Positions 1 through 64,000 of a stretch of DNA of 64,000 nucleotides are shown piece after piece. The position numbers and the translations under genes were made by a program. The stretch spans positions 124,001-188,000 of the forward strand of contig NZ_VKKH01000006.1 of NCBI RefSeq assembly GCF_007197995.1, written 5' to 3'. The notes under the pieces were generated by a model, which had not been told where the DNA came from, ran no database searches, and worked only from the letters and a program-made list of their open reading frames with translations. Numbering within the stretch: position 1 is the stretch's first letter; every line of letters begins with the position of its first letter. Origin of the DNA: Aliiglaciecola sp. M165. Its GTDB lineage: Bacteria > Pseudomonadota > Gammaproteobacteria > Enterobacterales > Alteromonadaceae.

Positions 1-2498
1 AAAGTAATGGAACTTTCCGGCAGCTCAAAGGTGTGATCAATTTTCACATCGATACCTTCGACCGTTTGAGTACCGGTATTTTCAAGTAACAAAACATGAT
101 CACGATTTAACGGAAGTTCTGCAAAGCGAGGATCATCAAAATCGACCCATGCATCCAATATTTCGGTAAGGTTAGCGCCTTGTTCCTCAATCGTCAGGCC
201 AGCAGCATCGGTGACCAAACATAAATCTTCATCGTAAGAGATCCCTTGTTCGCCTTCGGGCACCAGGCCACAGTGACGTAGTGAAGCATCTGATACCGCT
301 CTATCCAATACACCTGTCATATCCGTATCAACAATGTCTTCATGGTCAAAATACCAATAATCCATGGTGATATTGGTTTTTTCTGTCGGGCTGAAACTAA
401 ACCCTACACTGACGGATTCAGATTCTTCCGGATTTAGATTTGGATTGCCCAACTCAAGCACGTTTTCGCTCCTAACTGAGTTGTCACCTTCGCAATATAG
501 TGCTGATACTGAGCTGTTTGCACCACAATCATAACGAGCGGTAGTGGTGCGCAGTTTTACGCCAGCCTGAGTCAGTGAGGGGGCTCTGAACGACGTTGCC
601 CAAGACGCACGTAGAATCAAACTTTCAGTCGGTCGGTAACTCAAAGCAACTTTAGGATTAAAGGTGCTGCCAAAATCATCGTAGTCGTCAAATCGCCCTG
701 CCAACTGCATATCAATTTTTTCGTTGATGGGTACATACAGTTCTGCAAAAGCTCCCCATTGAGTGCGTTTGGCTTCTGATAAGCTTGAGCCAAAGCCAAA
801 TACGTCGACCAAATAGTCATTTTCAAACCGCGCTCTGGCATTTTCACTGGGTACGTCAGTGATTTCTTCGCGGCGCACGTCCACGCCAAAAGCCGCCATG
901 ACAAAGTCGCCATTGAATTCAAACAACTCGCCGCTGGCACGCAGGTCCCACGCATAGACTTTGCTGTCGCCATCTCGTGTAGGCATTTCCTGAGCAACCG
1001 CCAAGATAGCTTCATTGTTTGCGTCATTGGGCAAAAACGGGTTGTACATATCCAATAATGCGCCCGAGCTACAATTCAGTGTATCGGCATCGGCGTCATA
1101 GTCAGCAATTTCGCCGCTTGAGCATAGCTCCCCGGCAATCGCTGCATGATATTTATAACGATTGTAAATGCCCGCAGTAGCGACTTGCTCTGATTTTGAT
1201 TGAGACAGAGTGACTGCCGTTTCCCAGTCCCATCCCTCATATTCACCGGACAGCGCAGAAACTAAACGAAACGCGTTGGTTTCGACTTCGGTGGTGCGTG
1301 GTGTGTTAAACCGAGCGTCAAATGAGAAGCCAAAAAGCTCCCGCCCGGCTGGTGTATCAAAAGGATCGATGTAGAGGTTGTCAAAAATCGGATCCGTCAC
1401 CTCGCTAGGCAGAAAATCCAGAGAAAATTCACTGGTGAATGGCCCTTCATCATCGTTGATCTGATTAATTGGGGCAGGGCGTGAAAACGCACTGGATTTG
1501 GTTCGCGTGTAGAAAAAATCGGTGTTCCAGGTGACGTTGTCAAATTCCTTATTGTAAATCAGTCCACCGGAAAAGCTCTCGAAAGGCGTATCCAGATAAT
1601 CGTCTTCATTGCCATAATAAGCACAAATTTCTTCGCCAAACTCGGTGGTCACAAATTCAGTTTCACAGGTTGGTGCGCCTATTTCATTGCCGTCTCTGGC
1701 GGAGAAGAAATAAATATTTGGCGTTCCTTTGGGCAGGTAGGAGTAGCTATTGACCAGTAGCGGCCGAGCGCTAAAACTGCGGTCTGTTGCTTTGAAATCT
1801 TGGCGGTCATAGAAATCTGCAAATGCAGTCAATTGGCCACCTGCCACTTCGCCACCCCAGACGGCGTTTAGGGTGAACTTGCCTTCGTCAGAGCCAGCAA
1901 AACTGTTCCCATAATTAACGTTCACTTCAGCGCCGTCATAGTCTTTTTTAAGGATGTAGTTTATCACCCCGGCTACCGCATCTGCGCCGTAAGTGGCCGA
2001 TGCACCTGTTGCGAGTATTTCAATCTCTTCGATGGCAGCCAAAGGAATGCTGTTTATGTCTACAAAGTTCTGTGTGCCGGCGGCAAATGAGCTGGCGGCA
2101 ACCCGACGACCATTGATAAGTGTCAAAGTGGATGATGGGCCAAGTCCACGCAACGACGCAGCTGATTGTCCCGCTGGGGTCGAGGTTGACGTTGCGCCAC
2201 TTTGTGTCGTCGAAAACGATCCTTCTCCGCCGCGAGTCTGCCCGATGGTTTGCATTAGCTCTGAAAGTGTCGTGGCTCCCGAGCGCCGTATGGCTTCGGC
2301 ATCAATAGTGACCAGTGGCTGAGCCCCTTCTAAGTCGACTCCTTTGATGTTAGAGCCTGTGACATTAATGCGTTCGACAAATTCCTCAGATCCTGCGGTA
2401 GATGCACCTTGAGTATCGACATTTTGTTGAGCAACGACGGATAGACTTGAACAGCCCAAACAAAGCATTACTGCCCTGCTAAGAGAATGAATTTTCAT
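1..2498 (-). CDS. TonB-dependent receptor, 3' end outside window
   Basis: Outer-membrane TonB-dependent receptor that would import an unidentified ligand using TonB energy. The reading frame is open from an ATG at 2498 to the window edge, about 832 residues, so the C-terminal strands are missing. An AGGA ribosome site lies upstream of the start. A signal peptide of about 24 residues is followed by a TonB-box-like segment (VERINVTG) and a plug domain with the typical LINGRR, IEEIEIL and GASATYGADAVAGVIN motifs, then long beta-strand-rich barrel sequence. Two Cys pairs fall in predicted extracellular loops. The size and GASATYGADA motif fit the large receptors common in Alteromonadales, often for glycans or peptides. 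The substrate cannot be told from this sequence. Confidence 0.93.
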   Translation of the reverse strand, partial: MKIHSLSRAVMLCLGCSSLSVVAQQNVDTQGASTAGSEEFVERINVTGSNIKGVDLEGAQPLVTIDAEAIRRSGATTLSELMQTIGQTRGGEGSFSTTQSGATSTSTPAGQSAASLRGLGPSSTLTLINGRRVAASSFAAGTQNFVDINSIPLAAIEEIEILATGASATYGADAVAGVINYILKKDYDGAEVNVNYGNSFAGSDEGKFTLNAVWGGEVAGGQLTAFADFYDRQDFKATDRSFSARPLLVNSYSYLPKGTPNIYFFSARDGNEIGAPTCETEFVTTEFGEEICAYYGNEDDYLDTPFESFSGGLIYNKEFDNVTWNTDFFYTRTKSSAFSRPAPINQINDDEGPFTSEFSLDFLPSEVTDPIFDNLYIDPFDTPAGRELFGFSFDARFNTPRTTEVETNAFRLVSALSGEYEGWDWETAVTLSQSKSEQVATAGIYNRYKYHAAIAGELCSSGEIADYDADADTLNCSSGALLDMYNPFLPNDANNEAILAVAQEMPTRDGDSKVYAWDLRASGELFEFNGDFVMAAFGVDVRREEITDVPSENARARFENDYLVDVFGFGSSLSEAKRTQWGAFAELYVPINEKIDMQLAGRFDDYDDFGSTFNPKVALSYRPTESLILRASWATSFRAPSLTQAGVKLRTTTARYDCGANSSVSALYCEGDNSVRSENVLELGNPNLNPEESESVSVGFSFSPTEKTNITMDYWYFDHEDIVDTDMTGVLDRAVSDASLRHCGLVPEGEQGISYDEDLCLVTDAAGLTIEEQGANLTEILDAWVDFDDPRFAELPLNRDHVLLLENTGTQTVEGIDVKIDHTFELPESSIT

Positions 2499-2542
2499 GA
2501 TATTTCCTTGCAAACACCGGGCGTTGGGCCGCTATTAAAAAA

Positions 2543-2557
2543 CGATTCTAATTGTTA
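2543..2557 (-). promoter_or_regulatory. Possible Fur-like operator upstream of the TonB receptor
   Basis: About 45 bp upstream of the receptor start is an AT-rich imperfect dyad (minus strand TAACAATTAGAATCG). It agrees with the 7-1-7 Fur consensus at 9 of 14 informative positions. The location suits an iron-controlled receptor gene, but the match is modest and AT-rich DNA gives many such hits. Confidence 0.25.
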
Positions 2558-2825
2558 TTTTATTGTGCGCTGGTGGGGTCAAGTTGTTAGAAACAAGACG
2601 TCAGCAACTACCAGTTGAAGGCTTCAACTGGTAAAGAGGTTATTCGTCAAACCACTCCGACAAATAAAAGTTTTGATAACGATAGTTGCTAAATTTAGCC
2701 GCTTTTTTAATCATGCGTTTTTATGCAAAGTCTGCTTTTGAAAAACAATGAATATGTTCATTGACATGAGTAAAGTCTAAACACTAGTGTAAAAAAATGT
2801 CAATCATTCAAACCACCGAGATCTC

Positions 2826-4622
2826 ATGTGTCATTTATCGATATTCAACTTCAAGCAGACTAGATCGTTAGTCGTATTATTCTTTTTGGTTTTTCTGAAT
2901 AATTCATATTTATCAGAAGTTTATGCAAGTTCGGCTAGTAACGAAGAGGCGCAATACGATTTGATGTTGGTTGGCGGTGGATTGAACACCTGTTCGAGTT
3001 TTTCGTTAAAAAATTGTCAAAAAAAATCCTTCAATGAAGACGATCTTCAATCCATTTTGTACCAAATTTCACCAAAAAGTATCAGCCGATTTCTTCAAAC
3101 CGAACCGATTCAACGTCTTGATAAGGCTAACCAAGAAAATATTCGTGCACTTTTATTAAATATCTATGCAAAAGTAGCTAATAAAATGTTAACTCGCCGC
3201 CAGTTACGAGATGCATTTGAGAACAATAATCTGTTGGAATGGTATCAGGCCCTGCCTGATCCACAGTACTATGCATTGCTTGACAGCCTTGAGGTACAAC
3301 AGCTTGATCAAAATAAGCAGCGCAAACAAGAAAAAGCTAACTTGTTGTTGACCAAAGACAAAGCTTCCGTAGGCATTTATCAGCGTTTTGTGCAGCAAGC
3401 TAAGTTACGTGCGCCAAACCACTTAGAAAAGCCACATGTGGTCGTTATCACCGCTTCTTCCCGAGATCCCTTTGAAGTGGCAGACTTTTACATCTCGGTG
3501 TTTGAGCAAGCCGGGGCAAAGGTCACCTGGTTACCTTTGGATAAAACTTACCAACAAGCGCGGGCATTAGAAGTCGCCGGTTTTGCCGGATGCGAACAAT
3601 TAGCGCGACTGCGAGAAACCAATTTAAGCTTTTATCGTGAACGAATTTATCCACAGCGCACGGCCTTGCAACAACGTCTTTGTGCGGCGCCACACGAAAG
3701 CCTTAAGATTATTCAGTCAGCACAAGGAATATTCTTTAACGGCGGCGATCAGAGTTTGACTTTGGCGGCACTAAAATTAGCCGATGGTTCAGACTCTGCA
3801 GAATTAGCGCTAATCAAAACTCAGGTAAATTCAGGTGCACTCATTGTTGGCGGAACCAGTGCTGGCACTGCGGTGCACGCTGGAGGTTCCTATCATGATC
3901 GACCGATTGTCATGTTGACCAATGGTGATCCTGCCAAGGCGATGTCTCGCGGAGCATTGGCGAATCCACCGCCAAGTCAGCGCTGCTTTGCTCAAGTGGC
4001 ATGTGGGCAAGGTGTCGGGTCCGGTGATCTCACTTATCGGGCACAGGGCGGCACAGGTTTATTTGATTTGGGTTTATTGGATACGCATTTTTCAGAGCGG
4101 GACCGCGAAAGTCGATTGGCCGTTTTTACGGCAAGCAGCGAACAAACCTATGCATTTGGTGTAGATGAAGCCACCGCGTTATTTGTTGATAAAACTCTAG
4201 ATGGCAACTACCTGTTTGAAGTGCAGGGGGCAAATGGCGTATTTATTGTCGATCAGCAAGTAGGGCACTATGCACTGCACAAATCTGCAGATTCGCCGCG
4301 TGTAAGGCGAGAAGTTTCGGGCGTCAGTCATTATTTGGCCCATGCTGCGCAGGCCAGTTTTAGCCGTGACACGGCGACTTGGCAGTTCAAACTTCCAGGA
4401 GAATTACGCAACAAGCCTTTACGTTTAGGCAGACTCGATGATGGAGAGTGGCGCAATCAGATCCGCGCCCATTGTGGCAGTACTGAGGTGATTTCATGGC
4501 AGCAGTATGGAAGTTACTTTGCCTTGAAGGCATCTCAAGCAACAGTGTTTCACTACGAACCTCAAGCCAAACACTGTCACTACACTAATCTGCCTTTTGT
4601 CATTTCTTATCTGTCAGAGTGA
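2826..4622 (+). CDS. Secreted cyanophycinase-like peptidase (family S51)
   Basis: Probable exported serine peptidase of family S51, the family of cyanophycinase (hydrolyses cyanophycin to beta-Asp-Arg) and dipeptidase E. The catalytic nucleophile elbow GGTSAGTAVH places Ser at residue 345, and a GIFFNGGDQ segment upstream matches the conserved Gly-Gly-Asp-Gln loop. An N-terminal hydrophobic stretch (about residues 14-34) looks like a signal peptide. At 598 residues it is much longer than classical cyanophycinase (about 270-300), with roughly 180 extra N-terminal and 150 extra C-terminal residues that I do not recognise. Long extracellular versions are known in heterotrophic marine bacteria. 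Cyanophycin as substrate is inferred. It is convergent with, and 5 bp from, the MipA gene. Confidence 0.75.
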   Translation: MCHLSIFNFKQTRSLVVLFFLVFLNNSYLSEVYASSASNEEAQYDLMLVGGGLNTCSSFSLKNCQKKSFNEDDLQSILYQISPKSISRFLQTEPIQRLDKANQENIRALLLNIYAKVANKMLTRRQLRDAFENNNLLEWYQALPDPQYYALLDSLEVQQLDQNKQRKQEKANLLLTKDKASVGIYQRFVQQAKLRAPNHLEKPHVVVITASSRDPFEVADFYISVFEQAGAKVTWLPLDKTYQQARALEVAGFAGCEQLARLRETNLSFYRERIYPQRTALQQRLCAAPHESLKIIQSAQGIFFNGGDQSLTLAALKLADGSDSAELALIKTQVNSGALIVGGTSAGTAVHAGGSYHDRPIVMLTNGDPAKAMSRGALANPPPSQRCFAQVACGQGVGSGDLTYRAQGGTGLFDLGLLDTHFSERDRESRLAVFTASSEQTYAFGVDEATALFVDKTLDGNYLFEVQGANGVFIVDQQVGHYALHKSADSPRVRREVSGVSHYLAHAAQASFSRDTATWQFKLPGELRNKPLRLGRLDDGEWRNQIRAHCGSTEVISWQQYGSYFALKASQATVFHYEPQAKHCHYTNLPFVISYLSE

Positions 4623-4627
4623 CTTGT

Positions 4628-5380
4628 TTAGAAGCTGTAAGTCACGCCAATAAAGCCATCGACGACGGTATCGCCGTCGATGATTGGACTGTCTTTAATG
4701 TCACTGGCCAAAAATTGCCAACCCAAATTACCGATAAGTCGCCAGTTTTTGTTGAAACTATAATATCCGCCCAGTGTTAATTGGGGTTGGATGACGCTGC
4801 CCACATCGTAAGCCGCAAACGCAGAGTTCTGCTGCTCTCTCGCTGAAACACCATAGTAATAATCTGCGTACTTATCACTTAGGTATTCCACCTCTACCCC
4901 TGCAGTGATGCGCCATTTAAACCGGGGATCTTTAGCGATAGCGGTGCTCCAACCTACTGTTGCTCGCTGGCCCTGGTGTTCGTTAGTGACTTCTGTTTGT
5001 AACGTTGCACTAAATTGGCCATTCCACAATTCTTGATTAAAGGTAAAACCAGCCATCAGGCTGATATCACGATCTTCGATCCCAACCAGTGCAGGATCAC
5101 CATCCGTTTCGAAATCATTAGCCGCCAGTGCCAGGTTTACCGAAACCGACGTTTCTGTGCGAGTGGTGCCAACCACATAGTAGTCAAGAAATGGTCCGCG
5201 CCAAACAAGCTTCTCGCCTTCATAAGCAACAATTGGAAATACATTGAGGCCGGTGTCACCACCAATGTAAGGATTGGATTGGCCAATGCCTATGACTCCA
5301 GCAGACCACTGAGCTTGAACGCTAAAGGTTGATAGGAAGCAAAGCGAGGCAATTGCCAATGTCTTTTTGTTTGTCAACAT
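4628..5380 (-). CDS. MipA/OmpV family outer-membrane protein
   Basis: Predicted outer-membrane beta-barrel of the MipA/OmpV family, 250 residues. I chose the ATG at 5380 because it begins a good signal peptide (MLTNKKTLAIASLCFLSTFS, cleaved after VQA) and has a GGAA upstream. An in-frame ATG at 5428 would add 16 residues and has no ribosome site. The mature protein has alternating hydrophobic strands, the early GIGQSNPYIGGDTG segment typical of the family, a C-terminal stretch FIGVTYSF ending in Phe as barrel proteins do, and Tyr/Trp girdle residues. Family members scaffold murein enzymes or act as osmoregulated or antibiotic-related porins; the role here is unknown. Confidence 0.85.
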   Translation of the reverse strand: MLTNKKTLAIASLCFLSTFSVQAQWSAGVIGIGQSNPYIGGDTGLNVFPIVAYEGEKLVWRGPFLDYYVVGTTRTETSVSVNLALAANDFETDGDPALVGIEDRDISLMAGFTFNQELWNGQFSATLQTEVTNEHQGQRATVGWSTAIAKDPRFKWRITAGVEVEYLSDKYADYYYGVSAREQQNSAFAAYDVGSVIQPQLTLGGYYSFNKNWRLIGNLGWQFLASDIKDSPIIDGDTVVDGFIGVTYSF

Positions 5381-5675
5381 TCTATTTATTTTCCAAAACA
5401 AAGTTGTATTACCAAGTAAACGGGCCATAGCGTCGAGAGGATCAGTTGTTCTAACTAGGAAGTTTGTTGAAAAATCATAACTCGCAGGTTTTAACCAGGT
5501 TCGGAGTTATAGGCTCACTCGATGTTTTGTGGTGACTTAGAAAAGTTTACACTTTTGATCAATCCCATACGCAGCAAGCGCTTGATCTGAAAACCCAAGT
5601 GCTCTACCTTCTGCGAACTAAATTAAAACCAAAGATGGGTCATAAACCCAAACCCTACACCAAATGGAGAGTAAT

Positions 5676-6851
5676 ATGAGCAATGAATCCATTGTTATCG
5701 TGGCAGCCAAACGCACACCCATGGGCGGATTTATGGGCAGTCTTTCATCGGTTGCATCCACAGACTTAGGCGCTACAGCAATCAAATCTGTCTTGGGTGA
5801 ACTTGACGCTAGCTTGGTCGATGAGGTCATCATGGGCTGTGTGCTGCCAGCAGGGCTTGGTCAGGCGCCAGCCAGGCAAGCGACGCTCAAGGCTGGGTTA
5901 CCACTTTCGGCAGGTGCAACAACCATCAATAAAGTGTGTGGCTCAGGGATGAAAACGGTGATGATGGCCCATGACCTGATCAAAGCGGGTTCAGCTGAGG
6001 TGGTTGTCGCCGGTGGTATGGAAAGTATGAGTGGTGCGCCTTACATGTTGCCCAAAGCCCGTGGTGGATTGCGTATGGGTCATGGCCAGGTCGTCGATCA
6101 TATGATGATGGACGGTTTGGAAAATGCTTATGATGGCAAGGCAATGGGTTGTTTTGCCCAAGACACCGCTGACGATGAATCCATTACCCGTGAAAAAATG
6201 GATGAGTTTGCTTTGGCTTCGTTAACCAAAGCCAAAGACGCCATTGACGCAGGTACCTTTAATGATGAGATTGCGCCTGTTACCTACGCAACACGCAAAG
6301 GCGAAGTGACAGTTGATACAGATGAAGGCCCGGGCAATGCAATGCCTGAAAAGATCCCTTCGCTTCGTCCTGCATTTAAGAAAGATGGTACCGTGACTGC
6401 GGCCAATTCAAGCTCCATCTCCGATGGTGCTGCAGCGTTACTGCTCATGACAGAATCCAAGGCCCGCGAACTCGGTTTGACGCCTTTGGCAAAAATCGTC
6501 GCGCATACAACAAATTCAATTAAACCAGAAGATTTTACTGTGGCACCGGTCGGCGCAATGGAAAAGTTGTTTGCTAAAACTGGCTGGACAAAAGACGACG
6601 TTGATTTGTTTGAAATTAACGAGGCCTTTGCCATGGTCACTATGTTAGCAATTAGCAAACTGGGATTGAGCGAAGATAAGGTGAATATCAAAGGCGGCGC
6701 TTGTGCATTAGGGCACCCGATTGGCGCATCTGGTGCGAGAATTATTGTGACGCTGTTACATGCACTAAACCAGCAAGGTAAGAAAAAAGGTGTGGCATCA
6801 CTGTGTATCGGTGGCGGTGAAGCTACCGCTATTGCAGTGGAGATGTTATAA
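5676..6851 (+). CDS. Acetyl-CoA C-acetyltransferase (thiolase)
   Basis: Cytoplasmic thiolase II-type enzyme that condenses two acetyl-CoA to acetoacetyl-CoA or runs the reverse cleavage in fatty-acid or amino-acid breakdown. The 391 residues match the family length. Catalytic residues are in place: Cys88 in NKVCGSGMK, His347 in GHPIGASGAR and Cys377 in CIGGGEATA; the FEINEAFA motif is also present. The start at 5676 is preferred over an ATG at 5664 because GGAGAG lies 6 bp upstream of it and the protein then begins MSNESIVIVAAKRTP as usual. No beta-oxidation partner lies alongside, so it may serve acetoacetate/branched-chain metabolism (atoB/phaA-like). Confidence 0.95.
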   Translation: MSNESIVIVAAKRTPMGGFMGSLSSVASTDLGATAIKSVLGELDASLVDEVIMGCVLPAGLGQAPARQATLKAGLPLSAGATTINKVCGSGMKTVMMAHDLIKAGSAEVVVAGGMESMSGAPYMLPKARGGLRMGHGQVVDHMMMDGLENAYDGKAMGCFAQDTADDESITREKMDEFALASLTKAKDAIDAGTFNDEIAPVTYATRKGEVTVDTDEGPGNAMPEKIPSLRPAFKKDGTVTAANSSSISDGAAALLLMTESKARELGLTPLAKIVAHTTNSIKPEDFTVAPVGAMEKLFAKTGWTKDDVDLFEINEAFAMVTMLAISKLGLSEDKVNIKGGACALGHPIGASGARIIVTLLHALNQQGKKKGVASLCIGGGEATAIAVEML

Positions 6852-6871
6852 CTTTCTTTTCATTCAGTCTG

Positions 6872-6902
6872 TCATGGGTGGGTTGATAACCCTTACCCAT
6901 GA
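6872..6902. terminator. Hairpin after thiolase gene, no T-tract
   Basis: Stem TCATGGGT pairs with ACCCATGA around an inner GGTT/AACC stem. It sits 20 bp after the thiolase stop. No run of T follows, so it may be an RNA-stabilising hairpin or a weak terminator. Confidence 0.4.
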
Positions 6903-6942
6903 TAAGGCTAGCATTCTAATCTGATGAGAAAGGGATACTACC

Positions 6943-8553
6943 ATGTTGAGGCAGCTCATCTGTTTTGCTTTGTGCCTGGGGACAACGTTTATGCTTAACG
7001 CCCAACAACTTTCAAGCACGGTGACGGTCGAACAAGGTAAGCTTTCTGGAAAACACGTAGAACACCTGCATCAATTCTTTGGTGTACCCTACGCCGAGCC
7101 GCCAGTAGGGCAACTGCGGTGGCAACCACCGCAAAAAGCTCAAAATTGGTTGGGCATTAAACAAGTTCACACCTTTGAAAACCAATGCATGCAGAAGTAT
7201 CTCTATGACGACATGCGTTTTCGCTCTAAAGGGGTTAGTGAAGACTGTCTTTACTTAAATATTTGGACTCCCGATCTGGCGCCAACTGAAAAATTGCCTG
7301 TGCTTGTGTATTTTTATGGCGGCGGGTTTCGCGCCGGAGATGGCTCGGAGCCCCGTTATGACGGTGCTGCATTGGCGAAAAAAGGCATCGTTGTGGTCAC
7401 GGTCAATTATCGGCTCGGTATTTTTGGTTTGCTGGCACATCCATCGTTAAGCGCACAAAGTGGTTACGGCGGTTCAGGCAATTACACCTTTTTGGATCAA
7501 CAAGCGGCGTTAGAATGGGTAAACAAAAATATAAGTCAATTTGGTGGCGACCCTACCAGAGTTACCATTGGCGGTGAATCAGCCGGTTCTATCTCTGTCA
7601 GTGCGCACATGGTAGCCCCTGATTCTAAAGGCTTGTTTTCTGCTGCAATCGGTCAAAGTGGCTCTATTTTAGGGCCTCCTTTGCCAGCTGTTAGCCTGCA
7701 AAAAGCCCACGAAATGGGTGTATCGACTGTCAATCAATTACACAACAAATTGAGCTTAAAAGTCGATAGGGGCAACATCGAGCAATTGCGCGAAGTGAGC
7801 GCCGAAACGCTACTTGATGCACTTGAAGAATTGGGCATTTCACGATTCAGCACAACTGTAGATGGACGTTTTATCAAGGATTTACCTATTAGCCTTTATC
7901 GAAAAGGACAATTTGCGAAGGTACCTTTGCTTGCAGGCGTTAACTCACAAGAAAGTCACTATACCAGCATCGTAGATAAACCCTTGGTCACCAAGGAAGA
8001 TTATCAACAAGCCATTCGAAACCTCTATCCCGAGTATTATCAAGAGGTTTTGGCAATGTTTAATATCAGCGAGCAAGAGGATATAAAAGACGCATTGCAA
8101 ACCCTTGCCAGTGACCGTTTTATTAGTTTTGGCGCATGGGCCTGGATCGATGCTGTGACTCATCATCCCTCTGTCAGTGGTAAACAACCATCGACCTATT
8201 TTTACCGTTACGATCATATCCGCCCAGCACGCAAAGTTAGTGAAGGGGGAACCGGTGAGCATCACGATCGCGGCGCTGTGCATTCAGCGGAAATAGAATA
8301 TGTATTTGGTAATCTCGACAACAACCCGCTTTATTTGTGGCAGCCAGAGGACTATCAGGTATCAAAAGTCGTGCAAGGATATTTTGAGCGTTTTATTAAA
8401 ACCCATGATCCGAATGGCGAGGGGCAGGCGTTTTGGCCGACGTTTTCGTCTGAGAAATGGATGATACTCAGTAAAGAACCTGAGTATCAATCTTTTGAAG
8501 CGCACATCAAACGCTATCAATTTTTTATGGATTATTACTACCCAAGCAATTAA
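6943..8553 (+). CDS. Secreted type-B carboxylesterase
   Basis: Exported serine esterase of the carboxylesterase B / cholinesterase family (alpha/beta hydrolase), 536 residues, usual length. A signal peptide (residues 1-20, ending LNA) precedes the FGVPYAEPPVGQLRWQPP motif diagnostic of type B enzymes. The oxyanion-hole motif YFYGGGF, the nucleophile elbow GGESAGS with Ser213, and the histidine segment AVHSAEIEYVFG (His447) are visible. A CxYxNIW-type disulfide region (EDCLYLNIW) is present. It likely hydrolyses ester bonds of xenobiotics, lipids or acylated sugars in the periplasm; the natural substrate is unknown. An AGAAAGG region precedes the start. Confidence 0.92.
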   Translation: MLRQLICFALCLGTTFMLNAQQLSSTVTVEQGKLSGKHVEHLHQFFGVPYAEPPVGQLRWQPPQKAQNWLGIKQVHTFENQCMQKYLYDDMRFRSKGVSEDCLYLNIWTPDLAPTEKLPVLVYFYGGGFRAGDGSEPRYDGAALAKKGIVVVTVNYRLGIFGLLAHPSLSAQSGYGGSGNYTFLDQQAALEWVNKNISQFGGDPTRVTIGGESAGSISVSAHMVAPDSKGLFSAAIGQSGSILGPPLPAVSLQKAHEMGVSTVNQLHNKLSLKVDRGNIEQLREVSAETLLDALEELGISRFSTTVDGRFIKDLPISLYRKGQFAKVPLLAGVNSQESHYTSIVDKPLVTKEDYQQAIRNLYPEYYQEVLAMFNISEQEDIKDALQTLASDRFISFGAWAWIDAVTHHPSVSGKQPSTYFYRYDHIRPARKVSEGGTGEHHDRGAVHSAEIEYVFGNLDNNPLYLWQPEDYQVSKVVQGYFERFIKTHDPNGEGQAFWPTFSSEKWMILSKEPEYQSFEAHIKRYQFFMDYYYPSN

Positions 8554-8629
8554 CTGATATTAAAGTTTTATACTTTGTTGCCGTTGGGCTAATGTTAGTA
8601 TTTACGAGCACTGAAGAATAAGAACAATA

Positions 8630-9460
8630 ATGAAATATCAAATCCACTCCCATCTTTTTGAAAACGAATTGATCGAAGTGCACATTCCTGGTTTGTTTGC
8701 GGCACCCGTTATGTGGCAGGAAGGAAAACCTGCACACAAACAGTTTTCTAAACCCAATACATTCCAATTAAATCTGCCTGATGGCGAAAGGGTTGAAGCG
8801 ACGGTTAAGCAGCCTTTGTTTGATCCAAGTATTAAGGTGGTTATTGATGGCAAGGAACATATTGTCAATGAACACCAATCCAAATTAGCAAAAAGCGCCA
8901 CTATTATCCCTACAATTGTATTGGCTTATTGTTTGGTCTTCACTGAGTTACCAATCGCGCTTGCCGTTTTGCTGTTAATTCCTTTAAGCTTATTGGCAAA
9001 CCGAGCAACGCGGCTAAACCCATTATCAAGTATGCGTAATAGCATTATGGTGATGTCATTAGGTATGTCGACATTATTATTAGTAAGCAGTTTCTGGCCA
9101 ATGTTGTCCAGCACGGCGCCACTAGTGCCGATAGAGAATAGACAGCTTGCCAATGCATTTTATGAAGTGGTGATTGAGCCAAGTCAAATACAACCCTACA
9201 ATCGTGATGAAGTGGTTTTTATTGTGGAGTCTTTCCGTAATACCGAGGAATTTTTCACATTTGCCCGTGATCTGGATGAATTGGAAGTTGTGCCTGATAT
9301 CAGCGAATCCATTTATCTGGCTAATATGCCAAAACACAAGCAACCTCTGTGGGTGGTGAGATTCGACATATCCAGCCAGGGTTTGGATAAGGTAGCTACA
9401 CAACAGTTTGCCAACCAATTGGGCCAAGGATTCGAACAGTTTCTGCAAGAGCGCAATTAA
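8630..9460 (+). CDS. Membrane protein of unknown function
   Basis: Not recognised; 276 residues. The N-terminal 90 residues are soluble and beta-rich, containing LNLPDGERVEATVKQPLFD, which resembles a small ligand- or nucleic-acid-free beta domain. Two adjacent hydrophobic segments follow (about residues 90-120 and 137-157) joined by a basic loop. The last 110 residues are soluble and probably periplasmic, ending in a helical GQGFEQFLQERN. The gene lies 77 bp after the esterase and 90 bp before the ABC exporter, same strand, so it could be cotranscribed with the exporter. Function is open. Confidence 0.8.
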   Translation: MKYQIHSHLFENELIEVHIPGLFAAPVMWQEGKPAHKQFSKPNTFQLNLPDGERVEATVKQPLFDPSIKVVIDGKEHIVNEHQSKLAKSATIIPTIVLAYCLVFTELPIALAVLLLIPLSLLANRATRLNPLSSMRNSIMVMSLGMSTLLLVSSFWPMLSSTAPLVPIENRQLANAFYEVVIEPSQIQPYNRDEVVFIVESFRNTEEFFTFARDLDELEVVPDISESIYLANMPKHKQPLWVVRFDISSQGLDKVATQQFANQLGQGFEQFLQERN

Positions 9461-9503
9461 TTCTTCACTAGGTCCAATCCGATAATATAAAAGGAAGAAT
9501 TGC

Positions 9504-9569
9504 ATGAAATTTCTTGTAGTTCTTCCACTTGGCCATATATTCAACAGCTATGACCGCAGAAAAAATTAA
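9504..9569 (+). CDS. Possible 21-residue leader ORF overlapping the ABC gene start
   Basis: A short ORF, MKFLVVLPLGHIFNSYDRRKN, has a near-ideal ribosome site (AAGGAAG, 7 bp before ATG) while the downstream ABC exporter start at 9550 has none. The ORF runs past that start in another frame and stops at 9569, overlapping 20 bp. This layout would allow translational coupling by termination-reinitiation, or regulation by a leader peptide. It is too short for sequence statistics to prove coding. Confidence 0.35.
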   Translation: MKFLVVLPLGHIFNSYDRRKN

Positions 9570-11304
9570 AACTCGCACGCTCATTCATTGGATTTTTGCC
9601 AAGCTTAAGCCTTATAAGTTAAGGGTGTTTTTTGCCATTACTGCGTTGATAGTCGGGGCACTTTCCTGGTTGTTGCTAGGTCAAGGTGTAAAAATCGTAG
9701 TTGATGATGGCTTTGTTGCCAACAATGCTGACAAACTCAATCAAATGGTTTTTGTGGTGCTAGGGATAGCATTGCTGGGTAGTGTTGCAGCATTTTTTCG
9801 ATTTTATTTGATGATATGGCTAGGTGAGCGGGTCAGTGCTGATATACGTAAGCAGGTTTATTCTCATCTGCTCAATCTTTCTCCCGGTTTTTTTGAATCC
9901 ACACGTACAGGCGAGGTAATTTCTCGTTTCACCGCAGACACAACGGTTCTTCAAACAGTAGTGGGAATGGGTCTTTCAATGGCATTGCGGGCAACCATAA
10001 CCTTTATTGGTGCCTTGATGCTAATGCTGATCACCAGCCCGTTGCTAACGTTGTATGTATTAGTTGCGGTTCCTCTAGTGTTGCTACCTATTAAGTTTCT
10101 TGGTGCAAGAGTGCGAACCTACGCAAGAGATAGCCAGGATCGGGTCGCCGATATGGGCGCTTATGTTGATGAAAGTCTGCATGAAGTCCAGACTGTGCAA
10201 GCCTATACTCATGAGTCCATCGATCGCAGACTTTTTTCAGAGCGAATAGAAGCTGTCATGCAAGCCGCCGCTGCAAGAATTCGATTTAGAGCACTTTTAA
10301 TCGCCATGATTATGGGGATAAGCATCAGTGCAATTACTATTGTCGCCTGGTTAGGTGCCAAAGAAGTGCTTACCAGCGGTATCAGCGCTGGTGAGCTGAC
10401 CGCTTTTATGTTTTACGCTGTGATGGCTGGGGGTAGTGTGGCTACCATCAGCGAAGTCATTGGTGAAATTCAAAAAGCCGCAGGTGCCAGCGAGCGATTA
10501 TTGGAGTTGCTAAATACCAAGCCCCTGATAAACACTCCCGAGCAACCCATCAGCTTTTTATCACCTGTGCGGGGTGAAATTTCACTGGAGCAAGTAAATT
10601 TCGCTTACCCAAGTGCACCCGACATCGATGTGCTTAAGGGAATTGATTTGCAAATCAAAGCTGGTGAACGTGTGGCGTTAGTGGGGCCAAGTGGTGCCGG
10701 GAAATCGTCGATGTTTCAGTTACTTTTACGATTTTATGATGTGACAAATGGCACCATCAAAATCGATGGTGTCCCCTGTGATCGACTATTGCCTGAAGTA
10801 TTAAGAGCACAGTTTGCCTTGGTTCCGCAGGAGTCTGTAATCTTCGCTACAACGGCACTTGAAAATATCCGTTATGGTCGACCTGATGCGAGTATCGAAG
10901 ATGTAAGAGCTGCGGCAAGGGCTGCTCGAGCGGATGAATTTATTGAACAACTCATTGACGGATATCACACGGATTTAGGCGAACGAGGGGTAAGATTATC
11001 GGGTGGTCAAAAACAACGTATTGCTATTGCCCGAGCCATTTTAGCGGATCGTCCTGTCTTGTTGTTAGATGAGGCAACCAGCGCTTTGGATGCCAGTAAC
11101 GAGCAACTTGTCAAATTAGCCCTAGACGAATTAATGCAAAATAAAACAACACTAATTATTGCTCATCGATTATCTACGGTGGTCAACGCCGATAGGATTG
11201 TCGTTATGGACAAAGGGCAAATCATCGCTGTTGGCAATCACCAGCAATTGATGCAATCTAGCGAGCTATACCAGCAATTTGCCGAGTTACAATTGGTTAG
11301 CTAG
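9550..11304 (+). CDS. MsbA-like ABC exporter, fused permease and ATPase
   Basis: Half-transporter of the lipid A/multidrug exporter class, 584 residues, acting as a homodimer in the inner membrane. Residues about 20-310 form six transmembrane helices (type I ABC exporter fold), and residues about 345-580 form the nucleotide-binding domain. Walker A GPSGAGKS is at 379-386, the signature LSGGQ at 483-487, Walker B VLLLDEATSALD with Asp507-Glu508, and the H-loop AHRLSTV follows. I prefer the ATG at 9550; a TTG at 9529 is in frame but has no better ribosome site. The substrate is unknown; family members move lipids, drugs or peptides. It follows a mini-ORF and an unknown membrane protein. Confidence 0.93.
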   Translation: MTAEKIKTRTLIHWIFAKLKPYKLRVFFAITALIVGALSWLLLGQGVKIVVDDGFVANNADKLNQMVFVVLGIALLGSVAAFFRFYLMIWLGERVSADIRKQVYSHLLNLSPGFFESTRTGEVISRFTADTTVLQTVVGMGLSMALRATITFIGALMLMLITSPLLTLYVLVAVPLVLLPIKFLGARVRTYARDSQDRVADMGAYVDESLHEVQTVQAYTHESIDRRLFSERIEAVMQAAAARIRFRALLIAMIMGISISAITIVAWLGAKEVLTSGISAGELTAFMFYAVMAGGSVATISEVIGEIQKAAGASERLLELLNTKPLINTPEQPISFLSPVRGEISLEQVNFAYPSAPDIDVLKGIDLQIKAGERVALVGPSGAGKSSMFQLLLRFYDVTNGTIKIDGVPCDRLLPEVLRAQFALVPQESVIFATTALENIRYGRPDASIEDVRAAARAARADEFIEQLIDGYHTDLGERGVRLSGGQKQRIAIARAILADRPVLLLDEATSALDASNEQLVKLALDELMQNKTTLIIAHRLSTVVNADRIVVMDKGQIIAVGNHQQLMQSSELYQQFAELQLVS

Positions 11305-11352
11305 TTGGAAAGTACGCAACACTTACCGATTAAATTTTTCCCAATCAGTTAT

Positions 11353-11621
11353 TAAGGTCTGTTGATCTTTGCTGTATGAAATTTGTTCTGTTTATAATCA
11401 TTCTGATCGCGACGCGGGTTTACAGGCCTAGTGGCTCTAAGTCAAAAACCCGCAACAAAGAGCAGGATGATTATAAACTGAACCCGGAGGGCAGCGTTTG
11501 TGCGGTATTTGTTCTGCTTTATCGCTCATTCATGTAGAACAACTACACCACAATCGCGATGCATTGCCCAAATACCGCACAACTCGCTGCAAAATTATAC
11601 AGCAAAGATCAACAGACCTTA
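11353..11621. repeat. Nested inverted-repeat element with 25-bp perfect ends
   Basis: A perfect 25-bp inverted repeat (11353-11377 and 11597-11621) encloses two further dyads. Left: 11390-11405 with 11463-11478 (one mismatch), itself holding 11414-11421 with 11446-11453 (GCGGGTTT/AAACCCGC). Right: 11500-11511 with 11569-11580 (GTGCGGTATTTG/CAAATACCGCAC), extended outward by GCAGCG on the left and CGCTGC on the right, with a small TGTAG/CTACA hairpin inside. Folded, it gives an outer stem with two long arms, like a cloverleaf. It ends 7 bp before the yjjX start. It could be a MITE-like insertion or a structured leader RNA. No clear target duplication is visible. Confidence 0.75.
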
Positions 11622-11627
11622 GTGAAC

Positions 11628-12170
11628 ATGACAAAAAATACCATTACAGCCATTGTCGGCTCTAAAAACCCAGTTAAAGTAAATGCCTTTCAACAAACAT
11701 TAGCGCGTTTGTACCCTGATGCAGTCATCCAATGTGAAGGTGTTGACGCACCCTCCAATGTGGCCGATCAGCCATTGACTGAAGCGGATACCTGCCAAGG
11801 TGCAGTGAATCGTGTTGCCTTTTGTCGGGCTAATTATCAGGCCGATTTCTACGCGGCTATGGAAGGGGGCGTGGATCATTTTGAATTTGGCCCAGCGACT
11901 TTTGCTTATGTGGTCATTGCTGACAAACAAAACCAACAAGTGGGTAGAAGCGCTAACTTGCCAATTCCTGCAAGCATCTATCAATCTTTGGTGGCAGGTA
12001 GAGAATTGGGACCGCTGATGGACGAGCTGTTCAAAACCCAAAACGTTAAACAAAAGGGCGGGGCGATTGGACTACTCACTAATGACGTTGAAACACGTAC
12101 CAGTGTGTATACCCAGGCGCTAACGCTGGCAATGGCACCGTTTTTGCACCCCCAGCAATTTGTTAATTAA
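11628..12170 (+). CDS. yjjX: Inosine/xanthosine triphosphatase
   Basis: YjjX-family house-cleaning phosphatase that hydrolyses ITP and XTP (non-canonical purine nucleotides) in the cytoplasm. It has 180 residues with the ATG at 11628; E. coli YjjX is about 170. The N-terminal IVGSKNPVKVNAFQQ motif and the central YAAMEGGVD and FAYVVIAD segments are characteristic. An ATG at 11559 is in frame but lies inside the upstream inverted-repeat element and adds 23 residues not expected for the family, so I reject it. The ribosome site at 11628 is weak, and the right arm of the inverted repeat would hide the leader if folded. Confidence 0.9.
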   Translation: MTKNTITAIVGSKNPVKVNAFQQTLARLYPDAVIQCEGVDAPSNVADQPLTEADTCQGAVNRVAFCRANYQADFYAAMEGGVDHFEFGPATFAYVVIADKQNQQVGRSANLPIPASIYQSLVAGRELGPLMDELFKTQNVKQKGGAIGLLTNDVETRTSVYTQALTLAMAPFLHPQQFVN

Positions 12171-12191
12171 CCCGAGTTGATGTTAATTAAC
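12162..12191. terminator. Palindrome pair between convergent genes carrying both stop codons
   Basis: The self-complementary 10-mer GTTAATTAAC occurs at 12162-12171 and 12182-12191, forming a 10-bp stem around a 10-base loop. The stop codons of yjjX and of the facing PepSY gene both fall inside the two copies. It may end transcription from both sides, but it is AT-rich and lacks a T-tract. Confidence 0.4.
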
Positions 12192-12909
12192 GAAAAGCGC
12201 GTTTCCACGAACGGAAACTAGAAAATAACAGTACAAATCCACTTAAGGTAAACACAAGTGCTGCTGAGGCAAATGCAATTAATAAGGGATTATTAAAATC
12301 TTCACGTTCATCGTAGTCCATAATGTGCAGCATCCAGAAAAAATCAAAAATTCGCCAGATATCACTTCTTACCGTCGTCAATTGTCCACTTTGAGGGGAC
12401 ACATACAAGGTGGTGTCCCACATATCATCAAAAACCACCTGCCATACTGCCCCTTGGTTGTGTGATGCTTCCTGCGGCGCATTCTCTAACAATTGTGTCG
12501 AATTGATATTGCCGTCACCAAGATAATGCATTTGTGCAATCTGATTGACTTGTTGAGCTGTTAAGTTTTGCAGCCTGTCACCGGTGAAAGCGTCAATCGC
12601 AAGCATATTCTCCCCATGAGGAGCATCTATGTGTAACAGATAAAAAGGTCGATTCAGCACTTGTGTGAATTGAATCTGTTTGACGGGGCGGCTGTGTTCA
12701 CGGATCAGCGCATCGAGGGAGTAAACGTAATCAGCGCGGGCGAAGGTGTTCTCCAGTTGTTTATTGGCTAGATGTTTGCCGTGGACCTTCTCCAAAGGGA
12801 TAGCGCTCATAATGACGCCACCCAGGATCCAAAATAGTATCTGAATGGCTAAGATCAGTCCGGCCCATTTGTGCACTAGCCGTGAATAACGTATGAGGTG
12901 TTTGTTCAT
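12187..12909 (-). CDS. PepSY-associated transmembrane protein
   Basis: Inner-membrane protein of the PepSY/PiuB-like group, 240 residues. The first helix (about residues 12-36) contains the family-typical RLVHKWAGL start, and a second helix (about 207-230) is close to the C-terminus. The intervening periplasmic region includes NRPFYLLHIDAP and LYVSPQSGQLTTVRSD, the typical PepSY strand pattern, and WMLHIMDYD before helix two. Such proteins often accompany TonB receptors for siderophores and are thought to be involved in ferric-siderophore reduction or uptake. No such receptor is adjacent here, so the role is open. It is convergent with yjjX. Confidence 0.82.
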   Translation of the reverse strand: MNKHLIRYSRLVHKWAGLILAIQILFWILGGVIMSAIPLEKVHGKHLANKQLENTFARADYVYSLDALIREHSRPVKQIQFTQVLNRPFYLLHIDAPHGENMLAIDAFTGDRLQNLTAQQVNQIAQMHYLGDGNINSTQLLENAPQEASHNQGAVWQVVFDDMWDTTLYVSPQSGQLTTVRSDIWRIFDFFWMLHIMDYDEREDFNNPLLIAFASAALVFTLSGFVLLFSSFRSWKRAFR

Positions 12910-13109
12910 GGTTTGTTTTTCTTTTTATTTTAATTGTCTTTTCAGGACCATCATAACAATCATGACTTTTGACACATTCGCCAGTCGTTTAGGTTCGCTA
13001 ATCTGTGCTGCATTAAAACGTTAATTACAAATTGACTGAACTTTCTTACAAATTGATCAAAAGTTGAGCGTTACAGTTCCATGTATCAAAACCTCAAGGA
13101 GAAGACACA

Positions 13110-14102
13110 ATGACACGTTTAGGGTTGGTGATTTACGCATTATTCGCATTTTCTGTCAATGCGGCGACGAGCAATTCTGAGCCCGGAGCTGAATTGCAAC
13201 AAGCGATTTCGAATTTTGAGTTGGGAGAGTTAGATAAAGCGCGTAAATCATTTGTCGAGTATTCGGATAATGCCTTGGCACAAACCTATTTAGCTCGGCT
13301 GACAATGGACGAGGATTTAGATATGGCAGAACAGTGGATTGAAAAAGCCTGGCAGCTAGACAACCAAGTTGCGATTACCGCCTATTTCAGGGGAATTATC
13401 ATGGGTAGGCAGGCGTCAGATTCCATTTTTAGTGCATTGAGCTATGCCAAAAAATCACTCAAATCGTTTGAAAAAGCCGTAGAGCTTGAGCCTGAGAATA
13501 TTCAATACCGGATGGGCCTAATGCAGTTTCATTTGTCAGCGCCAGGAATAGCCGGTGGCGATGAAGATGAAGCTAAACGTCAACTTAACGCAATTCAATC
13601 GATGTCAGATTATCACGGAACGCGAGCATTGCTGTCTTTTCATCAACAACAAGAAAATGACGGCGAATACTTGCTGACGCTCATCGAGGCAATTAAAACC
13701 TATCCGGACTTACCTGATTTTTATGTTGAGCATGGATTGTATTTACAGCGCAACAATCAATATGATCAAGCCATTGCCTTATTTGTCACCGCGCAGCAAA
13801 AAATGGGTGTTGCAGAAAATAGTGAGCGCCAGCGCTTCATGGCCACTTATCAAATTGGCCGTACCGCCGTGCTAAGCGAAAAGTACTTGCAACAAGGCCA
13901 TGATGCCCTGGTTGATTATCTGCAACACTCGCCAAAAGATAGAAACTTGCCAGACAAACAATGGGCTACTTACCGCCTTGCGCAAATCCTGCACTTGCAA
14001 GAGCAACATAGTGATGCCAAGTCGCTTTTGGTGATGCTAATGAAAACCAAGGACAAGGAACTTGTAAGTCGAGCCAAAAAGCTTCTTAAATCGCTAAGTT
14101 AA
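13110..14102 (+). CDS. Exported TPR-repeat protein
   Basis: A 330-residue protein with a signal peptide (residues 1-18, cleaved near VNA-AT) followed by helical tetratricopeptide-like repeats through most of its length, for example residues 25-60, 65-100, 115-140, 200-240 and 280-320. It probably works in the periplasm as a protein-interaction scaffold. A strong AAGGAGA ribosome site precedes the ATG. The segment SAPGIAGGDEDEAKRQL recurs in TPR proteins of Alteromonadales of unknown function. It is followed after 6 bp by the oppositely oriented DUF2805 gene. No specific function can be assigned. Confidence 0.82.
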   Translation: MTRLGLVIYALFAFSVNAATSNSEPGAELQQAISNFELGELDKARKSFVEYSDNALAQTYLARLTMDEDLDMAEQWIEKAWQLDNQVAITAYFRGIIMGRQASDSIFSALSYAKKSLKSFEKAVELEPENIQYRMGLMQFHLSAPGIAGGDEDEAKRQLNAIQSMSDYHGTRALLSFHQQQENDGEYLLTLIEAIKTYPDLPDFYVEHGLYLQRNNQYDQAIALFVTAQQKMGVAENSERQRFMATYQIGRTAVLSEKYLQQGHDALVDYLQHSPKDRNLPDKQWATYRLAQILHLQEQHSDAKSLLVMLMKTKDKELVSRAKKLLKSLS

Positions 14103-14108
14103 GGTTAG

Positions 14109-14366
14109 CTAACGTTTTCGAGCTGGCTTGTATTGTGTAGGGCAGTAACCTCTGCCAACACCTTCTGGGCGAAGTTTCAGGTGTTTTGTGCGTCTACCCG
14201 ACACGCGCTCGCGCCAGTTTTTGAAGGTTTTAGGCTTTAAGTTAGCGCGCATCAAATTAATCACTTGAGGTTCGGTGAAACCATAAAGTTTTTCTATGGC
14301 CTCAAAGGGCGTCCTGTCTTCCCAGGCCATTTCAATGACGCGAGAGAGATCTTGTTGTGAAAGCAT
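14109..14366 (-). CDS. DUF2805 / TIGR03643 family protein
   Basis: Small basic protein of 85 residues that matches the DUF2805 (TIGR03643) pattern: an N-terminal helix-turn-helix-like section (VIEMAWEDRTPFEAIEKLYG, then EPQVINLMR) and a basic tail (FKNWRERVSGRRTKHLK). The pattern suggests DNA or RNA binding, but no function is established to my knowledge. The family is often found close to photolyase/cryptochrome genes, and here it lies 6 kb from three of them. It is 108 bp downstream of the FAN1-exonuclease gene on the same strand and may be cotranscribed with it. Confidence 0.85.
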   Translation of the reverse strand: MLSQQDLSRVIEMAWEDRTPFEAIEKLYGFTEPQVINLMRANLKPKTFKNWRERVSGRRTKHLKLRPEGVGRGYCPTQYKPARKR

Positions 14367-14474
14367 ACTGATCGTTACCGGGTGAAGTGTTGCAATGAAG
14401 TGTCTTACGCACAGACGATATATTTGGATTGGCCAAACAAGCGCTTGTTTGATTTATATTTATTGGAAATAGCA

Positions 14475-16634
14475 TTATATCTTAAGATGAGCCTTTTTTT
14501 GGGCTTCTTGGTGGCGGTAATCATTGATAATAAATAATAGTTCAGCGGCCGCTTCTGCATCGGACAAAGCGCGATGATGGCGAGTCATGTCGATACCAAA
14601 GTGATGAGTTAAATTGGCTAGGGAATAGGAAGGCAGCCCAGGTACAGCCTTGCGCATTTCTCTTACCGTGCAAAGTTTTGGCATTCTAAAGTTCTGTTCT
14701 AGCCTTTCATATTCTGCACGAATAAAACCATAGTCAAAATTGACGTTGTGGGCGACAAATACACAATCGGCAAGATAGGTGCGCAGTGTGTCGGCGATTT
14801 CTACAAACAAGGGCGCGTCAGCGACCATTTCATTGTCAATACCCGTCAGTTGCGTAATGTTACGAGGAATATGACGTTGTGGATTAATTAAGCTTTGCCA
14901 GGTGTCTACCACTTGATTACCGATCACCTTAGCGATGCCTATTTCGGTGATCCTGTGGTTATTTGCTCGACCCCCTGTGGTTTCAATGTCCACCACAGCG
15001 TAGGGCTGGTTGGGATCCAGAAACCACTCAACGGGTGTAATAGCAACATCAAAACCCGCTTTTCGCATGGCTTTGATTGTGATGAGTTGGTTTTTTCGAA
15101 GTTGATCACCAGGACCTTTTATTTCTTCAAATCTTAGCCCCTTTTTATCTACAACCATTAAATCCGGATAACCGTCACTGAAGGTTGAGAAATCCTGTGC
15201 CATCAAGCGCATTTGCTGTTTGAAAGCGTCCAGTCTGACGTGGTCGAAAAATACGGCGAGGACTTCGAGTAATGACTTGTTCCAGCGAAATATACCATTT
15301 GGCGTTCCATATTTTTCTAACATCACCTTGGATACTTGCTTGAAAACAAGTTGTGAACTGGTCATTCGGTACAAACGAGTTTCAATGGCTTGCTCGTGCA
15401 TTTGATAAAAGGTGTTTTGGCTGAGGCTTTGTGGCGAGTAATCAAATTCAGTGATCAATGCCGTATTATCGATTTCAAAAAGCTCGTGCCAAAATACCAA
15501 TCCAAACAAGGCGCGCCAAAGCCGGTTTTCTGTGCGAAATGCCTGTTTGGCTAATTTTTGATAGTGCAATTTAACACCGTGCTCAACCGAATCCATATAC
15601 ATTTCGTCGATTAAAATTGGCGTTTGCGCACGCAACATGTCAGTTAATTCACTGGTACGCTTTTGCTGATACTTTCTTGCCAGAAAATCTTCAGCAAAGG
15701 CCAGAATGACTTCTGAGTCTGGATTGTCGATAATGCTTTCGAGCTGCTCTTGTACCCATTGTTTGTCACCTAATTTATAACGTTCCCGCAATACTTTTTC
15801 CTGAGCAAGGGGTTCATTTGATTTAGCCAAAACGGCTAATGCACAGGGCAAATCAACGTTAAGCAGGTTTTTACCAAGTTTGAGTAAAAAACGGTCACAG
15901 TGAGAATTGGCTAAGGTGCCTTTAGGGGCAGGGAATTGCTCGTGATTGTTGGCCAAAGCGAGTTGCTGTTCAGTGTTTAGGGTATTCACTTCTCTGCGTT
16001 TGCTTGCGTAATAGTAAGCACTTTTTGCCTCGTCGATAAAATCAAAACGGGCTACATTCATGGTGACGTTGCGCTTTGTCGGCATAATTCCCATGTCTCG
16101 CATCGAAAATTTGTTTAAACCGCTACCTAAATTGCCAAAAAACAAAAATAAGAAATAACGAATATGATGATCAAATCCTCGACAGACATAGATTTTCTCA
16201 GAAAAAAACTGCTGAAAATGCGATTTATCACAATGTGTTTCGACTGCCTCCAATACGCTGGCTTTGGCATCCGACGATTTGGCTTTTAAACCAGCAAAAT
16301 TGAGTAGCAAGGCCAATTCTGGTTTGGTCAGAATGTCTAATAATGGTTGTTTGTGCTCAAAATCAACCTCTTGATAAAAGCCCTCATTTATCAACACATC
16401 GAGGTGCTTTTGATGCTCGTTGATTTCTTCGTAATCGAGGCTGGTTCGTTTAATGATTGCTGATTTACGATTTTGCCCGCGCACAAACAAACATTGTGCG
16501 TCTTCTGGCAGTGCTAGAAATTGTTTGATAAACCCCTTGTCTTCAGCGTCCAAAAGGTGCTCACAGGGTCCTGAAATAAACCCCAAAAACTCGTGAAAGT
16601 GGGTCAGGTAATATTTGCTGGGCAACTCTTTCAT
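14475..16634 (-). CDS. FAN1-like VRR-NUC nuclease fused to a DEDD exonuclease
   Basis: A 719-residue fusion. Residues 1-545 resemble bacterial FAN1, a structure-specific nuclease that resolves interstrand crosslinks: a helical N-terminal part and a VRR-NUC domain with catalytic residues Pro490-Asp491 (GYPDLMVV), Glu504 and Lys506 (EEIKGPGD), then LRKNQ. Residues about 546-719 form a DnaQ/ribonuclease T-type 3'-5' exonuclease: Asp549-Glu551 (VVDIETTG), an AHNVNFDYGF motif and a C-terminal HHRALSDAEAA motif, so all DEDDh metal ligands seem present. Pseudomonas FAN1 lacks the second domain. The ATG at 16634 follows a weak ribosome site. A two-step crosslink or flap repair activity is inferred from the fusion. 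Confidence 0.88.
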   Translation of the reverse strand: MKELPSKYYLTHFHEFLGFISGPCEHLLDAEDKGFIKQFLALPEDAQCLFVRGQNRKSAIIKRTSLDYEEINEHQKHLDVLINEGFYQEVDFEHKQPLLDILTKPELALLLNFAGLKAKSSDAKASVLEAVETHCDKSHFQQFFSEKIYVCRGFDHHIRYFLFLFFGNLGSGLNKFSMRDMGIMPTKRNVTMNVARFDFIDEAKSAYYYASKRREVNTLNTEQQLALANNHEQFPAPKGTLANSHCDRFLLKLGKNLLNVDLPCALAVLAKSNEPLAQEKVLRERYKLGDKQWVQEQLESIIDNPDSEVILAFAEDFLARKYQQKRTSELTDMLRAQTPILIDEMYMDSVEHGVKLHYQKLAKQAFRTENRLWRALFGLVFWHELFEIDNTALITEFDYSPQSLSQNTFYQMHEQAIETRLYRMTSSQLVFKQVSKVMLEKYGTPNGIFRWNKSLLEVLAVFFDHVRLDAFKQQMRLMAQDFSTFSDGYPDLMVVDKKGLRFEEIKGPGDQLRKNQLITIKAMRKAGFDVAITPVEWFLDPNQPYAVVDIETTGGRANNHRITEIGIAKVIGNQVVDTWQSLINPQRHIPRNITQLTGIDNEMVADAPLFVEIADTLRTYLADCVFVAHNVNFDYGFIRAEYERLEQNFRMPKLCTVREMRKAVPGLPSYSLANLTHHFGIDMTRHHRALSDAEAAAELLFIINDYRHQEAQKKAHLKI

Positions 16635-16794
16635 TGAGAACTAACGATCACGATTTGCTGATTAAAACATCAGTGTAAAATAAAAACAACTGTATATCTA
16701 GTCAGTGTTTTAACCAATAAATTCCATCGTAAAGATAATCCATCCCGGGGTAACCCGCGTATCAAGCTCAATACTCCCAACATGAGATCGAAGT

Positions 16795-16986
16795 ATGAGT
16801 CTTACCATCGCTGAAAAATTAGAGTGCCCGTATTGCATGGCTTACAATGATCTGGAAATAGACGAAGCCAATGACATTGGACAACAACAAATTGTTGATT
16901 GCCAAGTTTGTTGCCAACCAATTGAATTGACAATTGTGGACAATGGATTTGGTATTGAAGTCATTGCAAAGCGTGATGACGACTAA
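16795..16986 (+). CDS. CPXCG-motif cysteine-rich protein
   Basis: A 63-residue protein with two Cys pairs, ECPYCMAYN near residue 11 and DCQVCCQPI near residue 36, which would bind one zinc ion as a small zinc ribbon. It matches the family annotated as CPXCG motif-containing cysteine-rich protein, though the first motif reads CPYC-M rather than CPYCG. Such proteins are widespread in gammaproteobacteria without a known role. It is followed after 30 bp by the flavin reductase gene on the same strand and may be cotranscribed with it. Confidence 0.8.
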   Translation: MSLTIAEKLECPYCMAYNDLEIDEANDIGQQQIVDCQVCCQPIELTIVDNGFGIEVIAKRDDD

Positions 16987-17016
16987 TTTTTTCACTTCAA
17001 AATACGAGGGTCAAAG

Positions 17017-17649
17017 ATGAAATTCAATGCTGCTGACCTGTCTTCAATGGCACAGCGTTATCGCGCTACCTTTGTCAACTCGCTCTCTGGTTACAAAAGT
17101 GCCAATTTGGTAGGTACAGTCGACGCGCAAGGGAGACATAACCTGTGTATCGTCAATTCGGTATTTCATCTTGGAGCACATCCGCCGCTTTTAGGTATGA
17201 TTTTGCGACCACACACCGTGCGCCGCGACACCCTTGAAAACATTTTACTCAAAGAGTGTTATACGCTTAATCATGTTAACCAAGCTATTGTCGCCCAGGC
17301 CCACCAAACCAGCGCCAGATATGATGCCGAAGAAAGTGAGTTTGAAAAAACCGGTTTGACGCCGCAGCCATGCGACGTTATTCCTGCGCCCTATGTACTT
17401 GAATCTAAATTGAAATTGGCGATGAAATTGGTCGAAATCAAGCCCATCGAAATAAACGATACTCAGCTAGTGATTGGTCAAATTGAACAAGTCATTGTTG
17501 AAGACAATGCCATCAGCGAAGACGGCTTTGTCGACTTGCAGCAATTGGATGAAGTGGCCATTGTCGGTCTTGACGGATATTACACGGCCACGCAAATACA
17601 CCGTTACGAATATGCTAAACCTGATAAGCCTCCGTTGATTAAAAAATAG
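17017..17649 (+). CDS. Flavin reductase family protein
   Basis: FMN-binding split-barrel protein of the flavin reductase-like domain, 210 residues. Visible family features are the N-terminal GYKSANLVGTVD strand, NLCIVNSVFHLGAHPPLLG (the flavin-binding loop) and RRDTLENI, followed by a barrel that ends near IVGLDGYYTA. It would use NAD(P)H to reduce free FMN or bind FMN as a prosthetic group. The ribosome site (GAGG) lies 8 bp upstream. The closeness to photolyase-family flavoproteins is suggestive but may be chance. Confidence 0.85.
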   Translation: MKFNAADLSSMAQRYRATFVNSLSGYKSANLVGTVDAQGRHNLCIVNSVFHLGAHPPLLGMILRPHTVRRDTLENILLKECYTLNHVNQAIVAQAHQTSARYDAEESEFEKTGLTPQPCDVIPAPYVLESKLKLAMKLVEIKPIEINDTQLVIGQIEQVIVEDNAISEDGFVDLQQLDEVAIVGLDGYYTATQIHRYEYAKPDKPPLIKK

Positions 17650-17731
17650 CGCGGCGAAACTACTCTTTTGTCCGCGGATTATTTGCTATACTCCGCGCCA
17701 TTATTGATTTTGTAACCTTGTGGTGTGTTTG

Positions 17732-20053
17732 ATGGCAGTGGCTCGTCAACCCGTTCAGCGCATGAAAGCCGAACGTGGTCTTTATTCTTATCCTAAATAC
17801 TGGGCAGAGTGCTTCGGTCCTGCGCCGTTTTTGCCCATGTCTCGAAAGGAAATGGACCAACTCGGTTGGGATAGCTGTGACATTATCATTGTGACCGGTG
17901 ACGCCTACGTCGATCACCCAAGTTTTGGCATGGCCGTGATCGGGCGAGTACTTGAATCTCAAGGTTTCCGTGTTGGGATCATCGCTCAACCCGATTGGAC
18001 AAGTAAAAAAGACTTCATGAAGCTGGGAGAGCCCAATCTATTTTTTGGTGTCACGGCAGGCAACATGGACTCGATGATTAACCGTTACACCGCTGATCGT
18101 AAATTGCGTCACGATGATGCGTACACACCGAACAATGAAGGTGGGAAAAGACCTGATCGGGCTGTGACCGTTTACACACAGCGCTGTAAAGAAGCCTATA
18201 AAAAGCCTGTGATCATCGGTGGGATCGAGGCCAGTTTGCGCCGCATCGCCCATTATGATTATTGGTCGGACAAAGTACGTCGCTCGGTACTATTCGACTC
18301 CAAAGCTGACATGTTGATGTTTGGCAACGCTGAACGCCCTTTGATAGAGGTGGCACATGGCTTTGCTCAAGGCAAAACCATTGCCCAAATGCAGGACATC
18401 CGGGGCACTGCCGTGCTACGAAAAGACCCTCTTCCAGAATGGCAGGGTGTGGATTCCACCCATGTGGATACCATCGGCAAAATCGATCCCATCACCAGCC
18501 CGTACGAATACATCGAAGACAAGTGCGCCGTTGCTGAAGGCGAAAGTAAGGTTGCCGAAGAAGCAAACAAAGCTAAACCCATTGTTGTCCAGCCGTTTAC
18601 CTCGAAAACGCAACGACGTAAGCCGTGGGATAAAACCTATGTGTTGTTGCCACCCTATGATGTGGTGCGGGCTGAAAAAACCCATTACGCCCATACATCG
18701 CGTATTCTGCACCAAGAGACAAATCCAGGTTGTGCCAGAGCATTAGCGCAGCGTCATGGCGATAGAATTGTTTGGATCAATCCGCCTGCGTTCCCACTTG
18801 AAACCGAAGAAATGGACGCGGTTTTTGATTTACCTTATGCCCGGGTTCCGCATCCAAGTTATGGAAAAGCCAAAATTCCCGCCTACGACATGATTAAAAC
18901 CTCGGTGAATATCATGCGTGGTTGTTTTGGTGGCTGCACATTTTGCTCGATAACCGAACATGAAGGGCGTGTGATACAAAGCCGTTCTGAAGAATCTATT
19001 ATTCGAGAAATTGAGCAGATTCGTGACAAGGTTCCCGGATTTACCGGCGTAATATCTGACTTGGGCGGACCCACTGCGAACATGTACAAGTTGCGTTGTA
19101 AAAGCCCCAAAGCCGAGCAAACCTGCCGCCGCTTGTCCTGTGTCTGGCCGGATATTTGTGGACATTTGGACACAGACCAAACGCCAACTGTCAATTTGTA
19201 TCGCAAAGCCCGTGAAGTTGATGGGGTCAAAAAGGTTCTGATCGCTTCCGGCGTTCGCTACGACCTGGCGATTGAAGATCCCAATTATGTGAAAGAATTG
19301 GTGACTCACCATGTTGGTGGTTACCTAAAGATTGCTCCTGAGCACACTGAAAAAGCGCCGCTGGACAAGATGATGAAGCCGGGTATGGGCACCTATGATC
19401 GCTTCAAAGAATTGTTCGACAAGTACACCAAAGAGGCAGGCAAAGAACAGTTTTTGATCCCGTATTTTATCTCGGCGCACCCGGGAACCGAAGACATGGA
19501 CATGGTCAATTTGGCCCTGTGGTTGAAAGAGCGTAATTTTAAATTAGATCAAGTTCAGAACTTTTATCCATCGCCTATGGCGAATGCCACTACCATGTAC
19601 CACACCAATAAAAACCCAATCCATAAAGTGAATCACAAGAGTGAACAGGTGACGGTGCCCAAAGGTGAAATCCATCGGCGATTACACCGAGCGTTTTTGC
19701 GTTATCACGATCCGGCGAACTGGCCAATTATTCGTGAAGCCTTGCGTGAAATGGGCAAAGCCCACCTGATTGGTAACGGACCTAAGCATCTGGTTCCTGC
19801 TGAAAGTCGGGATGAGCTTAGTGGTAAAGCGCAAAAAGAGTATTTTAAGCGTTCTCGAAATAAATCGGTGGCCAAATCCAAAGGACAAAAAGCATTGACC
19901 CGATTCAGCGATGATCAACCCCATAATCGTCCTGCTAAACAAAATAGTGACAAATCAAGCAACAGCAAAGGACGGGGGAACCCGAAAGGAAAAAACGCCG
20001 GGAAAAATCAATCGCAACGATCAACTGGGACTATAGCTCGCAACAAACCCTGA
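17732..20053 (+). CDS. ygiQ: YgiQ family radical SAM protein
   Basis: Radical SAM enzyme of the UPF0313/YgiQ family, 773 residues. The sequence follows E. coli YgiQ closely along its length (for example [20 protein letters not shown] and [17 protein letters not shown]). The 4Fe-4S cluster motif CFGGCTFC uses Cys398, Cys402 and Cys405. The C-terminal 80 residues are basic and rich in Lys/Gln/Asn, a low-complexity tail usual in the family. The reaction is not established. I start at ATG 17732 rather than an in-frame GTG at 17720, since the family begins just before the conserved [10 protein letters not shown]. Confidence 0.95.
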
Positions 20054-20119
20054 TCGTACTGATCAAGAATCGTCTTTTTTGTGTATTGGAATGAATGAAG
20101 GTTTTTTGTTTCGATACAT

Positions 20120-21598
20120 ATGTCTGAATATCAGGTCGTCTGGCTAAAGCGTGACCTGCGCCTGCGCGACCATGAACCCATACTTGCCGCGTCAAAAACG
20201 TCGAAACCGATTCTGTTGCTGTATCTTTTTGAACCTATATTGCTTGAGGATCCTCACTATGACGTGCGTCACTGGCGGTTTATATGGCAATCTATGGTTG
20301 ATCTCAACGCCCAACTAGCCCCCTACAACAGCAAAGTGTTGTGTCTACATGGAGAGGCAATCGAGTGCTTGCAACAGCTGCGCAATGAGTTGGGCGATTT
20401 TCAGCTTTTTAGTCATGAAGAAATTGGCCTTGATAATACGTTTCAACGAGATCGCGCGGTGGCAAAGTGGTGCGATGTAAATCAGGTGCTATGGAAGCAA
20501 ACGCCCTACGGGGCTGTGACGCGGGGCTTAACACAACGCAAAGAATGGCAGACGACGTGGCAACAACGTATGCACGCTCAATGTGCTGATGTAGCGCTTG
20601 ATACCGTCAATTGGGTGAACGCAGAACAATTTCCTACTAGCCTTAAAGAGTTTCAGATCCCAGAGAGCTGGCTGCAAGATTCGGCACTTTTTCAACAAGG
20701 TGGTGAGCGCCGAGCCTGGCATACGCTTCATCATTTTTTCCAAGGTCGTGGTAAGCGCTATTCGAGCAGTTTATCCAGCCCCACCGCAAGTCGCACTGCG
20801 TGTTCACGGTTATCGCCATATCTGGCGTGGGGAAACATAAGTATTCGCCAAGCCTATCAATTTGTTCAGCATCAAAAGCCGGTTGGCTGGGGAAGAAGCC
20901 TGTCGGCACTCACTTCGCGTTTGCAATGGCATTGCCATTTTATTCAAAAGTTTGAAAGCGAGTCGCAAATGCAGTTTCGTCCGGTCAACACGGCCTACAA
21001 TGATTATCAATATGACGGCGCAGGAGAGCGCAATTTGCGATTAAAAGCATGGCAAACTGGTCAAACAGGCTTTCCTTTGGTGGATGCCAACATGCGCTGT
21101 TTACATGCAACCGGCTATATTAATTTTCGCATGCGCGCCATGCTGGTGAGTTTTTTAACGCATTTGCTAGATGTTGATTGGCGCGACGGTGTGAGTTACT
21201 TGGCGAGTCAGTTTTTAGATTTTGAGCCGGGTATTCATTATCCCCAATTTCAGATGCAAGCCGGGGTGACGGGAATAAACATCATCAGAGTCTACAATCC
21301 TATTAAACAGTCCCAAGACAAAGATCCTGAAGGCATCTTCATACGAAAATGGTTACCCGAGCTGGCCAGCCTTCCCAATGAATTGCTACATACGCCTTGG
21401 CAGATGACCGCCATGGAGCAAAGTATGTATGGTGTCGTGTTGGACGCAGACTACCCAAAACCAATCATAGACTACGAACAAAGCGCAAAGTTAGCTCGCG
21501 ACAAAGTGTATGGTTTTCAGAAACGCCTTGAGGTCGCCATTGACGGAGATCGGGTTTTAAAACGTCACACAAACCCTGGCAGACCCAGGAATATGTAG
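20120..21598 (+). CDS. Cryptochrome/photolyase-like flavoprotein, atypical subgroup
   Basis: FAD-binding photolyase-family protein, 492 residues. The N-terminal alpha/beta domain begins [15 protein letters not shown] as in class I photolyases. The FAD domain contains [18 protein letters not shown] and [16 protein letters not shown]. It departs from classical photolyases at the cofactor-facing segment, which reads [18 protein letters not shown] instead of the usual ADASPFFRIFNP, and at the antenna domain. The C-terminal tail of about 35 residues is basic and ends GRPRNM. This is the branch usually annotated simply as deoxyribodipyrimidine photo-lyase or cryptochrome in marine bacteria. Whether it repairs DNA or is a light sensor is not shown. 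Confidence 0.85.
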
Positions 21599-21603
21599 GT
21601 TAA

Positions 21604-21744
21604 TTAACGTTTTTGACGGTTTGAACTGCATCGTTTGGAGCAGTACTTCACTTCTTGCCAATTTTTCTGCCACTTTTTTCGCCAGTTAAAAGGTCGGTTG
21701 CAAACCGGACAAATCTTTGACGGTAAGTCAGACTTTTTGATCAC
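21604..21744 (-). CDS. DUF2256 zinc-ribbon protein (46 residues)
   Basis: A tiny ORF on the minus strand translates to a DUF2256 protein. It starts at a GTG at 21744 and ends at a TAA. Key residues are Cys12 and Cys15 (ICPVC) and Cys35 and Cys39 (YCSKRC), a likely zinc site, around a basic tryptophan-rich core ([16 protein letters not shown]) that is the family signature. It overlaps the last 17 bases of the upstream photolyase gene in another frame, so it is probably translationally coupled. DUF2256 genes are typically found beside photolyase/cryptochrome genes; the function is not known. It is convergent with the gene ending at 21598. Confidence 0.88.
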
Positions 21745-23269
21745 TGTCTAGGGCCTTAAAAAAGAGCTCTGCATCACGTTTTATCATACGAACTTTGTCG
21801 TCGGACATCTTGTTCAGCGTTGCATAAGGCATTCTCAGGCGTTGGTTATTGCCTAGCTTTTCTTTGTTGCGCTCTAAAAAATCCCAATACAGATAGTTGA
21901 ACGGGCACGCTTGCTCACCATTTTTTTCTTTGACGTTGTAATGGCAATGCTGACAATAATTAGACATCTTGTTGATGTAGCTGCCGCTTGCCGCATAAGG
22001 CTTACTGGCAAGTAGGCCACCATCGGCAAACAGGATCATGCCGGTCACATTGGGCATTTCAACCCATTCGTAAGCGTCGGCGTAAACGATGAGATACCAC
22101 TCATTGACCTCATCTGGGTGTACGCCTGCCAACAACATAAAATTACCCAGCACCATCAGGCGCTGAATATGATGAGCGTAGGCGTTGTCACGAGTTTCTT
22201 CTATGCATTGCGACAGGCAATTCATCTTGGTGTCCGCTGTCCAGAAGAAGCCAGGCAGGGGGCGCGCTGCCTTGAGAAAATTTTGCTCTTTGTAATCGGG
22301 CATTTTATACCAGTACAGCCCGCGCACATATTCTCGCCAACCCAGCACCTGACGGATAAAGCCTTCAACTGAATTGAGCGGCACTTGGCCATCATGGTAA
22401 GCATCTTCGGCCAATTGAATCACTTCGCGAGGTAGCAACAAACCGCAATTCAAATAAAAGCTGATATGGGAGTGAAATAACCAGGGCTGGCCTTGGACCA
22501 TCGCATCTTGGAACTGGCCAAAGTTGATTAAGCGTTCTTCAACAAAGCGCTTTAACACCATGCGCGCCTGATCTCGTGTGACGGCAAAATGAAAATCATC
22601 AAGTTTGCCAAAGTGGTCGCTGAAGGAATCTTCGACCAGCGCCAGAACCTCTTGCGTTATCTCATCCGGTGCGAATTTGCTTGGTGTCGGAATATCAATC
22701 TCATTGTTTAATGGTTCACGGTTTGCGCTGTCGTAGTTCCACTTGCCACCGGCAGGCTGGTCGTCTTCCATCAAGCTTCGGGTATTTTTTCGCATCTCCC
22801 GGTAGAAAAACTCCATTCGAAGTTGCTTTTTGTCTTGCGCCCAGTTGGAAAAAAAGTCCAAATCCGCTAAAAAGCGATCATCATCGAGAATGCTCACGGG
22901 CAAGTCTAATTCTTTATGCCAGGTTTGCATCTGTTCAAGCAGGCGATATTCCCCTGGATGAGTGACGATGAGCGACGTTAACTCTAGCTCCCTTGTCGCC
23001 GCTTTAACTTCCTCAAAGAGCGAACCACGATTGTGCTTGTCATCATATTTGATATAGCGAACCTGATAGCCTGAGTCGGACAGCTCTGCGGCAAAGTGAC
23101 GCATTGCAGAAAACAACAAAGCGATTTTTTTCTTATGGTGTTTGACGTAAGTCGCTTCTTCTTTGACTTCTGATATCAATATCCAGTCAGTGTCTTTATC
23201 ACAGTCTTGCAAACTTGCCAGTGAAGTACTTAGTTGATCACCTAAAATGAGCCTTAGCACGCCTGCCAT
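21728..23269 (-). CDS. FeS-BCP family (6-4) photolyase / cryptochrome
   Basis: Bacterial cryptochrome/photolyase of the iron-sulfur FeS-BCP class, 513 residues. These repair UV (6-4) photoproducts using light, FAD and an antenna chromophore, as shown for Agrobacterium PhrB. Four cysteines sit at 351 (MNCLSQC), 439 and 442 (NYCQHCHYN) and 455 (QACPF), spaced exactly as Cys350/438/441/454 of PhrB that hold the 4Fe-4S cluster. The N-terminal [10 protein letters not shown] start is typical. The gene overlaps the upstream photolyase stop by one base and the downstream DUF2256 start, forming a three-gene unit. Confidence 0.93.
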
Positions 23270-24714
23270 TAGCTAGGTTCTCGCTCTGCGTTTTTGACTG
23301 CCTCGTAATCTTCTAACGCCTGTTTTCGTGAGGCTTTCAGATCAACAAGGGGTTCAGGATAGTCTTTTCCAAGAACGATGCATGCCTCTTTAAGGACGTC
23401 CGCTGGCGCTTCCCAGGGTTGATGGATGTATTTATCCGGCAAGGCTGCTATTTCTGGACAATATTGTCGAACATATTCCCCCTGTTTATCGAAGCGTTCA
23501 CCTTGTGTGACTGGATTAAATATTCGGAAAAAAGGTGACGCGTCAGCGCCCGAACCTGCTACCCATTGCCAACTTGCACTATTGGCAGCTAAATCAGCAT
23601 CCAATAAACAATCCCAAAACCATTGTTCGCCATGATGCCAATGGGTCTTTAAGTTTTTCACCAGATAAGAACCGACGATCATACGCACCCGGTTGTGCAT
23701 GTATCCGGTTTGCCAGAGTTCTCGCATGCCAGCGTCTACAATGGGAACGCCAGTTTGTCCTTTTTGCCATGCTTTGAGGTGCGCATTTTTACCCAGCCAT
23801 GGATAAGCATTAAATTTGGCATTGAAATTTTCTTTAGGCAGTGATGGAAAATGGTATAGCAGATAATGGCTAAATTCACGCCATCCCAATTCGCTCAAAT
23901 AACAATCTACATCTTTGTTATCCATAGAGCCGGAGGTTTTATCCAGCACGGCATACCATATTTGATTAGGCGAGATTTCGCCAAAATGCAGGTGTGGTGA
24001 CAAGTACGATGTACCGTTTTGAGCCGGTTCGTCTCGCGATTTTTTATACTCTTCAACCGCTCCCTGCAAAAATTTGGAAAGGTTATCTGACGCGCCTTGC
24101 TCGCCTGGTGTCCAGCGCTTTTGCATACCCTCAACCCAGTTGATGTCTGGCAAAAGCTTCAGCGAATCAATGCCTTGATTGAGCTTCTCAACTTCTAGCC
24201 ACCTAGGGTTTTTCGGGGCGGCAATCGGGCTACGTGGTGAAGGAGCATTTAAACATCCTTTTCGATAATAAGGCGTGAAAACCTTATATGGCGAACCGCT
24301 TTGGTTCATGATCTTCCATGGTTCCCACAGTAACGCGCCATTGCTACTGGTAACAGATAAACCGTTATCTGTCAGCTTGGATTTGATCTGTTTATCGCGC
24401 TGGATTTGCCAAGGTTCATAACAACGATTCCAAAATACTGAGGATGCTCCGGTTTCCTCAATAATTGCATTTAGGCAAGCTAATGGGTCGCCTTTCATGA
24501 CCAAGAGGTTATTATTCAGCGATTCATTCAAAGACGAGAGCGAATGATGTAGCCACCACTGGCTGGCACTTCCCATTGCGTGAGGACCAGGGTTTTTATC
24601 GTCATAAATATACACAGGGATCACCTCGCCGGACTGACAGGCTTGGCTCAGCGAAGGGTTGTCACGCAATCGAAGGTCTTGGCGAAACCACAAAATGCTT
24701 TTGTTAGTACTCAA
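23269..24714 (-). CDS. phrB: Class I CPD photolyase
   Basis: Deoxyribodipyrimidine photo-lyase, 481 residues, that splits cyclobutane pyrimidine dimers with FADH and light. The N-terminal ILWFRQDLRLRDNPSL, QTGVPIVDAGMRELWQTG, HNRVRMIVGSYLVKNL and GADASPFFRIFNP blocks follow class I enzymes closely, including the Asn and Trp residues that contact FAD and the electron chain (W in ASWQWVAG). The gene is the first of a minus-strand operon with the FeS-BCP photolyase (one-base overlap) and the DUF2256 gene. Divergent from the deacylase; the shared upstream region is only about 155 bp. Confidence 0.94.
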   Translation of the reverse strand: MSTNKSILWFRQDLRLRDNPSLSQACQSGEVIPVYIYDDKNPGPHAMGSASQWWLHHSLSSLNESLNNNLLVMKGDPLACLNAIIEETGASSVFWNRCYEPWQIQRDKQIKSKLTDNGLSVTSSNGALLWEPWKIMNQSGSPYKVFTPYYRKGCLNAPSPRSPIAAPKNPRWLEVEKLNQGIDSLKLLPDINWVEGMQKRWTPGEQGASDNLSKFLQGAVEEYKKSRDEPAQNGTSYLSPHLHFGEISPNQIWYAVLDKTSGSMDNKDVDCYLSELGWREFSHYLLYHFPSLPKENFNAKFNAYPWLGKNAHLKAWQKGQTGVPIVDAGMRELWQTGYMHNRVRMIVGSYLVKNLKTHWHHGEQWFWDCLLDADLAANSASWQWVAGSGADASPFFRIFNPVTQGERFDKQGEYVRQYCPEIAALPDKYIHQPWEAPADVLKEACIVLGKDYPEPLVDLKASRKQALEDYEAVKNAEREPS

Positions 24715-24805
24715 TATTGATTCACTTTGACGAATAATTGGTTGTTCATCTTATACTGAGTTGCACAACATCTGGATCCTCGATACTACAAATACTATTC
24801 AAGAC

Positions 24806-24835
24806 TTGTATTTGTACTTAAAAAGTCGGTATAAC
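24806..24835 (+). promoter_or_regulatory. Sigma-70-like promoter before the deacylase
   Basis: A -35 box TTGTAT (24806-24811) and a -10 box TATAAC (24830-24835) are separated by 18 bp. Transcription would start near 24842, leaving about 28 bases to the GTG at 24870 or almost no leader to the ATG at 24845. Confidence 0.45.
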
Positions 24836-24869
24836 TCATTAATAATGAGTCAATTAGGTTGTGTAGAGC

Positions 24870-25997
24870 GTGTTGGTAAACAAATTCGAAAAAGACTATT
24901 TAGTGGTTGCGCAGAATGCCTCTGGTCGCAATATGAATGTCCCGCTCTACCGATTTAAAGGCAGTAAGCCGGGACCAAAGGTTTATATTCAAAGCTCAAT
25001 CCACGGCGCCGAAGTACAGGGTAATGTAGTGATCTATCACTTGATTAATACCCTCAAAACAACACCAATTTGCGGCGAGGTGACGCTCGTGCCGAACTGT
25101 AATCCTGTTGGCACCAATATCAAAGCCGGAGAATATACGTTGGGACGATTTGATCCTATCAATGGAACAAATTGGAATCGAGGATACTACTTCGACGAAG
25201 CGTTAGTTGAGCGATTTGTCGACACTGTGGATGACGAAGAGCCTTTAGAAAAAGTCAAAAGTCGTTTTCGCAAAGTATTAAAACAAAAAATTGATGAAAA
25301 ATTGCAGGAAACCTGGGGATTAGGTCTGGCTCAGCAACTTAATTTGAAATTGCAACAATTGGCGTTTGATGCCGATATAGTGATCGATCTTCATAACGGT
25401 CCGGTTTCTACACGACATATCTATGTGCCAGAATATGCCAAAGACTCAGCAAAATTGTTTAATATTCCCCATGTTATCCTGATCCCAAACACGTTCGCAG
25501 GGGCGCTGGATGAGGCGACATTTTGCCACTGGTGGACGTTGCAAAATCTTCTCCGCGCAAAGCGAAATTCAGATATCAATGTGGATGTTGAAGCGTTTAC
25601 TTTAGAAATGGGCAGCCAGGAAGTGATTAGTTTTGACGAAGGCCGATACGATGCTGACAGTATTTTGTGTTATCTCGGTGCAAAAAATTGCTTAGAGAGC
25701 AATACTTATTTTCCTAAATCTATGCGCCGTGTTGCGGTGACACTCGACAATTATAAAATACTTTATACCCGTCAAGGCGGCATTGTCGACTACTTAGCGG
25801 CGCCGGGTGATCAGGTTAAAAAAGGTCAGGCACTTGCTCGAGTGCTCAATGTGGATGAACTTGAAAATGATCGCGCATCGCAGGTCATCGAAGCACCTTG
25901 TGATTTGATACCCATTTTGCATTTCCCTTCTGCGTCGGTGTTAAGCGGTACTCAGCTTTATAAATGTTTTACTGATTACTTCGAACTGACTGAATAA
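24870..25997 (+). CDS. Succinylglutamate desuccinylase/aspartoacylase-type M14 deacylase
   Basis: Zinc-dependent deacylase of the M14 AstE/aspartoacylase group, 375 residues. The metal-binding segment HGAEVQGN (IQSSIHGAEVQG) near residue 50 and a later IDLHNGP give the expected His, Glu and His ligands; a TLEMGSQE supplies the catalytic Glu. The C-terminal half carries a biotinyl-like sandwich (GGIVDYLAAPGDQVKKGQAL). It would remove an acyl group from an amino acid; the substrate is unknown. The GTG start has no good ribosome site. A second frame from ATG 24845 encodes MSQLGCVERVGKQIRK, which would join this frame at the AAAAA run near 24890 if one A were removed, so the N-terminus may be frameshifted. 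Confidence 0.85.
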   Translation: MLVNKFEKDYLVVAQNASGRNMNVPLYRFKGSKPGPKVYIQSSIHGAEVQGNVVIYHLINTLKTTPICGEVTLVPNCNPVGTNIKAGEYTLGRFDPINGTNWNRGYYFDEALVERFVDTVDDEEPLEKVKSRFRKVLKQKIDEKLQETWGLGLAQQLNLKLQQLAFDADIVIDLHNGPVSTRHIYVPEYAKDSAKLFNIPHVILIPNTFAGALDEATFCHWWTLQNLLRAKRNSDINVDVEAFTLEMGSQEVISFDEGRYDADSILCYLGAKNCLESNTYFPKSMRRVAVTLDNYKILYTRQGGIVDYLAAPGDQVKKGQALARVLNVDELENDRASQVIEAPCDLIPILHFPSASVLSGTQLYKCFTDYFELTE

Positions 25998-26069
25998 ACC
26001 AAGCCAGTAAAAGCACGCAAAGATGCCAAACAACTGTCATCTAAGGAGCGTGTTTTTGCCCTTTGGACC

Positions 26070-26594
26070 TCACCATCGCAGTATGAGCTGATTCACCTCA
26101 ACATCAACCTCTACTGGATCGGTGACTTGGCGGCCATATTGGAGATTTTTTAACTCATATAAAACGATGTCAGGCAATGTGTTGCCGAGGGTTTGTTTGA
26201 TTGCTTTGAGCACTTTGGTATTGTCCGAAAGTGTATCCGTAAGGATCTTAAATTTATCCAGTTTGGGTTTGACCAGCTCCAATGTATTGTCAAAATCATT
26301 GTATTCAATTTGGCCAACTAGCACGCCTTTAGCGTTAAGAGACCCGTCGCCCTCAACTGAAGTGATCACAACATTGAGTTTAATGGTTTTATCCAGTGCA
26401 TTGATATCAATGGCAGGTTCACTGAAGATTGCAGTCACACCCTGATAGGATTTTTCAACAGGAAAAGATTTGCTTAACGTTTTATTTATAGAATTTTTTT
26501 CAATGGTGAACTGATTATTGTAGGGGTTTGCAAAGACTGGCAAGGAAATCATAACAAGCAGGAGGAACGCTACGATGAAATATTGGCGGGTCAT
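26070..26594 (-). CDS. DUF1439-type exported protein
   Basis: A 174-residue exported protein resembling the DUF1439 (YceB) family: an N-terminal signal sequence of about 22 residues (MTRQYFIVAFLLLVMISLPV, then FANP) and a beta-rich domain with alternating strands ending QLILRW. The start ATG at 26594 has GGAG 8 bp upstream, better than the ATG at 26699 that would open the same frame. I see no lipobox cysteine, so it would be soluble in the periplasm, unlike E. coli YceB, which is a lipoprotein. The fold may bind lipid-like ligands. Confidence 0.7.
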   Translation of the reverse strand: MTRQYFIVAFLLLVMISLPVFANPYNNQFTIEKNSINKTLSKSFPVEKSYQGVTAIFSEPAIDINALDKTIKLNVVITSVEGDGSLNAKGVLVGQIEYNDFDNTLELVKPKLDKFKILTDTLSDNTKVLKAIKQTLGNTLPDIVLYELKNLQYGRQVTDPVEVDVEVNQLILRW

Positions 26595-26846
26595 TTTTTT
26601 CTCCATAGATGAGGCAGCTTTATTATCAATTAAAGATGGTTTGATATGAATGAAAACGAGCGTGAAAGCTGATGGTTGATAAGCCGTTATTGCGCCCAAT
26701 CTTTGCCGACATCATAGCATTTTTTCAATTGGGTAGTTTGCTTTACATGAGGCTTTTTTGAGGCTGCAATCAGCCTATGTCTATGGCATACTCGATAAGG
26801 GGCAAGCAGTAGCTTGTAAGTAGTACCATTTTAACAAGGAAGTAGT

Positions 26847-27452
26847 ATGTCCGAACAATACACCTCAGAAGAAAATATCTATGCGTCGCCAGATGCTGAA
26901 TTAGTCCACAAAGATGCTGAGAATCTTGAGTCTCAAGCACATTTTTTCACTGTTTCACGAAAAAAGCTTGTGATTATGAGCATCGCTACGCTCAATTTGT
27001 ACCTAATTTATTGGTTTTTCAAAAACTGGATGCTGCAAAAACGCAATGCTAATTTTTCATGTATTCCGGTATTAAGAGCGATCTTCTCGATTTTCTTTAC
27101 CCATTCACTGTTTACTCAAATTGACGAAACCCTGCGGATTAATAAGAGTAAAAATCATTTGAATGGTGGGATGGCTAGCTTATATGTGTTAGTGACCATT
27201 GGCTTCATATTTATCAATAAATGGGAGCCCAATGCCGGTGATGTTGCTCTATATGCGGTGAGTTTTATTGGTATGGTTGTTGCGCAATTTGTACCGTTTT
27301 GGTACGTGCAACCGCTAATTAATGAAATCAATCAGGATCCGCAAGGATTAGAGAATAACCAGCTGACTTTGCTAAACTGGGTGTTTATATTATTAGGTGT
27401 CGCCTACTGGGCATTACTCAGTATCGGTGTGGTCGCCATCGCATACCTATAG
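26847..27452 (+). CDS. Membrane protein of unknown function
   Basis: A 201-residue inner-membrane protein with about four helices (near residues 45-65, 108-124, 130-152 and 180-200). The N-terminal 35 residues are polar and acidic. The sequence FFTVSRKKLVIMSIATLNLY and YWFFKNWMLQKR resembles membrane proteins with a DUF4234-like start. It is followed by the RDD operon after 18 bp on the same strand, so it may be its first gene. An AAGGAAG ribosome site precedes the ATG. Confidence 0.8.
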   Translation: MSEQYTSEENIYASPDAELVHKDAENLESQAHFFTVSRKKLVIMSIATLNLYLIYWFFKNWMLQKRNANFSCIPVLRAIFSIFFTHSLFTQIDETLRINKSKNHLNGGMASLYVLVTIGFIFINKWEPNAGDVALYAVSFIGMVVAQFVPFWYVQPLINEINQDPQGLENNQLTLLNWVFILLGVAYWALLSIGVVAIAYL

Positions 27453-27470
27453 TCCAAATCGAGAATCAAT

Positions 27471-28151
27471 GTGAAAGTTGATAACCAGATCCACCTAGAA
27501 ACGGCCGAGGGCATCGATATCCAAATGACCCCTGCTGGCATTGGTGTGCGCACCATGGCATTTGTCTATGACCTGCTGATCCGAATGGTGATCCTGTTTG
27601 GAGCGGGGATGATTTTACAGTTTGCCGACAAACTCGGATTTGGTGTGTTTTTCATCGTATTGTTTGTTGTCGAATGGTTCTACCCCGTTGTGTTTGAAGT
27701 GACCCGTGGCGATACGCCAGGTAAAAAGGCCTTTGGCTTAATGGTGGTCTACGACAGTGGGTTACCTATCACCTTGCCAGGATCACTGACTCGTAATTTA
27801 TTCAGAGCTATCGACTTTCTTCCTTCTCTTTATATGCTGGGCGGGATTTGCATGATGTTGTCTAAACATTCCAAGCGGGTAGGAGACTACTTGGGTGGCA
27901 CTATGGTGGTTTATCGTGAGAAGCCGATCAGAATGAGTCATTTCAGTTTTGAAAAGGCTCAACCCCTTGAGTTAAATCTCGACAGTGAAGCACAAAAAGC
28001 CATCATTTCCTTTGCCGAGCGAAGTAAGACCTTCAGTGATCAGCGTCAGCAAGAATTGGCAAACATTCTTCAGCCTGTTACCCATAAAACCGGACAGGAG
28101 GCCGTCATCAACATCAAGTCTGTGGCGGCGACTTTGGTAGGCAAGTCATGA
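27471..28151 (+). CDS. RDD family membrane protein
   Basis: RDD-domain protein of 226 residues with helices near residues 30-52, 57-75 and about 110-130. The family signature is visible: an early GIGVRTMAFVYDLLIR, then DTPGKKAFGLMVV. The C-terminal 70 residues are cytosolic and helical. It starts with GTG and ends ATGA, overlapping the next gene. RDD proteins are found in operons with SpoIIM-like, DUF4129, MoxR and DUF58 proteins, as here, but their role is uncertain (transport or assembly). Confidence 0.85.
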   Translation: MKVDNQIHLETAEGIDIQMTPAGIGVRTMAFVYDLLIRMVILFGAGMILQFADKLGFGVFFIVLFVVEWFYPVVFEVTRGDTPGKKAFGLMVVYDSGLPITLPGSLTRNLFRAIDFLPSLYMLGGICMMLSKHSKRVGDYLGGTMVVYREKPIRMSHFSFEKAQPLELNLDSEAQKAIISFAERSKTFSDQRQQELANILQPVTHKTGQEAVINIKSVAATLVGKS

Positions 28152-29107
28152 AACAGCAAGATTTCATCAGCCTTAGGCAAGACGATTGGAAAAAATTTGA
28201 GCAGGCAATCAAAGTGCCGGGTAAAGTCACTGACTATGATCTCGACCTGCCAAAAATGTTTCGACAACTGACTCATGATTTGGCAGTAGCAAAAAGTCGA
28301 AACTACAGTCCCGCTCTGGTAGCACGATTGAATGATATGTTATTGCAAGGTCAGCAATGTTTATATCGGCCTAGCAACCGCGTATTTGCGCCACTTTGGG
28401 ATTTTGTCCGTTTTACTTTTCCTGCGCATCTGCGAGAAATACGTCCTTACATTATTTGGGCTCATGTATTGTTCTACGGTTTAGGTTTACTAATGTTTAG
28501 TGCCACCATCATCGAACCTGACTTTGTGCGCAATGTTATGCCTAATGCCCAAGTCGTGAGTCTAGAGAGTATGTACGATCCAGAGTCTGAACACTATGGC
28601 AAAGAACGCGATTCGGACAGCGATTTTTATATGTTCGGGTTTTATATAAAAAACAACATCTCCATCGCCTTTCAGTGTTTTGTAGGTGGGCTACTGCTGG
28701 GTTTTGGTACTCTGTATTTCCTATTGTTCAACGGAATATTTTTTGGTGCGGTAAGTGGTCACATCGTTAACATTGGCTATTCTTCTACGTTTTTTTCTTT
28801 TGTTGTTACCCATGGATCATTTGAATTAACCGCTATTGTATTGTCAGCCGCAGCAGGTGGTGTAGTCGGCATGAGCTTATTAAAGCCAGGGCAACTATCG
28901 CGCATTGCTGCGTTAAAGCAAGCAGGGAAAACAACCTTTCCAGTTATCTTTGGTGCGTTTCTCATGTTGATAATCGCGGCATTTATCGAAGCGTTTTGGT
29001 CGAGCAGCCAAACGATCCCTAATGCCGTGAAATACCTTGTTGGAGCCGGGTGTTGGATTTGGATTTTGTTTTATATTTTCCCCCGGGGTCATCGTGAAAC
29101 TCGATAA
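28148..29107 (+). CDS. SpoIIM-like membrane protein (stage II sporulation protein M family)
   Basis: A 319-residue protein. The N-terminal 90 residues are soluble. Hydrophobic segments near residues 105-125, 178-200, 210-245, 265-285 and 295-315 carry the SpoIIM/YtrH-like conserved patterns, such as FMFGFYIKNNISIAFQCF, LFNGIFFGAVSG and THGSFELTAIVL. In non-sporulating bacteria this family is part of a MoxR/DUF58 operon of unknown function. It overlaps the RDD stop by ATGA and the following gene by 14 bases. Confidence 0.87.
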   Translation: MKQQDFISLRQDDWKKFEQAIKVPGKVTDYDLDLPKMFRQLTHDLAVAKSRNYSPALVARLNDMLLQGQQCLYRPSNRVFAPLWDFVRFTFPAHLREIRPYIIWAHVLFYGLGLLMFSATIIEPDFVRNVMPNAQVVSLESMYDPESEHYGKERDSDSDFYMFGFYIKNNISIAFQCFVGGLLLGFGTLYFLLFNGIFFGAVSGHIVNIGYSSTFFSFVVTHGSFELTAIVLSAAAGGVVGMSLLKPGQLSRIAALKQAGKTTFPVIFGAFLMLIIAAFIEAFWSSSQTIPNAVKYLVGAGCWIWILFYIFPRGHRETR

Positions 29108-30626
29108 ACTGTCAATTGAAATTCACCCGCGCAGCAGCTGGAAAGCCTTTGATCTAGGCTGCCGAATGGCACTTGCCTGGTGGCCCTCGCTAACGGGTTT
29201 TTGGCTGATGGTGACCTTGCCATTTTTTGTTGTATTTAGCTTTGTAGATATTACCTGGGGCATGTTGCTGTTTTGGTTGTTAAAACCCCTGTATGAACGC
29301 GGTTTGTTATACATTTTGTCACGACGGGTATTTGGCCAACCGGTTACGGCCATCGAAGCGGTAAAAGCCTGGCCTTCTCAATTGAAAAAACAATGGTTTG
29401 CCAGTGTCACCTGGCGGCGTTTGAGCCCGTCTAGAGGCTTTGATTTAGCTGTCGTACAGCTAGAAGGCTTATCTTCAAACGCACGTTCTAAGCGCCTTAA
29501 TATTTTGCATCGCACAACGGACGATAATTCTGGCTGGTGGACCATTATTTGCGTGCATTGGGAGCTATTTATTCTGCTTGGAATGATATCCCTTGTTGGT
29601 TTTGTTATTCCACAAGGCGTCGATTTTGATTATTGGAACGCCATTGTGAGCGACTCCTGGCAAGTAGAGTTTTCCATCAACGTCATGCTGTTTTTTGTGT
29701 ATGTGCTGATTGCGCCTTTTTATATCGCCGGCAGTTTCGCCGCCTACCTTAATCGGCGCATATTACTTGAAGGCTGGGATATTGAGATTAATTTCAAACG
29801 AATTGCAAATCAATATGGCGGCCGTTTGAACAGTGTTTTGTTAGCTGGTGTTTTCTCTGCATTCATGTTTGTTGCTCCACACCATGATGCAATGGCTCAG
29901 CAGACTGCAGATCAATCTTTGCTTTATCAACTCGATGATACCGATGGTATCGAACAGCAAAACATTGCCTTTGAAAGCGAAGCGCAAATTCAGCAGATCC
30001 TTGATGAGCCACCCTTTAACGGTGAAGAAGTTGAAAAGCGTTATCGTTGGGTTGGGTGGGGCTCAGATGAAGAAGACGATCAATCTACACCACCAAGCGG
30101 GTTGCCAGCTTGGTTGATAAAAGTTATCACCTTGATAGCCAATATCTCAGAAGTGTTTATCTGGTTGGTATTTGGTTCATTGTTGTTGATGTTATTGTAT
30201 TTTAGCCGTCACAACATTGCACAATTGTTTAGTCGCCAAGAAAAGCTTCCTCTGGATGAGCCATTTGAAATGCCTAGTTTTAGTCAGGCATTCCAAAATG
30301 AAGAGTTACCTGACGATATTGGTAAAGAAATCGAAAGATTATTGGCGCTAGGTGCATTTAGAAAGGTAATGTCGCTGATGCTGATTTCCAGCTTACTTGA
30401 GATCAGTAAACATCAGTCGTTACCCCTGACAAAATCCATGACGGAACGAGAATGTTTGCATGTAATAAAGCAATCTGTATCCGGAGAGCTCGGCGAATTC
30501 ATGGACCGATTAATAGATGCCTGGGTAAAGCTTGCTTGGGCCCATCAATGGCCATCCTTTGAGCAAATGAGCCAGCTACACCAAGATTGGCGCGGGCTCT
30601 TTCCAGTTATAGAGGCTGCAGCATGA
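29094..30626 (+). CDS. DUF4129-type membrane protein
   Basis: A 510-residue protein starting at GTG 29094, which overlaps the SpoIIM stop by 14 bases and has GGGG upstream; a start at 29037 would lie far inside that gene. The N-terminal half has four or five membrane helices (30-60, 135-190, 245-265 region), and a further helix lies near residue 350. The C-terminal 60 residues (MTERECLHVIKQSVSGEL followed by FMDRLIDAWVKLAWAHQWPS) match the DUF4129 end that often precedes transglutaminase-like domains, but no transglutaminase domain is present. It overlaps the next gene by ATGA. Confidence 0.75.
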   Translation: MKLDKLSIEIHPRSSWKAFDLGCRMALAWWPSLTGFWLMVTLPFFVVFSFVDITWGMLLFWLLKPLYERGLLYILSRRVFGQPVTAIEAVKAWPSQLKKQWFASVTWRRLSPSRGFDLAVVQLEGLSSNARSKRLNILHRTTDDNSGWWTIICVHWELFILLGMISLVGFVIPQGVDFDYWNAIVSDSWQVEFSINVMLFFVYVLIAPFYIAGSFAAYLNRRILLEGWDIEINFKRIANQYGGRLNSVLLAGVFSAFMFVAPHHDAMAQQTADQSLLYQLDDTDGIEQQNIAFESEAQIQQILDEPPFNGEEVEKRYRWVGWGSDEEDDQSTPPSGLPAWLIKVITLIANISEVFIWLVFGSLLLMLLYFSRHNIAQLFSRQEKLPLDEPFEMPSFSQAFQNEELPDDIGKEIERLLALGAFRKVMSLMLISSLLEISKHQSLPLTKSMTERECLHVIKQSVSGELGEFMDRLIDAWVKLAWAHQWPSFEQMSQLHQDWRGLFPVIEAAA

Positions 30627-31807
30627 AATCGATTGACCATGATGCAGCGCATCGACAAGGGATCATCGTTAAGGTCATATTGACGCTCATGGCGCTGGTC
30701 ATTGGGTTATACCTTTACAATAGTATTGAAGTTTACGAAGAAACCGTGAGCTCTGGCTTTGAGGCTGAAGCTTTGCAACAGGAATTTCTAGCCGCGCAGG
30801 CATTTTTGCAGTTGCATGATAAGAACGTCGAACTAGAAGACGATTATCGGGCACTTTATGCAGATTCTAGCAAAGGTGTGTATCCGCAGTATGACCATAC
30901 AGTGATTTTGAGCGAAGGCGAAATTGCGCTTTCTTCTGCGCTAAAGGATCAAATATTGGCATGGGTAGAGCAGGGTGGGCATCTAATCCTGGCCCTGAAC
31001 GCAAGCTCTGAAGAGGACGGATTTCGAGCCAATGCACTGATTAATCATTTAAATGTCGGTATTGATTGGTTACCGACCGATGAATTTGGTGGTTCGACAA
31101 CGGAACAATATCCTACAGAAATCGTTAATTCAGATGATCAGGTGTTAATGGTCAATCTTGAAAACTCTTACCGACTGGCATTACCGGAATCTGAATCCAT
31201 TACCTATAGTGTTGGGGATGAGGATGGCATCACCTTTGCGCAAATGGAAATGGGGCAGGGCCTAATCACCTTGCTAACCGAAGTCTATATTTGGAACAAC
31301 TACCAGATCGATGAAGAAGACAACGTAGAATTGCTCGCATTACTTGTAGGGAATTCACCTAAAGTCTACATTTTTTCTGCCAAGGAATTACCCCATTGGT
31401 TCTCATTGCTTATGGATTTTGCTCCCTATTTTATTTGGGTTGGGAGCGGGTTGATCCTTGTGATGATGTGGCGCGCAGCCGTGCGCTTTGGGCCTGTTTT
31501 GTATGAAGGAGAAAGTTATTTTTCACCTTTCTCTGTACACATCAAAGCGTCTGGCGAGTACTACTGGCGAGCAGGCAAGCAAAAAGAACTCATTGAAGAC
31601 GTGCGCAGAGGTATCTTCGCGGCGTTGTATCATAAACGACCCGTTTGTCGAGGTGCGGATAAATCGATTGTTGTCAAACACTTGTGTCAAATAAGTGAAT
31701 GGCCCGAAGACATCATAGATGAATTGATGTTTAGTCAAAAATCACTCAATGAAAATCAGTTTTCACAAAGGATAGCGAGTCTGCAGACTCTCAGGAAAAT
31801 GTTATGA
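30623..31807 (+). CDS. DUF4350 domain protein
   Basis: A 394-residue protein with two membrane helices (about residues 17-36 and 263-285). Between them is a DUF4350 domain: an early YDHTVILSEGEIALSS, then QILAWVEQGGHLILAL, the typical part that is distantly related to glutamine-amidotransferase-like folds. A cytosolic helical tail follows. It starts with an ATGA overlap at 30623 and overlaps the MoxR gene the same way. The order DUF4129-DUF4350-MoxR-DUF58 is a conserved proteobacterial operon with no proven role. Confidence 0.82.
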   Translation: MKSIDHDAAHRQGIIVKVILTLMALVIGLYLYNSIEVYEETVSSGFEAEALQQEFLAAQAFLQLHDKNVELEDDYRALYADSSKGVYPQYDHTVILSEGEIALSSALKDQILAWVEQGGHLILALNASSEEDGFRANALINHLNVGIDWLPTDEFGGSTTEQYPTEIVNSDDQVLMVNLENSYRLALPESESITYSVGDEDGITFAQMEMGQGLITLLTEVYIWNNYQIDEEDNVELLALLVGNSPKVYIFSAKELPHWFSLLMDFAPYFIWVGSGLILVMMWRAAVRFGPVLYEGESYFSPFSVHIKASGEYYWRAGKQKELIEDVRRGIFAALYHKRPVCRGADKSIVVKHLCQISEWPEDIIDELMFSQKSLNENQFSQRIASLQTLRKML

Positions 31808-32856
31808 ACGACTCAGAATTAGATACAAGCTCACCTACAGAAGCGCAGCAATCTGCTCCCAGTGAAGCGCAAAATGATCAGCAACCATCGACCCTGGATC
31901 AATCCATATTGGACCAAGCAAAAGCACAAATTGATGCCCTCAAAGCGAATATCCAAAAAGTACTCATTGGTCAAAATGATGTAGTTGAACAAGTGGTGAT
32001 TGCTTTTTTAGCCGGCGGCCACGTATTACTTGAAGGGGTGCCAGGTTTAGGTAAAACCTTGCTGATCCGCGCTTTAGCAAAAAGCATTGATCTGGATTAC
32101 AAACGAGTACAGTTTACTCCCGATCTCATGCCAGCTGATGTGACGGGGCATTCAATGTTGGATATTGCATCAGGAAAGTTCAACATTCGCAAAGGCCCTG
32201 CATTTACTAACCTGTTGCTGGCGGATGAAATAAACCGTGCGCCAGCCAAAACTCAAGCAGCCTTGCTAGAGGTGATGCAAGAGTATCAAATTACTATTGA
32301 CGGTCAGAGTTTAGCTTTAGACACACCCTTTATGGTGCTTGCTACGCAAAACCCAATCGACAATGAGGGGACTTATCCGCTGCCTGAAGCAGAGCTCGAC
32401 AGATTTATGTTAAAAGTGTTGGTCAGCTACCCAGAACACGCTGATGAGCTAACGTTGACTAAGCTAAACACAGAACATCAAACGGGCATCGTCAATACAC
32501 AAATCAACAGCGTGTTGACTCAACAAGAAGCGATACAATTGCGGGAGCTGGTCAGTCAGGTATTAATGGACGATAAAGTCCTAGAATATGCTGTGGGCTT
32601 GGTCCGTGCCACTCGGGAATGGGACGGTATTGTCCACGGCGCTGGGATTCGAGGCAGTATCGCCCTGGTGCAGGCTGCCAAAGTTAAAGCCATGTGCGAA
32701 GGCCAAGGCTTTGTTACACCTGATCACGTAAAAGCAGTATTACTTCCTGTACTCAGACACCGTATCATCTTGTCAGCAGAGCGCGAGATAGCAGGCACCA
32801 GTAATGAAGCGATCCTGAATGAAATCTTACATCAGGCAGAAGTACCCAGACAATGA
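31804..32856 (+). CDS. MoxR family AAA+ ATPase
   Basis: MoxR-type ATPase, 350 residues. Walker A GVPGLGKT is at residues 78-85, Walker B LLLADEINRAP carries Asp141-Glu142, sensor 1 is in VLATQNPIDNEGTYPLPEAE, and the C-terminal helical lid is present. The first 30 residues are low-complexity and rich in Gln, Ser and Asp. MoxR proteins act as chaperones that assemble or activate partners, often via a DUF58 and von Willebrand-type protein. The overlapping DUF58 gene is the likely partner. Confidence 0.95.
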   Translation: MNDSELDTSSPTEAQQSAPSEAQNDQQPSTLDQSILDQAKAQIDALKANIQKVLIGQNDVVEQVVIAFLAGGHVLLEGVPGLGKTLLIRALAKSIDLDYKRVQFTPDLMPADVTGHSMLDIASGKFNIRKGPAFTNLLLADEINRAPAKTQAALLEVMQEYQITIDGQSLALDTPFMVLATQNPIDNEGTYPLPEAELDRFMLKVLVSYPEHADELTLTKLNTEHQTGIVNTQINSVLTQQEAIQLRELVSQVLMDDKVLEYAVGLVRATREWDGIVHGAGIRGSIALVQAAKVKAMCEGQGFVTPDHVKAVLLPVLRHRIILSAEREIAGTSNEAILNEILHQAEVPRQ

Positions 32857-34190
32857 AACAAACCGGATTAAGACCTTCCGCTAAGTTTGTTAAATGGCTG
32901 ATTGCGCTGACAATAATTGGACTAGTGTTACCTTTAGTTGCAACTTTTAATGGGATGACCCAACTCAACCAGTTACCTCTGGTTTTTGCCGGTGTCACCT
33001 TGATTATTGTTTTTTACGATTTATGGATCAGCCGACACTCACCCAGACTGGCAGTCAAACGAGATATTCCGACCAATTTGTCGGTGCATACCGAGCAAAA
33101 TGTAAGTATCGCGCTGGCAAATAGGGGAAATGCTGCAGTGTTTGTGCAGTGCAGCGAGCACATTCCTGAACATTGGCAAAGCACAGCAAATCAACATAAG
33201 TGCCTGCTGCAAGCGGGTGAAGTGGCTGAATTCAATTATACCATTACACCAACCCGTCGTGGCCCATCATCCATCGATGCAACAGAAATTCGAATCGGTT
33301 CCAAGCTAGGATTTTGGCAACTGGATTGGGTCATTTCCCATCGCAGTGAGCACAAAGTGTTCCCTAACTTTTCCGCTATTTCTGATTTGGCCGGTTTGCA
33401 AGGTAGTGTTAATTTAACTCAGGCGGGACTCAAAAAATTCAACAAACGCGGCAGTGGTATGGATTTCCTGCAATTGCGGGACTACCGTGAAGGCGAAAGC
33501 ATTAAACAAATTGACTGGCGAGCGACAAGTCGATTTAACAAATTGATTTCCAGGGAATTTCAGGAAGAGAAGAATCAGCATGTCATTATTATGCTAGATT
33601 CTGGACGCAGAATGCGCGTCCAAGACGATGATCTCAGTTATTTTGATCATGCACTTAACTCCCTCATAATGTTGTCCTATACGGCACTTAAAAATGGCGA
33701 CAACCTGAGCCTACAAAGCTTTGGAAGCGAGTCTCGATGGTTGAGTCATGTGCGAGGTGCGCAAAGCGTCGGTAAAGTTATGAATCATTTTTATGATTTG
33801 TATCCGCAAAAGATTGCCAGTGATTATTTAGCTGCTGCGCAAGAGTTATTGGTTAAACAACCTAAGCGGGCGCTGATTTTATTGGTGAGTTGCTTACGTG
33901 ATGAAGACTTTGGCGACCTGTTAAAAGCAGTATCCTTGTTAAAAAACAAGCATTTAGTTGCCGTGATTAGCATTGAAGAACCCATCTATAAATCAATTGA
34001 GTCCCGTGATATTGCTACCATGGACGATGCACTCACCTATGCTGCATCACAGCGCATAAAGACATCCATTGAGCAAAATATTCAGCGCCTGAAACAACAA
34101 GGCGTTATGTGTATTAACGCTCCGGCGCATCATTTGACACCTAATGTAATCAATACCTACCTGAGTGTTAAAAAAGCAGGTCTTCTTTAA
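32853..34190 (+). CDS. DUF58 domain protein
   Basis: A 445-residue protein with two N-terminal helices (about residues 15-30 and 38-56), a beta-sandwich region and the DUF58 domain with RDYREGESIKQIDWRATSRF, the family hallmark, plus a vWA-like fold with a partial MIDAS (VIIMLDSGRRM, where Asp is followed by Ser-Gly-Arg rather than Ser-x-Ser). It overlaps the MoxR gene by ATGA and ends the operon. It is expected to interact with the MoxR ATPase. The final DUF58 role in the cell is unproven; stress tolerance or envelope integrity have been suggested for such operons. Confidence 0.9.
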   Translation: MKQTGLRPSAKFVKWLIALTIIGLVLPLVATFNGMTQLNQLPLVFAGVTLIIVFYDLWISRHSPRLAVKRDIPTNLSVHTEQNVSIALANRGNAAVFVQCSEHIPEHWQSTANQHKCLLQAGEVAEFNYTITPTRRGPSSIDATEIRIGSKLGFWQLDWVISHRSEHKVFPNFSAISDLAGLQGSVNLTQAGLKKFNKRGSGMDFLQLRDYREGESIKQIDWRATSRFNKLISREFQEEKNQHVIIMLDSGRRMRVQDDDLSYFDHALNSLIMLSYTALKNGDNLSLQSFGSESRWLSHVRGAQSVGKVMNHFYDLYPQKIASDYLAAAQELLVKQPKRALILLVSCLRDEDFGDLLKAVSLLKNKHLVAVISIEEPIYKSIESRDIATMDDALTYAASQRIKTSIEQNIQRLKQQGVMCINAPAHHLTPNVINTYLSVKKAGLL

Positions 34191-34194
34191 ATAT

Positions 34195-34617
34195 TTAGCA
34201 GTTGGGATCAGGGTGAGAGAGGATATCCGCAAGCCAATGCCTAGCTTGTTGTTCTGTATCAAAAAATCGGTATCTCACGCCAGCGTCTTGATAAATTTCA
34301 TTCCAGAATCCTTTCACTACATCAGCAAATTCCACTTCAACTAAGACAACAGCAGTGGCTTGTAGATGCATGGTTTTGGCTTTTTTTATTGTCTCGGACA
34401 AAATGATTTTAGCTTCTGGCGGGACTAATGGCATGCCGTGTAACAACACCAAACTTGCCCAGGGAGCATGCATAATTTGCTCTCGATAGCCGATTACACT
34501 GCGCTGATACTTGAGTACCATTTCAAGATTTGCAGGACCTGCACCGTCTATGATCAACAATTGACCGTCTACGCTGAGATTTAGCTCTCCATGGGTGGGG
34601 AAGTTTCGCTGATTCAA
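34195..34617 (-). CDS. SpoIIAA/STAS-like hypothetical protein
   Basis: A 140-residue soluble protein with an alternating beta-alpha pattern: LSVDGQLLIIDGAGPANLEM, then SLVLLHGMPLVP, then ATAVVLVEVEF and a final helix QQARHWLADIL. This resembles the STAS/SpoIIAA-like fold (proteins annotated as STAS/SEC14-type), with the typical last helix carrying an ARxWLxD pattern. I see no phosphorylatable serine motif. It is convergent with the DUF58 gene and 5 bp from it. Confidence 0.65.
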   Translation of the reverse strand: MNQRNFPTHGELNLSVDGQLLIIDGAGPANLEMVLKYQRSVIGYREQIMHAPWASLVLLHGMPLVPPEAKIILSETIKKAKTMHLQATAVVLVEVEFADVVKGFWNEIYQDAGVRYRFFDTEQQARHWLADILSHPDPNC

Positions 34618-34764
34618 ACGTCGTCCTTTGAGTCTAAAAAGCTACTGCTAACTCGCTCGCTAGCGTGAAAATCGCTCCAAAATCATGGTTTGAGTCTAAC
34701 AATAAAACTCACGGTGATAAAGTCTGCACGTAACCTCAATTCGACAGCTAAGTCACGATTGGCT

Positions 34765-36132
34765 TTAAATTACTCTCGAATACCGATTCAAATGTTGTCG
34801 TGATATGTAAGCGTCAAAGGCCATACAAATGTTACGAATTAGCAACCGAGCTGCTGGTACCACATCTATGCGATTTTTTGAGTTTTTCACAATATGATCA
34901 CTCAAAAATGGAGATAAGCGCTTCAAACTGGTCGAAAAATAACGATCAAAATCGATATCAAATATCTCGTTTACCACAGATTTTTCGACGGTAAGATTAC
35001 ACATCAACTGGCCAATAACGAAACCTCTAATTTGATCATCTATCGTCAGTTTAACCCCTTTGCAAACAGCATTATTCTCTTTTGTGATCCCGTGATAATA
35101 GTCTTTAAGCCCCTTTTGGTTTTGACTGTAGCAGTTCCCCACTTTACTGATAGAGGAAACCCCTAAACCCAACAAATCACAGTTAGCATGGGTGGTATAA
35201 CCTTGAAAGTTACGGTTGAGTTTGCCTTGCGCCTGATGTTTAGCTAATTCGTCCTGGGGTTTGGCGAAATGATCCATGCCAATCATCGTGTAGCCAGCAT
35301 CGATAAAACGTTCGACAGCGACTTGCATGAGCGCCAGCTTTTGTTCTGCATCAGGCAACCATTCGTCACGAAGCTTGCGTTGAGCGGCAAATTTTTCTGG
35401 CATGTGCGCGTAGCTAAACAACGATATCCGCTCCACGTCCATGTCGATTACCTTTTCAATGGTGCGGGAAAAACGCTCTGGCGTTTGGTGAGGCAAGCCA
35501 TAGATTAAATCCAGGTTTACGGAGCGAAATCCTAATCGCTTGGCTCGCTTCACCATATCTGCAATAAATTGCGTGGATTGCAGGCGATTAATTGCTTTTT
35601 GTACCTGTGTATCAATGTCCTGCAGTCCAATGCTAAGCCGATTGAAACCCACATTTGCCAGGTGATCGATGTAATCAAGAGAGAGGTTTCGAGGATCAAT
35701 TTCAATGCTTAATTCTAGGTCACGGGACAGCTCAAAGCACTGGCGTAGCTTGGCGACCAAATTGGCGATTTGCTGCTTAGTTAAAAAACTCGGGGTACCG
35801 CCGCCTAAATGAATTTGTTGAACAGTGTGTCGGCCAAATATTTCTGCTCTACAGGCAATTTCCTTGAATAAGTAGGCCAAATATTCGTCGGCTTTTTGCA
35901 GATGTATTGTGACTATTTTATTGCATCCGCAGTAGTAACAAAGACTATGACAAAAAGGAATGTGGATATAAATCGACAAATCGCTGTTGGCAGTGGTTTT
36001 TACTGCTTTTAAAAAATCATCATTAAAAAACGATTCAGTAAAGGATAGTGCCGTTGGATACGAGGTGTACCTTGGGCCATTGGTGTTGTATTTCTGTAAA
36101 AGCGACGGGTCGCAAAGCTCTGCAGCATTCAT
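34765..36132 (-). CDS. hemN: Oxygen-independent coproporphyrinogen III oxidase
   Basis: HemN, a radical SAM enzyme that converts coproporphyrinogen III to protoporphyrinogen IX without oxygen. It has 455 residues. The cluster cysteines are Cys61, Cys65 and Cys68, followed by Cys70 (CHSLCYYCGC), each one residue before their E. coli counterparts. Other family features are the early GPRYTSYPTAL and GGGTPSFL, and a C-terminal helix-rich part. The gene stands alone and is divergent from the antiporter gene. A possible FNR-like site lies in the shared region. Confidence 0.95.
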   Translation of the reverse strand: MNAAELCDPSLLQKYNTNGPRYTSYPTALSFTESFFNDDFLKAVKTTANSDLSIYIHIPFCHSLCYYCGCNKIVTIHLQKADEYLAYLFKEIACRAEIFGRHTVQQIHLGGGTPSFLTKQQIANLVAKLRQCFELSRDLELSIEIDPRNLSLDYIDHLANVGFNRLSIGLQDIDTQVQKAINRLQSTQFIADMVKRAKRLGFRSVNLDLIYGLPHQTPERFSRTIEKVIDMDVERISLFSYAHMPEKFAAQRKLRDEWLPDAEQKLALMQVAVERFIDAGYTMIGMDHFAKPQDELAKHQAQGKLNRNFQGYTTHANCDLLGLGVSSISKVGNCYSQNQKGLKDYYHGITKENNAVCKGVKLTIDDQIRGFVIGQLMCNLTVEKSVVNEIFDIDFDRYFSTSLKRLSPFLSDHIVKNSKNRIDVVPAARLLIRNICMAFDAYISRQHLNRYSRVI

Positions 36133-36192
36133 GCAAATAAACTATTTATCGAATAATGGCTGCAATGATAGGAAAGGCCTACGAGTTTTTTA

Positions 36193-36206
36193 TTGATCCT
36201 GCGCAA
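36193..36206 (-). promoter_or_regulatory. Possible FNR/Anr-like site upstream of hemN
   Basis: TTGATCCTGCGCAA, about 60-75 bp upstream of the hemN start. The left half site TTGAT is perfect and the right half (CGCAA) matches three of five bases of ATCAA. The spacing of four bases is right, and FNR control of hemN is common. Imperfect and unproven. Confidence 0.35.
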
Positions 36207-36266
36207 TATAATGAAAAAGAACTAGGTCTTTGAACTAACCTTAGTAAAAAAACAGAGATATCGAAT

Positions 36267-37484
36267 ATGGATCTGACTTTACTTGAGCTAATTGGCAGCA
36301 TATTGATGTTTGCTTCAGCCGGTATTCTTGGCCTGTTGATCGCCAAATACGTGAAATTACCCTTGTCTCTAATTTTGGTCATCGTTGGTTTCGCATTGTC
36401 CTTTTTGATACAACCTTTGGGTTGGGACACAGGAATTAGAGCGAGCAATTTTCAAGACTTGATGATGTTTGTGCTGCTCCCGATATTAATCTTTGAATCC
36501 GCTTACAGTCTGGATCTTAAGTTACTGAAAAAGTATTTGCCCAATGTGATCACCTTGGCAACCTTTGGCGTGATTGTTTCTGCCATTGTCGTGGCGTTTG
36601 TGCTGTTTTACGGTATTGACCATGTTGGTTTTCCTCTTATTGCGGCATTGATCACAGGTGTTGTTGTTTCGGCAACAGACCCCGTTGCCGTTGTCAGTCA
36701 ATTAAAGCTCCTTAAAGCACCAGAAGATTTGGCCATTCTGATTGAAGGCGAAAGCTTGTTTAACGATGCTACAGCAATTGTTATGTTTACCATTCTCGTT
36801 GCACTGGCGACGAGCAACGAGGTTTTCAGCTTTTCTGGTGCTTTGTTGAAGTTTGTTATTGTATTTTTGGGCGGTATTGCGGTTGGAGTTGTGCTTGGTG
36901 CCTTTGCCGCACTGCTTACCAGATGGATAGAAGTCACTCTGCCACACTTGATTTTACTGACCCTAGTGCTGGCGTATGGGAGTTTATATGTAGGTGAACA
37001 CTTTTTGCACGTGTCAGGTATCGTTGCAGTGATGTTCGCTGCTTTAACCTTTAAAAAAATGGCAGATCCTATCTTGCAAACATTCAAACAGGAGATCCAT
37101 CATACTTGGGAAAGCCTGGGTTTTATTGCTAATGTTTTTGTGTTTGTTTTGCTGGGGTTAGTTATCACAATCGATATGTTTACCGCCATGTGGTTGGCTA
37201 TGTTGCTCGCTATTGCAGGATCTTTAGTGGCGAGATTTGTCGCCGTGTACTCTTCTGTTTATTTAAATCACCTCACATTTGGACAATCCATTCCTAACAA
37301 TTATCCGCCAATAATGGTTTGGGGAGGGTTACGTGGTGCAGTGACCATTGCTTTGGTGCTGTCGTTGCCAACAGAAATGCCCTACTGGTGGACAATTCAG
37401 TCTATTGGGTTTGCAGTGGTGATTTTTTCTTTGTTGGTACAAGCGACCACCAACCCGTTTTTAATGCGCAAACTTAAGGTTTAG
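36267..37484 (+). CDS. CPA1-type Na+(or K+)/H+ antiporter
   Basis: Cation:proton antiporter of the monovalent CPA1 family, 405 residues with about 12 membrane helices and no long cytosolic tail. The family motif around the transport aspartates is present: ATDPVAVVSQLK near residue 135, followed by EGESLFNDATAIVMF with the Asn-Asp pair, and late GGLRGAVTIALVLSLP. It exchanges Na+ or K+ for H+ across the inner membrane for pH and salt balance, apt for a marine cell. Ion preference is not predictable. It is divergent from hemN. Confidence 0.9.
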   Translation: MDLTLLELIGSILMFASAGILGLLIAKYVKLPLSLILVIVGFALSFLIQPLGWDTGIRASNFQDLMMFVLLPILIFESAYSLDLKLLKKYLPNVITLATFGVIVSAIVVAFVLFYGIDHVGFPLIAALITGVVVSATDPVAVVSQLKLLKAPEDLAILIEGESLFNDATAIVMFTILVALATSNEVFSFSGALLKFVIVFLGGIAVGVVLGAFAALLTRWIEVTLPHLILLTLVLAYGSLYVGEHFLHVSGIVAVMFAALTFKKMADPILQTFKQEIHHTWESLGFIANVFVFVLLGLVITIDMFTAMWLAMLLAIAGSLVARFVAVYSSVYLNHLTFGQSIPNNYPPIMVWGGLRGAVTIALVLSLPTEMPYWWTIQSIGFAVVIFSLLVQATTNPFLMRKLKV

Positions 37485-37505
37485 GTCGCTAGGTTTGAGT
37501 ATGGC

Positions 37506-38924
37506 TTAACGTTTGTCGCGGTAACCGAAAAATTTATTCTCAATAATTTGTTCAGCAACCATATCAGGTACGCTGTTCATCCAATCACCTTTGCCATGAG
37601 GAAGTTGTTTGAGTACTTCTCTGGAGTAAATCGAAAACAGCTCACTGTCGCTGCATTCGATTCCAGACAAAAATCCGCTTTCCAGCAGGTGACGATATAA
37701 AAACCTCAAATGGTCTTGCACTTTCACTTTCGTGAAGTCGTTTAACTCGCCATTGTCGTCCAGCTCTGGGTAAACAAAAAGCCGGGTATTATCAGGGAAT
37801 AGTTTACCAAAGCCTTCCAGTATTCCGCCTTCAACTCCGCGATAGGAATCTTCATCAAAAATTTGTTTGATATTGATCATGCCAACAACAATGCCGAGTT
37901 GTAGCTTGGTATATTGTCGAAAGTAGGCACGAAGGGAAAAATAGCGGGTGTAATCCGACACCATGACGTTGTAACCCATGGAATTTAGCAATTGTACTCT
38001 GGCGACAATATCTTTCTCAGGCACTCGTGCATCATTACCTTGCATATCATTGAGCGATATCTCGGCGATCACTGCAGTACTGTCTTTATCTACATCGTTC
38101 AACTGATAAAATGCTTTTTGACCTTGTTCAATCATGTCGACATTGAGTTTAGTTACCGGCCTAAAAGAACCGCGAATAGTGAGTACATTTTTTTTGTATA
38201 GCAACTCAGCAGGCACGGCGACCGAACCGTCTGGTTTGAACATCACTGCACGGGTTTTCCAACTGCGGATCAAGTGCAGGTTTTTCGCTCGATTGTCTAC
38301 ATCTTCAAAGTAGGGGCCTTTGAAATCAATTGAGTCAATCTCAATGCGGTTGGGCTTCATGTTATCGGTGAGCGAATCTATCATTAACTTCGGATCTTCA
38401 AAGTAAAAATAGGCGGCATAAATGAGATTGACACCTAACACGCCCAGTGCCTGCTGTTGAGCTTCAGCGTTGTCGTCAAACATTCTCACATGCACGGTGA
38501 TATCGGATGGCTCTGCACCTGGATACATTTGAATACGAATGCCCACCCAAGCGTGGCATTCATTTTGACGGTTAAAACTCTTAGCAGCCACCGTTGCAGC
38601 ATAGGCAAAATACCGAGAGCTCTTAGGGCGAATACTTCCTACTCGGTCCACCACCAAATCAAACTCTTGTTCCATCATGGCTTGCACGCGGGCTTTGCTG
38701 ACGTATCGGCCGTCTTGTTGCACACCGTAAATGGCATCAGAAAACACCATGTCATACGCCGACATAGTTTTAGCAATCGTTCCTGCGGCTGCCCCTGCAA
38801 TGAAAAATTGTCGGGCAACTTCTTGACCCGCTCCAATTTCAACAATGGTGCCGTACTTCTTTTCGTCCAGGTTGATTCGAAGTGCTTTTTGACTGGTACT
38901 GCGAGAACTGACTTGTTTGTCCAT
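37506..38924 (-). CDS. Conserved hypothetical protein, nicotinate-nucleotide adenylyltransferase-like annotation possible
   Basis: A 472-residue cytosolic protein. The start ATG at 38924 (MDKQVSSRSTSQKAL) is preferred over 38972. It contains conserved blocks such as YGTIVEIGAGQEVARQFF, RYVSKARVQAMMEQEFD, GSIRPKSSRYFAYAATVAAK, ECHAWVGIRIQMYPG, and VHVRMFDDNAEAQQQALGVL. I recognise the family as widespread in gammaproteobacteria and planctomycetes, but no function is established; some databases label relatives as TonB receptor or adenylyltransferase, which the sequence does not support. No signal peptide or membrane helix is visible. Confidence 0.7.
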   Translation of the reverse strand: MDKQVSSRSTSQKALRINLDEKKYGTIVEIGAGQEVARQFFIAGAAAGTIAKTMSAYDMVFSDAIYGVQQDGRYVSKARVQAMMEQEFDLVVDRVGSIRPKSSRYFAYAATVAAKSFNRQNECHAWVGIRIQMYPGAEPSDITVHVRMFDDNAEAQQQALGVLGVNLIYAAYFYFEDPKLMIDSLTDNMKPNRIEIDSIDFKGPYFEDVDNRAKNLHLIRSWKTRAVMFKPDGSVAVPAELLYKKNVLTIRGSFRPVTKLNVDMIEQGQKAFYQLNDVDKDSTAVIAEISLNDMQGNDARVPEKDIVARVQLLNSMGYNVMVSDYTRYFSLRAYFRQYTKLQLGIVVGMINIKQIFDEDSYRGVEGGILEGFGKLFPDNTRLFVYPELDDNGELNDFTKVKVQDHLRFLYRHLLESGFLSGIECSDSELFSIYSREVLKQLPHGKGDWMNSVPDMVAEQIIENKFFGYRDKR

Positions 38925-39089
38925 GGATTTGCCTAATCGGTTAGGAATTGCCAATAATATTAGTGTATCCAAAACAGTGGGTACAGTGAAAAATGATAAA
39001 AAACCATGACTTAGCTAAAAGGCGAATCAAAATAGCAAAATCATAATAGTGTCTTACACTTATAGAGTGAATACCAAGGACACAAGATT

Positions 39090-39941
39090 ATGAAAACATA
39101 TTTGCTCATGTTAGTCATATTGACGTCCCTTGCCCTGATTTCTTGCAGTCCAGAGCCAGGAAAGTCAGATAACCAAACCAGCGATGCCGCTGAATCACAA
39201 ATAGCCCAAACGGCTACACCTGAAGTAGTACCGTCGACACCAAGTTGTTCGTTTAAAATGGGCTTTGACGTATGGGAACCCTACCAATATGTAGATGTCG
39301 ATGGAGTGGTTAGAGGTCTCGACATTGAACTTATCAGCAATGTTTTAGACGATATCGGATGTCAGGCTGAATTTGTGCAGGGCACTTGGGTGAATCTCCT
39401 TGAAGATTTGCGCAACGGTGATGTAGACATGCTGCTGGGCGCCTCCAAAACGGATGCTCGCGAAGAGTTTGCCTATTTTAGCGAACCCTATCGAATGGAA
39501 GAATTTTCGTTATACATTCGTAAAGATGATCCGAAAAGGGCCGCTTATGATGATATTGATGCATTCATTGCCAATGGCAGCAAGATAGGTGTTGTTGGTG
39601 ATTATTATTATGGTCCTCGAATTTCAATATTACTCGACGGCAATGCCACGTCAAAATTCTTTGTTTCAGGAATAATGGGTGAGCTAAATGTAGCGCGTCT
39701 TTTAGACATGGACATAGATGGATTCTTGGAAGACAGCTTTGTCGGTGCTTCTATGTTGAGACGAAAGGCTCTGGGTGATTATATCGTTGCCCATGGGTTT
39801 ACGGTTGAAACTGGCGATATTTATGTCATGTTTAGTCGAGCGTCTGTCACCGAAGAGCAGGTCAATACTTTTAGTCAAGCATTAGATACCTTTAAAAATA
39901 GTGCGTCTTATACGGAAATTGTTGGCAAATACAGTCAGTAA
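39090..39941 (+). CDS. Solute-binding lipoprotein (SBP family 3)
   Basis: Lipoprotein of the amino-acid-type extracellular solute-binding family 3, 283 residues. The lipobox LISC puts the lipidated Cys near residue 19, followed by a Ser/Thr/Gln-rich linker. The binding domain starts MGFDVWEPYQYVDVDGVVRG, then LDIELISNVLDDIG and a LLGASKTDAREEFAYFSEPY (the common family motif), with a second lobe ending IVGKYSQ. It could feed an ABC transporter or act as a periplasmic sensor; no permease gene is next to it. Confidence 0.88.
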   Translation: MKTYLLMLVILTSLALISCSPEPGKSDNQTSDAAESQIAQTATPEVVPSTPSCSFKMGFDVWEPYQYVDVDGVVRGLDIELISNVLDDIGCQAEFVQGTWVNLLEDLRNGDVDMLLGASKTDAREEFAYFSEPYRMEEFSLYIRKDDPKRAAYDDIDAFIANGSKIGVVGDYYYGPRISILLDGNATSKFFVSGIMGELNVARLLDMDIDGFLEDSFVGASMLRRKALGDYIVAHGFTVETGDIYVMFSRASVTEEQVNTFSQALDTFKNSASYTEIVGKYSQ

Positions 39942-39971
39942 TTTTGTATTAAAAAAAGAGGTTAAAAATTG

Positions 39972-39996
39972 CCAGAAGTGAGCCATTCACTTCTGG
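39972..39996. terminator. Hairpin after the solute-binding protein gene
   Basis: A perfect 10-bp stem (CCAGAAGTGA with TCACTTCTGG) and a 5-base loop, 30 bp after the stop. No T-tract follows on the plus strand; on the minus strand a TTTTT tract follows. It would be a better terminator on the minus strand but no minus gene precedes it. Confidence 0.5.
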
Positions 39997-40179
39997 TCTA
40001 TCGCTCATGATGTGAATTTTCCTTAGTTGTGCCTCCCACTCGTCACACGATACAAACTTTATGTCTTGATTGGTGCGTGTTGTTTTTCCGAGCCACATTG
40101 AGACGTGTTATCCTGAGAACCAATTTGATTAAATGCTCTGGTCATTCAATTCTGTAAAACACGCTTGATTTAAGGTTTT

Positions 40180-41106
40180 ATGCACCCTCGAAACATACAC
40201 AGAAACGGTTACGATTTTAACGCGCTTTGCACGGCAGAGCCCGCTCTTACCAAATGGGTGGTGCGCAATCCAAGCGGCAAGGCGACAATTGATTTTGCTA
40301 TGCCAGATGCGGTTAAATTGTTAAACAGCGCGCTGTTGAAATGTTACTACAGGATCTCCCAATGGGACTTGCCAGAGGGATATCTTTGCCCGCCAGTGCC
40401 GGGTAGAGCCGACTATGTTCATTTTATTGCTGATTTGTTAGCTGAAGACCATAAAGGTCAAACTCCCAAAGGGTCCTCCATAACGGGCTTAGATATTGGT
40501 ACTGGCGCAAATTTGATCTATCCGATTGTTGGCTCGCAACAATATGGTTGGCGATTTGTCGGCAGTGAGGTGGATAAAACCGCCTTTATTGCGGCAAAAC
40601 TTATTGCACAAAGCAACGCTAGTCTGAAGCCCCTTGTTACGGTTCGCAAGCAGTCCAACACAGAGCATATATTTCACGATGTTATCAATGCAAAAGACTA
40701 TTTCACATTTACCCTATGTAACCCGCCGTTTCATAGCAGCGCCAAAGCAGCGCAGCAGGGTTCCCAGCGCAAAAATAGCAACTTGCAACGTCATAAACAA
40801 AAACGTGCTTTATCAGGGAAAATGCCCACCAAACCAAGTTCTAACGACGCTGACGTTACGCTAAATTTTGCTGGTCAAAATACCGAGTTGTGGTGTCCTG
40901 GTGGCGAAGTTAAGTTCATCAAACGCATGGTGCAAGAAAGCAGTGACTATAAAACACAAGTTGGCTGGTTCACCAGCCTGGTTTCGAAAAAGGATAGTCT
41001 GCGTCCAATCTATAAAGAACTAGAAAAGGCTGCGGTCGCAGACCTAAAAACCATTGCCATGGGGCAGGGCAGCAAAGTCAGCCGCTTTGTTGCCTGGCGT
41101 TTTTAA
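40180..41106 (+). CDS. rlmF: 23S rRNA (adenine1618-N6)-methyltransferase
   Basis: RlmF methylates A1618 of 23S rRNA with SAM. It has 308 residues, the normal length. The N-terminal MHPRNIHRNGYDFNALC and NPSGKATIDFAMPDAV are strong family markers, LDIGTGANLIYPIVG is the SAM-binding loop, and the amino-methylation motif NPPF begins at residue 181. No partner gene is needed. Confidence 0.95.
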   Translation: MHPRNIHRNGYDFNALCTAEPALTKWVVRNPSGKATIDFAMPDAVKLLNSALLKCYYRISQWDLPEGYLCPPVPGRADYVHFIADLLAEDHKGQTPKGSSITGLDIGTGANLIYPIVGSQQYGWRFVGSEVDKTAFIAAKLIAQSNASLKPLVTVRKQSNTEHIFHDVINAKDYFTFTLCNPPFHSSAKAAQQGSQRKNSNLQRHKQKRALSGKMPTKPSSNDADVTLNFAGQNTELWCPGGEVKFIKRMVQESSDYKTQVGWFTSLVSKKDSLRPIYKELEKAAVADLKTIAMGQGSKVSRFVAWRF

Positions 41107-41146
41107 TTTAATCAAACCAAATTTTTGTTTGTTCTCGTTGATTGAT

Positions 41147-42280
41147 TCAACGTATTTCGATGCCGTCACATTGATCCAGTCTTCCCATAAGTCCCCAGCC
41201 TCCAAAATTGTCAGCAATCACGGCTTGAAGCTCGTTTTTACCTTTTTTCAAAGGTAGGTAAACCAACAATTGCTCTTGATGCATCAGACCTTGTCGTCTG
41301 GGCTTATCAAAACGGTAACTTGCATCTTGATACACAAGTATTGTGTTATTTAATGAAAGTGTAATTCGGTCGCTAAACCCCATCAATAATTTGCAGGTTT
41401 GTGCTTCATTCGAATGTAAAGCAACTTTGGCCACTGCCGCCCAGTTCCTCATGTCACCGGGCACTTCAACAGAGCGTAGAAGTTCAAAACTGCCGTCAGG
41501 TTGCATGATAGGTTCAATCCACTTAGCATTTTTTATCTTTGATGGGATCACTTCAATGGGACCCGGTTCGGTTGCAAATGCCGGTGACACGCGCCATTGA
41601 GTAATTTGGCCACTTGGTAAAGTTGACTTGGCGTTGTATGTTACTTCAGACGTTGCTGCGCTAGGTGAAATGGTTATGGCACTGAAATAAGCGCTGAATG
41701 GTGCATCGCTTGTTCTAGGCACGAAGCCTCGAAATCCAATCCAACCCGCCTTGGGTTCTCTACCCATTCTGTCTATTGTCATTGCAGGTTGCTGCATATC
41801 TCCAACCCAAACCTGTAAGGTCGACCCATTCAATGTGACTTTGATTGGTACCCATTTGTTTGCAGGAAAACTGGCCGCCGCTGTACCTTTTTCTCCATGA
41901 TACAGTTGCCATGCAGCCATGCTCTGAAAAACGGGGGCATACTGCAATGCATCAGGCGCTTTTGACTTGTGGGTTCGCAAATAGATTTCTTCATACTCTT
42001 GCTCATTTTCTCCACGAAAATACAAGTAAGCAAACGCGCGCTCTTGAGGCATATACATCTTAAACTCGATACTGCCATTTTCGAACAACACATCGTTTAA
42101 TATTGCTTGTCCGCGCCCAATCTTGATCCCTTGAATACCGTCAATCTCCTCGACAGTGACCGCTTGCCCGGTGAATGTCCATGCGGGATCCTGCGGCGTA
42201 AAAACCTGTTTCGCGTAAGCGATTGTGGGCACAAATGTACCGAGTAACACCAGAAGCTTTATATATTTTTTCATCATCAT
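41147..42280 (-). CDS. Secreted beta-sandwich protein, unknown function
   Basis: A 377-residue exported protein with a signal peptide (about residues 1-23, ending YAKQ). Residues about 45-205 look like a concanavalin-like/LamG (3-keto-glycoside hydrolase-type) sandwich: FENGSIEFKMYMPQ, YLYFRGENEQEYEEIYLRTH, ANKWVPIKVTLNGSTLQVWV, RMGREPKAGWIGFRGF. The C-terminal 170 residues are another beta domain that lists LSLNNTILVYQD and LVYLPLKKGKNELQAVIADNFGGWGL, typical of a carbohydrate-recognising sandwich. It is divergent from an AraC regulator that could control it. A role in glycan handling is inferred. Confidence 0.72.
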   Translation of the reverse strand: MMMKKYIKLLVLLGTFVPTIAYAKQVFTPQDPAWTFTGQAVTVEEIDGIQGIKIGRGQAILNDVLFENGSIEFKMYMPQERAFAYLYFRGENEQEYEEIYLRTHKSKAPDALQYAPVFQSMAAWQLYHGEKGTAAASFPANKWVPIKVTLNGSTLQVWVGDMQQPAMTIDRMGREPKAGWIGFRGFVPRTSDAPFSAYFSAITISPSAATSEVTYNAKSTLPSGQITQWRVSPAFATEPGPIEVIPSKIKNAKWIEPIMQPDGSFELLRSVEVPGDMRNWAAVAKVALHSNEAQTCKLLMGFSDRITLSLNNTILVYQDASYRFDKPRRQGLMHQEQLLVYLPLKKGKNELQAVIADNFGGWGLMGRLDQCDGIEIR

Positions 42281-42408
42281 GCTCGTTTTAAGAGTGTGCT
42301 TAAAATTCTAGTCTGCATGCCGATATGACAACATGGTAAATTCCGGTTGTTTCTGGTACTTTTCAATGATGTGCGGTGAACCATAGAAATTTTACGTTGA
42401 TTTAACTA

Positions 42409-43311
42409 ATGCAGAGTAATCATTCCTTCAATTTTGAAAACGTAAAAAACGTTAGTTTTTCTCGAAACAAATATGGACCAGAGTTGTTGATAGATGTTGC
42501 TTGGATCAGCAACATGCCATCATTCGAGAAATCACCTATTCCTTATCGTATTGATTTTTATGACATTACTTTGATAATAAGTGGGAATGGCTCATTCTGG
42601 TTAGATAATCAAGAGTACATTGTTGAGCCAGGTACTGTGCTATTTACCTCCCCTGGGCAAGTACGTCGCTGGTTTGTCGAAGGACTTGATGGCATTTGTT
42701 TGTTTTTTCCAGCTGAATTTATACTAGAACATTTCAACGATACCTTATTTTTGCATCGACTACGTTATTTCCATTCAAACCAAGCGGCTTTTTCGTTATC
42801 ACTCAATGCCGAACAGCGCTCTCGACTACGCGAGAGAATGAAAACCATGTTAGACGAAATCAAGCAGCTGAGTGGCGACAGCAATCACTTGCTAAGAGCG
42901 ATTGCTTATGAAATCTTGGTTAATCTTAATCGTTGGTATGCACAACGTTATGGACACAATTTGGATGGCGTCAGTGAGTCTACGGTTTCAAAATTTCGTG
43001 AAGTGTTGGAGCGAAAATATCGAGAAACCCATCAGGTCTCGGATTTTGCCAAAATACTAGGATTGACCCCTGGACATCTTAATCATTTATGTAAAAAGCA
43101 CTTGGGCCAAACCGCGAGTAAATTGATTGAAAGCCGAGTAATGTCAGAAGCATGCAGGTTGCTGGTGCATACTGATCGGGATTTAGGCGCCCTTGCGATG
43201 CATTTAGGGTTTGCAGACCCATCCTATTTTAGTCGCGCGTTTCGGCGTTTTACTAAAGTATCGCCCAGAGACTATCGTATAAAGGGAAAGCAACGTCTCC
43301 ATCAGATTTGA
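42409..43311 (+). CDS. AraC family transcriptional regulator
   Basis: A 300-residue AraC/XylS regulator. The N-terminal 170 residues form a cupin-like sensing domain (YDITLIISGNGSFWLDNQEY, FTSPGQVRRWFVEG). Residues about 195-290 carry the two helix-turn-helix units, with HLNHLCKKHLGQTASKLI and ALAMHLGFADPSYFSRAFRR ending KVSPRDYR, as usual. It is divergent from the secreted sandwich protein at 41147 with 128 bp between them, which suggests autogenous or divergent control. The effector is unknown. Confidence 0.93.
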   Translation: MQSNHSFNFENVKNVSFSRNKYGPELLIDVAWISNMPSFEKSPIPYRIDFYDITLIISGNGSFWLDNQEYIVEPGTVLFTSPGQVRRWFVEGLDGICLFFPAEFILEHFNDTLFLHRLRYFHSNQAAFSLSLNAEQRSRLRERMKTMLDEIKQLSGDSNHLLRAIAYEILVNLNRWYAQRYGHNLDGVSESTVSKFREVLERKYRETHQVSDFAKILGLTPGHLNHLCKKHLGQTASKLIESRVMSEACRLLVHTDRDLGALAMHLGFADPSYFSRAFRRFTKVSPRDYRIKGKQRLHQI

Positions 43312-43534
43312 AGGCAACTCAGAAAGTCATACTGGAGATCGCGACTTTTTCTTTAATTTGTTGTGTGCCGACGTTAGCATGAATACACAAGTTTATAAAA
43401 TACCCCCAATATAGCGTTGAATTCAAGCTGAGATTGCACAGTAAATTAACTTATGGAATTAAACCGCATTCTGCTTTTGAGCGTTATTCGACTATTGTTC
43501 AGAATACTTAATTAAATTAATACAAGGACGCACC

Positions 43535-44020
43535 ATGACGATACTCAATCAACGTTTAGAATCCTTAGAGCAATTTGTTGAACTTGTTTTTGAGTCACTT
43601 GAGATTGCGAGTCAGTGCAAAATGCTGATTTTTCCTTCAAGTGTAAGAGAGGAGTTCAGCTTTGCTGTCGAAGAAAAATATATTAGGGGAGAGGAAAAGC
43701 AAAGAATTTTACAATTTTTGCAACATGGGACAATGAGCGATAGGTTGAGCACATTTGATGGTGAATCACCGACATTCGAGCAGCGTCTTTATGCGGCAGG
43801 GCTGACAGGACCTGAGTTGAATTACAAACTGGCTGAAATAAGTCAAGCGGCGAATGTTTTCTATGAAAAGGGTGGGGCTTTAAATTTCAGTGCTTTGCTT
43901 AAAAAAGCATTGATTTTGCTTAAAAGCTTAATTGGCGCAATCCCTGGTATTGGTTCAGCACTGCAAGAACTGATGGATTTCATTGAGCAACGTGTTAAAG
44001 ACTTAACTGCACGTCCTTGA
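43535..44020 (+). CDS. Hypothetical protein with amphipathic C-terminal helix
   Basis: Not recognised; 161 residues. It begins MTILNQRLESLEQFVE and is acidic and mostly helical. Residues about 120-150 form a strongly hydrophobic, glycine-containing stretch (LLKKALILLKSLIGAIPGIG) flanked by lysines, then a basic/acidic end. This could be membrane-active or a pore-like helix. A AAGGACG ribosome site precedes the ATG. It is alone between the AraC gene and an empty 383-bp stretch. I cannot assign a function. Confidence 0.6.
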   Translation: MTILNQRLESLEQFVELVFESLEIASQCKMLIFPSSVREEFSFAVEEKYIRGEEKQRILQFLQHGTMSDRLSTFDGESPTFEQRLYAAGLTGPELNYKLAEISQAANVFYEKGGALNFSALLKKALILLKSLIGAIPGIGSALQELMDFIEQRVKDLTARP

Positions 44021-44403
44021 GACAATAGCCGTATGATCATGTCTATTGTTGAATGGTTCAGGTGGTGCTGTAAATGATCTGGTAAGCATCGCTGTATTTA
44101 TTGTGCTATTGCTTTTTGTTCCTTGCAATTTCATAAGAGGGATCAATAAGTTCGGTGGTAGACTTTCGAGTATTAGTTTTTGTTGGTAGAAAGATCTGAA
44201 TGTAAATAGAATTGCTTGGCAATGGCGGAACGTTAAGTTTTTAAAATCATGTATCCCACCATTGAGTGCATACGAAATTAGGGCAATTTACTATTTTATC
44301 GAAATGGTTCACCAAATTAGCACCACAGATAAAATGGGTGTTGGTGCGCTCACAAATGTTCTAACATTACCCACAAATCTACTAATAAAAATAAGGAACA
44401 CAG
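44021..44403. other. 383-bp stretch without a confident gene
   Basis: Holds no confident gene. A reading frame near 44043-44208 on the plus strand would encode a hydrophobic peptide of about 55 residues, with VSIAVFIVLLLFVPCNF, but it lacks an ATG and ribosome site. The last 15 bp contain the ribosome site (AAGGA) of the next gene. No strong hairpin or repeat seen. Confidence 0.4.
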
Positions 44404-45714
44404 ATGATGACACGTCTCTTTATTGCACTTGCTTGCTTGGTTTTGGCAGCTTGCAATAACCCTGACCCAACTAACAAGCCCACGATCGACACCGTAGCCG
44501 AAGGTTATGTAAAGCTAGTGTTGCGTGTTGGCCAATACGATAAAGACGTGGTGGATGCCTATTATGGACCAGAGGAGTGGAAACCGGCCGCACTGGAATC
44601 TAAAGATTCGCCTTTCCCTGCAAAAGAGTTGCTATCACTTGCTGAATCGCTACAAACCCAATTGGCAAGTGTTGATGTAGCGGCTTTTTCAGCTTTGGAA
44701 ATGGCCAGATTTGCGATGCTAGGTAAACAACTCACGGCAATTGCCACAAAAATTAGTATGCTCAACGGCGCGACCTATAGTTTTGATGAAGAAGCCAAAC
44801 GACTATACGATGCTGAGCCTCCTTCATTTCCCCTGTCACATTTTGACGAATTATTAACTCAATTAGATGCTAAGTTACCAGGAGAAGGCTCTGTAGCTGA
44901 ACGTTACAGTGCGTTTGCCAATGATTTTGTGATACCCAAAGAAAAACTCGATGATGTCTTTCGTGTGGCTATCGCCGAAGCGCGTAAACGTACATTGGCG
45001 CATTTTACCTTGGCTGAAAATGAAAACTTTGTGCTTGAGTACGTGAATGATAAGTCATGGTCTGGCTACAATTATTATCAAGGTAATGGGCAAAGCTTGA
45101 TCCAGCTAAATACAGACTTTCCTATTTACATTGATCGAGCTATCGACCTAGCTGCTCACGAAGGCTACCCAGGTCATCATGTTTTTAATGCGCTATTAGA
45201 AATGAATTTAGTTAAAAACCGTGGCTGGATGGAATTTTCAGTGTACCAACTCTTCTCGCCGCAATCGCTTATCGCCGAGGGCAGTGCAAACTACGGGATT
45301 GATGTGGTGTTCCCAGGGGATTCTCGCCTTGAATATGAAAAGACGGTATTGTTCCCTCTTGCTGGCTTAGATGCTAATAAAGCTGATTTGTACTATGAAA
45401 TCCAAGCGATCCGCGGAAAATTAAACTATGCGGGCAACGAGGCTGCGCGCTTGTATCTAAACGGTGAAATCACTCGTGAACAAGCTGCCGCGATGTTAGA
45501 AACATACCTGTTGTATGAACCAGATAGGGCGCTACAACGCACGCGATTTATGGATCAATATCGCAGTTACGTGATCAACTACAACTTAGGAAAAGACCTG
45601 GTCGCAGACTATGTGGAATCCCAAGGGGGCACAGCCGATAATCCAGAAAAACGCTGGCAGATATTTCAAGAGCTCTTGAGTAATCCGCACACGGCTAGCA
45701 CTATTTCTCGTTAG
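44404..45714 (+). CDS. DUF885-like metallopeptidase lipoprotein
   Basis: A 436-residue lipoprotein. The lipobox LAAC sits at about residue 16. The conserved HEGYPGHHVF (near residue 256) resembles the HExxxHH-type metal motif of DUF885-family hydrolases, with a distal Glu in AEGSANYGIDVVFPG and a final WQIFQELLSNP. The N-terminal half is helical. DUF885 proteins are putative zinc peptidases; substrate and reaction are unproven. An AAGGA ribosome site lies upstream. It ends before a strong terminator. Confidence 0.75.
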   Translation: MMTRLFIALACLVLAACNNPDPTNKPTIDTVAEGYVKLVLRVGQYDKDVVDAYYGPEEWKPAALESKDSPFPAKELLSLAESLQTQLASVDVAAFSALEMARFAMLGKQLTAIATKISMLNGATYSFDEEAKRLYDAEPPSFPLSHFDELLTQLDAKLPGEGSVAERYSAFANDFVIPKEKLDDVFRVAIAEARKRTLAHFTLAENENFVLEYVNDKSWSGYNYYQGNGQSLIQLNTDFPIYIDRAIDLAAHEGYPGHHVFNALLEMNLVKNRGWMEFSVYQLFSPQSLIAEGSANYGIDVVFPGDSRLEYEKTVLFPLAGLDANKADLYYEIQAIRGKLNYAGNEAARLYLNGEITREQAAAMLETYLLYEPDRALQRTRFMDQYRSYVINYNLGKDLVADYVESQGGTADNPEKRWQIFQELLSNPHTASTISR

Positions 45715-45790
45715 AACGCTAAGCTACTAAATAAAACGGGGTTACAGTTTTGTGACGCCGTCTGTTTTTTAATTCAGTAGCAAAGAGACA

Positions 45791-45818
45791 AAAAAGCCTC
45801 GACAATGTCGAGGCTTTT
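45791..45818. terminator. Bidirectional intrinsic terminator
   Basis: Stem GCCTCGAC with GTCGAGGC around AAT, flanked by AAAAA on the left and TTTT on the right. It suits the convergent ends of the gene ending at 45714 and the minus-strand gene ending at 45854. Confidence 0.85.
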
Positions 45819-45853
45819 AAAATATCAATTCTTTTCCAAACAGCACCGTATTT

Positions 45854-46819
45854 CTAGGTACAGTTAACGCCATTGTTTAGGCGATTTGTGGTCTCCAGTG
45901 TCTTCAGCAATTCTGGACTTTCAGGAAATCTTTTTAACGCGTTATCGAGAACCTCAAGCGCCTTGGCTTTGCAGTGTAACTCTGTCAACGCATAGGCATA
46001 GTTGTTAGCATACTCTTTTTGATATTGCCCAACATGCCAGCCTTTCGCGTACCACTCGATAGCGGAATTGATATCATGCTCCAAATAATAATTGGCTACT
46101 AATAGGTAGGGCAGCCATTGTTGAGGCCATTGGTTTGTCGCCGCGACAAGGTTGTTCAGTGCTATGCTTTTATCACCCACTTCTAACATGTTATACGCCG
46201 CACTAATGTATGTGAATGGTATCAACTGATCGCTCGTCTTACCTTCCGGCAATGGCGCTAGAAACCAATAATTTGCTCGCGCCCAGGTTTTTTCAAATAA
46301 CTCAAATGACATAGTGTGATTTGGGGTCAAACCTGTGTGCAAGGTCAACTGTCGTTGAGATAAATCGTACCCAATTACCACAGCATAGTGCCATTGAGGT
46401 ATCAGTTGAATGGATAGATTCTGGAACACAATAACAGGTATGTCTTCTTCAACTAATCTAATAATTTGCTCAATTGTCCCTCTTTGAGAATAAGGAAGAA
46501 AACCATATTGTCTTGTTGCAGAAATCATTTCCAGCTGCAGGCTTCCCTCTTTACCAGGGATGAAGAGTTTTGGTGCTATCTCATTAGCTTCAGTCATTTT
46601 GCCGTGGTAATTGAACACCTCTGATAGTGTCGTCGGCCCACAATAAAACTCTTGCTGGGGATAAAAAGGAACACCCTCAATAATCTTTTGTTTTGCAACG
46701 TCTAGCAGCGCGGCGGTACGAAGTGCATCGGCCTGAGGTGTTGTCTGGCAACCTGAAATCAAAACTAAGCCTGCATAAATGCAGGCTAGTTTCAATATTG
46801 AGTATAAAATCCTATCCAT
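45854..46819 (-). CDS. PA2778-like C39-type cysteine peptidase lipoprotein
   Basis: A 321-residue lipoprotein. The lipobox LISGC lies near residue 24. Residues about 50-185 form a C39-like papain-fold domain with the FYCGPTTLSEVF Cys motif and a PQWHYAVVIGYD His motif. The rest is TPR-like helices (YNMLEVGDKSIALNNLV, then ALNALEVLDNALKR-type repeats). It matches the PA2778 family known from Pseudomonas. It overlaps the PA2779-type gene upstream by 8 bases. The function of this pair is not established; links to exopolysaccharide or protein-sorting systems have been suggested. Confidence 0.85.
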   Translation of the reverse strand: MDRILYSILKLACIYAGLVLISGCQTTPQADALRTAALLDVAKQKIIEGVPFYPQQEFYCGPTTLSEVFNYHGKMTEANEIAPKLFIPGKEGSLQLEMISATRQYGFLPYSQRGTIEQIIRLVEEDIPVIVFQNLSIQLIPQWHYAVVIGYDLSQRQLTLHTGLTPNHTMSFELFEKTWARANYWFLAPLPEGKTSDQLIPFTYISAAYNMLEVGDKSIALNNLVAATNQWPQQWLPYLLVANYYLEHDINSAIEWYAKGWHVGQYQKEYANNYAYALTELHCKAKALEVLDNALKRFPESPELLKTLETTNRLNNGVNCT

Positions 46820-47192
46820 TTACTGGACGAATGAAAGGGTATACGTCGGTCACTCCAAGAAGGTCAAGAATTGCTACTATGGCGAGGACCGTCAATACTG
46901 CACCGACTACGCCTCCTGCAGGAGCATCGTTTAGATGAGCATTTAGTTGGTTTAATTCCGAGTCAGTCATAACGTTGATGCGTACAATAGCATCTTCTTT
47001 ATTTACGCCTAAACTAACAAGCTGATTTTGCACATCTTCTCGACTGACCATTTGAATAATCTGTTGCTTATTATAGAAAGCATGCTGTGACTTCATTATC
47101 GTCGCAGAGCTGATTGCTTCAGCATGTGCACTCCCAATAAATGCAGACAGGGAAAGAAATACACCGAGTAGTAGCGAATAACGTTTTTTCAT
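46812..47192 (-). CDS. PA2779 family small membrane protein
   Basis: A 126-residue protein with a signal sequence (residues 1-24, ending AHA) and a C-terminal membrane helix (about residues 95-113, VGAVLTVLAIVAILDLLGVT) preceded by Ala-Pro-Ala-Gly-Gly. The middle contains SREDVQNQLVSLGVNKEDA, which is the conserved family block. It is the upstream gene of the PA2778-like peptidase (8-base overlap), as in Pseudomonas. It may be the peptidase's substrate or partner; this is inferred. Confidence 0.85.
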   Translation of the reverse strand: MKKRYSLLLGVFLSLSAFIGSAHAEAISSATIMKSQHAFYNKQQIIQMVSREDVQNQLVSLGVNKEDAIVRINVMTDSELNQLNAHLNDAPAGGVVGAVLTVLAIVAILDLLGVTDVYPFIRPVNG

Positions 47193-47574
47193 GAAACTTC
47201 CTTAAAACTTTTTATTAATGTTATCGTTCAAAACCACACATACAAGTAATATGCCATTAGCTTCAGCGTCTTGCTCAATCACTATGTGCAAAATGCAGAG
47301 CTCTTATCTTAAGTGAAAAGACAAGACAAGAATTCCGATTTAAAGGTATAGCTTTTACAGACAATTTTGTAAATTGTACAGACAGATACTCCCCCAGAAG
47401 TACTTTGCCTTGAATTGAACCCTTTTGTTAATAACTGCAGGGTAATTCTCTATTTTCTAGGCGGATCAAGTCATCGAATTGAAACGGTACTGCAAATCCA
47501 ATGCACAAACGGATCTGATATTTGTTAATCGTTTTGGAGGCGATGTTACACAAAAAAAAGGGCTAAAGAGAAGT
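47193..47574. other. Intergenic stretch left of the island, with a palindrome
   Basis: No gene is visible. At 47361-47377 lies a perfect 7-3-7 palindrome (ACAATTT TGT AAATTGT) flanked on both sides by TACAGACA. It is about 170 bp upstream of the PA2779-type gene and could be an operator. No RNA gene found. Confidence 0.5.
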
Positions 47575-47590
47575 CCGACCCTGACTTGAA
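47575..47590. repeat. Left attachment-site core of the island
   Basis: CCGACCCTGACTTGAA, identical and in direct orientation to 56986-57001 inside the tRNA gene, which it matches over the T-arm. Sequence on both sides differs: the tRNA acceptor-CCA part is not present here, only a T-rich tract on the minus strand. It marks the far end of the element or an older decayed copy. Confidence 0.75.
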
Positions 47591-47694
47591 TTTGGCGGTT
47601 AACTGTTTGATATTAAATAGTTAAATGCCTTTATAATGATATGGTTGTTACTTACGGTGTTACATTGGATAAAAGTCATTAAACTCAATAATTG

Positions 47695-48843
47695 CTATAA
47701 CGAAGAAGTAAATCCCTCTTTTTCAAGTGACTTCATGACGCCTCTAATCAGTACGCTGTTAGTGAAATCAATCATATAAGTTCTAGCATTTTCTCTAACG
47801 GGACGAATCATTCGAGCTTCATTAAGCTTTGTTATTTGATAGGTTATTTGTCTTGGCGTTAATTGCGGAAGCATTTCTTTTAAATCATTTGCTTTAAATT
47901 GTCCTATATCCGCCGCAAACCTAAGTATTTTATCTTCGTCTTTTGAGATAAGACCTTTTTGTATCGCTTCGGTAATGGCAGGGTAAAGTATTTGTGATTT
48001 AAGGTAGTCATGCCTCGTTAGTTTGTCTACTTTGCTTAATTCATGCTTTATTCCAGACAGAGCATAAGTTGTCCATTCCTCCAAGCCTTCATCTGTGCCT
48101 CGATCAGCCTTTTCCAGCATTTCGTAATACCGTTCCCTGTCATTACAAAACACAGCTGTAGGATTGAGTACTCTTCCACCTACTTGAACTTCAAACCCAA
48201 ATTTAAGCAGCAAAGCGTAAGTAAAAAGTCTTACGACTCGGCCATTTCCATTAGTAAATGGGTGTGCCCACGCAAATCTGTGATGCGCTAACGCAACCTT
48301 CATCAAGTCATAAATTGGCTTATCTTCTGAGTTAACAAATTTTAGAATTTCATCCATGTGTTCTTGAACTTGTAAAGAGTCTGGAGGGGTATGCTTGGAA
48401 CCAGCAATTCTTACATTTCCAGAACGATATTTTCCAGGTGTGCGGTCTCCTTCTTGATTTATTGATAGATTTAAAACGGTCAGTTGATGAAGTTCTTTGA
48501 TGAATGAATGTGTTATCTCGTAGCCAGTTGAAACTTCCTCATCAACAAAGGCCAACGCTGCTTCAATATTCTGTATTTCTTGAATATCCTCTTCGGGAGA
48601 GTCGACTTCTTTTGAAACTTTGGTTTCTATATAATCAGCTAAAGTCGTATGGTTTCCTTCGATTCTTGCTGAGCCAAGACTTTCCAATAGGTGGAATATT
48701 TCTTTTAACTGAAAAAATATAGGGGCAGGGGTGTCACCACGCAACACAAGACGTCTCGAAGCTTCAAGCTCGACAATCACTTCGTTAAGTGCTGAGTCGA
48801 AGCTAGGCTTTATAAGTCTCAATTTAAATCCATTTTCACTCAC
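47695..48843 (-). CDS. Class II Fic family AMP-transferase
   Basis: Fic-domain protein of 382 residues that would transfer AMP (or another nucleotide) to target proteins. The active-site motif HPFTNGNGRVVR has catalytic His194; Asn replaces the usual Asp/Glu before the GNGR. An N-terminal inhibitory helix motif SARIEGN (Ser58, Glu62, Gly63) makes it class II, so activity is held in check within the protein. The C-terminal 100 residues look like a winged helix (TPRQITYQITKLNEARMI). It starts at GTG 48843. The upstream region carries five CTACAA repeats that the winged helix may bind. It lies at the far end of the island, where cargo usually sits. Confidence 0.88.
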   Translation of the reverse strand: MSENGFKLRLIKPSFDSALNEVIVELEASRRLVLRGDTPAPIFFQLKEIFHLLESLGSARIEGNHTTLADYIETKVSKEVDSPEEDIQEIQNIEAALAFVDEEVSTGYEITHSFIKELHQLTVLNLSINQEGDRTPGKYRSGNVRIAGSKHTPPDSLQVQEHMDEILKFVNSEDKPIYDLMKVALAHHRFAWAHPFTNGNGRVVRLFTYALLLKFGFEVQVGGRVLNPTAVFCNDRERYYEMLEKADRGTDEGLEEWTTYALSGIKHELSKVDKLTRHDYLKSQILYPAITEAIQKGLISKDEDKILRFAADIGQFKANDLKEMLPQLTPRQITYQITKLNEARMIRPVRENARTYMIDFTNSVLIRGVMKSLEKEGFTSSL

Positions 48844-48882
48844 TTTAAGCGCCTTTGATAATAAATAACGTAGATTGAACAG

Positions 48883-49034
48883 TTAACTACAACTTTTACC
48901 TTAAATATCTACAATTATCAAACGGATTATCTACAATTTTGGTGTCAATATTTATATAAGTGATTGATAATAAATTAAACTTAAAAATACAACTTCAAAA
49001 CTTAACTACAAAATTTAACTTGGATTAACTACAA
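48883..49034. repeat. CTACAA repeat array upstream of Fic
   Basis: CTACAA occurs at 48887, 48909, 48931, 49006 and 49029, each within a TTAA/ATWW context (TTAACTACAA three times, ATCTACAATT twice). Spacings are 22, 22, 75 and 23 bp, all near whole helical turns. The DNA is very AT-rich. It suits an operator or iteron array. Confidence 0.65.
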
Positions 49035-49176
49035 AAAGCGCAACTCAGAATTACAAAGCTCATCGTATAGTTAGGACTAAAAAGTTTTTAATTTCGCGGC
49101 TGTGTAAGAAAAGTTAGTGCGGCGGTACTTCATTTAAAAGTCGTTGAAATTTTACCCGCCCCCATTTATCGAGATA

Positions 49177-49398
49177 CTATATGTTTCTTCCGCTTACCAA
49201 TTCCCATAAGATATGATTAGCTATGCCTTTCATCGAGGTGTGTAGTTCATGAGGTTCATAAACTGCCGGGTCACGCTTACTAAAATTTTTAAAATAAATT
49301 GTTTGTTCTAACTTTCGTTTGCCTGTGACTACTCTGAGGCCAACAAATGTCTGACCTTCAAACTCAATTTCTAAAGTTTCAGTAAAGTTTGTTTTCAC
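49177..49398 (-). CDS. Small hypothetical protein, island
   Basis: A 73-residue protein that starts at GTG 49398 after a perfect AGGAGA ribosome site. It contains LEIEFEGQTFVGLRVVTGKR and ends SGRNI. Predicted small beta-alpha domain. No function recognised. It is the first gene right of the Fic promoter array. Confidence 0.6.
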   Translation of the reverse strand: MKTNFTETLEIEFEGQTFVGLRVVTGKRKLEQTIYFKNFSKRDPAVYEPHELHTSMKGIANHILWELVSGRNI

Positions 49399-49499
49399 AA
49401 TTAATCTCCTATTTTTTGATGGAGATTAGATGTTCAAATATTTTTTGAGGCAGTTTTAGGGGAAAAATCGCAAATAAGATTGAAACACCCGCTTCAAGC

Positions 49500-49931
49500 C
49501 TATTTCAAAAGAATGTAAGCCCATACTGAGTAATAGACGACTGACAACACTGACAAAAAATTGTTTGATCCAAATCGCCCTTTACTCATCGAACCTATCA
49601 ATGTGTATAGCTGTATGTCAGGAGAAATGTTCCATTCAAGCTCTATTTTCCTCATAACATTGCGAGCAATTGAAGTGCTATTCCCATATAGACGATACAT
49701 GTACAAAACTGTTAACCAAAGACTAATTGAGAACAAAAGAAGAGGGAATTTGTACTCTTTGTAGTCTGGATGGGAAGCAAGAACTAAGCAGGTTCCTGCC
49801 AATGGCCAGATTATACTTATTATCATCCAAACAACTCGATTAGCCACATTAATCCATTCTGAAGCTTTAGAGTAAACCTCTTTTAGAGCCTCAAAATCAT
49901 TATGATTATTACTTTCTTTATATTCACTCAA
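49500..49931 (-). CDS. Two-helix membrane protein, island
   Basis: A 143-residue protein with two adjacent transmembrane segments (about residues 35-53 and 61-79) and a third hydrophobic end (125-142). It starts at TTG 49931 with GAGGGAG 11 bp upstream. The N-terminal part is acidic and polar. No family recognised. Membrane effectors are common in defence or abortive-infection modules, but nothing here proves that. Confidence 0.55.
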   Translation of the reverse strand: MSEYKESNNHNDFEALKEVYSKASEWINVANRVVWMIISIIWPLAGTCLVLASHPDYKEYKFPLLLFSISLWLTVLYMYRLYGNSTSIARNVMRKIELEWNISPDIQLYTLIGSMSKGRFGSNNFLSVLSVVYYSVWAYILLK

Positions 49932-49997
49932 TTGAAATAGCTCCCTCTAAAATAGTGACTTTCAAATCGAAAATACTGAAATGAACGTTTTGAAAGA

Positions 49998-50273
49998 TTA
50001 TAACTCATAGTTTCGTCTTGCAACTCCATGCAGCCCCACATAGCCCATTCTATTTAAAAACATGCAGAGCCTAGGCATTGTCCATTCGTTGCCCCAGGCC
50101 GTTCTGAGGCCGCGAGAATGCATATGTTTAAGTACCGTTACGTAGGTTGGTGTGTGCCAAGGACGCTCGCGCATTTCTACTATCTCAATAACGGCTTTTA
50201 ATGTTGCTTGTCGATGTTGTCTAAATTCATCTCTAGTCATTTTTTGCCCAGCGTATGACCTGGAAATAATCAT
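49998..50273 (-). CDS. Small protein with recombinase-domain-like end, island
   Basis: A 91-residue basic protein. Its C-terminal half (LRTAWGNEWTMPRLCMFLNR, then MGYVGLHG) resembles the DNA-binding recombinase domain of large serine recombinases, but no catalytic domain is present. Start at 50273 or 50240 (MTRDEFRQHR); neither has a strong ribosome site. It may be a DNA-binding accessory protein. Unclear. Confidence 0.5.
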   Translation of the reverse strand: MIISRSYAGQKMTRDEFRQHRQATLKAVIEIVEMRERPWHTPTYVTVLKHMHSRGLRTAWGNEWTMPRLCMFLNRMGYVGLHGVARRNYEL

Positions 50274-50435
50274 GATTGCCGTACCATACTTACAGAGTAA
50301 GAAAACTCACGTTCGTTACAATTGCTGGTGGACTAAGTAATTCCGACCTTTCAGCCATTTTATTGCATCAGGAGCTTGCTATTTATTGACCAAAAAGTGG
50401 GGTCTCATAACGATGTCCGAAAAATCGCGATTGAT

Positions 50436-50642
50436 TCAATCAAACATTCTTCTATATCTGTCCACCAGCCTACGAAAAAATGATTGTTCATATTCTTCAT
50501 CCATCGAACTTGCTCTTGTGATTCTAATGCTCGGATGCAAATCAATTGGTAGTGTGATTTTTGACCCGTTGAGTGTTTCAATGGAGCTTTCGCGGATATC
50601 TTTTGAGATTTGGTTTGTTTGAGATTCTTTGCTTTCAATCAT
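50436..50642 (-). CDS. Small hypothetical protein, island
   Basis: A 68-residue charged protein (MIESKESQTNQISKDIRESS) ending in an arginine-rich helix. The ATG at 50642 has AAAGG 10 bp upstream. Two other frames overlap it but have poorer composition. Function unknown. Confidence 0.5.
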   Translation of the reverse strand: MIESKESQTNQISKDIRESSIETLNGSKITLPIDLHPSIRITRASSMDEEYEQSFFRRLVDRYRRMFD

Positions 50643-50693
50643 CCTCAAAGCCTTTTTAAAATTAAAATGTTCTCAATTGAATTAACTTTATTG

Positions 50694-51296
50694 CTATCCA
50701 ATTTCCTTCATTAACAAGTCGAGCATAGCATCCTCTTTTTCTGCCCCTTTGAATTTTAAGTCGAAGTACGTTTTATATCGCATAAATTTGGGCTTGTGTA
50801 AGCTTCTCACCCCATCGAATGGACTTAGTGATGCAGAAGGTGCCAATCTATGCTGGTAGCGCCTGAGAGATCTTATAGAACGATCTAGCTTACTCTCATT
50901 AACGGAAGGGTGAACCAATCCGAGACAATGGCGACAACGGAAATATTTTCCAGCGTAAAGCAGTAACACATTTTTGCGGCAATCAGGACAATCGAAGTAA
51001 TAGCGTTCACCACCAAAATTGCAAGACTTCTTATTGATAGGGATGTAATCAACAATTTCTATTGGTTCACCATTGCTAGGAGTAAATGTGTATCGCAACT
51101 TTAAACAATCTTTTTCTGCTGCCATTAGAATTTGAGCTTGTTCGTTGCCGCTAACATTCCAACTGTAGGTCATGTAATGTTTCGAATGTAACCACGGAGT
51201 TTTGCCAATCACGCGCATGTCTAAAGCCAAATAATCTGTCGTCAAATTCGTTTTTGTATAGTATCTGCAGTAACTTCCCGATCCGCGACCACCCAT
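50694..51296 (-). CDS. MGGRGSG-type zinc-ribbon protein, island
   Basis: A 200-residue protein starting MGGRGSGSYCRYYTK, an N-terminus common to an island-linked family. A zinc ribbon uses CPDC and CRHC near residues 109 and 127. The ATG at 51296 has a GGAGG site 8 bp upstream; a start at 51308 is unlikely. A helical end carries LRRYQHRL. Members are found in integrative elements of Vibrio and Alteromonas relatives. No function established. Confidence 0.75.
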   Translation of the reverse strand: MGGRGSGSYCRYYTKTNLTTDYLALDMRVIGKTPWLHSKHYMTYSWNVSGNEQAQILMAAEKDCLKLRYTFTPSNGEPIEIVDYIPINKKSCNFGGERYYFDCPDCRKNVLLLYAGKYFRCRHCLGLVHPSVNESKLDRSIRSLRRYQHRLAPSASLSPFDGVRSLHKPKFMRYKTYFDLKFKGAEKEDAMLDLLMKEIG

Positions 51297-51527
51297 TTGT
51301 GCCTCCAATTGTTTTTAACCCAAATCTACAGGCTAAACTAGGTTTTAAATGTCCTTAACGGTGTCGGAAAACTCAAGACTGCAGCTTCCTCTATGGACTC
51401 CGAAAACCTCAATTTACTAGCCTGCATCTCGCGTACTGCTCCGAAATCTACTCTTACCTTGTTGCGATCTTGTTGTTATTTCCTAAAAATAAAGCTTACC
51501 GCAATCTCACCGTTTTCCTAATTCAAC

Positions 51528-51582
51528 CTTGCCCTAATCTTGCCCTTGTTAATCTCTAGTTCTCGCCCTAATCTCGCCCTTT
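51528..51582. repeat. 34-bp tandem repeat with internal GCCCT copies
   Basis: Two copies of a 34-bp unit start near 51530 and 51564. GCCCT occurs at 51531, 51542, 51565 and 51576 (spacings 11, 23, 11), so copies line up with the helical turn. It lies in the 595-bp gene-free stretch between the zinc-ribbon and winged-helix genes. Confidence 0.6.
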
Positions 51583-51721
51583 TAATCGTTCTCTTTTTCA
51601 GCCCAAATTTTTGTCTTTGCGATTTGTTCCATGTTTTTCTGATGATTCGCTCAATATTCTTAAAAAACTATCGCATTCTAAAACTGCATCTTTTTACTTA
51701 GGGTATGGTTATATATATAGG

Positions 51722-51886
51722 ACACCAAAAAATAAGGGTAGGGCTGAAGTGTTCACTAACCTTAAAAGCCAATAAAATTAACAAAACGCATTTTTACCTA
51801 CCCTTAAAAAATGGTGTTGTCAGAGAGTCCAGCCCTTAAAAAATGGTGTCGAAATGCCGTTTCAACCCTTAAAAAATGGGGTAGTG
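51722..51886. repeat. Iteron-like array beside the winged-helix gene
   Basis: Three direct copies of CCCTTAAAAAATGGTGT (51801, 51833, 51866; the last reads GGGGT) lie 32 and 33 bp apart. A fourth, inverted copy (51722-51742) keeps the outer ACACCA and AGGGTAGG but has its A/T core flipped; it mirrors 51797-51817. The DNA between is A/T-rich and contains TATATATATA. This resembles plasmid or satellite origin iterons. Confidence 0.7.
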
Positions 51887-51891
51887 AAAAT

Positions 51892-52317
51892 TTAAGCAGC
51901 ATGTTTTTTTCCAACAACTTTTAATTCGACGCTGAATGCTCTTATTGGAACTACAGTGGATTTAATTTCCATATCAAACCCTGCAATATCATCTATCGGT
52001 TGCCAAGTTATTGCGTAATAGTTTGGTAGGCGTTTGCCAGCGCCATACAGACCATGTTTAGTTTTCACGATCAGGTTGGCACCAATCAGCTCACCGATGT
52101 TGTTTCTCAACGTTGTATCGCTGCTCCAGCCTCGTTCTTTTAGTTGGCTATGGACAGCACATAACTTGCCGTTATTGTTTCCCCTATACTGCAAAGCAAA
52201 CTCGAATAGCAAAGCCTTGGCACTGAAACTACGTTCGTAGTAATCGGGGTGATTCATCACGACATCAGGGACGCCAGCAAAGCGTCCCTTATTCTTCTTG
52301 TGCTTGATTCTGGCCAT
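51892..52317 (-). CDS. Winged-helix protein, possible replication/regulatory factor, island
   Basis: A 141-residue basic protein with a family pattern common in integrative islands: KGRFAGVPDVVMNHPDYY, SAKALLFEFALQYRGNNNGK, LKERGWSSDTTLRNNIGELI and YYAITWQPIDD. The central part looks like a winged helix. Its stop codon is 6 bp before the iteron-like array, so it may bind those repeats. A replication-initiator role is inferred only. The ATG follows AGG. Confidence 0.65.
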   Translation of the reverse strand: MARIKHKKNKGRFAGVPDVVMNHPDYYERSFSAKALLFEFALQYRGNNNGKLCAVHSQLKERGWSSDTTLRNNIGELIGANLIVKTKHGLYGAGKRLPNYYAITWQPIDDIAGFDMEIKSTVVPIRAFSVELKVVGKKHAA

Positions 52318-52325
52318 ATTTGAGC

Positions 52326-52565
52326 CTATCGGCCACTAACCGCATCATTGACGACGTAAAGCCTTGCAACAGCTTCTGAGATCGTTTTGCCATTTGTGCT
52401 TAGTTCTTCAAGTAAGTCACAAACAACGCTCACAGAGTCGCAAAGATCGCTTTTAAGGCATTCGTCATTTCCACCAGCAATAACAACTAAATTACCGATT
52501 GCTTTTGCTTGCTCTAATCGTTTTTGATGGCGATCTAAGACTGGGAGTAATTCACACTTTTTCAT
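52326..52565 (-). CDS. Small hypothetical protein, island
   Basis: A 79-residue, mostly helical acidic protein with three cysteines (MKKCELLPVLDRHQKRLEQA at its start). The ATG has GGAGGATGC upstream and overlaps the HTH gene's stop by four bases (ATGA), so they are translationally coupled. No family recognised. Confidence 0.6.
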   Translation of the reverse strand: MKKCELLPVLDRHQKRLEQAKAIGNLVVIAGGNDECLKSDLCDSVSVVCDLLEELSTNGKTISEAVARLYVVNDAVSGR

Positions 52566-52876
52566 GCTGCATCCTCCAAACCCGTTATTTTCCCGTTATT
52601 TTGCGGCCTCACTCTCAAAATGTATCTAGCAATTCCTCTGTGAAGTTTGCCGTCCTGTGTTCTTACATCCTCTCGAATTGATAAAATATCGTAGCCTCTT
52701 TGCCTCAATTCTAGAATGCGCGGAGCTGGGCTGATAAACCCTTTTTCACGAAACTCTAGCGTGTTAATTGAAACACTTTTTTCGAGAAGTGCTAACATTT
52801 GAAGGCGCTGTGCATGAGCGCTTGTGTCTTTGCTATTTAAAGGGCTTCTTGCGTTGCTGTTAGAAGTCTTTTTCAT
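52562..52876 (-). CDS. Helix-turn-helix protein of integrative-island type
   Basis: A 104-residue protein with the pattern typical of small winged helix proteins next to AlpA in P4-like islands: VSINTLEFREKGFISPAPRI, then LELRQRGYDI, then ED-V-TQDGKLHRGIARYIL. It starts at ATG 52876 with a GGAGG site. It would bind DNA, probably for excision or replication control. It overlaps the 79-residue gene by four bases and lies 11 bp after AlpA. Confidence 0.7.
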   Translation of the reverse strand: MKKTSNSNARSPLNSKDTSAHAQRLQMLALLEKSVSINTLEFREKGFISPAPRILELRQRGYDILSIREDVRTQDGKLHRGIARYILRVRPQNNGKITGLEDAA

Positions 52877-52887
52877 TTCTAAGCCTC

Positions 52888-53163
52888 CTATGCTGCAATT
52901 GACGAAACAAAAGCGTCGGCAGCTTGCTTTCGCTTTTCAATCAAAGAGACTACTAACGATTTGATTTCTTTGTCGGAGTAACCCGCCGCCATTGCAGACA
53001 ATACGCCCTTAATTTCGTGCTCGTAGTAACCGACTGCACGCCCTCCAAGAGAAAATGGAGGGGGCATTAGTTGATTTTGCACTCGCCTATAAATGCAAGT
53101 CTTTGATAGGTTGCTCAGGGACATGACGTCACAGAGCTTGATGATTTTAATTTGTCGTTCCAT
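52888..53163 (-). CDS. AlpA-family regulator / excisionase
   Basis: AlpA-type helix-turn-helix protein, 91 residues. The core KLCDVMSLSNLSKTCIYRRV and MPPPFSLGGRAVGYYEHEI match the MerR-like DNA-binding fold of AlpA. The ATG at 53163 follows AAAGGTGA by 9 bp; a longer form from 53205 is less likely. In P4-type islands AlpA drives integrase expression or excision, and here an integrase sits 2.4 kb away on the same strand. Confidence 0.88.
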   Translation of the reverse strand: MERQIKIIKLCDVMSLSNLSKTCIYRRVQNQLMPPPFSLGGRAVGYYEHEIKGVLSAMAAGYSDKEIKSLVVSLIEKRKQAADAFVSSIAA

Positions 53164-53270
53164 AAAGTTCACCTTTGTTTCATGTTGATTCAAGTGAACA
53201 TTCATAGATTTTCAGGATTTAGTCATTGCAATTGCAATAAAAAACTAAAAACTATAATTCGTGAATTACA

Positions 53271-54572
53271 TTATTTTTTGTCTTCTAATTTTCTCTCTGC
53301 CTGCGCTAAAAAGTTATGAAGGTTTGTCTCACCTACACCGTGAAGATTTGGATATTTTTCTAGTATCTCAAGTACAAGATGGTTTTTGTTTCTATACCCA
53401 GGGCTTTCCCTCAAACGCTCATACAAAATTCCCATAGTCAGCCAAGCACCTTTAGTTAGGGCTGGCTCAGAGTTGTGATCACTATCATTTTTAGTTTTCT
53501 TTAGAATTTCCATTTCGTATCTGCGAACTTCTCTACACGAGACAACTAAATGCTGTATTTCTAGGTTCCAACCGTTAGGTGGGGACAAGTCAACTCTAAA
53601 ACCTGCCGCTCTTGCACTAACTTGTGCGGTTTTACCCTTATAAACGACACGCTTATATGTGTCTCGATCAATTGCGGCGAGTTCGGCCAAGGGTGATGAG
53701 TTGTCTAGTGGACTCAATAAGTAAGGAAACTCAAATCCATCTCTGTAGCCATTTTCTTGTATATGAATCGTGTCTAACTTAAAGTTGATAAGAGGGGAGA
53801 CCGTGTCATATCTGCCCGAACCGAAATAGTACCTTGTTTTTCCCTCATTGATAGCACTGCAATTGATACATATTTCCAAATTACCTATTTCTGCTTCATG
53901 TCTTATGTCATTTTGATTAAGCCCAAACTTTTTCCATCGTTCAATTAAGCTTTCGATATCAAACCACAATTTTCCATCTAGGGGGAGTTCTTGCTGCTGT
54001 TCACGTTCCACATCTATTTTAAGAGGAAAATATTTCTCTATAATAGGTGGCGTAACCCCTAGCCCTATTATGACTGCCTCTAAACCACTTTTACCGAAGC
54101 AATCGTGAACAACCTGAATAAAATCTATAAATTCTTCTGAGTCGAGATTAAATTGCTCCGGCAAACAATGCAGAGTGTGAATCAACCAGGTGCCCGCTTC
54201 CGTTGATGTCAATACTCCGAAGTCACCCGATTTAGAAACGCCTCTTACTAGCTCATTGAGAAATGTGTTTAAGGTGATTTTGGTTTGTGTACATTTTGAA
54301 AGGTTTTCGAACAGTTTGATTTTAAGCTTTTCTATTACGTCATTTTGGCTATCAATTTCGTCATCATTTGCTTCTCCACGAACCATCCTTCTAAACCTAT
54401 TGTATGCTTCTTCATGATGAGACTTAATCTTGCTTATGTCTGCGGCAGATTCCTTTTCAACCGTGTGCCACTCCATACTCGTGACATCGAGCTTCGCCTC
54501 TAAAACCAGAGGCATACATAGTTCTGCAGTGACTAAAACATTTCCATACTCCTCGACAAGATTTATCGCCAT
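53271..54572 (-). CDS. Large unknown island protein (433 residues)
   Basis: Not recognised. The ATG at 54572 has GGAGGGAG 8 bp upstream. An N-terminal helical part (residues 30-100) is acidic; residues about 170-240 hold a long linker with EREQQQELPLDGKLWFDIES; residues 300-350 are beta-rich with SARAAGFRVDLSPPNGWNLE. The end is helical (LTKGAWLTMGILYERLRESP, then ILEKYPNLHGVGETNL). A Cys pair in CINCSAIN hints at a metal site. Its size and position between the regulators and the twin 141-residue genes make it a possible effector of the island. Confidence 0.7.
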   Translation of the reverse strand: MAINLVEEYGNVLVTAELCMPLVLEAKLDVTSMEWHTVEKESAADISKIKSHHEEAYNRFRRMVRGEANDDEIDSQNDVIEKLKIKLFENLSKCTQTKITLNTFLNELVRGVSKSGDFGVLTSTEAGTWLIHTLHCLPEQFNLDSEEFIDFIQVVHDCFGKSGLEAVIIGLGVTPPIIEKYFPLKIDVEREQQQELPLDGKLWFDIESLIERWKKFGLNQNDIRHEAEIGNLEICINCSAINEGKTRYYFGSGRYDTVSPLINFKLDTIHIQENGYRDGFEFPYLLSPLDNSSPLAELAAIDRDTYKRVVYKGKTAQVSARAAGFRVDLSPPNGWNLEIQHLVVSCREVRRYEMEILKKTKNDSDHNSEPALTKGAWLTMGILYERLRESPGYRNKNHLVLEILEKYPNLHGVGETNLHNFLAQAERKLEDKK

Positions 54573-54661
54573 AACCGCTCCCTCCACGATACCCTAATAA
54601 TCACCAAGTCAGGCCAGTAGGGTTCTGGCCTTTCGGGAGCTACCCTAGACTTGGTAAACTC

Positions 54662-55087
54662 TTAAGCTGCTTTCTTCTTTGGATTTAGCAGCAAATCATC
54701 AAAAGCTTCTCCAGCTTTAAACAATGCCGAATGCATTGCAAATAAACTAACTATTTGAGCACCATCCAATTCCGTTTGGTTAGGGACTAAGTCGCTATAA
54801 TCTTCCATAATCGATTCGACCATTGAGTTTATTTGCCAAAGTGCTTTGTTAGCTCTAAAGAGTTCAGAAAAACCAGCTGATTTAAGCTCGTTTTCATTGA
54901 AGATTTTTAGATCCTCAATAAGGCTTTTCATTTTAACTTCTACATGGTGAAACACATTCAATCTATCTTTGATTTCTTTCTGGTTTGAAGTCGTAGATAT
55001 ATACTTTTGACATGTAACAATCGACAATGCCTGCTCAAACAAGCAGTAAACATCGCAAATCCTTGTGTCTAGTTGTATTTGATTCAT
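54662..55087 (-). CDS. Unknown helical protein (first of two 141-residue neighbours)
   Basis: A 141-residue acidic helical protein starting MNQIQLDTRICDVYCLFEQA and ending LLLNPKKKAA. It has the same length as the next upstream gene, and both carry an early L-x-T stretch, a mid-region with acidic helices and the end KAA, so they may be diverged duplicates. No family recognised. The gene is followed by a GC-rich repeat-like spacer that contains the dyad-like GGGTTCTGGCCTTTCGGG. Confidence 0.6.
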   Translation of the reverse strand: MNQIQLDTRICDVYCLFEQALSIVTCQKYISTTSNQKEIKDRLNVFHHVEVKMKSLIEDLKIFNENELKSAGFSELFRANKALWQINSMVESIMEDYSDLVPNQTELDGAQIVSLFAMHSALFKAGEAFDDLLLNPKKKAA

Positions 55088-55102
55088 ATCTAGCTCTCCC
55101 AG

Positions 55103-55528
55103 TTAAGCAGCTTTCAAAACGGGCTGGTTTTTACACTCATGAAGTTTCTGCCCAATATCATGAAGATGCAAAAACGCACCTTGCAAGGCTTTGTTCAACA
55201 TCTCAGATTCTGATATGTCAGACTCGTCAGAGCTTAACCTTAAGTCCAAAGCATATTGCATTGTTTCCCCTAGCTCATGTATCTCTTCGCGTAAGTTTGA
55301 TATAACTTCAGTTGTGATCTTTGTATAAGGACGTTCGTCCAAATAAAGCATTCGTTTCTTCAATTCCTCGGATAACAAATTGATGTTTTTAACCTTGCGA
55401 TTAAATTTAATTAGGTCTTTCCTAGTGCTTAAACTGCTAAGCCTCTCAATACATTCGACCATTGCACAGTAGTTTTCATAAGCCAGTGAGATGTCAAATA
55501 GCTCTGTATTTAGTTCGAAATTGCTCAT
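55103..55528 (-). CDS. Unknown helical protein (second of two 141-residue neighbours)
   Basis: A 141-residue helical protein (MSNFELNTELFDISLAYENY at its start) ending CKNQPVLKAA. It lies 15 bp upstream of the first twin on the same strand and 29 bp from the integrase stop. Its sequence is acidic and heptad-like, consistent with helical bundles, and no family is recognised. It may be a partner of the twin. Confidence 0.6.
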   Translation of the reverse strand: MSNFELNTELFDISLAYENYCAMVECIERLSSLSTRKDLIKFNRKVKNINLLSEELKKRMLYLDERPYTKITTEVISNLREEIHELGETMQYALDLRLSSDESDISESEMLNKALQGAFLHLHDIGQKLHECKNQPVLKAA

Positions 55529-55557
55529 AATAAATCCCTCTTTCTGATTTTTGGTGG

Positions 55558-56805
55558 TTATTGGTTAACAAGCCTCAGGGCTTGCTTTGAGTTTGACAGG
55601 CTAACGTTACCTGTCGCGGCATCTTCAATATGTTGTGACCACCAGCACATGAGCTTTCTTCTTCTTTCTAGGTACTCAGCGCGGTTGTAGGCTCGTCTTA
55701 CTTCGTTTTTATCAACGTGGGCGAGGGCGCTTTCAATCACATCGGGATCGAAGCCTTGTTCATTTAGAGTGGTGCTAGCCAGTGCTCGTAAACCATGTGA
55801 CACCAATTCACCCGCGAAACCTATGCGTTTCAGTGCCATGTTTGCTGATTGGGTGTTGGCGTGGGAGTGAGCGTTTCTATGACTAGGGAATAAATAGGTT
55901 CTGTGGCCACTAATGGGTTTGAGCAGTTCGAGTAAAGATAACATTTGAGGAGTGAGGGGGATTGTATGGGGACGACCCATTTTCATGCGTTCAGCTGGAA
56001 TAACCCAAACTTGTTTTTCGAAGTCGATTTCTTCCCATTTCGCTTTGGCTGCTTCTGCTGGTCTTGTCATGGTGTGCAATTGCCACTCAACAAGACAACG
56101 CGTCACCAACATGATGTTAGCCCTAGCTAAGTTTTGCATAAGCTCTGGCAAGCGATCAGGCGTGATGGTAGCCATATTCTTTTTCTGAGGTGCTGCGAAT
56201 AGCTTGGTAATGTCTGTGAGGTAATTTACTTCGATAAGACCAGAAGCAAGAGCAATGCGCATGACTTCATTGATAGTCCTGCAAAGCCGCTTAACCGTCT
56301 CTCTACTGCCTTTAGCTTCAATTGGCTTGAGTATATCAATGACCATTTTAGGCTTTAGCTGGTGGATAGGTGTTGATTCAATAGCGGGTAGTACGTGTTT
56401 GCTCAATATCTGCCAAGACTTATCGGCCGTCTCTTTTTTAACTTCCTTTAGTTTGAGTTGGTACCATTTCTCAGCCACCACACCAAAGGTATTTTCCATC
56501 GCTTCTTTTTGTTCTCGTGCGGTTTGTTCTTTGTGGTATTTCGGATCGACATTGTTGGCAAGGAGGGTTCTAGCTGCCTCCTTTTTCCTTCTGGCATCGG
56601 CTAGTGAAACATCAGGATAGGAGCCAAAGCCTATATTGGTTCTTTTCTTGGTGTGAGGGTTTGAATAATTGAATAACCAGAACTTATTGCCATTTGGCTT
56701 AACTCTCAATGCAAGGCCGCCACCATCTGCCAAGTTATATTCTTTCTCTCGCGGTTTGGCTTGCTTAACTTCTGTGTTAGTTAGAGGTTTGGTGGTGTTC
56801 GCCAT
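55558..56805 (-). CDS. P4-type tyrosine integrase
   Basis: A 415-residue phage-type tyrosine recombinase with an N-terminal DUF4102 domain (LADGGGLALRVKPNGNKFW) and a core SAM-like region. Catalytic residues: Arg248 (MTRPAEAAK), His337-x-x-Arg340 (HGLRALAS), His363 and nucleophile Tyr373 (AYNRAEYLERR). I start at ATG 56805, since the longer frame begins with TTG at 56823. It lies 173 bp from the tRNA, which is its expected integration target. Confidence 0.95.
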   Translation of the reverse strand: MANTTKPLTNTEVKQAKPREKEYNLADGGGLALRVKPNGNKFWLFNYSNPHTKKRTNIGFGSYPDVSLADARRKKEAARTLLANNVDPKYHKEQTAREQKEAMENTFGVVAEKWYQLKLKEVKKETADKSWQILSKHVLPAIESTPIHQLKPKMVIDILKPIEAKGSRETVKRLCRTINEVMRIALASGLIEVNYLTDITKLFAAPQKKNMATITPDRLPELMQNLARANIMLVTRCLVEWQLHTMTRPAEAAKAKWEEIDFEKQVWVIPAERMKMGRPHTIPLTPQMLSLLELLKPISGHRTYLFPSHRNAHSHANTQSANMALKRIGFAGELVSHGLRALASTTLNEQGFDPDVIESALAHVDKNEVRRAYNRAEYLERRRKLMCWWSQHIEDAATGNVSLSNSKQALRLVNQ

Positions 56806-56978
56806 TGTAACAATTCCGTTCAAAAATAAATCTGATTGTTAAGTTCTATGTTACATAAAAGCGTGGTTGTTACAAAGCGCTAAAGAACCTTACGGAACGG
56901 TAAAGTATATCAAGCCCTTGATTTTAAAGGTGTTAAAGTTCGTTAAAGTTTAATTGAGAACGCTATGGAACATAAAAA

Positions 56979-57055
56979 TGGTGGCCCGACCCTGACTTGA
57001 ACAGGGGACCTGCCGATTATGAGTCGGATGCTCTAACCAACTGAGCTATCGGGCC
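56979..57055 (-). tRNA. tRNA with CAU anticodon, probably tRNA-Ile2
   Basis: 77 bases on the minus strand, 5' end at 57055, with encoded CCA. The acceptor GGCCCGA pairs with TCGGGCC; the anticodon loop CTCATAA gives CAU. The acceptor, D-arm and anticodon stem resemble E. coli ileX (Ile2, whose C34 becomes lysidine) more than elongator Met, so Ile2 is the likelier identity. The T-arm contains the 16-bp core 56986-57001 used as the island's attachment site. Confidence 0.9.
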
Positions 57056-57256
57056 TTTGAGGAATTTGCCAGAAGCAAAAGAGAGTTCTCTTGCAATCAA
57101 GCGGTGCGCAGTATAAGCAGTTTTAACGGCGTTGTCATGTGTTTGTGCAGGCAAAATTTGCGTTTGATGAATTTTTAAACGTAAAAATTGCCATTATCAG
57201 TTTCAGACCAATGCACATGTTGCTTTGTGCCTTGGAATTGCGGTTACCTGTACGTT

Positions 57257-58684
57257 CTAAAATGGCAATGGCATTGGGGTGCCATTTAGTACGGCTTCAC
57301 CATCTTTAATTGTAAAGTCGACTTTATAAACATCATTTTCTTTTACCAGCATGCCCTGTTGTTCAAGAGTTTGCAGCATAACTGGTAATTGCTGTTCGAG
57401 TAGTTGCTCGAGTTGCTCTTGGGTAATCTGAGCCGCGCGTGGGTTAGCCAATATCTGCCGAGTCATATAGTTTTGGGCGATTAGTTTGATAACCGCTTCA
57501 TCAGCGATTAAATTGCTTTGAGAATCTAGGTGTTCGAGCCAGAATTTAGGGTCTTCCAAGGATTCTGGCAATGCAGTAACGCCGACGAGTGTGCTGTCAC
57601 TTACCAATGTAAATTGTCCTTCAGGGAGGTTGCCTGAGAGCTCCTTAATATTAAATTCTGGTTGATGACTCAAAAGTTCAAGCATATTACTTTGTATAAA
57701 ACGTTTGACTTCCATTTGCTGCGTAGCGGGATCGTAACTAGGCAGTTGCTGAGAAAAGTTTTGATAGGCATCGATGAATGGTTTACTAATACTGCTGATC
57801 TCTGCATCGAGAAGCAGGTTTTTGGCGCGATACTCAGCTAGTTGAAATTCTTCAATGGAAAAACGTTGAGTAAATGACATTGAATTTTTATCCTGGTTTG
57901 TCACCGCAGAAAATAGCCATTCAACATTCTGAAATTCACCACTTTGATTACCCGCTTGTTTAGCTGTTTGTTTATAAGATTGGACAGACATAGCGAGGTG
58001 TGAATCCTCTAAGTTACCCTCAAGAATTTGTGTGAAATCACCCTTTAAAAGGGTAACCACTTTAAAGTTGTCCAGATTAATGCTGACTTTGGGCGTGTTT
58101 GCTCTAAAAAACGCAATAGAGGCATCATAATTGAAGCCTTCATGACTGCTGTATCCTGTACCCTGGTATCCTGAAAACTCCACTGAAGTATCGGGCACTT
58201 CAGTTGATCTAAATGCTGCTACGCTATCGTTTACTGACCAACCACCAAATAGTTCCCAGGTAGTTGTTGACTCATAAAACCCGCGATCATCGTCCCATGT
58301 CAAATCATCTCTTAGCTTTTCTCCGTCAACCCTTGCGTCCCAACGCACCCAACCGAAACCTGTTTCAGTAGAAAGGAAAATTGGACCGTGATAAGACGTT
58401 ACATCAATGACGAATGTAGGATTAGACAGGTTTTCTGGGATATTTGAGTTCCCGTCAATGTCTTGATAGTTAATCGTGAGTTTGTATTGTGCTTGCGAGC
58501 TAAACCAACCTGCATCATAACTAAGCACATCAATTGTATAGCCTCTTAAATGACCTGTTTCAATGCGTTCTTTGATGGATTCGACAAAATTGAGTGTGCG
58601 ATTTTGGGTTTGGCTAGAAATTATTTTTGGCGTGATTAAAACAAATACCAACAACAAAATCGCAGCGATAAAACGCTTTTTCAT
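57257..58684 (-). CDS. DUF945 family protein
   Basis: A 475-residue exported protein of the DUF945 (YdgA-like) family. A signal anchor covers residues 4-20. Typical family blocks are RGYTIDVLSYDAGWFSSQAQ (compare the usual YDrGWfsS pattern), then the long beta-rich middle, and the late AQNYMTRQILANPRA followed by a glutamine-rich helical end. The family is of unknown function and faces the periplasm. A weak GGAAG site lies upstream. Confidence 0.85.
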   Translation of the reverse strand: MKKRFIAAILLLVFVLITPKIISSQTQNRTLNFVESIKERIETGHLRGYTIDVLSYDAGWFSSQAQYKLTINYQDIDGNSNIPENLSNPTFVIDVTSYHGPIFLSTETGFGWVRWDARVDGEKLRDDLTWDDDRGFYESTTTWELFGGWSVNDSVAAFRSTEVPDTSVEFSGYQGTGYSSHEGFNYDASIAFFRANTPKVSINLDNFKVVTLLKGDFTQILEGNLEDSHLAMSVQSYKQTAKQAGNQSGEFQNVEWLFSAVTNQDKNSMSFTQRFSIEEFQLAEYRAKNLLLDAEISSISKPFIDAYQNFSQQLPSYDPATQQMEVKRFIQSNMLELLSHQPEFNIKELSGNLPEGQFTLVSDSTLVGVTALPESLEDPKFWLEHLDSQSNLIADEAVIKLIAQNYMTRQILANPRAAQITQEQLEQLLEQQLPVMLQTLEQQGMLVKENDVYKVDFTIKDGEAVLNGTPMPLPF

Positions 58685-58997
58685 TATTAACTTCCTTGGC
58701 TTGAAGGCTTTTGAACTGAGGTGCGTACTATTCTTTGCGCCTCAGTACTTATAAACGATAGTGAGTATGCCATGATGCGAGACGCAATAAAACGTTGCAC
58801 ATTCAGATGGAGCGCATTGGCTATACGGAATTTTTCTATTTTGCACATATTTTAGATTAATCCTGACAAATGCTAAAAACACTCCGTACAAGTCCCTAAA
58901 AATAGGGATGCATCGGCTAAAAAACTTTGTTATCTTCATCAGATACTATCAGCCGTATAACAAAAACAATTGGCATCTTGCCGCTGTGGAGACAAAT

Positions 58998-59327
58998 ATG
59001 ACCGAAAAACCTTTTTTGGTGAGTGGCCGAAATACCATTATTCACAAAATTCGAAAGTATGACTTGTTAGTTTTGAATGGCGAAGACAATCCGCCTATTT
59101 TGGTTACGCACAAGGCGCTCAAAGAATATTCGGGGAAAATTCCAGAGAACAAGCGTGAAGCCAAGATGATGGACATGGAGCTTGTCGATGTGACCTCTTC
59201 TGATGTGTTTGGTGACGAAAAAACCTTGTTATTTGTGCAAACGATCAATGGCAAAGAATACAAAGTGGACTACAGCAAGTTAGGCACTTCTTTATTCATC
59301 AAAATTCACCAAGACAACGCATTCTAG
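58998..59327 (+). CDS. Hypothetical protein
   Basis: A 109-residue soluble protein starting MTEKPFLVSGRNTIIHKIRK. The ATG at 58998 follows GGAG by 9 bp; the longer frame from 58908 is unlikely. It contains VNGEDNPPILVTHKALKEYS-like strands and ends FIKIHQDNAF. No family recognised. Confidence 0.65.
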   Translation: MTEKPFLVSGRNTIIHKIRKYDLLVLNGEDNPPILVTHKALKEYSGKIPENKREAKMMDMELVDVTSSDVFGDEKTLLFVQTINGKEYKVDYSKLGTSLFIKIHQDNAF

Positions 59328-59334
59328 TTTTTAT

Positions 59335-59365
59335 GCCCTGCGAATCAGTTTCCTGTTCGTAGGGC
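59335..59365 (+). terminator. Hairpin after the 109-residue gene
   Basis: GCCCTGCGAA pairs with TTCGTAGGGC (one G-U) around an 11-base loop, 8 bp after the stop. A T-rich but not uniform tract follows. Likely terminator. Confidence 0.55.
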
Positions 59366-59611
59366 GTATTCAATCTCTTTTAAACGCCCGCACTTCTGCT
59401 AAATGTTACAATTCGTATCCTGAATGCGACCAATTACCCTCTGATAAGACTAATAATCCTGCGCTATCGTCGGTTTGTCGCTACGTCGCAAGAGCCTGTA
59501 TCTTAGCGAAAAACGCTGCTTCTTCTTCACTTCTATCACTAAGGTTTAACCATGTTCGAAAAAACATGAATTCGAATAAAGTTGAATGTTAAGCAAAGGG
59601 TGGAATGAAAA

Positions 59612-59959
59612 ATGAAAAATGTAATCAAAGCTTTTAACGTAAAAAATGTATTAGGTGCAGCAGCACTGACATTATTGTTTGTTTCTGTTAGTGCAAGCGC
59701 AAATGCTGGAACACGATTGGATAAATCAACAGAAGCTAAATTGGTGAAAATCTGTCATGCCTTAAAAAGTGACAGCAGAATTCGCCTGCATCGCACAGTT
59801 AAGCAAAGCCGACTCGGCTACAAGCAAATCGCTGAAGGGTTAAAGTGCAATGGTAAGTCGGCGATGGATTTTGCGCTTTTTAATGACGCAAACAACACCG
59901 CTGGCTTCTTGGCCAAAAAAGCAAATATCAAACATGAGGGTATGCTGGCAAAAAGGTAG
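59612..59959 (+). CDS. DUF3718 exported protein
   Basis: A 115-residue exported protein, with a signal peptide of about 32 residues (ending ASANA) and a DUF3718-like helical domain (LVKICHALKSDSRIRLHRTV with one Cys, and GLKCNGKSAMDFALF with the second Cys). These two Cys may form a disulfide. The family is widespread in Alteromonadales and has no known function. The spacer 59366-59611 upstream holds no other gene that I can see. Confidence 0.8.
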   Translation: MKNVIKAFNVKNVLGAAALTLLFVSVSASANAGTRLDKSTEAKLVKICHALKSDSRIRLHRTVKQSRLGYKQIAEGLKCNGKSAMDFALFNDANNTAGFLAKKANIKHEGMLAKR

Positions 59960-60253
59960 GAGCGTTTTGGACAACAAACTACCGTTACCATACGTAATGT
60001 TGTTTTTTATCCCAGTAGATGGTGATTTCGTCACAAACGTCTGTCAAACCTCTGCGGGACAGCTAGAATCAAAAGTGTCGGAGTAGTGACCCGATGAATA
60101 CATATTTTATATAAATGTGTATTGTTTCCTGGATTTACTGAGGCTGCTTGTTGCAAAACACAGCCTCTTTTTTATGCCAATTTTTTAGACTTTAATGAAA
60201 CTAACTACCTAATCACGCTACACTACTTTCATACTTGGATAAAATGGCAGCCT

Positions 60254-60610
60254 ATGAAAACAGTGTATTTTGGCGCAGCACTTATTATGTTGAGCTTATT
60301 CTGCCAAACGTTTGGTCAATACCTGGCTTTACCAATTCCCGTATCGTTATTGGGTATGGCAATGTTGCTGATTTTTCTCATCCTACTGCGCCGCGTCCCC
60401 GCGGGTTTGTCAAAGGTGACTCAACTGTTACTAGGAAATATGGCGTTGTTTTTTGTACCCATTACGCTTTCTGTGTTTACCATCGATAATGACTTGCTAC
60501 AACACATCTGGACCATACTGGGCGCATTGTGTGTCAGTACGGTATTAAGCCTGGCTGTTACGGCCTGGGTTGCTCAAATATTATTGTCAGGGAATAGACA
60601 TGAACATTGA
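60254..60610 (+). CDS. LrgA/CidA-type holin-like protein
   Basis: A 118-residue protein with four membrane helices, of the CidA/LrgA family (FPIPVSLLG-like PIPVSLLGMAMLLIFL is the hallmark). It is thought to export small compounds such as pyruvate or to act like a holin. The ATG at 60254 (MKTVYFGAALI) is used; the longer frame at 60122 has no support. It overlaps the LrgB gene by 11 bp, as in many bacteria. Confidence 0.85.
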   Translation: MKTVYFGAALIMLSLFCQTFGQYLALPIPVSLLGMAMLLIFLILLRRVPAGLSKVTQLLLGNMALFFVPITLSVFTIDNDLLQHIWTILGALCVSTVLSLAVTAWVAQILLSGNRHEH

Positions 60611-61304
60611 TATGTTGGCTGACGTATTATTTTGGACAGGGGCCACGTTAATTGTGTATGCGATCAGCGTTAAGATATGCCAGCTAAGCAAGATATTAGG
60701 GTTGTTCCACCCAATCGTTTTTAGCGTAGCAGCGCTTTATGCCTTATTACGATTTACTGAAACCCCGGTTGAGCAATATATTCAAGGAACGAAAGGCTTG
60801 TCCTGGTTATTGTTGCCAGCAACTATCGCGCTTGCTGTACCGTTTTACAACCAATTGTCTTTACTAAAACAATTAGGGGCTAAGGTGGTGATCCCTGTTC
60901 TCGTGGGTGGAGTGATTGCACCGCTTATTTGTATTGGTATTTTTTATGCTTTTGCAATGGACAACAGCATCATGGCTTCGGTGCTAACCAAGTCAATCAC
61001 GACTCCTTTGGCGATTGAAACAACGTCGATTATTGGAGGGCAACCGTCTGTTGCAGCCATTATGGTGATTATTACGGGCTTATTTGGCGTGATGGTATGT
61101 GGTTTAGTGTTCACTGTTTTGAATATAAAGAACGATGTGTTTAAAGGGCTTGCTTTGGGTACCGCAGCACATGCATTGGGTACTGCCCATGCGGCCAACT
61201 TAAGTGACAAGGCCACGGGTTTTGCTACCTTGGCCCTGTGTATCAACGGTATCGTGACGTCGATTTTTCTGACGGTCGGGTATTGGATAACAACTGGCTT
61301 ATAA
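60600..61304 (+). CDS. LrgB family membrane protein
   Basis: A 234-residue protein with about seven helices of the LrgB/CidB family. The family motif TTPLAIETTSIIGGQPSVAA and GTAAHALGTAHA are present. It starts at ATG 60600 with a GGGA site and overlaps the LrgA-like gene. The pair probably acts together in the inner membrane, in pyruvate/small molecule transport or murein hydrolase control. Confidence 0.92.
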   Translation: MNIDMLADVLFWTGATLIVYAISVKICQLSKILGLFHPIVFSVAALYALLRFTETPVEQYIQGTKGLSWLLLPATIALAVPFYNQLSLLKQLGAKVVIPVLVGGVIAPLICIGIFYAFAMDNSIMASVLTKSITTPLAIETTSIIGGQPSVAAIMVIITGLFGVMVCGLVFTVLNIKNDVFKGLALGTAAHALGTAHAANLSDKATGFATLALCINGIVTSIFLTVGYWITTGL

Positions 61305-61565
61305 ATGGGATTTAATCGCCTGCTTGGCGCTTAAATAAAGCTGAAATCTTTTTGGCCGATAACGTAACAGTACGTGGGTCAAGTGAATGTCAATTTATTC
61401 AGTAAAATATAAGATTAAACTTGGTATTATCATCAAGAACTGCTATCTATAATGACTCAAGTAAATGAATTTTCTAAAGTTTGTAAGCTTCGAATTCTAA
61501 CCAGAGTTTAGTAGTGAACACCACAGCAATAGAGTGTTCTTCGTTCTCAACAGTTTTAGGCTTTT

Positions 61566-62561
61566 ATGTTTTCAGTTCTAATATGTGACGACTCCATGGT
61601 CGCTCGTAAACAAGTCGCTAAATGCTTACCTCAAGAATGGGAGGTAGCAGTGCATTTTGCTAAACACGGGCAAGAGGCGGTCAAGGCGATCGAAGAGGGT
61701 AAGGGGCAATTAATGTTTCTCGACCTCAACATGCCAGTTTTAGACGGTTATGAAACCTTAAAAGCGCTGCAAAAAAAGAAGCTTGAGTCAAAAGTTATTG
61801 TCATTTCTGGCGACATTCAACCGACAGCCCATGAAAGAGTAAAAGCCCTGGGCGCATTAGAATTCATTGAAAAACCCGTGAAACCCGAGTTGCTTTACGA
61901 CGTATTGGTGAAGCATGGGTTTTTGGGAGAAGAGCAACCAGAAGAAGAAATTGAATCGTCGGCATTACCACCCGACATCCGCGATTGTTATCAGGAAATC
62001 ACCAATATCGCCATGGGCCAAGCGGGCGACCATCTTGCTCGACTATTGAATGTTTTTGTCAAACTTCCGATCCCAAACGTCAATCTAATCGAAGTGTCAG
62101 AACTGCATATGATGTTGCAGGACATTCAAGACAAAGACACAGTTTCTGGTATTTGCCAGGGGTTCCTGGGTGCAGGAGTGTCCGGTGAAGCCTTGTTTAT
62201 TCTTAGTGATTCGAGTTTTGGTGATGTTGCAAAGATCCTCAATATCAATGAGGAAGTCGACGACCAAGTGCAACTTGAAATGCTTATGGACGCGGCCAAC
62301 ATACTAATTGGAACCTGTTTGCGTGGTTTAGCAAATCAATTGGATTTGAATTTTAGTCAAGGACATCCTGTTGTGTTGGGACAACATCGCAGTGTCTCTG
62401 AATTAATTTCAAGTAACAAAACTAAGTGGCGACGTACATTGGCAATAGAATTGAGTTATGGTCTTGAAGGTTATAATGTGCAATGTGATCTGGTTCTGCT
62501 ATTTACTGAAGAGTCCATGAATGTTATGAACTACAAATTGTCGCATTTGCTGGAGGATTAG
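61566..62561 (+). CDS. REC-CheC response regulator
   Basis: A 331-residue two-domain protein. Residues 1-118 form a receiver domain with Asp8-Asp9, phosphoacceptor Asp53 (FLDLNMP) and Lys103 (EKPVKP). Residues about 140-331 form a CheC-like phosphatase domain, where NIAMGQAGDHLARLLNVFV and AANILIGTCLRGLANQL carry the repeated Asn-rich helix that CheC uses. It may dephosphorylate CheY-like proteins or sense stress. It stands 2 bp before a PAS protein gene and looks like an operon with it. Confidence 0.9.
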   Translation: MFSVLICDDSMVARKQVAKCLPQEWEVAVHFAKHGQEAVKAIEEGKGQLMFLDLNMPVLDGYETLKALQKKKLESKVIVISGDIQPTAHERVKALGALEFIEKPVKPELLYDVLVKHGFLGEEQPEEEIESSALPPDIRDCYQEITNIAMGQAGDHLARLLNVFVKLPIPNVNLIEVSELHMMLQDIQDKDTVSGICQGFLGAGVSGEALFILSDSSFGDVAKILNINEEVDDQVQLEMLMDAANILIGTCLRGLANQLDLNFSQGHPVVLGQHRSVSELISSNKTKWRRTLAIELSYGLEGYNVQCDLVLLFTEESMNVMNYKLSHLLED

Positions 62562-62563
62562 CC

Positions 62564-63049
62564 ATGACTGATACTGATGATATGGCTGAATTCCATTGGA
62601 TGATGGACATGGTGCAAACGGTTGACGTGGGCATCGTTGTGCTGAGCAAAGATTTCTCGGTGAAAGTTTGGAATGGCTTCATGGAAAGTCACAGCGGCTT
62701 GTTGCCCAGTCAAGTGCATGACAAAAGCCTCTTTGAACTCTATCCGGATATCAATGAAAACTGGTTCCGGCGCAAGTCTCAGCCGGTGTTTGAATTGCGC
62801 ACCCGTGCGTTCATGACGTGGGAGCAGCGTCCGTTTTTGTTTAAGTTTCCGAATTATCGTCCGATTACCGGCAGTGAAGATTATATGTATCAAAATATCA
62901 CCCTTTCACCGCTGGCCAGCGCCACGGGCCAAGTCGATAATATTTGCATGATGATCTACGATGTCACAGATGTAGCCGCAAACAAAAAGCAGCTTGAAGC
63001 ATTGCAAGTCCAAATCAGTGAAGACAACGAGAAAAAAGCCGTAGTTTAA
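62564..63049 (+). CDS. PAS domain protein
   Basis: A 161-residue PAS protein (DVGIVVLSKDFSVKVWNGFM, then PSQVHDKSLFELYPDINENW and a late DITDV-like YDVTDVAANKKQLEALQ end). No output domain follows, so it is probably a sensor that binds a partner, likely the REC-CheC protein encoded 2 bp upstream. It likely senses a small molecule, redox or light; ligand unknown. Confidence 0.85.
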   Translation: MTDTDDMAEFHWMMDMVQTVDVGIVVLSKDFSVKVWNGFMESHSGLLPSQVHDKSLFELYPDINENWFRRKSQPVFELRTRAFMTWEQRPFLFKFPNYRPITGSEDYMYQNITLSPLASATGQVDNICMMIYDVTDVAANKKQLEALQVQISEDNEKKAVV

Positions 63050-63138
63050 ATGTCCAAGTAGAAACTGATGCTTGAATTCGAACGCTGGTACAGAATTTGC
63101 TGCTTCTAGATTAACTGACGTTTCACAATTCGCGGACT

Positions 63139-64000
63139 ATGACTTTTACCAACAACCTTAAACTATTGACTCGAACCGCTATGCTCTTTGGTGCATGCAT
63201 GCTATTTGCTTGTGGTGGAAGCTCTTTAGATAGCGATACCGATCAGCCCGACCCACTGGTTTTGGTGAATGCAGGTGCGAGTCAGTCGGTCAACGAACAA
63301 TCTACTGTTCAGCTTAATGGTTCTGCAATTGGCACCTCTGAAACCTTGACCTATGCGTGGAGTGCGTCACCGTCAATTACGATTACCCAAAACGATGTGA
63401 ATGCCCCGACAGCGAGTTTTTTGACTCCCGCAACCACTGAAATCTTAACCTACACATTTACCCTGGTAGTAACAGATGAAAGTGGCAATCAGGGCTCTGA
63501 CACCGTTCAATACCAAGTGCAACCAGTAAATGAGGGGCCGAGCGCGCTAATAAACGTCACTAAGCCGCTAATCAGTTCTAGTGCGCAATACCCAGCTGGA
63601 GTAGAAGTTATTCTTGATGCCAGCGCCAGCAGTGACATAGACCCGCCGGACACACTTGACCCAATTGCCGCTTGGAGATGGCAACAAACTGCCGGAGAGG
63701 ACGTACTCAGTGGGGTGAGTTTGGATGGCGATAGCATCGCTTTTTTTACCCCAATATTAGATGACGCCTCCCAACTAAGTTTTGATTTAACGGTTACCGA
63801 CCAAGAGGGCGCGCAGGACAGTGCGACGATAACGCTGGATATCTTAAGCGCCAGTCAGACTCAACCCGTGGTTAACGCAGGTGTCGATCACCAGGTTTTT
63901 CCCGGTGAAATTATCTTGCTAACAGGCGAAGCGAGCACCAGCATACCTGCAGGAGAGCCATTGATATTTAACTGGTTAAACGACTCAGAATTAGTGCCTC
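63139..64000 (+). CDS. PKD-type lipoprotein, 3' end outside window
   Basis: The frame is open from ATG 63139 to the window edge, 287 residues so far. A lipobox (LFAC, about residue 25) marks a lipoprotein. It continues with repeated immunoglobulin-like PKD domains: VNAGASQSVNEQSTVQLNG, and LTYTFTLVVTDESGNQGSDT, then a second ILDASASSDIDPPDTLDPIA and a third that begins VVNAGVDHQVFPGE. PKD-rich surface proteins mediate adhesion or substrate binding. The length and any catalytic domain are beyond the window. Confidence 0.88.
   Translation, partial: MTFTNNLKLLTRTAMLFGACMLFACGGSSLDSDTDQPDPLVLVNAGASQSVNEQSTVQLNGSAIGTSETLTYAWSASPSITITQNDVNAPTASFLTPATTEILTYTFTLVVTDESGNQGSDTVQYQVQPVNEGPSALINVTKPLISSSAQYPAGVEVILDASASSDIDPPDTLDPIAAWRWQQTAGEDVLSGVSLDGDSIAFFTPILDDASQLSFDLTVTDQEGAQDSATITLDILSASQTQPVVNAGVDHQVFPGEIILLTGEASTSIPAGEPLIFNWLNDSELVP

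Follow-up and report, generated by a model that had tools for sequence, protein, structure and literature searches.

The 64-kb stretch of DNA from the marine bacterium Aliiglaciecola sp. M165 analysed here (the window) contains, at a tRNA gene, an island with an integrase and a putative replication origin of its own, which raises the question of how such an element moves and multiplies. An earlier note on this DNA regarded it as an integrative element, possibly a phage satellite or a plasmid-like element able to replicate after excision. Our comparison supports an integrative element and favours the satellite reading, because the gene order integrase-AlpA-HTH_39-initiator recurs in two Alteromonas genomes, again at this tRNA-Met, and the chassis is common to congeners bearing head genes. 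From sequence, and with moderate confidence, we read the island as a phage satellite that lacks a capsid, depends on a helper and has an origin of its own, with Fic as cargo. It seems to belong to a group of elements, some of them with shell genes, that probably spread by exploiting bacterial viruses. Satellites are already known as a kind, and the island would be a variant among them; its presentation as undescribed held in so far as the open-licence literature searched gave no chassis of RepA_N-like initiator and iterons whose distal modules can be exchanged.

Integration site and boundaries

Two exact copies of the 16-bp att core, CCGACCCTGACTTGAA, were found in the window with starts at 47575 and 56986, in agreement with the direct cores noticed before, the second inside tRNA-Met(cat) (Table 1). 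Judged by its sequence features, this tRNA could be tRNA-Ile2. Core to core the island spans 9,427 bp (47575-57001), which bears out the 9.4 kb proposed. Its left end is less certain than had been assumed, since the distal core is not followed by the tRNA tail GCCACCA, the two nearest relatives, L062 and L063, carry a repeat of the tail itself (GGCCACCATTTT), and one putative arm motif lies outside the core. Across 35.0-56.9 kb this tail was not repeated, and no direct match of at least 11 bp to 56956-57055 was found besides the core. The window holds 11 TGTTACA motifs, 5 of them at the two island ends; in addition to those in Table 1 they start at 47544, outside the distal core, and at 47658, and are putative integrase arm sites. 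The distal boundary looks rearranged.

Table 1. Features of the island and its attachment site, given in window positions
Feature	Position	Strand	Evidence or remark
tRNA-Met (anticodon CAT)	56979..57055	minus	attachment gene; ARAGORN and Rfam RF00005
Proximal att core, 16 bp	56986..57001		within 3' half of tRNA-Met
Three TGTTACA motifs (56806 minus, 56849, 56868)	56806..56875		putative integrase arm sites
P0001, P4-type tyrosine integrase	55558..56823	minus	NF007246, 508.9 bits (cut-off 434); PHROG 1
P0011, 141 aa, adjoins integrase	55103..55528	minus	position of PICMI iolg/icg gene; role from position only
P0010, 141 aa	54662..55087	minus	no convincing family; one PHROG at E 0.098
int-alpA structured RNA (Rfam RF02996)	54592..54655	minus	51.4 bits (gathering 35.8); also own model
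P0002, orphan, 438 aa	53271..54587	minus	slot between int-alpA RNA and alpA
P0006, AlpA excisionase/regulator	52888..53205	minus	PF05930, E 7.9e-8
P0007, winged-helix HTH_39 protein	52562..52876	minus	PF14090, E 1.2e-12
P0012, 79 aa, just upstream of rep	52326..52565	minus	ORF; 75-aa ORF in same place in L062
P0005, RepA_N-like replication initiator, DNA-binding domain only, 141 aa	51892..52317	minus	fold, profile and relatives
Iteron array	51722..51885		direct copies 51800-51820, 51832-51852, 51865-51885; imperfect inverted copy 51722-51742
AT-rich stretch TATATATATA	51710-51719		adjoins iteron array
Second, weaker array, three 20-bp repeats	51495..51581		spacing 33 and 34 bp
P0004, zinc-ribbon protein	50694..51308	minus	family in satellite phages, small plasmids, prophage-like contigs, tRNA islands
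P0008, 91 aa	49998..50273	minus	no family found (Pfam, PHROGs, NCBIfam, PADLOC)
P0009, 143 aa, cargo	49500..49931	minus	apparent membrane segments (by eye); no family in Pfam, PADLOC
P0013, 73 aa, cargo	49177..49398	minus	ORF; no PHROG
P0003, Fic protein, SoFic-like	47695..48843	minus	PF02661, E 7.8e-17; PADLOC SoFic, E 5.1e-45
Distal att core, exact 16-bp copy	47575..47590		outer side without tRNA tail; true left end doubtful

In 1-kb steps the GC content of the island is 35-44%, that of the rest of the window 39-49%. The named island genes all lie on the minus strand, as had been stated for all genes; shorter mechanical ORFs also occur on the plus strand.

The earlier note had itself raised the doubts that the island genes might form an ordinary conserved chromosomal locus or that other genomes might have no insertion at this tRNA. 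The genome comparison did not find such a locus, and the tRNA is used elsewhere: the genus mates G002 and G005 carry other islands there, and two Alteromonas genomes carry relatives. A core copy with up to 2 mismatches was absent from 4.7-14.8 kb examined 3' of the same tRNA in G003, G006, G007 and G008; the genus mate G001 has one near-copy 4.9 kb from it. The two other islands of the genus at this site encode a DUF3987/DUF5906 primase. The C39 flank gene sits elsewhere in four congeners.

Integration module and regulators

The tRNA-adjacent integrase, which had been called P4-type, matched NF007246 above its cut-off as well as Phage_integrase and Arm-DNA-bind_3. Together with the core copies it is consistent with an insertion of the island by this enzyme into the 3' half of the tRNA gene. 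The AlpA and HTH/winged-helix proteins reported previously were recovered by their Pfam families, and AlpA would, by analogy with PICMI, serve as the excision switch.

No family was found for P0011 in PHROGs, NCBIfam and PADLOC, and P0010 had no plasmid matches; the two were rejected as paralogues (BLASTP E 0.06 only). P0002 homologues were found neither in phages, plasmids and the relatives' ORFs nor, among 295 genomes of the order, outside its own genome. As a marker of this chassis alone the int-alpA RNA was rejected, because 10 loci with it in 9 other genomes showed no P0005 relative in the stretch examined (several are short contigs) and it went undetected in the rep loci L042, L051, L066 and L072. 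Our own RNA model R1 misses a copy in L064 that Rfam finds.

The initiator and its iterons

In the fold search with P0005, RepA_N initiators took PDB ranks 1-4 at E 8e-3 to 3e-2, none below 0.001, and in the profile search 4pta was third of three matches (E 0.022). This is suggestive of a RepA_N-initiator-like fold. The array suspected at 51.7-51.9 kb, three direct copies and an imperfect inverted one, lies directly behind the gene, the direct copies being spaced 32 and 33 bp.

At least three iteron copies directly downstream of rep were found in 50 of 86 family members (37 of 70 non-redundant), as against 1/84 upstream stretches, 4/258 random stretches and 3/258 Markov sequences; under a stricter setting the counts were 36/86, 0/84, 1/258 and 0/172, respectively. 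Thirty-six of the 86 relatives have no array of three or more copies, and L062 and L063 have two copies each. The 79 same-strand spacings of up to 110 bp gave a vector strength of 0.85 at 10.6 bp, the helical turn, and Rep similarity covaried with iteron similarity (Mantel r 0.41; 0 of 5000 permutations), with shared descent of protein and DNA contributing to both patterns. The repeats behind the P0005 gene are likely its origin, and on the sequence level the pairing of Rep and iterons is supported by this comparison. In the 16.2-kb record vB_Pae_U1, replication protein O is the annotation of a P0005 relative, whose gene has palindromic repeats at its end and beyond.

A different reading takes P0005 as a regulator only and the repeats as its operators, in an island that does not replicate. 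P0005 is indeed a bare winged-helix domain, and regulators such as AbfR2, CodY and Fur also match its fold, with E values from 0.05 upwards. We consider this reading very unlikely, as the top fold matches are plasmid initiators, arrays of several copies in phase over 20-150 bp look like origins, and the repeats lie behind the gene and not before it, in line with the upstream control. Since the repeats are downstream, P0005 as a plain transcription factor was rejected and kept as a rival.

As an initiator, P0005 would, in the excised island, bind the iterons that follow its own gene, which are semi-palindromic and in helical phase, and may open the AT-rich stretch beside them. Because it consists of a DNA-binding domain only, host or helper replisome parts would be recruited through some other contact.

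Relatives of the chassis

A search of genome contigs provided relatives, of which the best 80 of 123 were kept, as 79 loci. In total 104 loci were examined, and 18 without a rep ORF in the ORF set, L005 among them, were left out (n=86). Non-redundant counts are given because certain elements were sampled more than once (L042 and L068 are one element; L066 and L141 look alike). Of 369 genomes sampled across the class to which the window belongs, 23 have the initiator, its own genome included.

The gene order, whose recurrence in other genomes had been proposed as a check, was found at the same tRNA-Met in both Alteromonas genomes. The nearest relative, L062 (Alteromonas oceanisediminis; Rep 66%), shows the order int, 142 aa, int-alpA RNA, 312 aa, AlpA, HTH_39, 75 aa, Rep and a terminase small subunit (phrog_4102, E 8.9e-15). 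L063 (Alteromonas sp. IB21) has int, RNA, 272 aa, AlpA, HTH_39 and Rep, and a further 10 kb along it has the two flanking genes of the window island, at 57% and 63% identity. In the congeners G001 and G003, a 10-kb element repeated at tRNA-Val combines Rep with capsid, S78 protease, portal and Terminase_4; L042, L043 and L068 are near-identical copies of it, and each of these families was confirmed on one of the three.

These congeners and the rearranged-looking distal boundary would also fit decay, in which a capsid-forming satellite or prophage retained its integration and replication end after its head genes had gone. We regard such decay as clearly unlikely: the named island ORFs are open, and in the stretch examined HMMs likewise found no head genes in L063, in the P0004-bearing loci L051, L076, L077 and L079, or in L062, where the terminase small subunit stands alone, iterated HMMs giving a lower bound, as L062, L112 (terminase small subunit) and L142 (capsid, Nu1) scored none. 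That several relatives are also without head genes suggests a maintained design. On the Rep tree, a quick one in which 32 of 76 inner branches lack support, head genes clustered more strongly than labels placed by shuffling, so that they are not freely exchanged. A tape-measure gene in related satellites was rejected as a new finding, as it is already described in the published text (PMC12987554).

Among 72,556 plasmid records the Rep family had 1 match, as against 20 loci from viral contigs of IMG/VR, nine of which are 7.2-11.1 kb in length, and in several relatives it has head or terminase genes as neighbours. Both observations, together with the absence of relaxase, partition and transfer families among the proteins scanned, argue against a plasmid-like integrative element that excises, replicates from Rep and iterons, and spreads by transformation, general transduction or a conjugative helper and not as a satellite. 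Such an element, which we hold to be rather unlikely, would account for the initiator and iterons, for the lack of a recognised packaging gene, and for the occurrence of P0004 relatives on small plasmids, in some cases next to rep or Gp2-like genes.

Comparison with known elements

No capsid, terminase, portal, relaxase or conjugation family and no partition or transfer family was detected among the island proteins scanned (10 of 13 with Pfam, 11 with PHROGs, 10 each with NCBIfam and PADLOC), which agrees with the earlier reading that capsid, terminase and transfer genes are missing; this includes the relaxase of an IME or ICE. The island fits the broad gene set of phage satellites, which combines an integrase, an excision regulator and a replication gene and lacks a full virion set, with the replication role taken from fold and iterons. 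Phage_portal (PF04860) and Terminase_6N (PF03237) are absent from its own genome, so that by these families there is no resident helper; this and the absence of a packaging gene in the window tell against the satellite reading.

P4-like satellites are characterized by alpha primase, psu, sid and delta genes. None of these was found in Pfam, PHROGs and NCBIfam for the proteins scanned, and the integrase is the only P4-type part. The cf-PICI set (capsid, protease, portal and terminase genes) was not found among the window proteins scanned and occurs in relatives: the same Rep chassis is present in tRNA elements of ~10-11 kb with various subsets of these head genes, including two congeners and Pseudomonas aeruginosa PA7. 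In contrast, no capsid, portal, protease or terminase was recognised in the island.

As far as their description goes, phage-inducible chromosomal minimalist islands (PICMI) resemble the island in int, often a gene overlapping or adjoining it, AlpA, a replication gene, an accessory gene, the lack of capsid-remodelling genes, and marine hosts (PMC10803314). Their model needs a DUF3987/DUF5906 primase and integration at fis (PMC10803314). The primase had no Pfam match in the 10 of 13 island proteins scanned, and the island lies in tRNA-Met, not beside fis; a RepA_N-like replication gene with iterons and the tRNA site thus set it apart from PICMI as described (PMC10803314). In PLE of Vibrio cholerae, a RepA_N domain is reported to bind three ~30-bp semi-palindromic iterons, and Rep and origin vary together (PMC8263062), a description that the putative initiator and iterons of the island resemble. 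According to the same account, PLE RepA has an extra C-terminal domain and the PLE origin is noncoding and apart from repA (PMC8263062). The tmRNA islands I23, I44 and I55, moved by a jumbo phage, share a tyrosine integrase, AlpA, short direct repeats, defence cargo and the lack of recognised transfer genes; they differ in the tmRNA site, an inovirus Gp2-like protein and YqaJ, and the sections available of that report do not mention a Rep-iteron unit (PMC12595487).

Distal module and cargo

All 49 phage-record matches of P0004 are from Streptococcus, and 18 of the 20 listed are named satellite phages, with 25-33% identity among the matches listed. These streptococcal satellites (Javan series) belong to another phylum, and in two records examined a helicase loader or a DNA primase replaces this Rep. 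The P0004 gene occupies the position where some relatives have small terminase or capsid genes. P0004 may be placed, as the best if weak candidate, at the coupling to a helper, by redirected packaging or by action on late genes.

We tentatively propose an unnamed satellite superfamily, defined by a one-domain RepA_N-like protein with helically phased palindromic iterons and an exchangeable distal module, which may consist of head genes, of a small terminase alone, or of the zinc-ribbon P0004 as a cross-phylum satellite factor standing in for packaging or late-gene control. One replication unit would then link head-gene-bearing and capsid-less satellites, and the P0005 family with its iterons would be a concrete marker for satellites that capsid- or primase-based models may miss. 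P0004 would be a candidate helper-coupling factor common to Gram-negative islands, streptococcal satellites and small plasmids.

P0004 gave no usable fold match in PDB or BFVD. Its relatives also occur on 17 plasmids, 14 of them non-mobilizable, and in phage-like contigs next to sigma factors, an observation that speaks against the satellite reading.

The orphan P0002 and the Fic protein, placed at the far end by the earlier note and recovered there with PF02661, may be cargo or slot genes. P0003 is probably cargo and a candidate defence gene; it reached only 41.9 bits with the NCBIfam SoFic model (cut-off 550). Its sequence contains HPFTNGNGR and an N-terminal SARIEG, which we take to be Fic motifs.

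The tRNA-Met site and the ends of the island

An earlier note had proposed an integrative island, and the features on which it relied, namely the 16-bp cores, the P4-type integrase beside the tRNA, the arrangement of the genes on one strand, and the AlpA, HTH_39 and Fic genes, were all found where it had placed them. At sequence level the integration site, gene order, origin-like array and common chassis (integrase, AlpA, initiator and iterons) are established. Excision would be mediated by AlpA together with the integrase, the island probably depends on a helper, and Fic may act in defence.

The 3' side of tRNA-Met differs between members of the genus set (n=9, own genome included). In two genus mates (G002 and G005) this site is occupied by different islands. 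These have tRNA-end copies of 45-46 bp, an integrase and a primase with DUF5906 or DUF3987, and AlpA-like genes were recognized in them by eye. One tRNA-Met site in one genus is common to three satellite-like families. Defence-like genes were noted by eye in one of the two other islands. No core copy with up to two mismatches was found in the 4.7-14.8 kb on the tRNA-Met 3' side of G003, G006, G007 and G008, G001 has a single near-copy 4.9 kb from the tRNA, and the locus was not found in G004 (59% complete).

Two elements of Alteromonas, L062 and L063, are inserted at the same tRNA-Met, and L063 has flank genes in common with our island. In both elements the tRNA tail GGCCACCATTTT is repeated, 5.6 and 6.3 kb away (12 and 13 bp), whereas it does not come after the distal core of the window, which weakens the left island boundary. 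TGTTACA occurs 11 times in the 64-kb window; 5 copies lie at the island ends, 1 of these outside the distal core. These end copies are possible arm sites, and the arrangement may include a remnant of a tandem neighbour.

Putative initiator and origin

Replication is probably initiated by P0005. Its predicted structure (mean pLDDT 84.8) ranked RepA_N initiators first in a fold search (5kbj, 4pql, 4pt7; E 8e-3 or weaker), and a profile search gave the initiator 4pta as third of three matches (E 0.022). Relatives occur in 3 of 9 genus and 23 of 369 class genomes (own included in each), in 20 viral contigs, and at 79 loci in genome contigs, obtained from the best 80 of 123 relatives.

For 86 members of the Rep family, repeats (14-mers, up to 2 mismatches) were sought from 30 bases before to 230 after the rep stop. 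At least three copies were found behind rep in 50 of 86 (37 of 70 once near-copies were removed), the control counts being 1/84 for upstream stretches, 4/258 for random ones and 3/258 for Markov sequences; a stricter setting gave 36/86 against 0/84, 1/258 and 0/172, and the closest two relatives (L062, L063) had only two copies each. Spacings group at 21-23, 31-35, 42-45 and 52-54 bp, with a vector strength of 0.85 at 10.6 bp (79 same-strand spacings of at most 110 bp, from 37 non-redundant loci), although they are not independent because related elements have layouts in common. The repeat sequences vary between elements and often form palindromes centred on a short run of A or T. Their similarity tracks that of Rep (Mantel r 0.41, 0/5000 permutations), as shared descent would also yield. 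In PLE, three semi-palindromic iterons accompany a RepA_N domain (PMC8263062).

Possibly exchangeable modules on a common chassis

Among 104 loci examined, 92 had an integrase, 50 an AlpA-like and 27 an HTH_39-like gene. Module scores over 86 rep loci, which are lower bounds, gave head genes in at least 16, P0004 in at least 6 and TerL alone in at least 5; none was scored in 59. For the congeneric element type Pfam confirmed capsid, portal, S78 protease and Terminase_4; it also confirmed TerL in a Pseudomonas relative, Terminase_2 in L112, and Nu1 with a second capsid family in L142. On the Rep tree head genes require 9 changes, at least 7 of them forced by well-supported branches, compared to a mean of 14.8 for shuffled labels, so that this trait is partly inherited and partly exchanged or lost. 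Seven head-gene-bearing elements (L042, L066, L068, L072, L116, L140, L153) lie between tRNA repeats of 40 bp that are separated by about 9.8-11.4 kb. Two elements encode their own tape-measure protein, which suggests that their tails have a length of their own. For cf-PICIs, PMC12987554 already reports putative tmp genes. In the open-licence literature we found no description of a RepA_N-like initiator and iteron chassis with exchangeable distal modules. In Halomonas (L102, L112, L133), elements with the same chassis adjoin tRNA-Ser and have repeats of 15 bp. The L112 element, roughly 5 kb long, encodes a Terminase_2 small subunit.

Features located in the window and in related loci
Feature	Sequence	Position	Remark
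int-alpA RNA (Rfam)	window	54592-54655	between P0010 and orphan P0002
Candidate gene, 68-70 aa	window	50436-50648	behind P0004
Genus-mate island (G002, G005)	L050	3067-13400	same tRNA-Met; unrelated to window island
Genus-mate island (G002, G005)	L047	6942-14884	same tRNA-Met; unrelated to window island
Head-gene Rep-chassis element	L066	12228-17561	encodes a tape-measure protein
Head-gene Rep-chassis element	L142	5736-9568	encodes a tape-measure protein
P0004 relative	L169	10481-11200	adjoins sigma-70-type factor; phage-like contig
P0004 relative	L170	9048-9716	adjoins sigma-70-type factor; phage-like contig
P0004 relative	L171	2399-3118	adjoins sigma-70-type factor; phage-like contig

The int-alpA RNA and the variable slot

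Rfam also placed the int-alpA RNA in L062, L063, L077 and L064, and did not detect it in L042, L051, L066, L072, L047, L050, L052, L053, L054 or L058. Our own model, built from four copies, matched in 12 of 100 sources, these four included, and the RNA is present in 10 of 295 genomes of the order sample. One paper in the open-licence literature names this RNA. It lies immediately ahead of the gene in the int-alpA slot in three elements (window, L062 and L063), and these slot genes are unrelated to one another; since in L062 and L063 the unrelated gene stands right after the RNA and ahead of alpA, the RNA forms one edge of a variable slot. Excision of PICMI requires a gene overlapping int (PMC10803314), and by analogy slot genes may be functional parts rather than mere cargo.

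The zinc-ribbon protein P0004

The P0004 family was found in 12 of 394 order genomes (own included). Of the 11 other loci 8 were mapped, 7 with an integrase nearby together with a tRNA or tmRNA, and one (L056) next to a long phage-type protein. All 49 matches in the phage collection were from Streptococcus, 18 of the 20 listed being named satellite phages, and the family is also found on 17 plasmids. A fold search gave no usable match for P0004. In L055 a relative follows a gp3-type packaging protein (PF16677), and the sigma-70-type neighbours of other relatives hint at late transcription. Packaging and late-transcription control are both possible roles, and P0004 may serve such a function in the island. 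The candidate small gene behind it has a plausible ribosome-binding site by eye.
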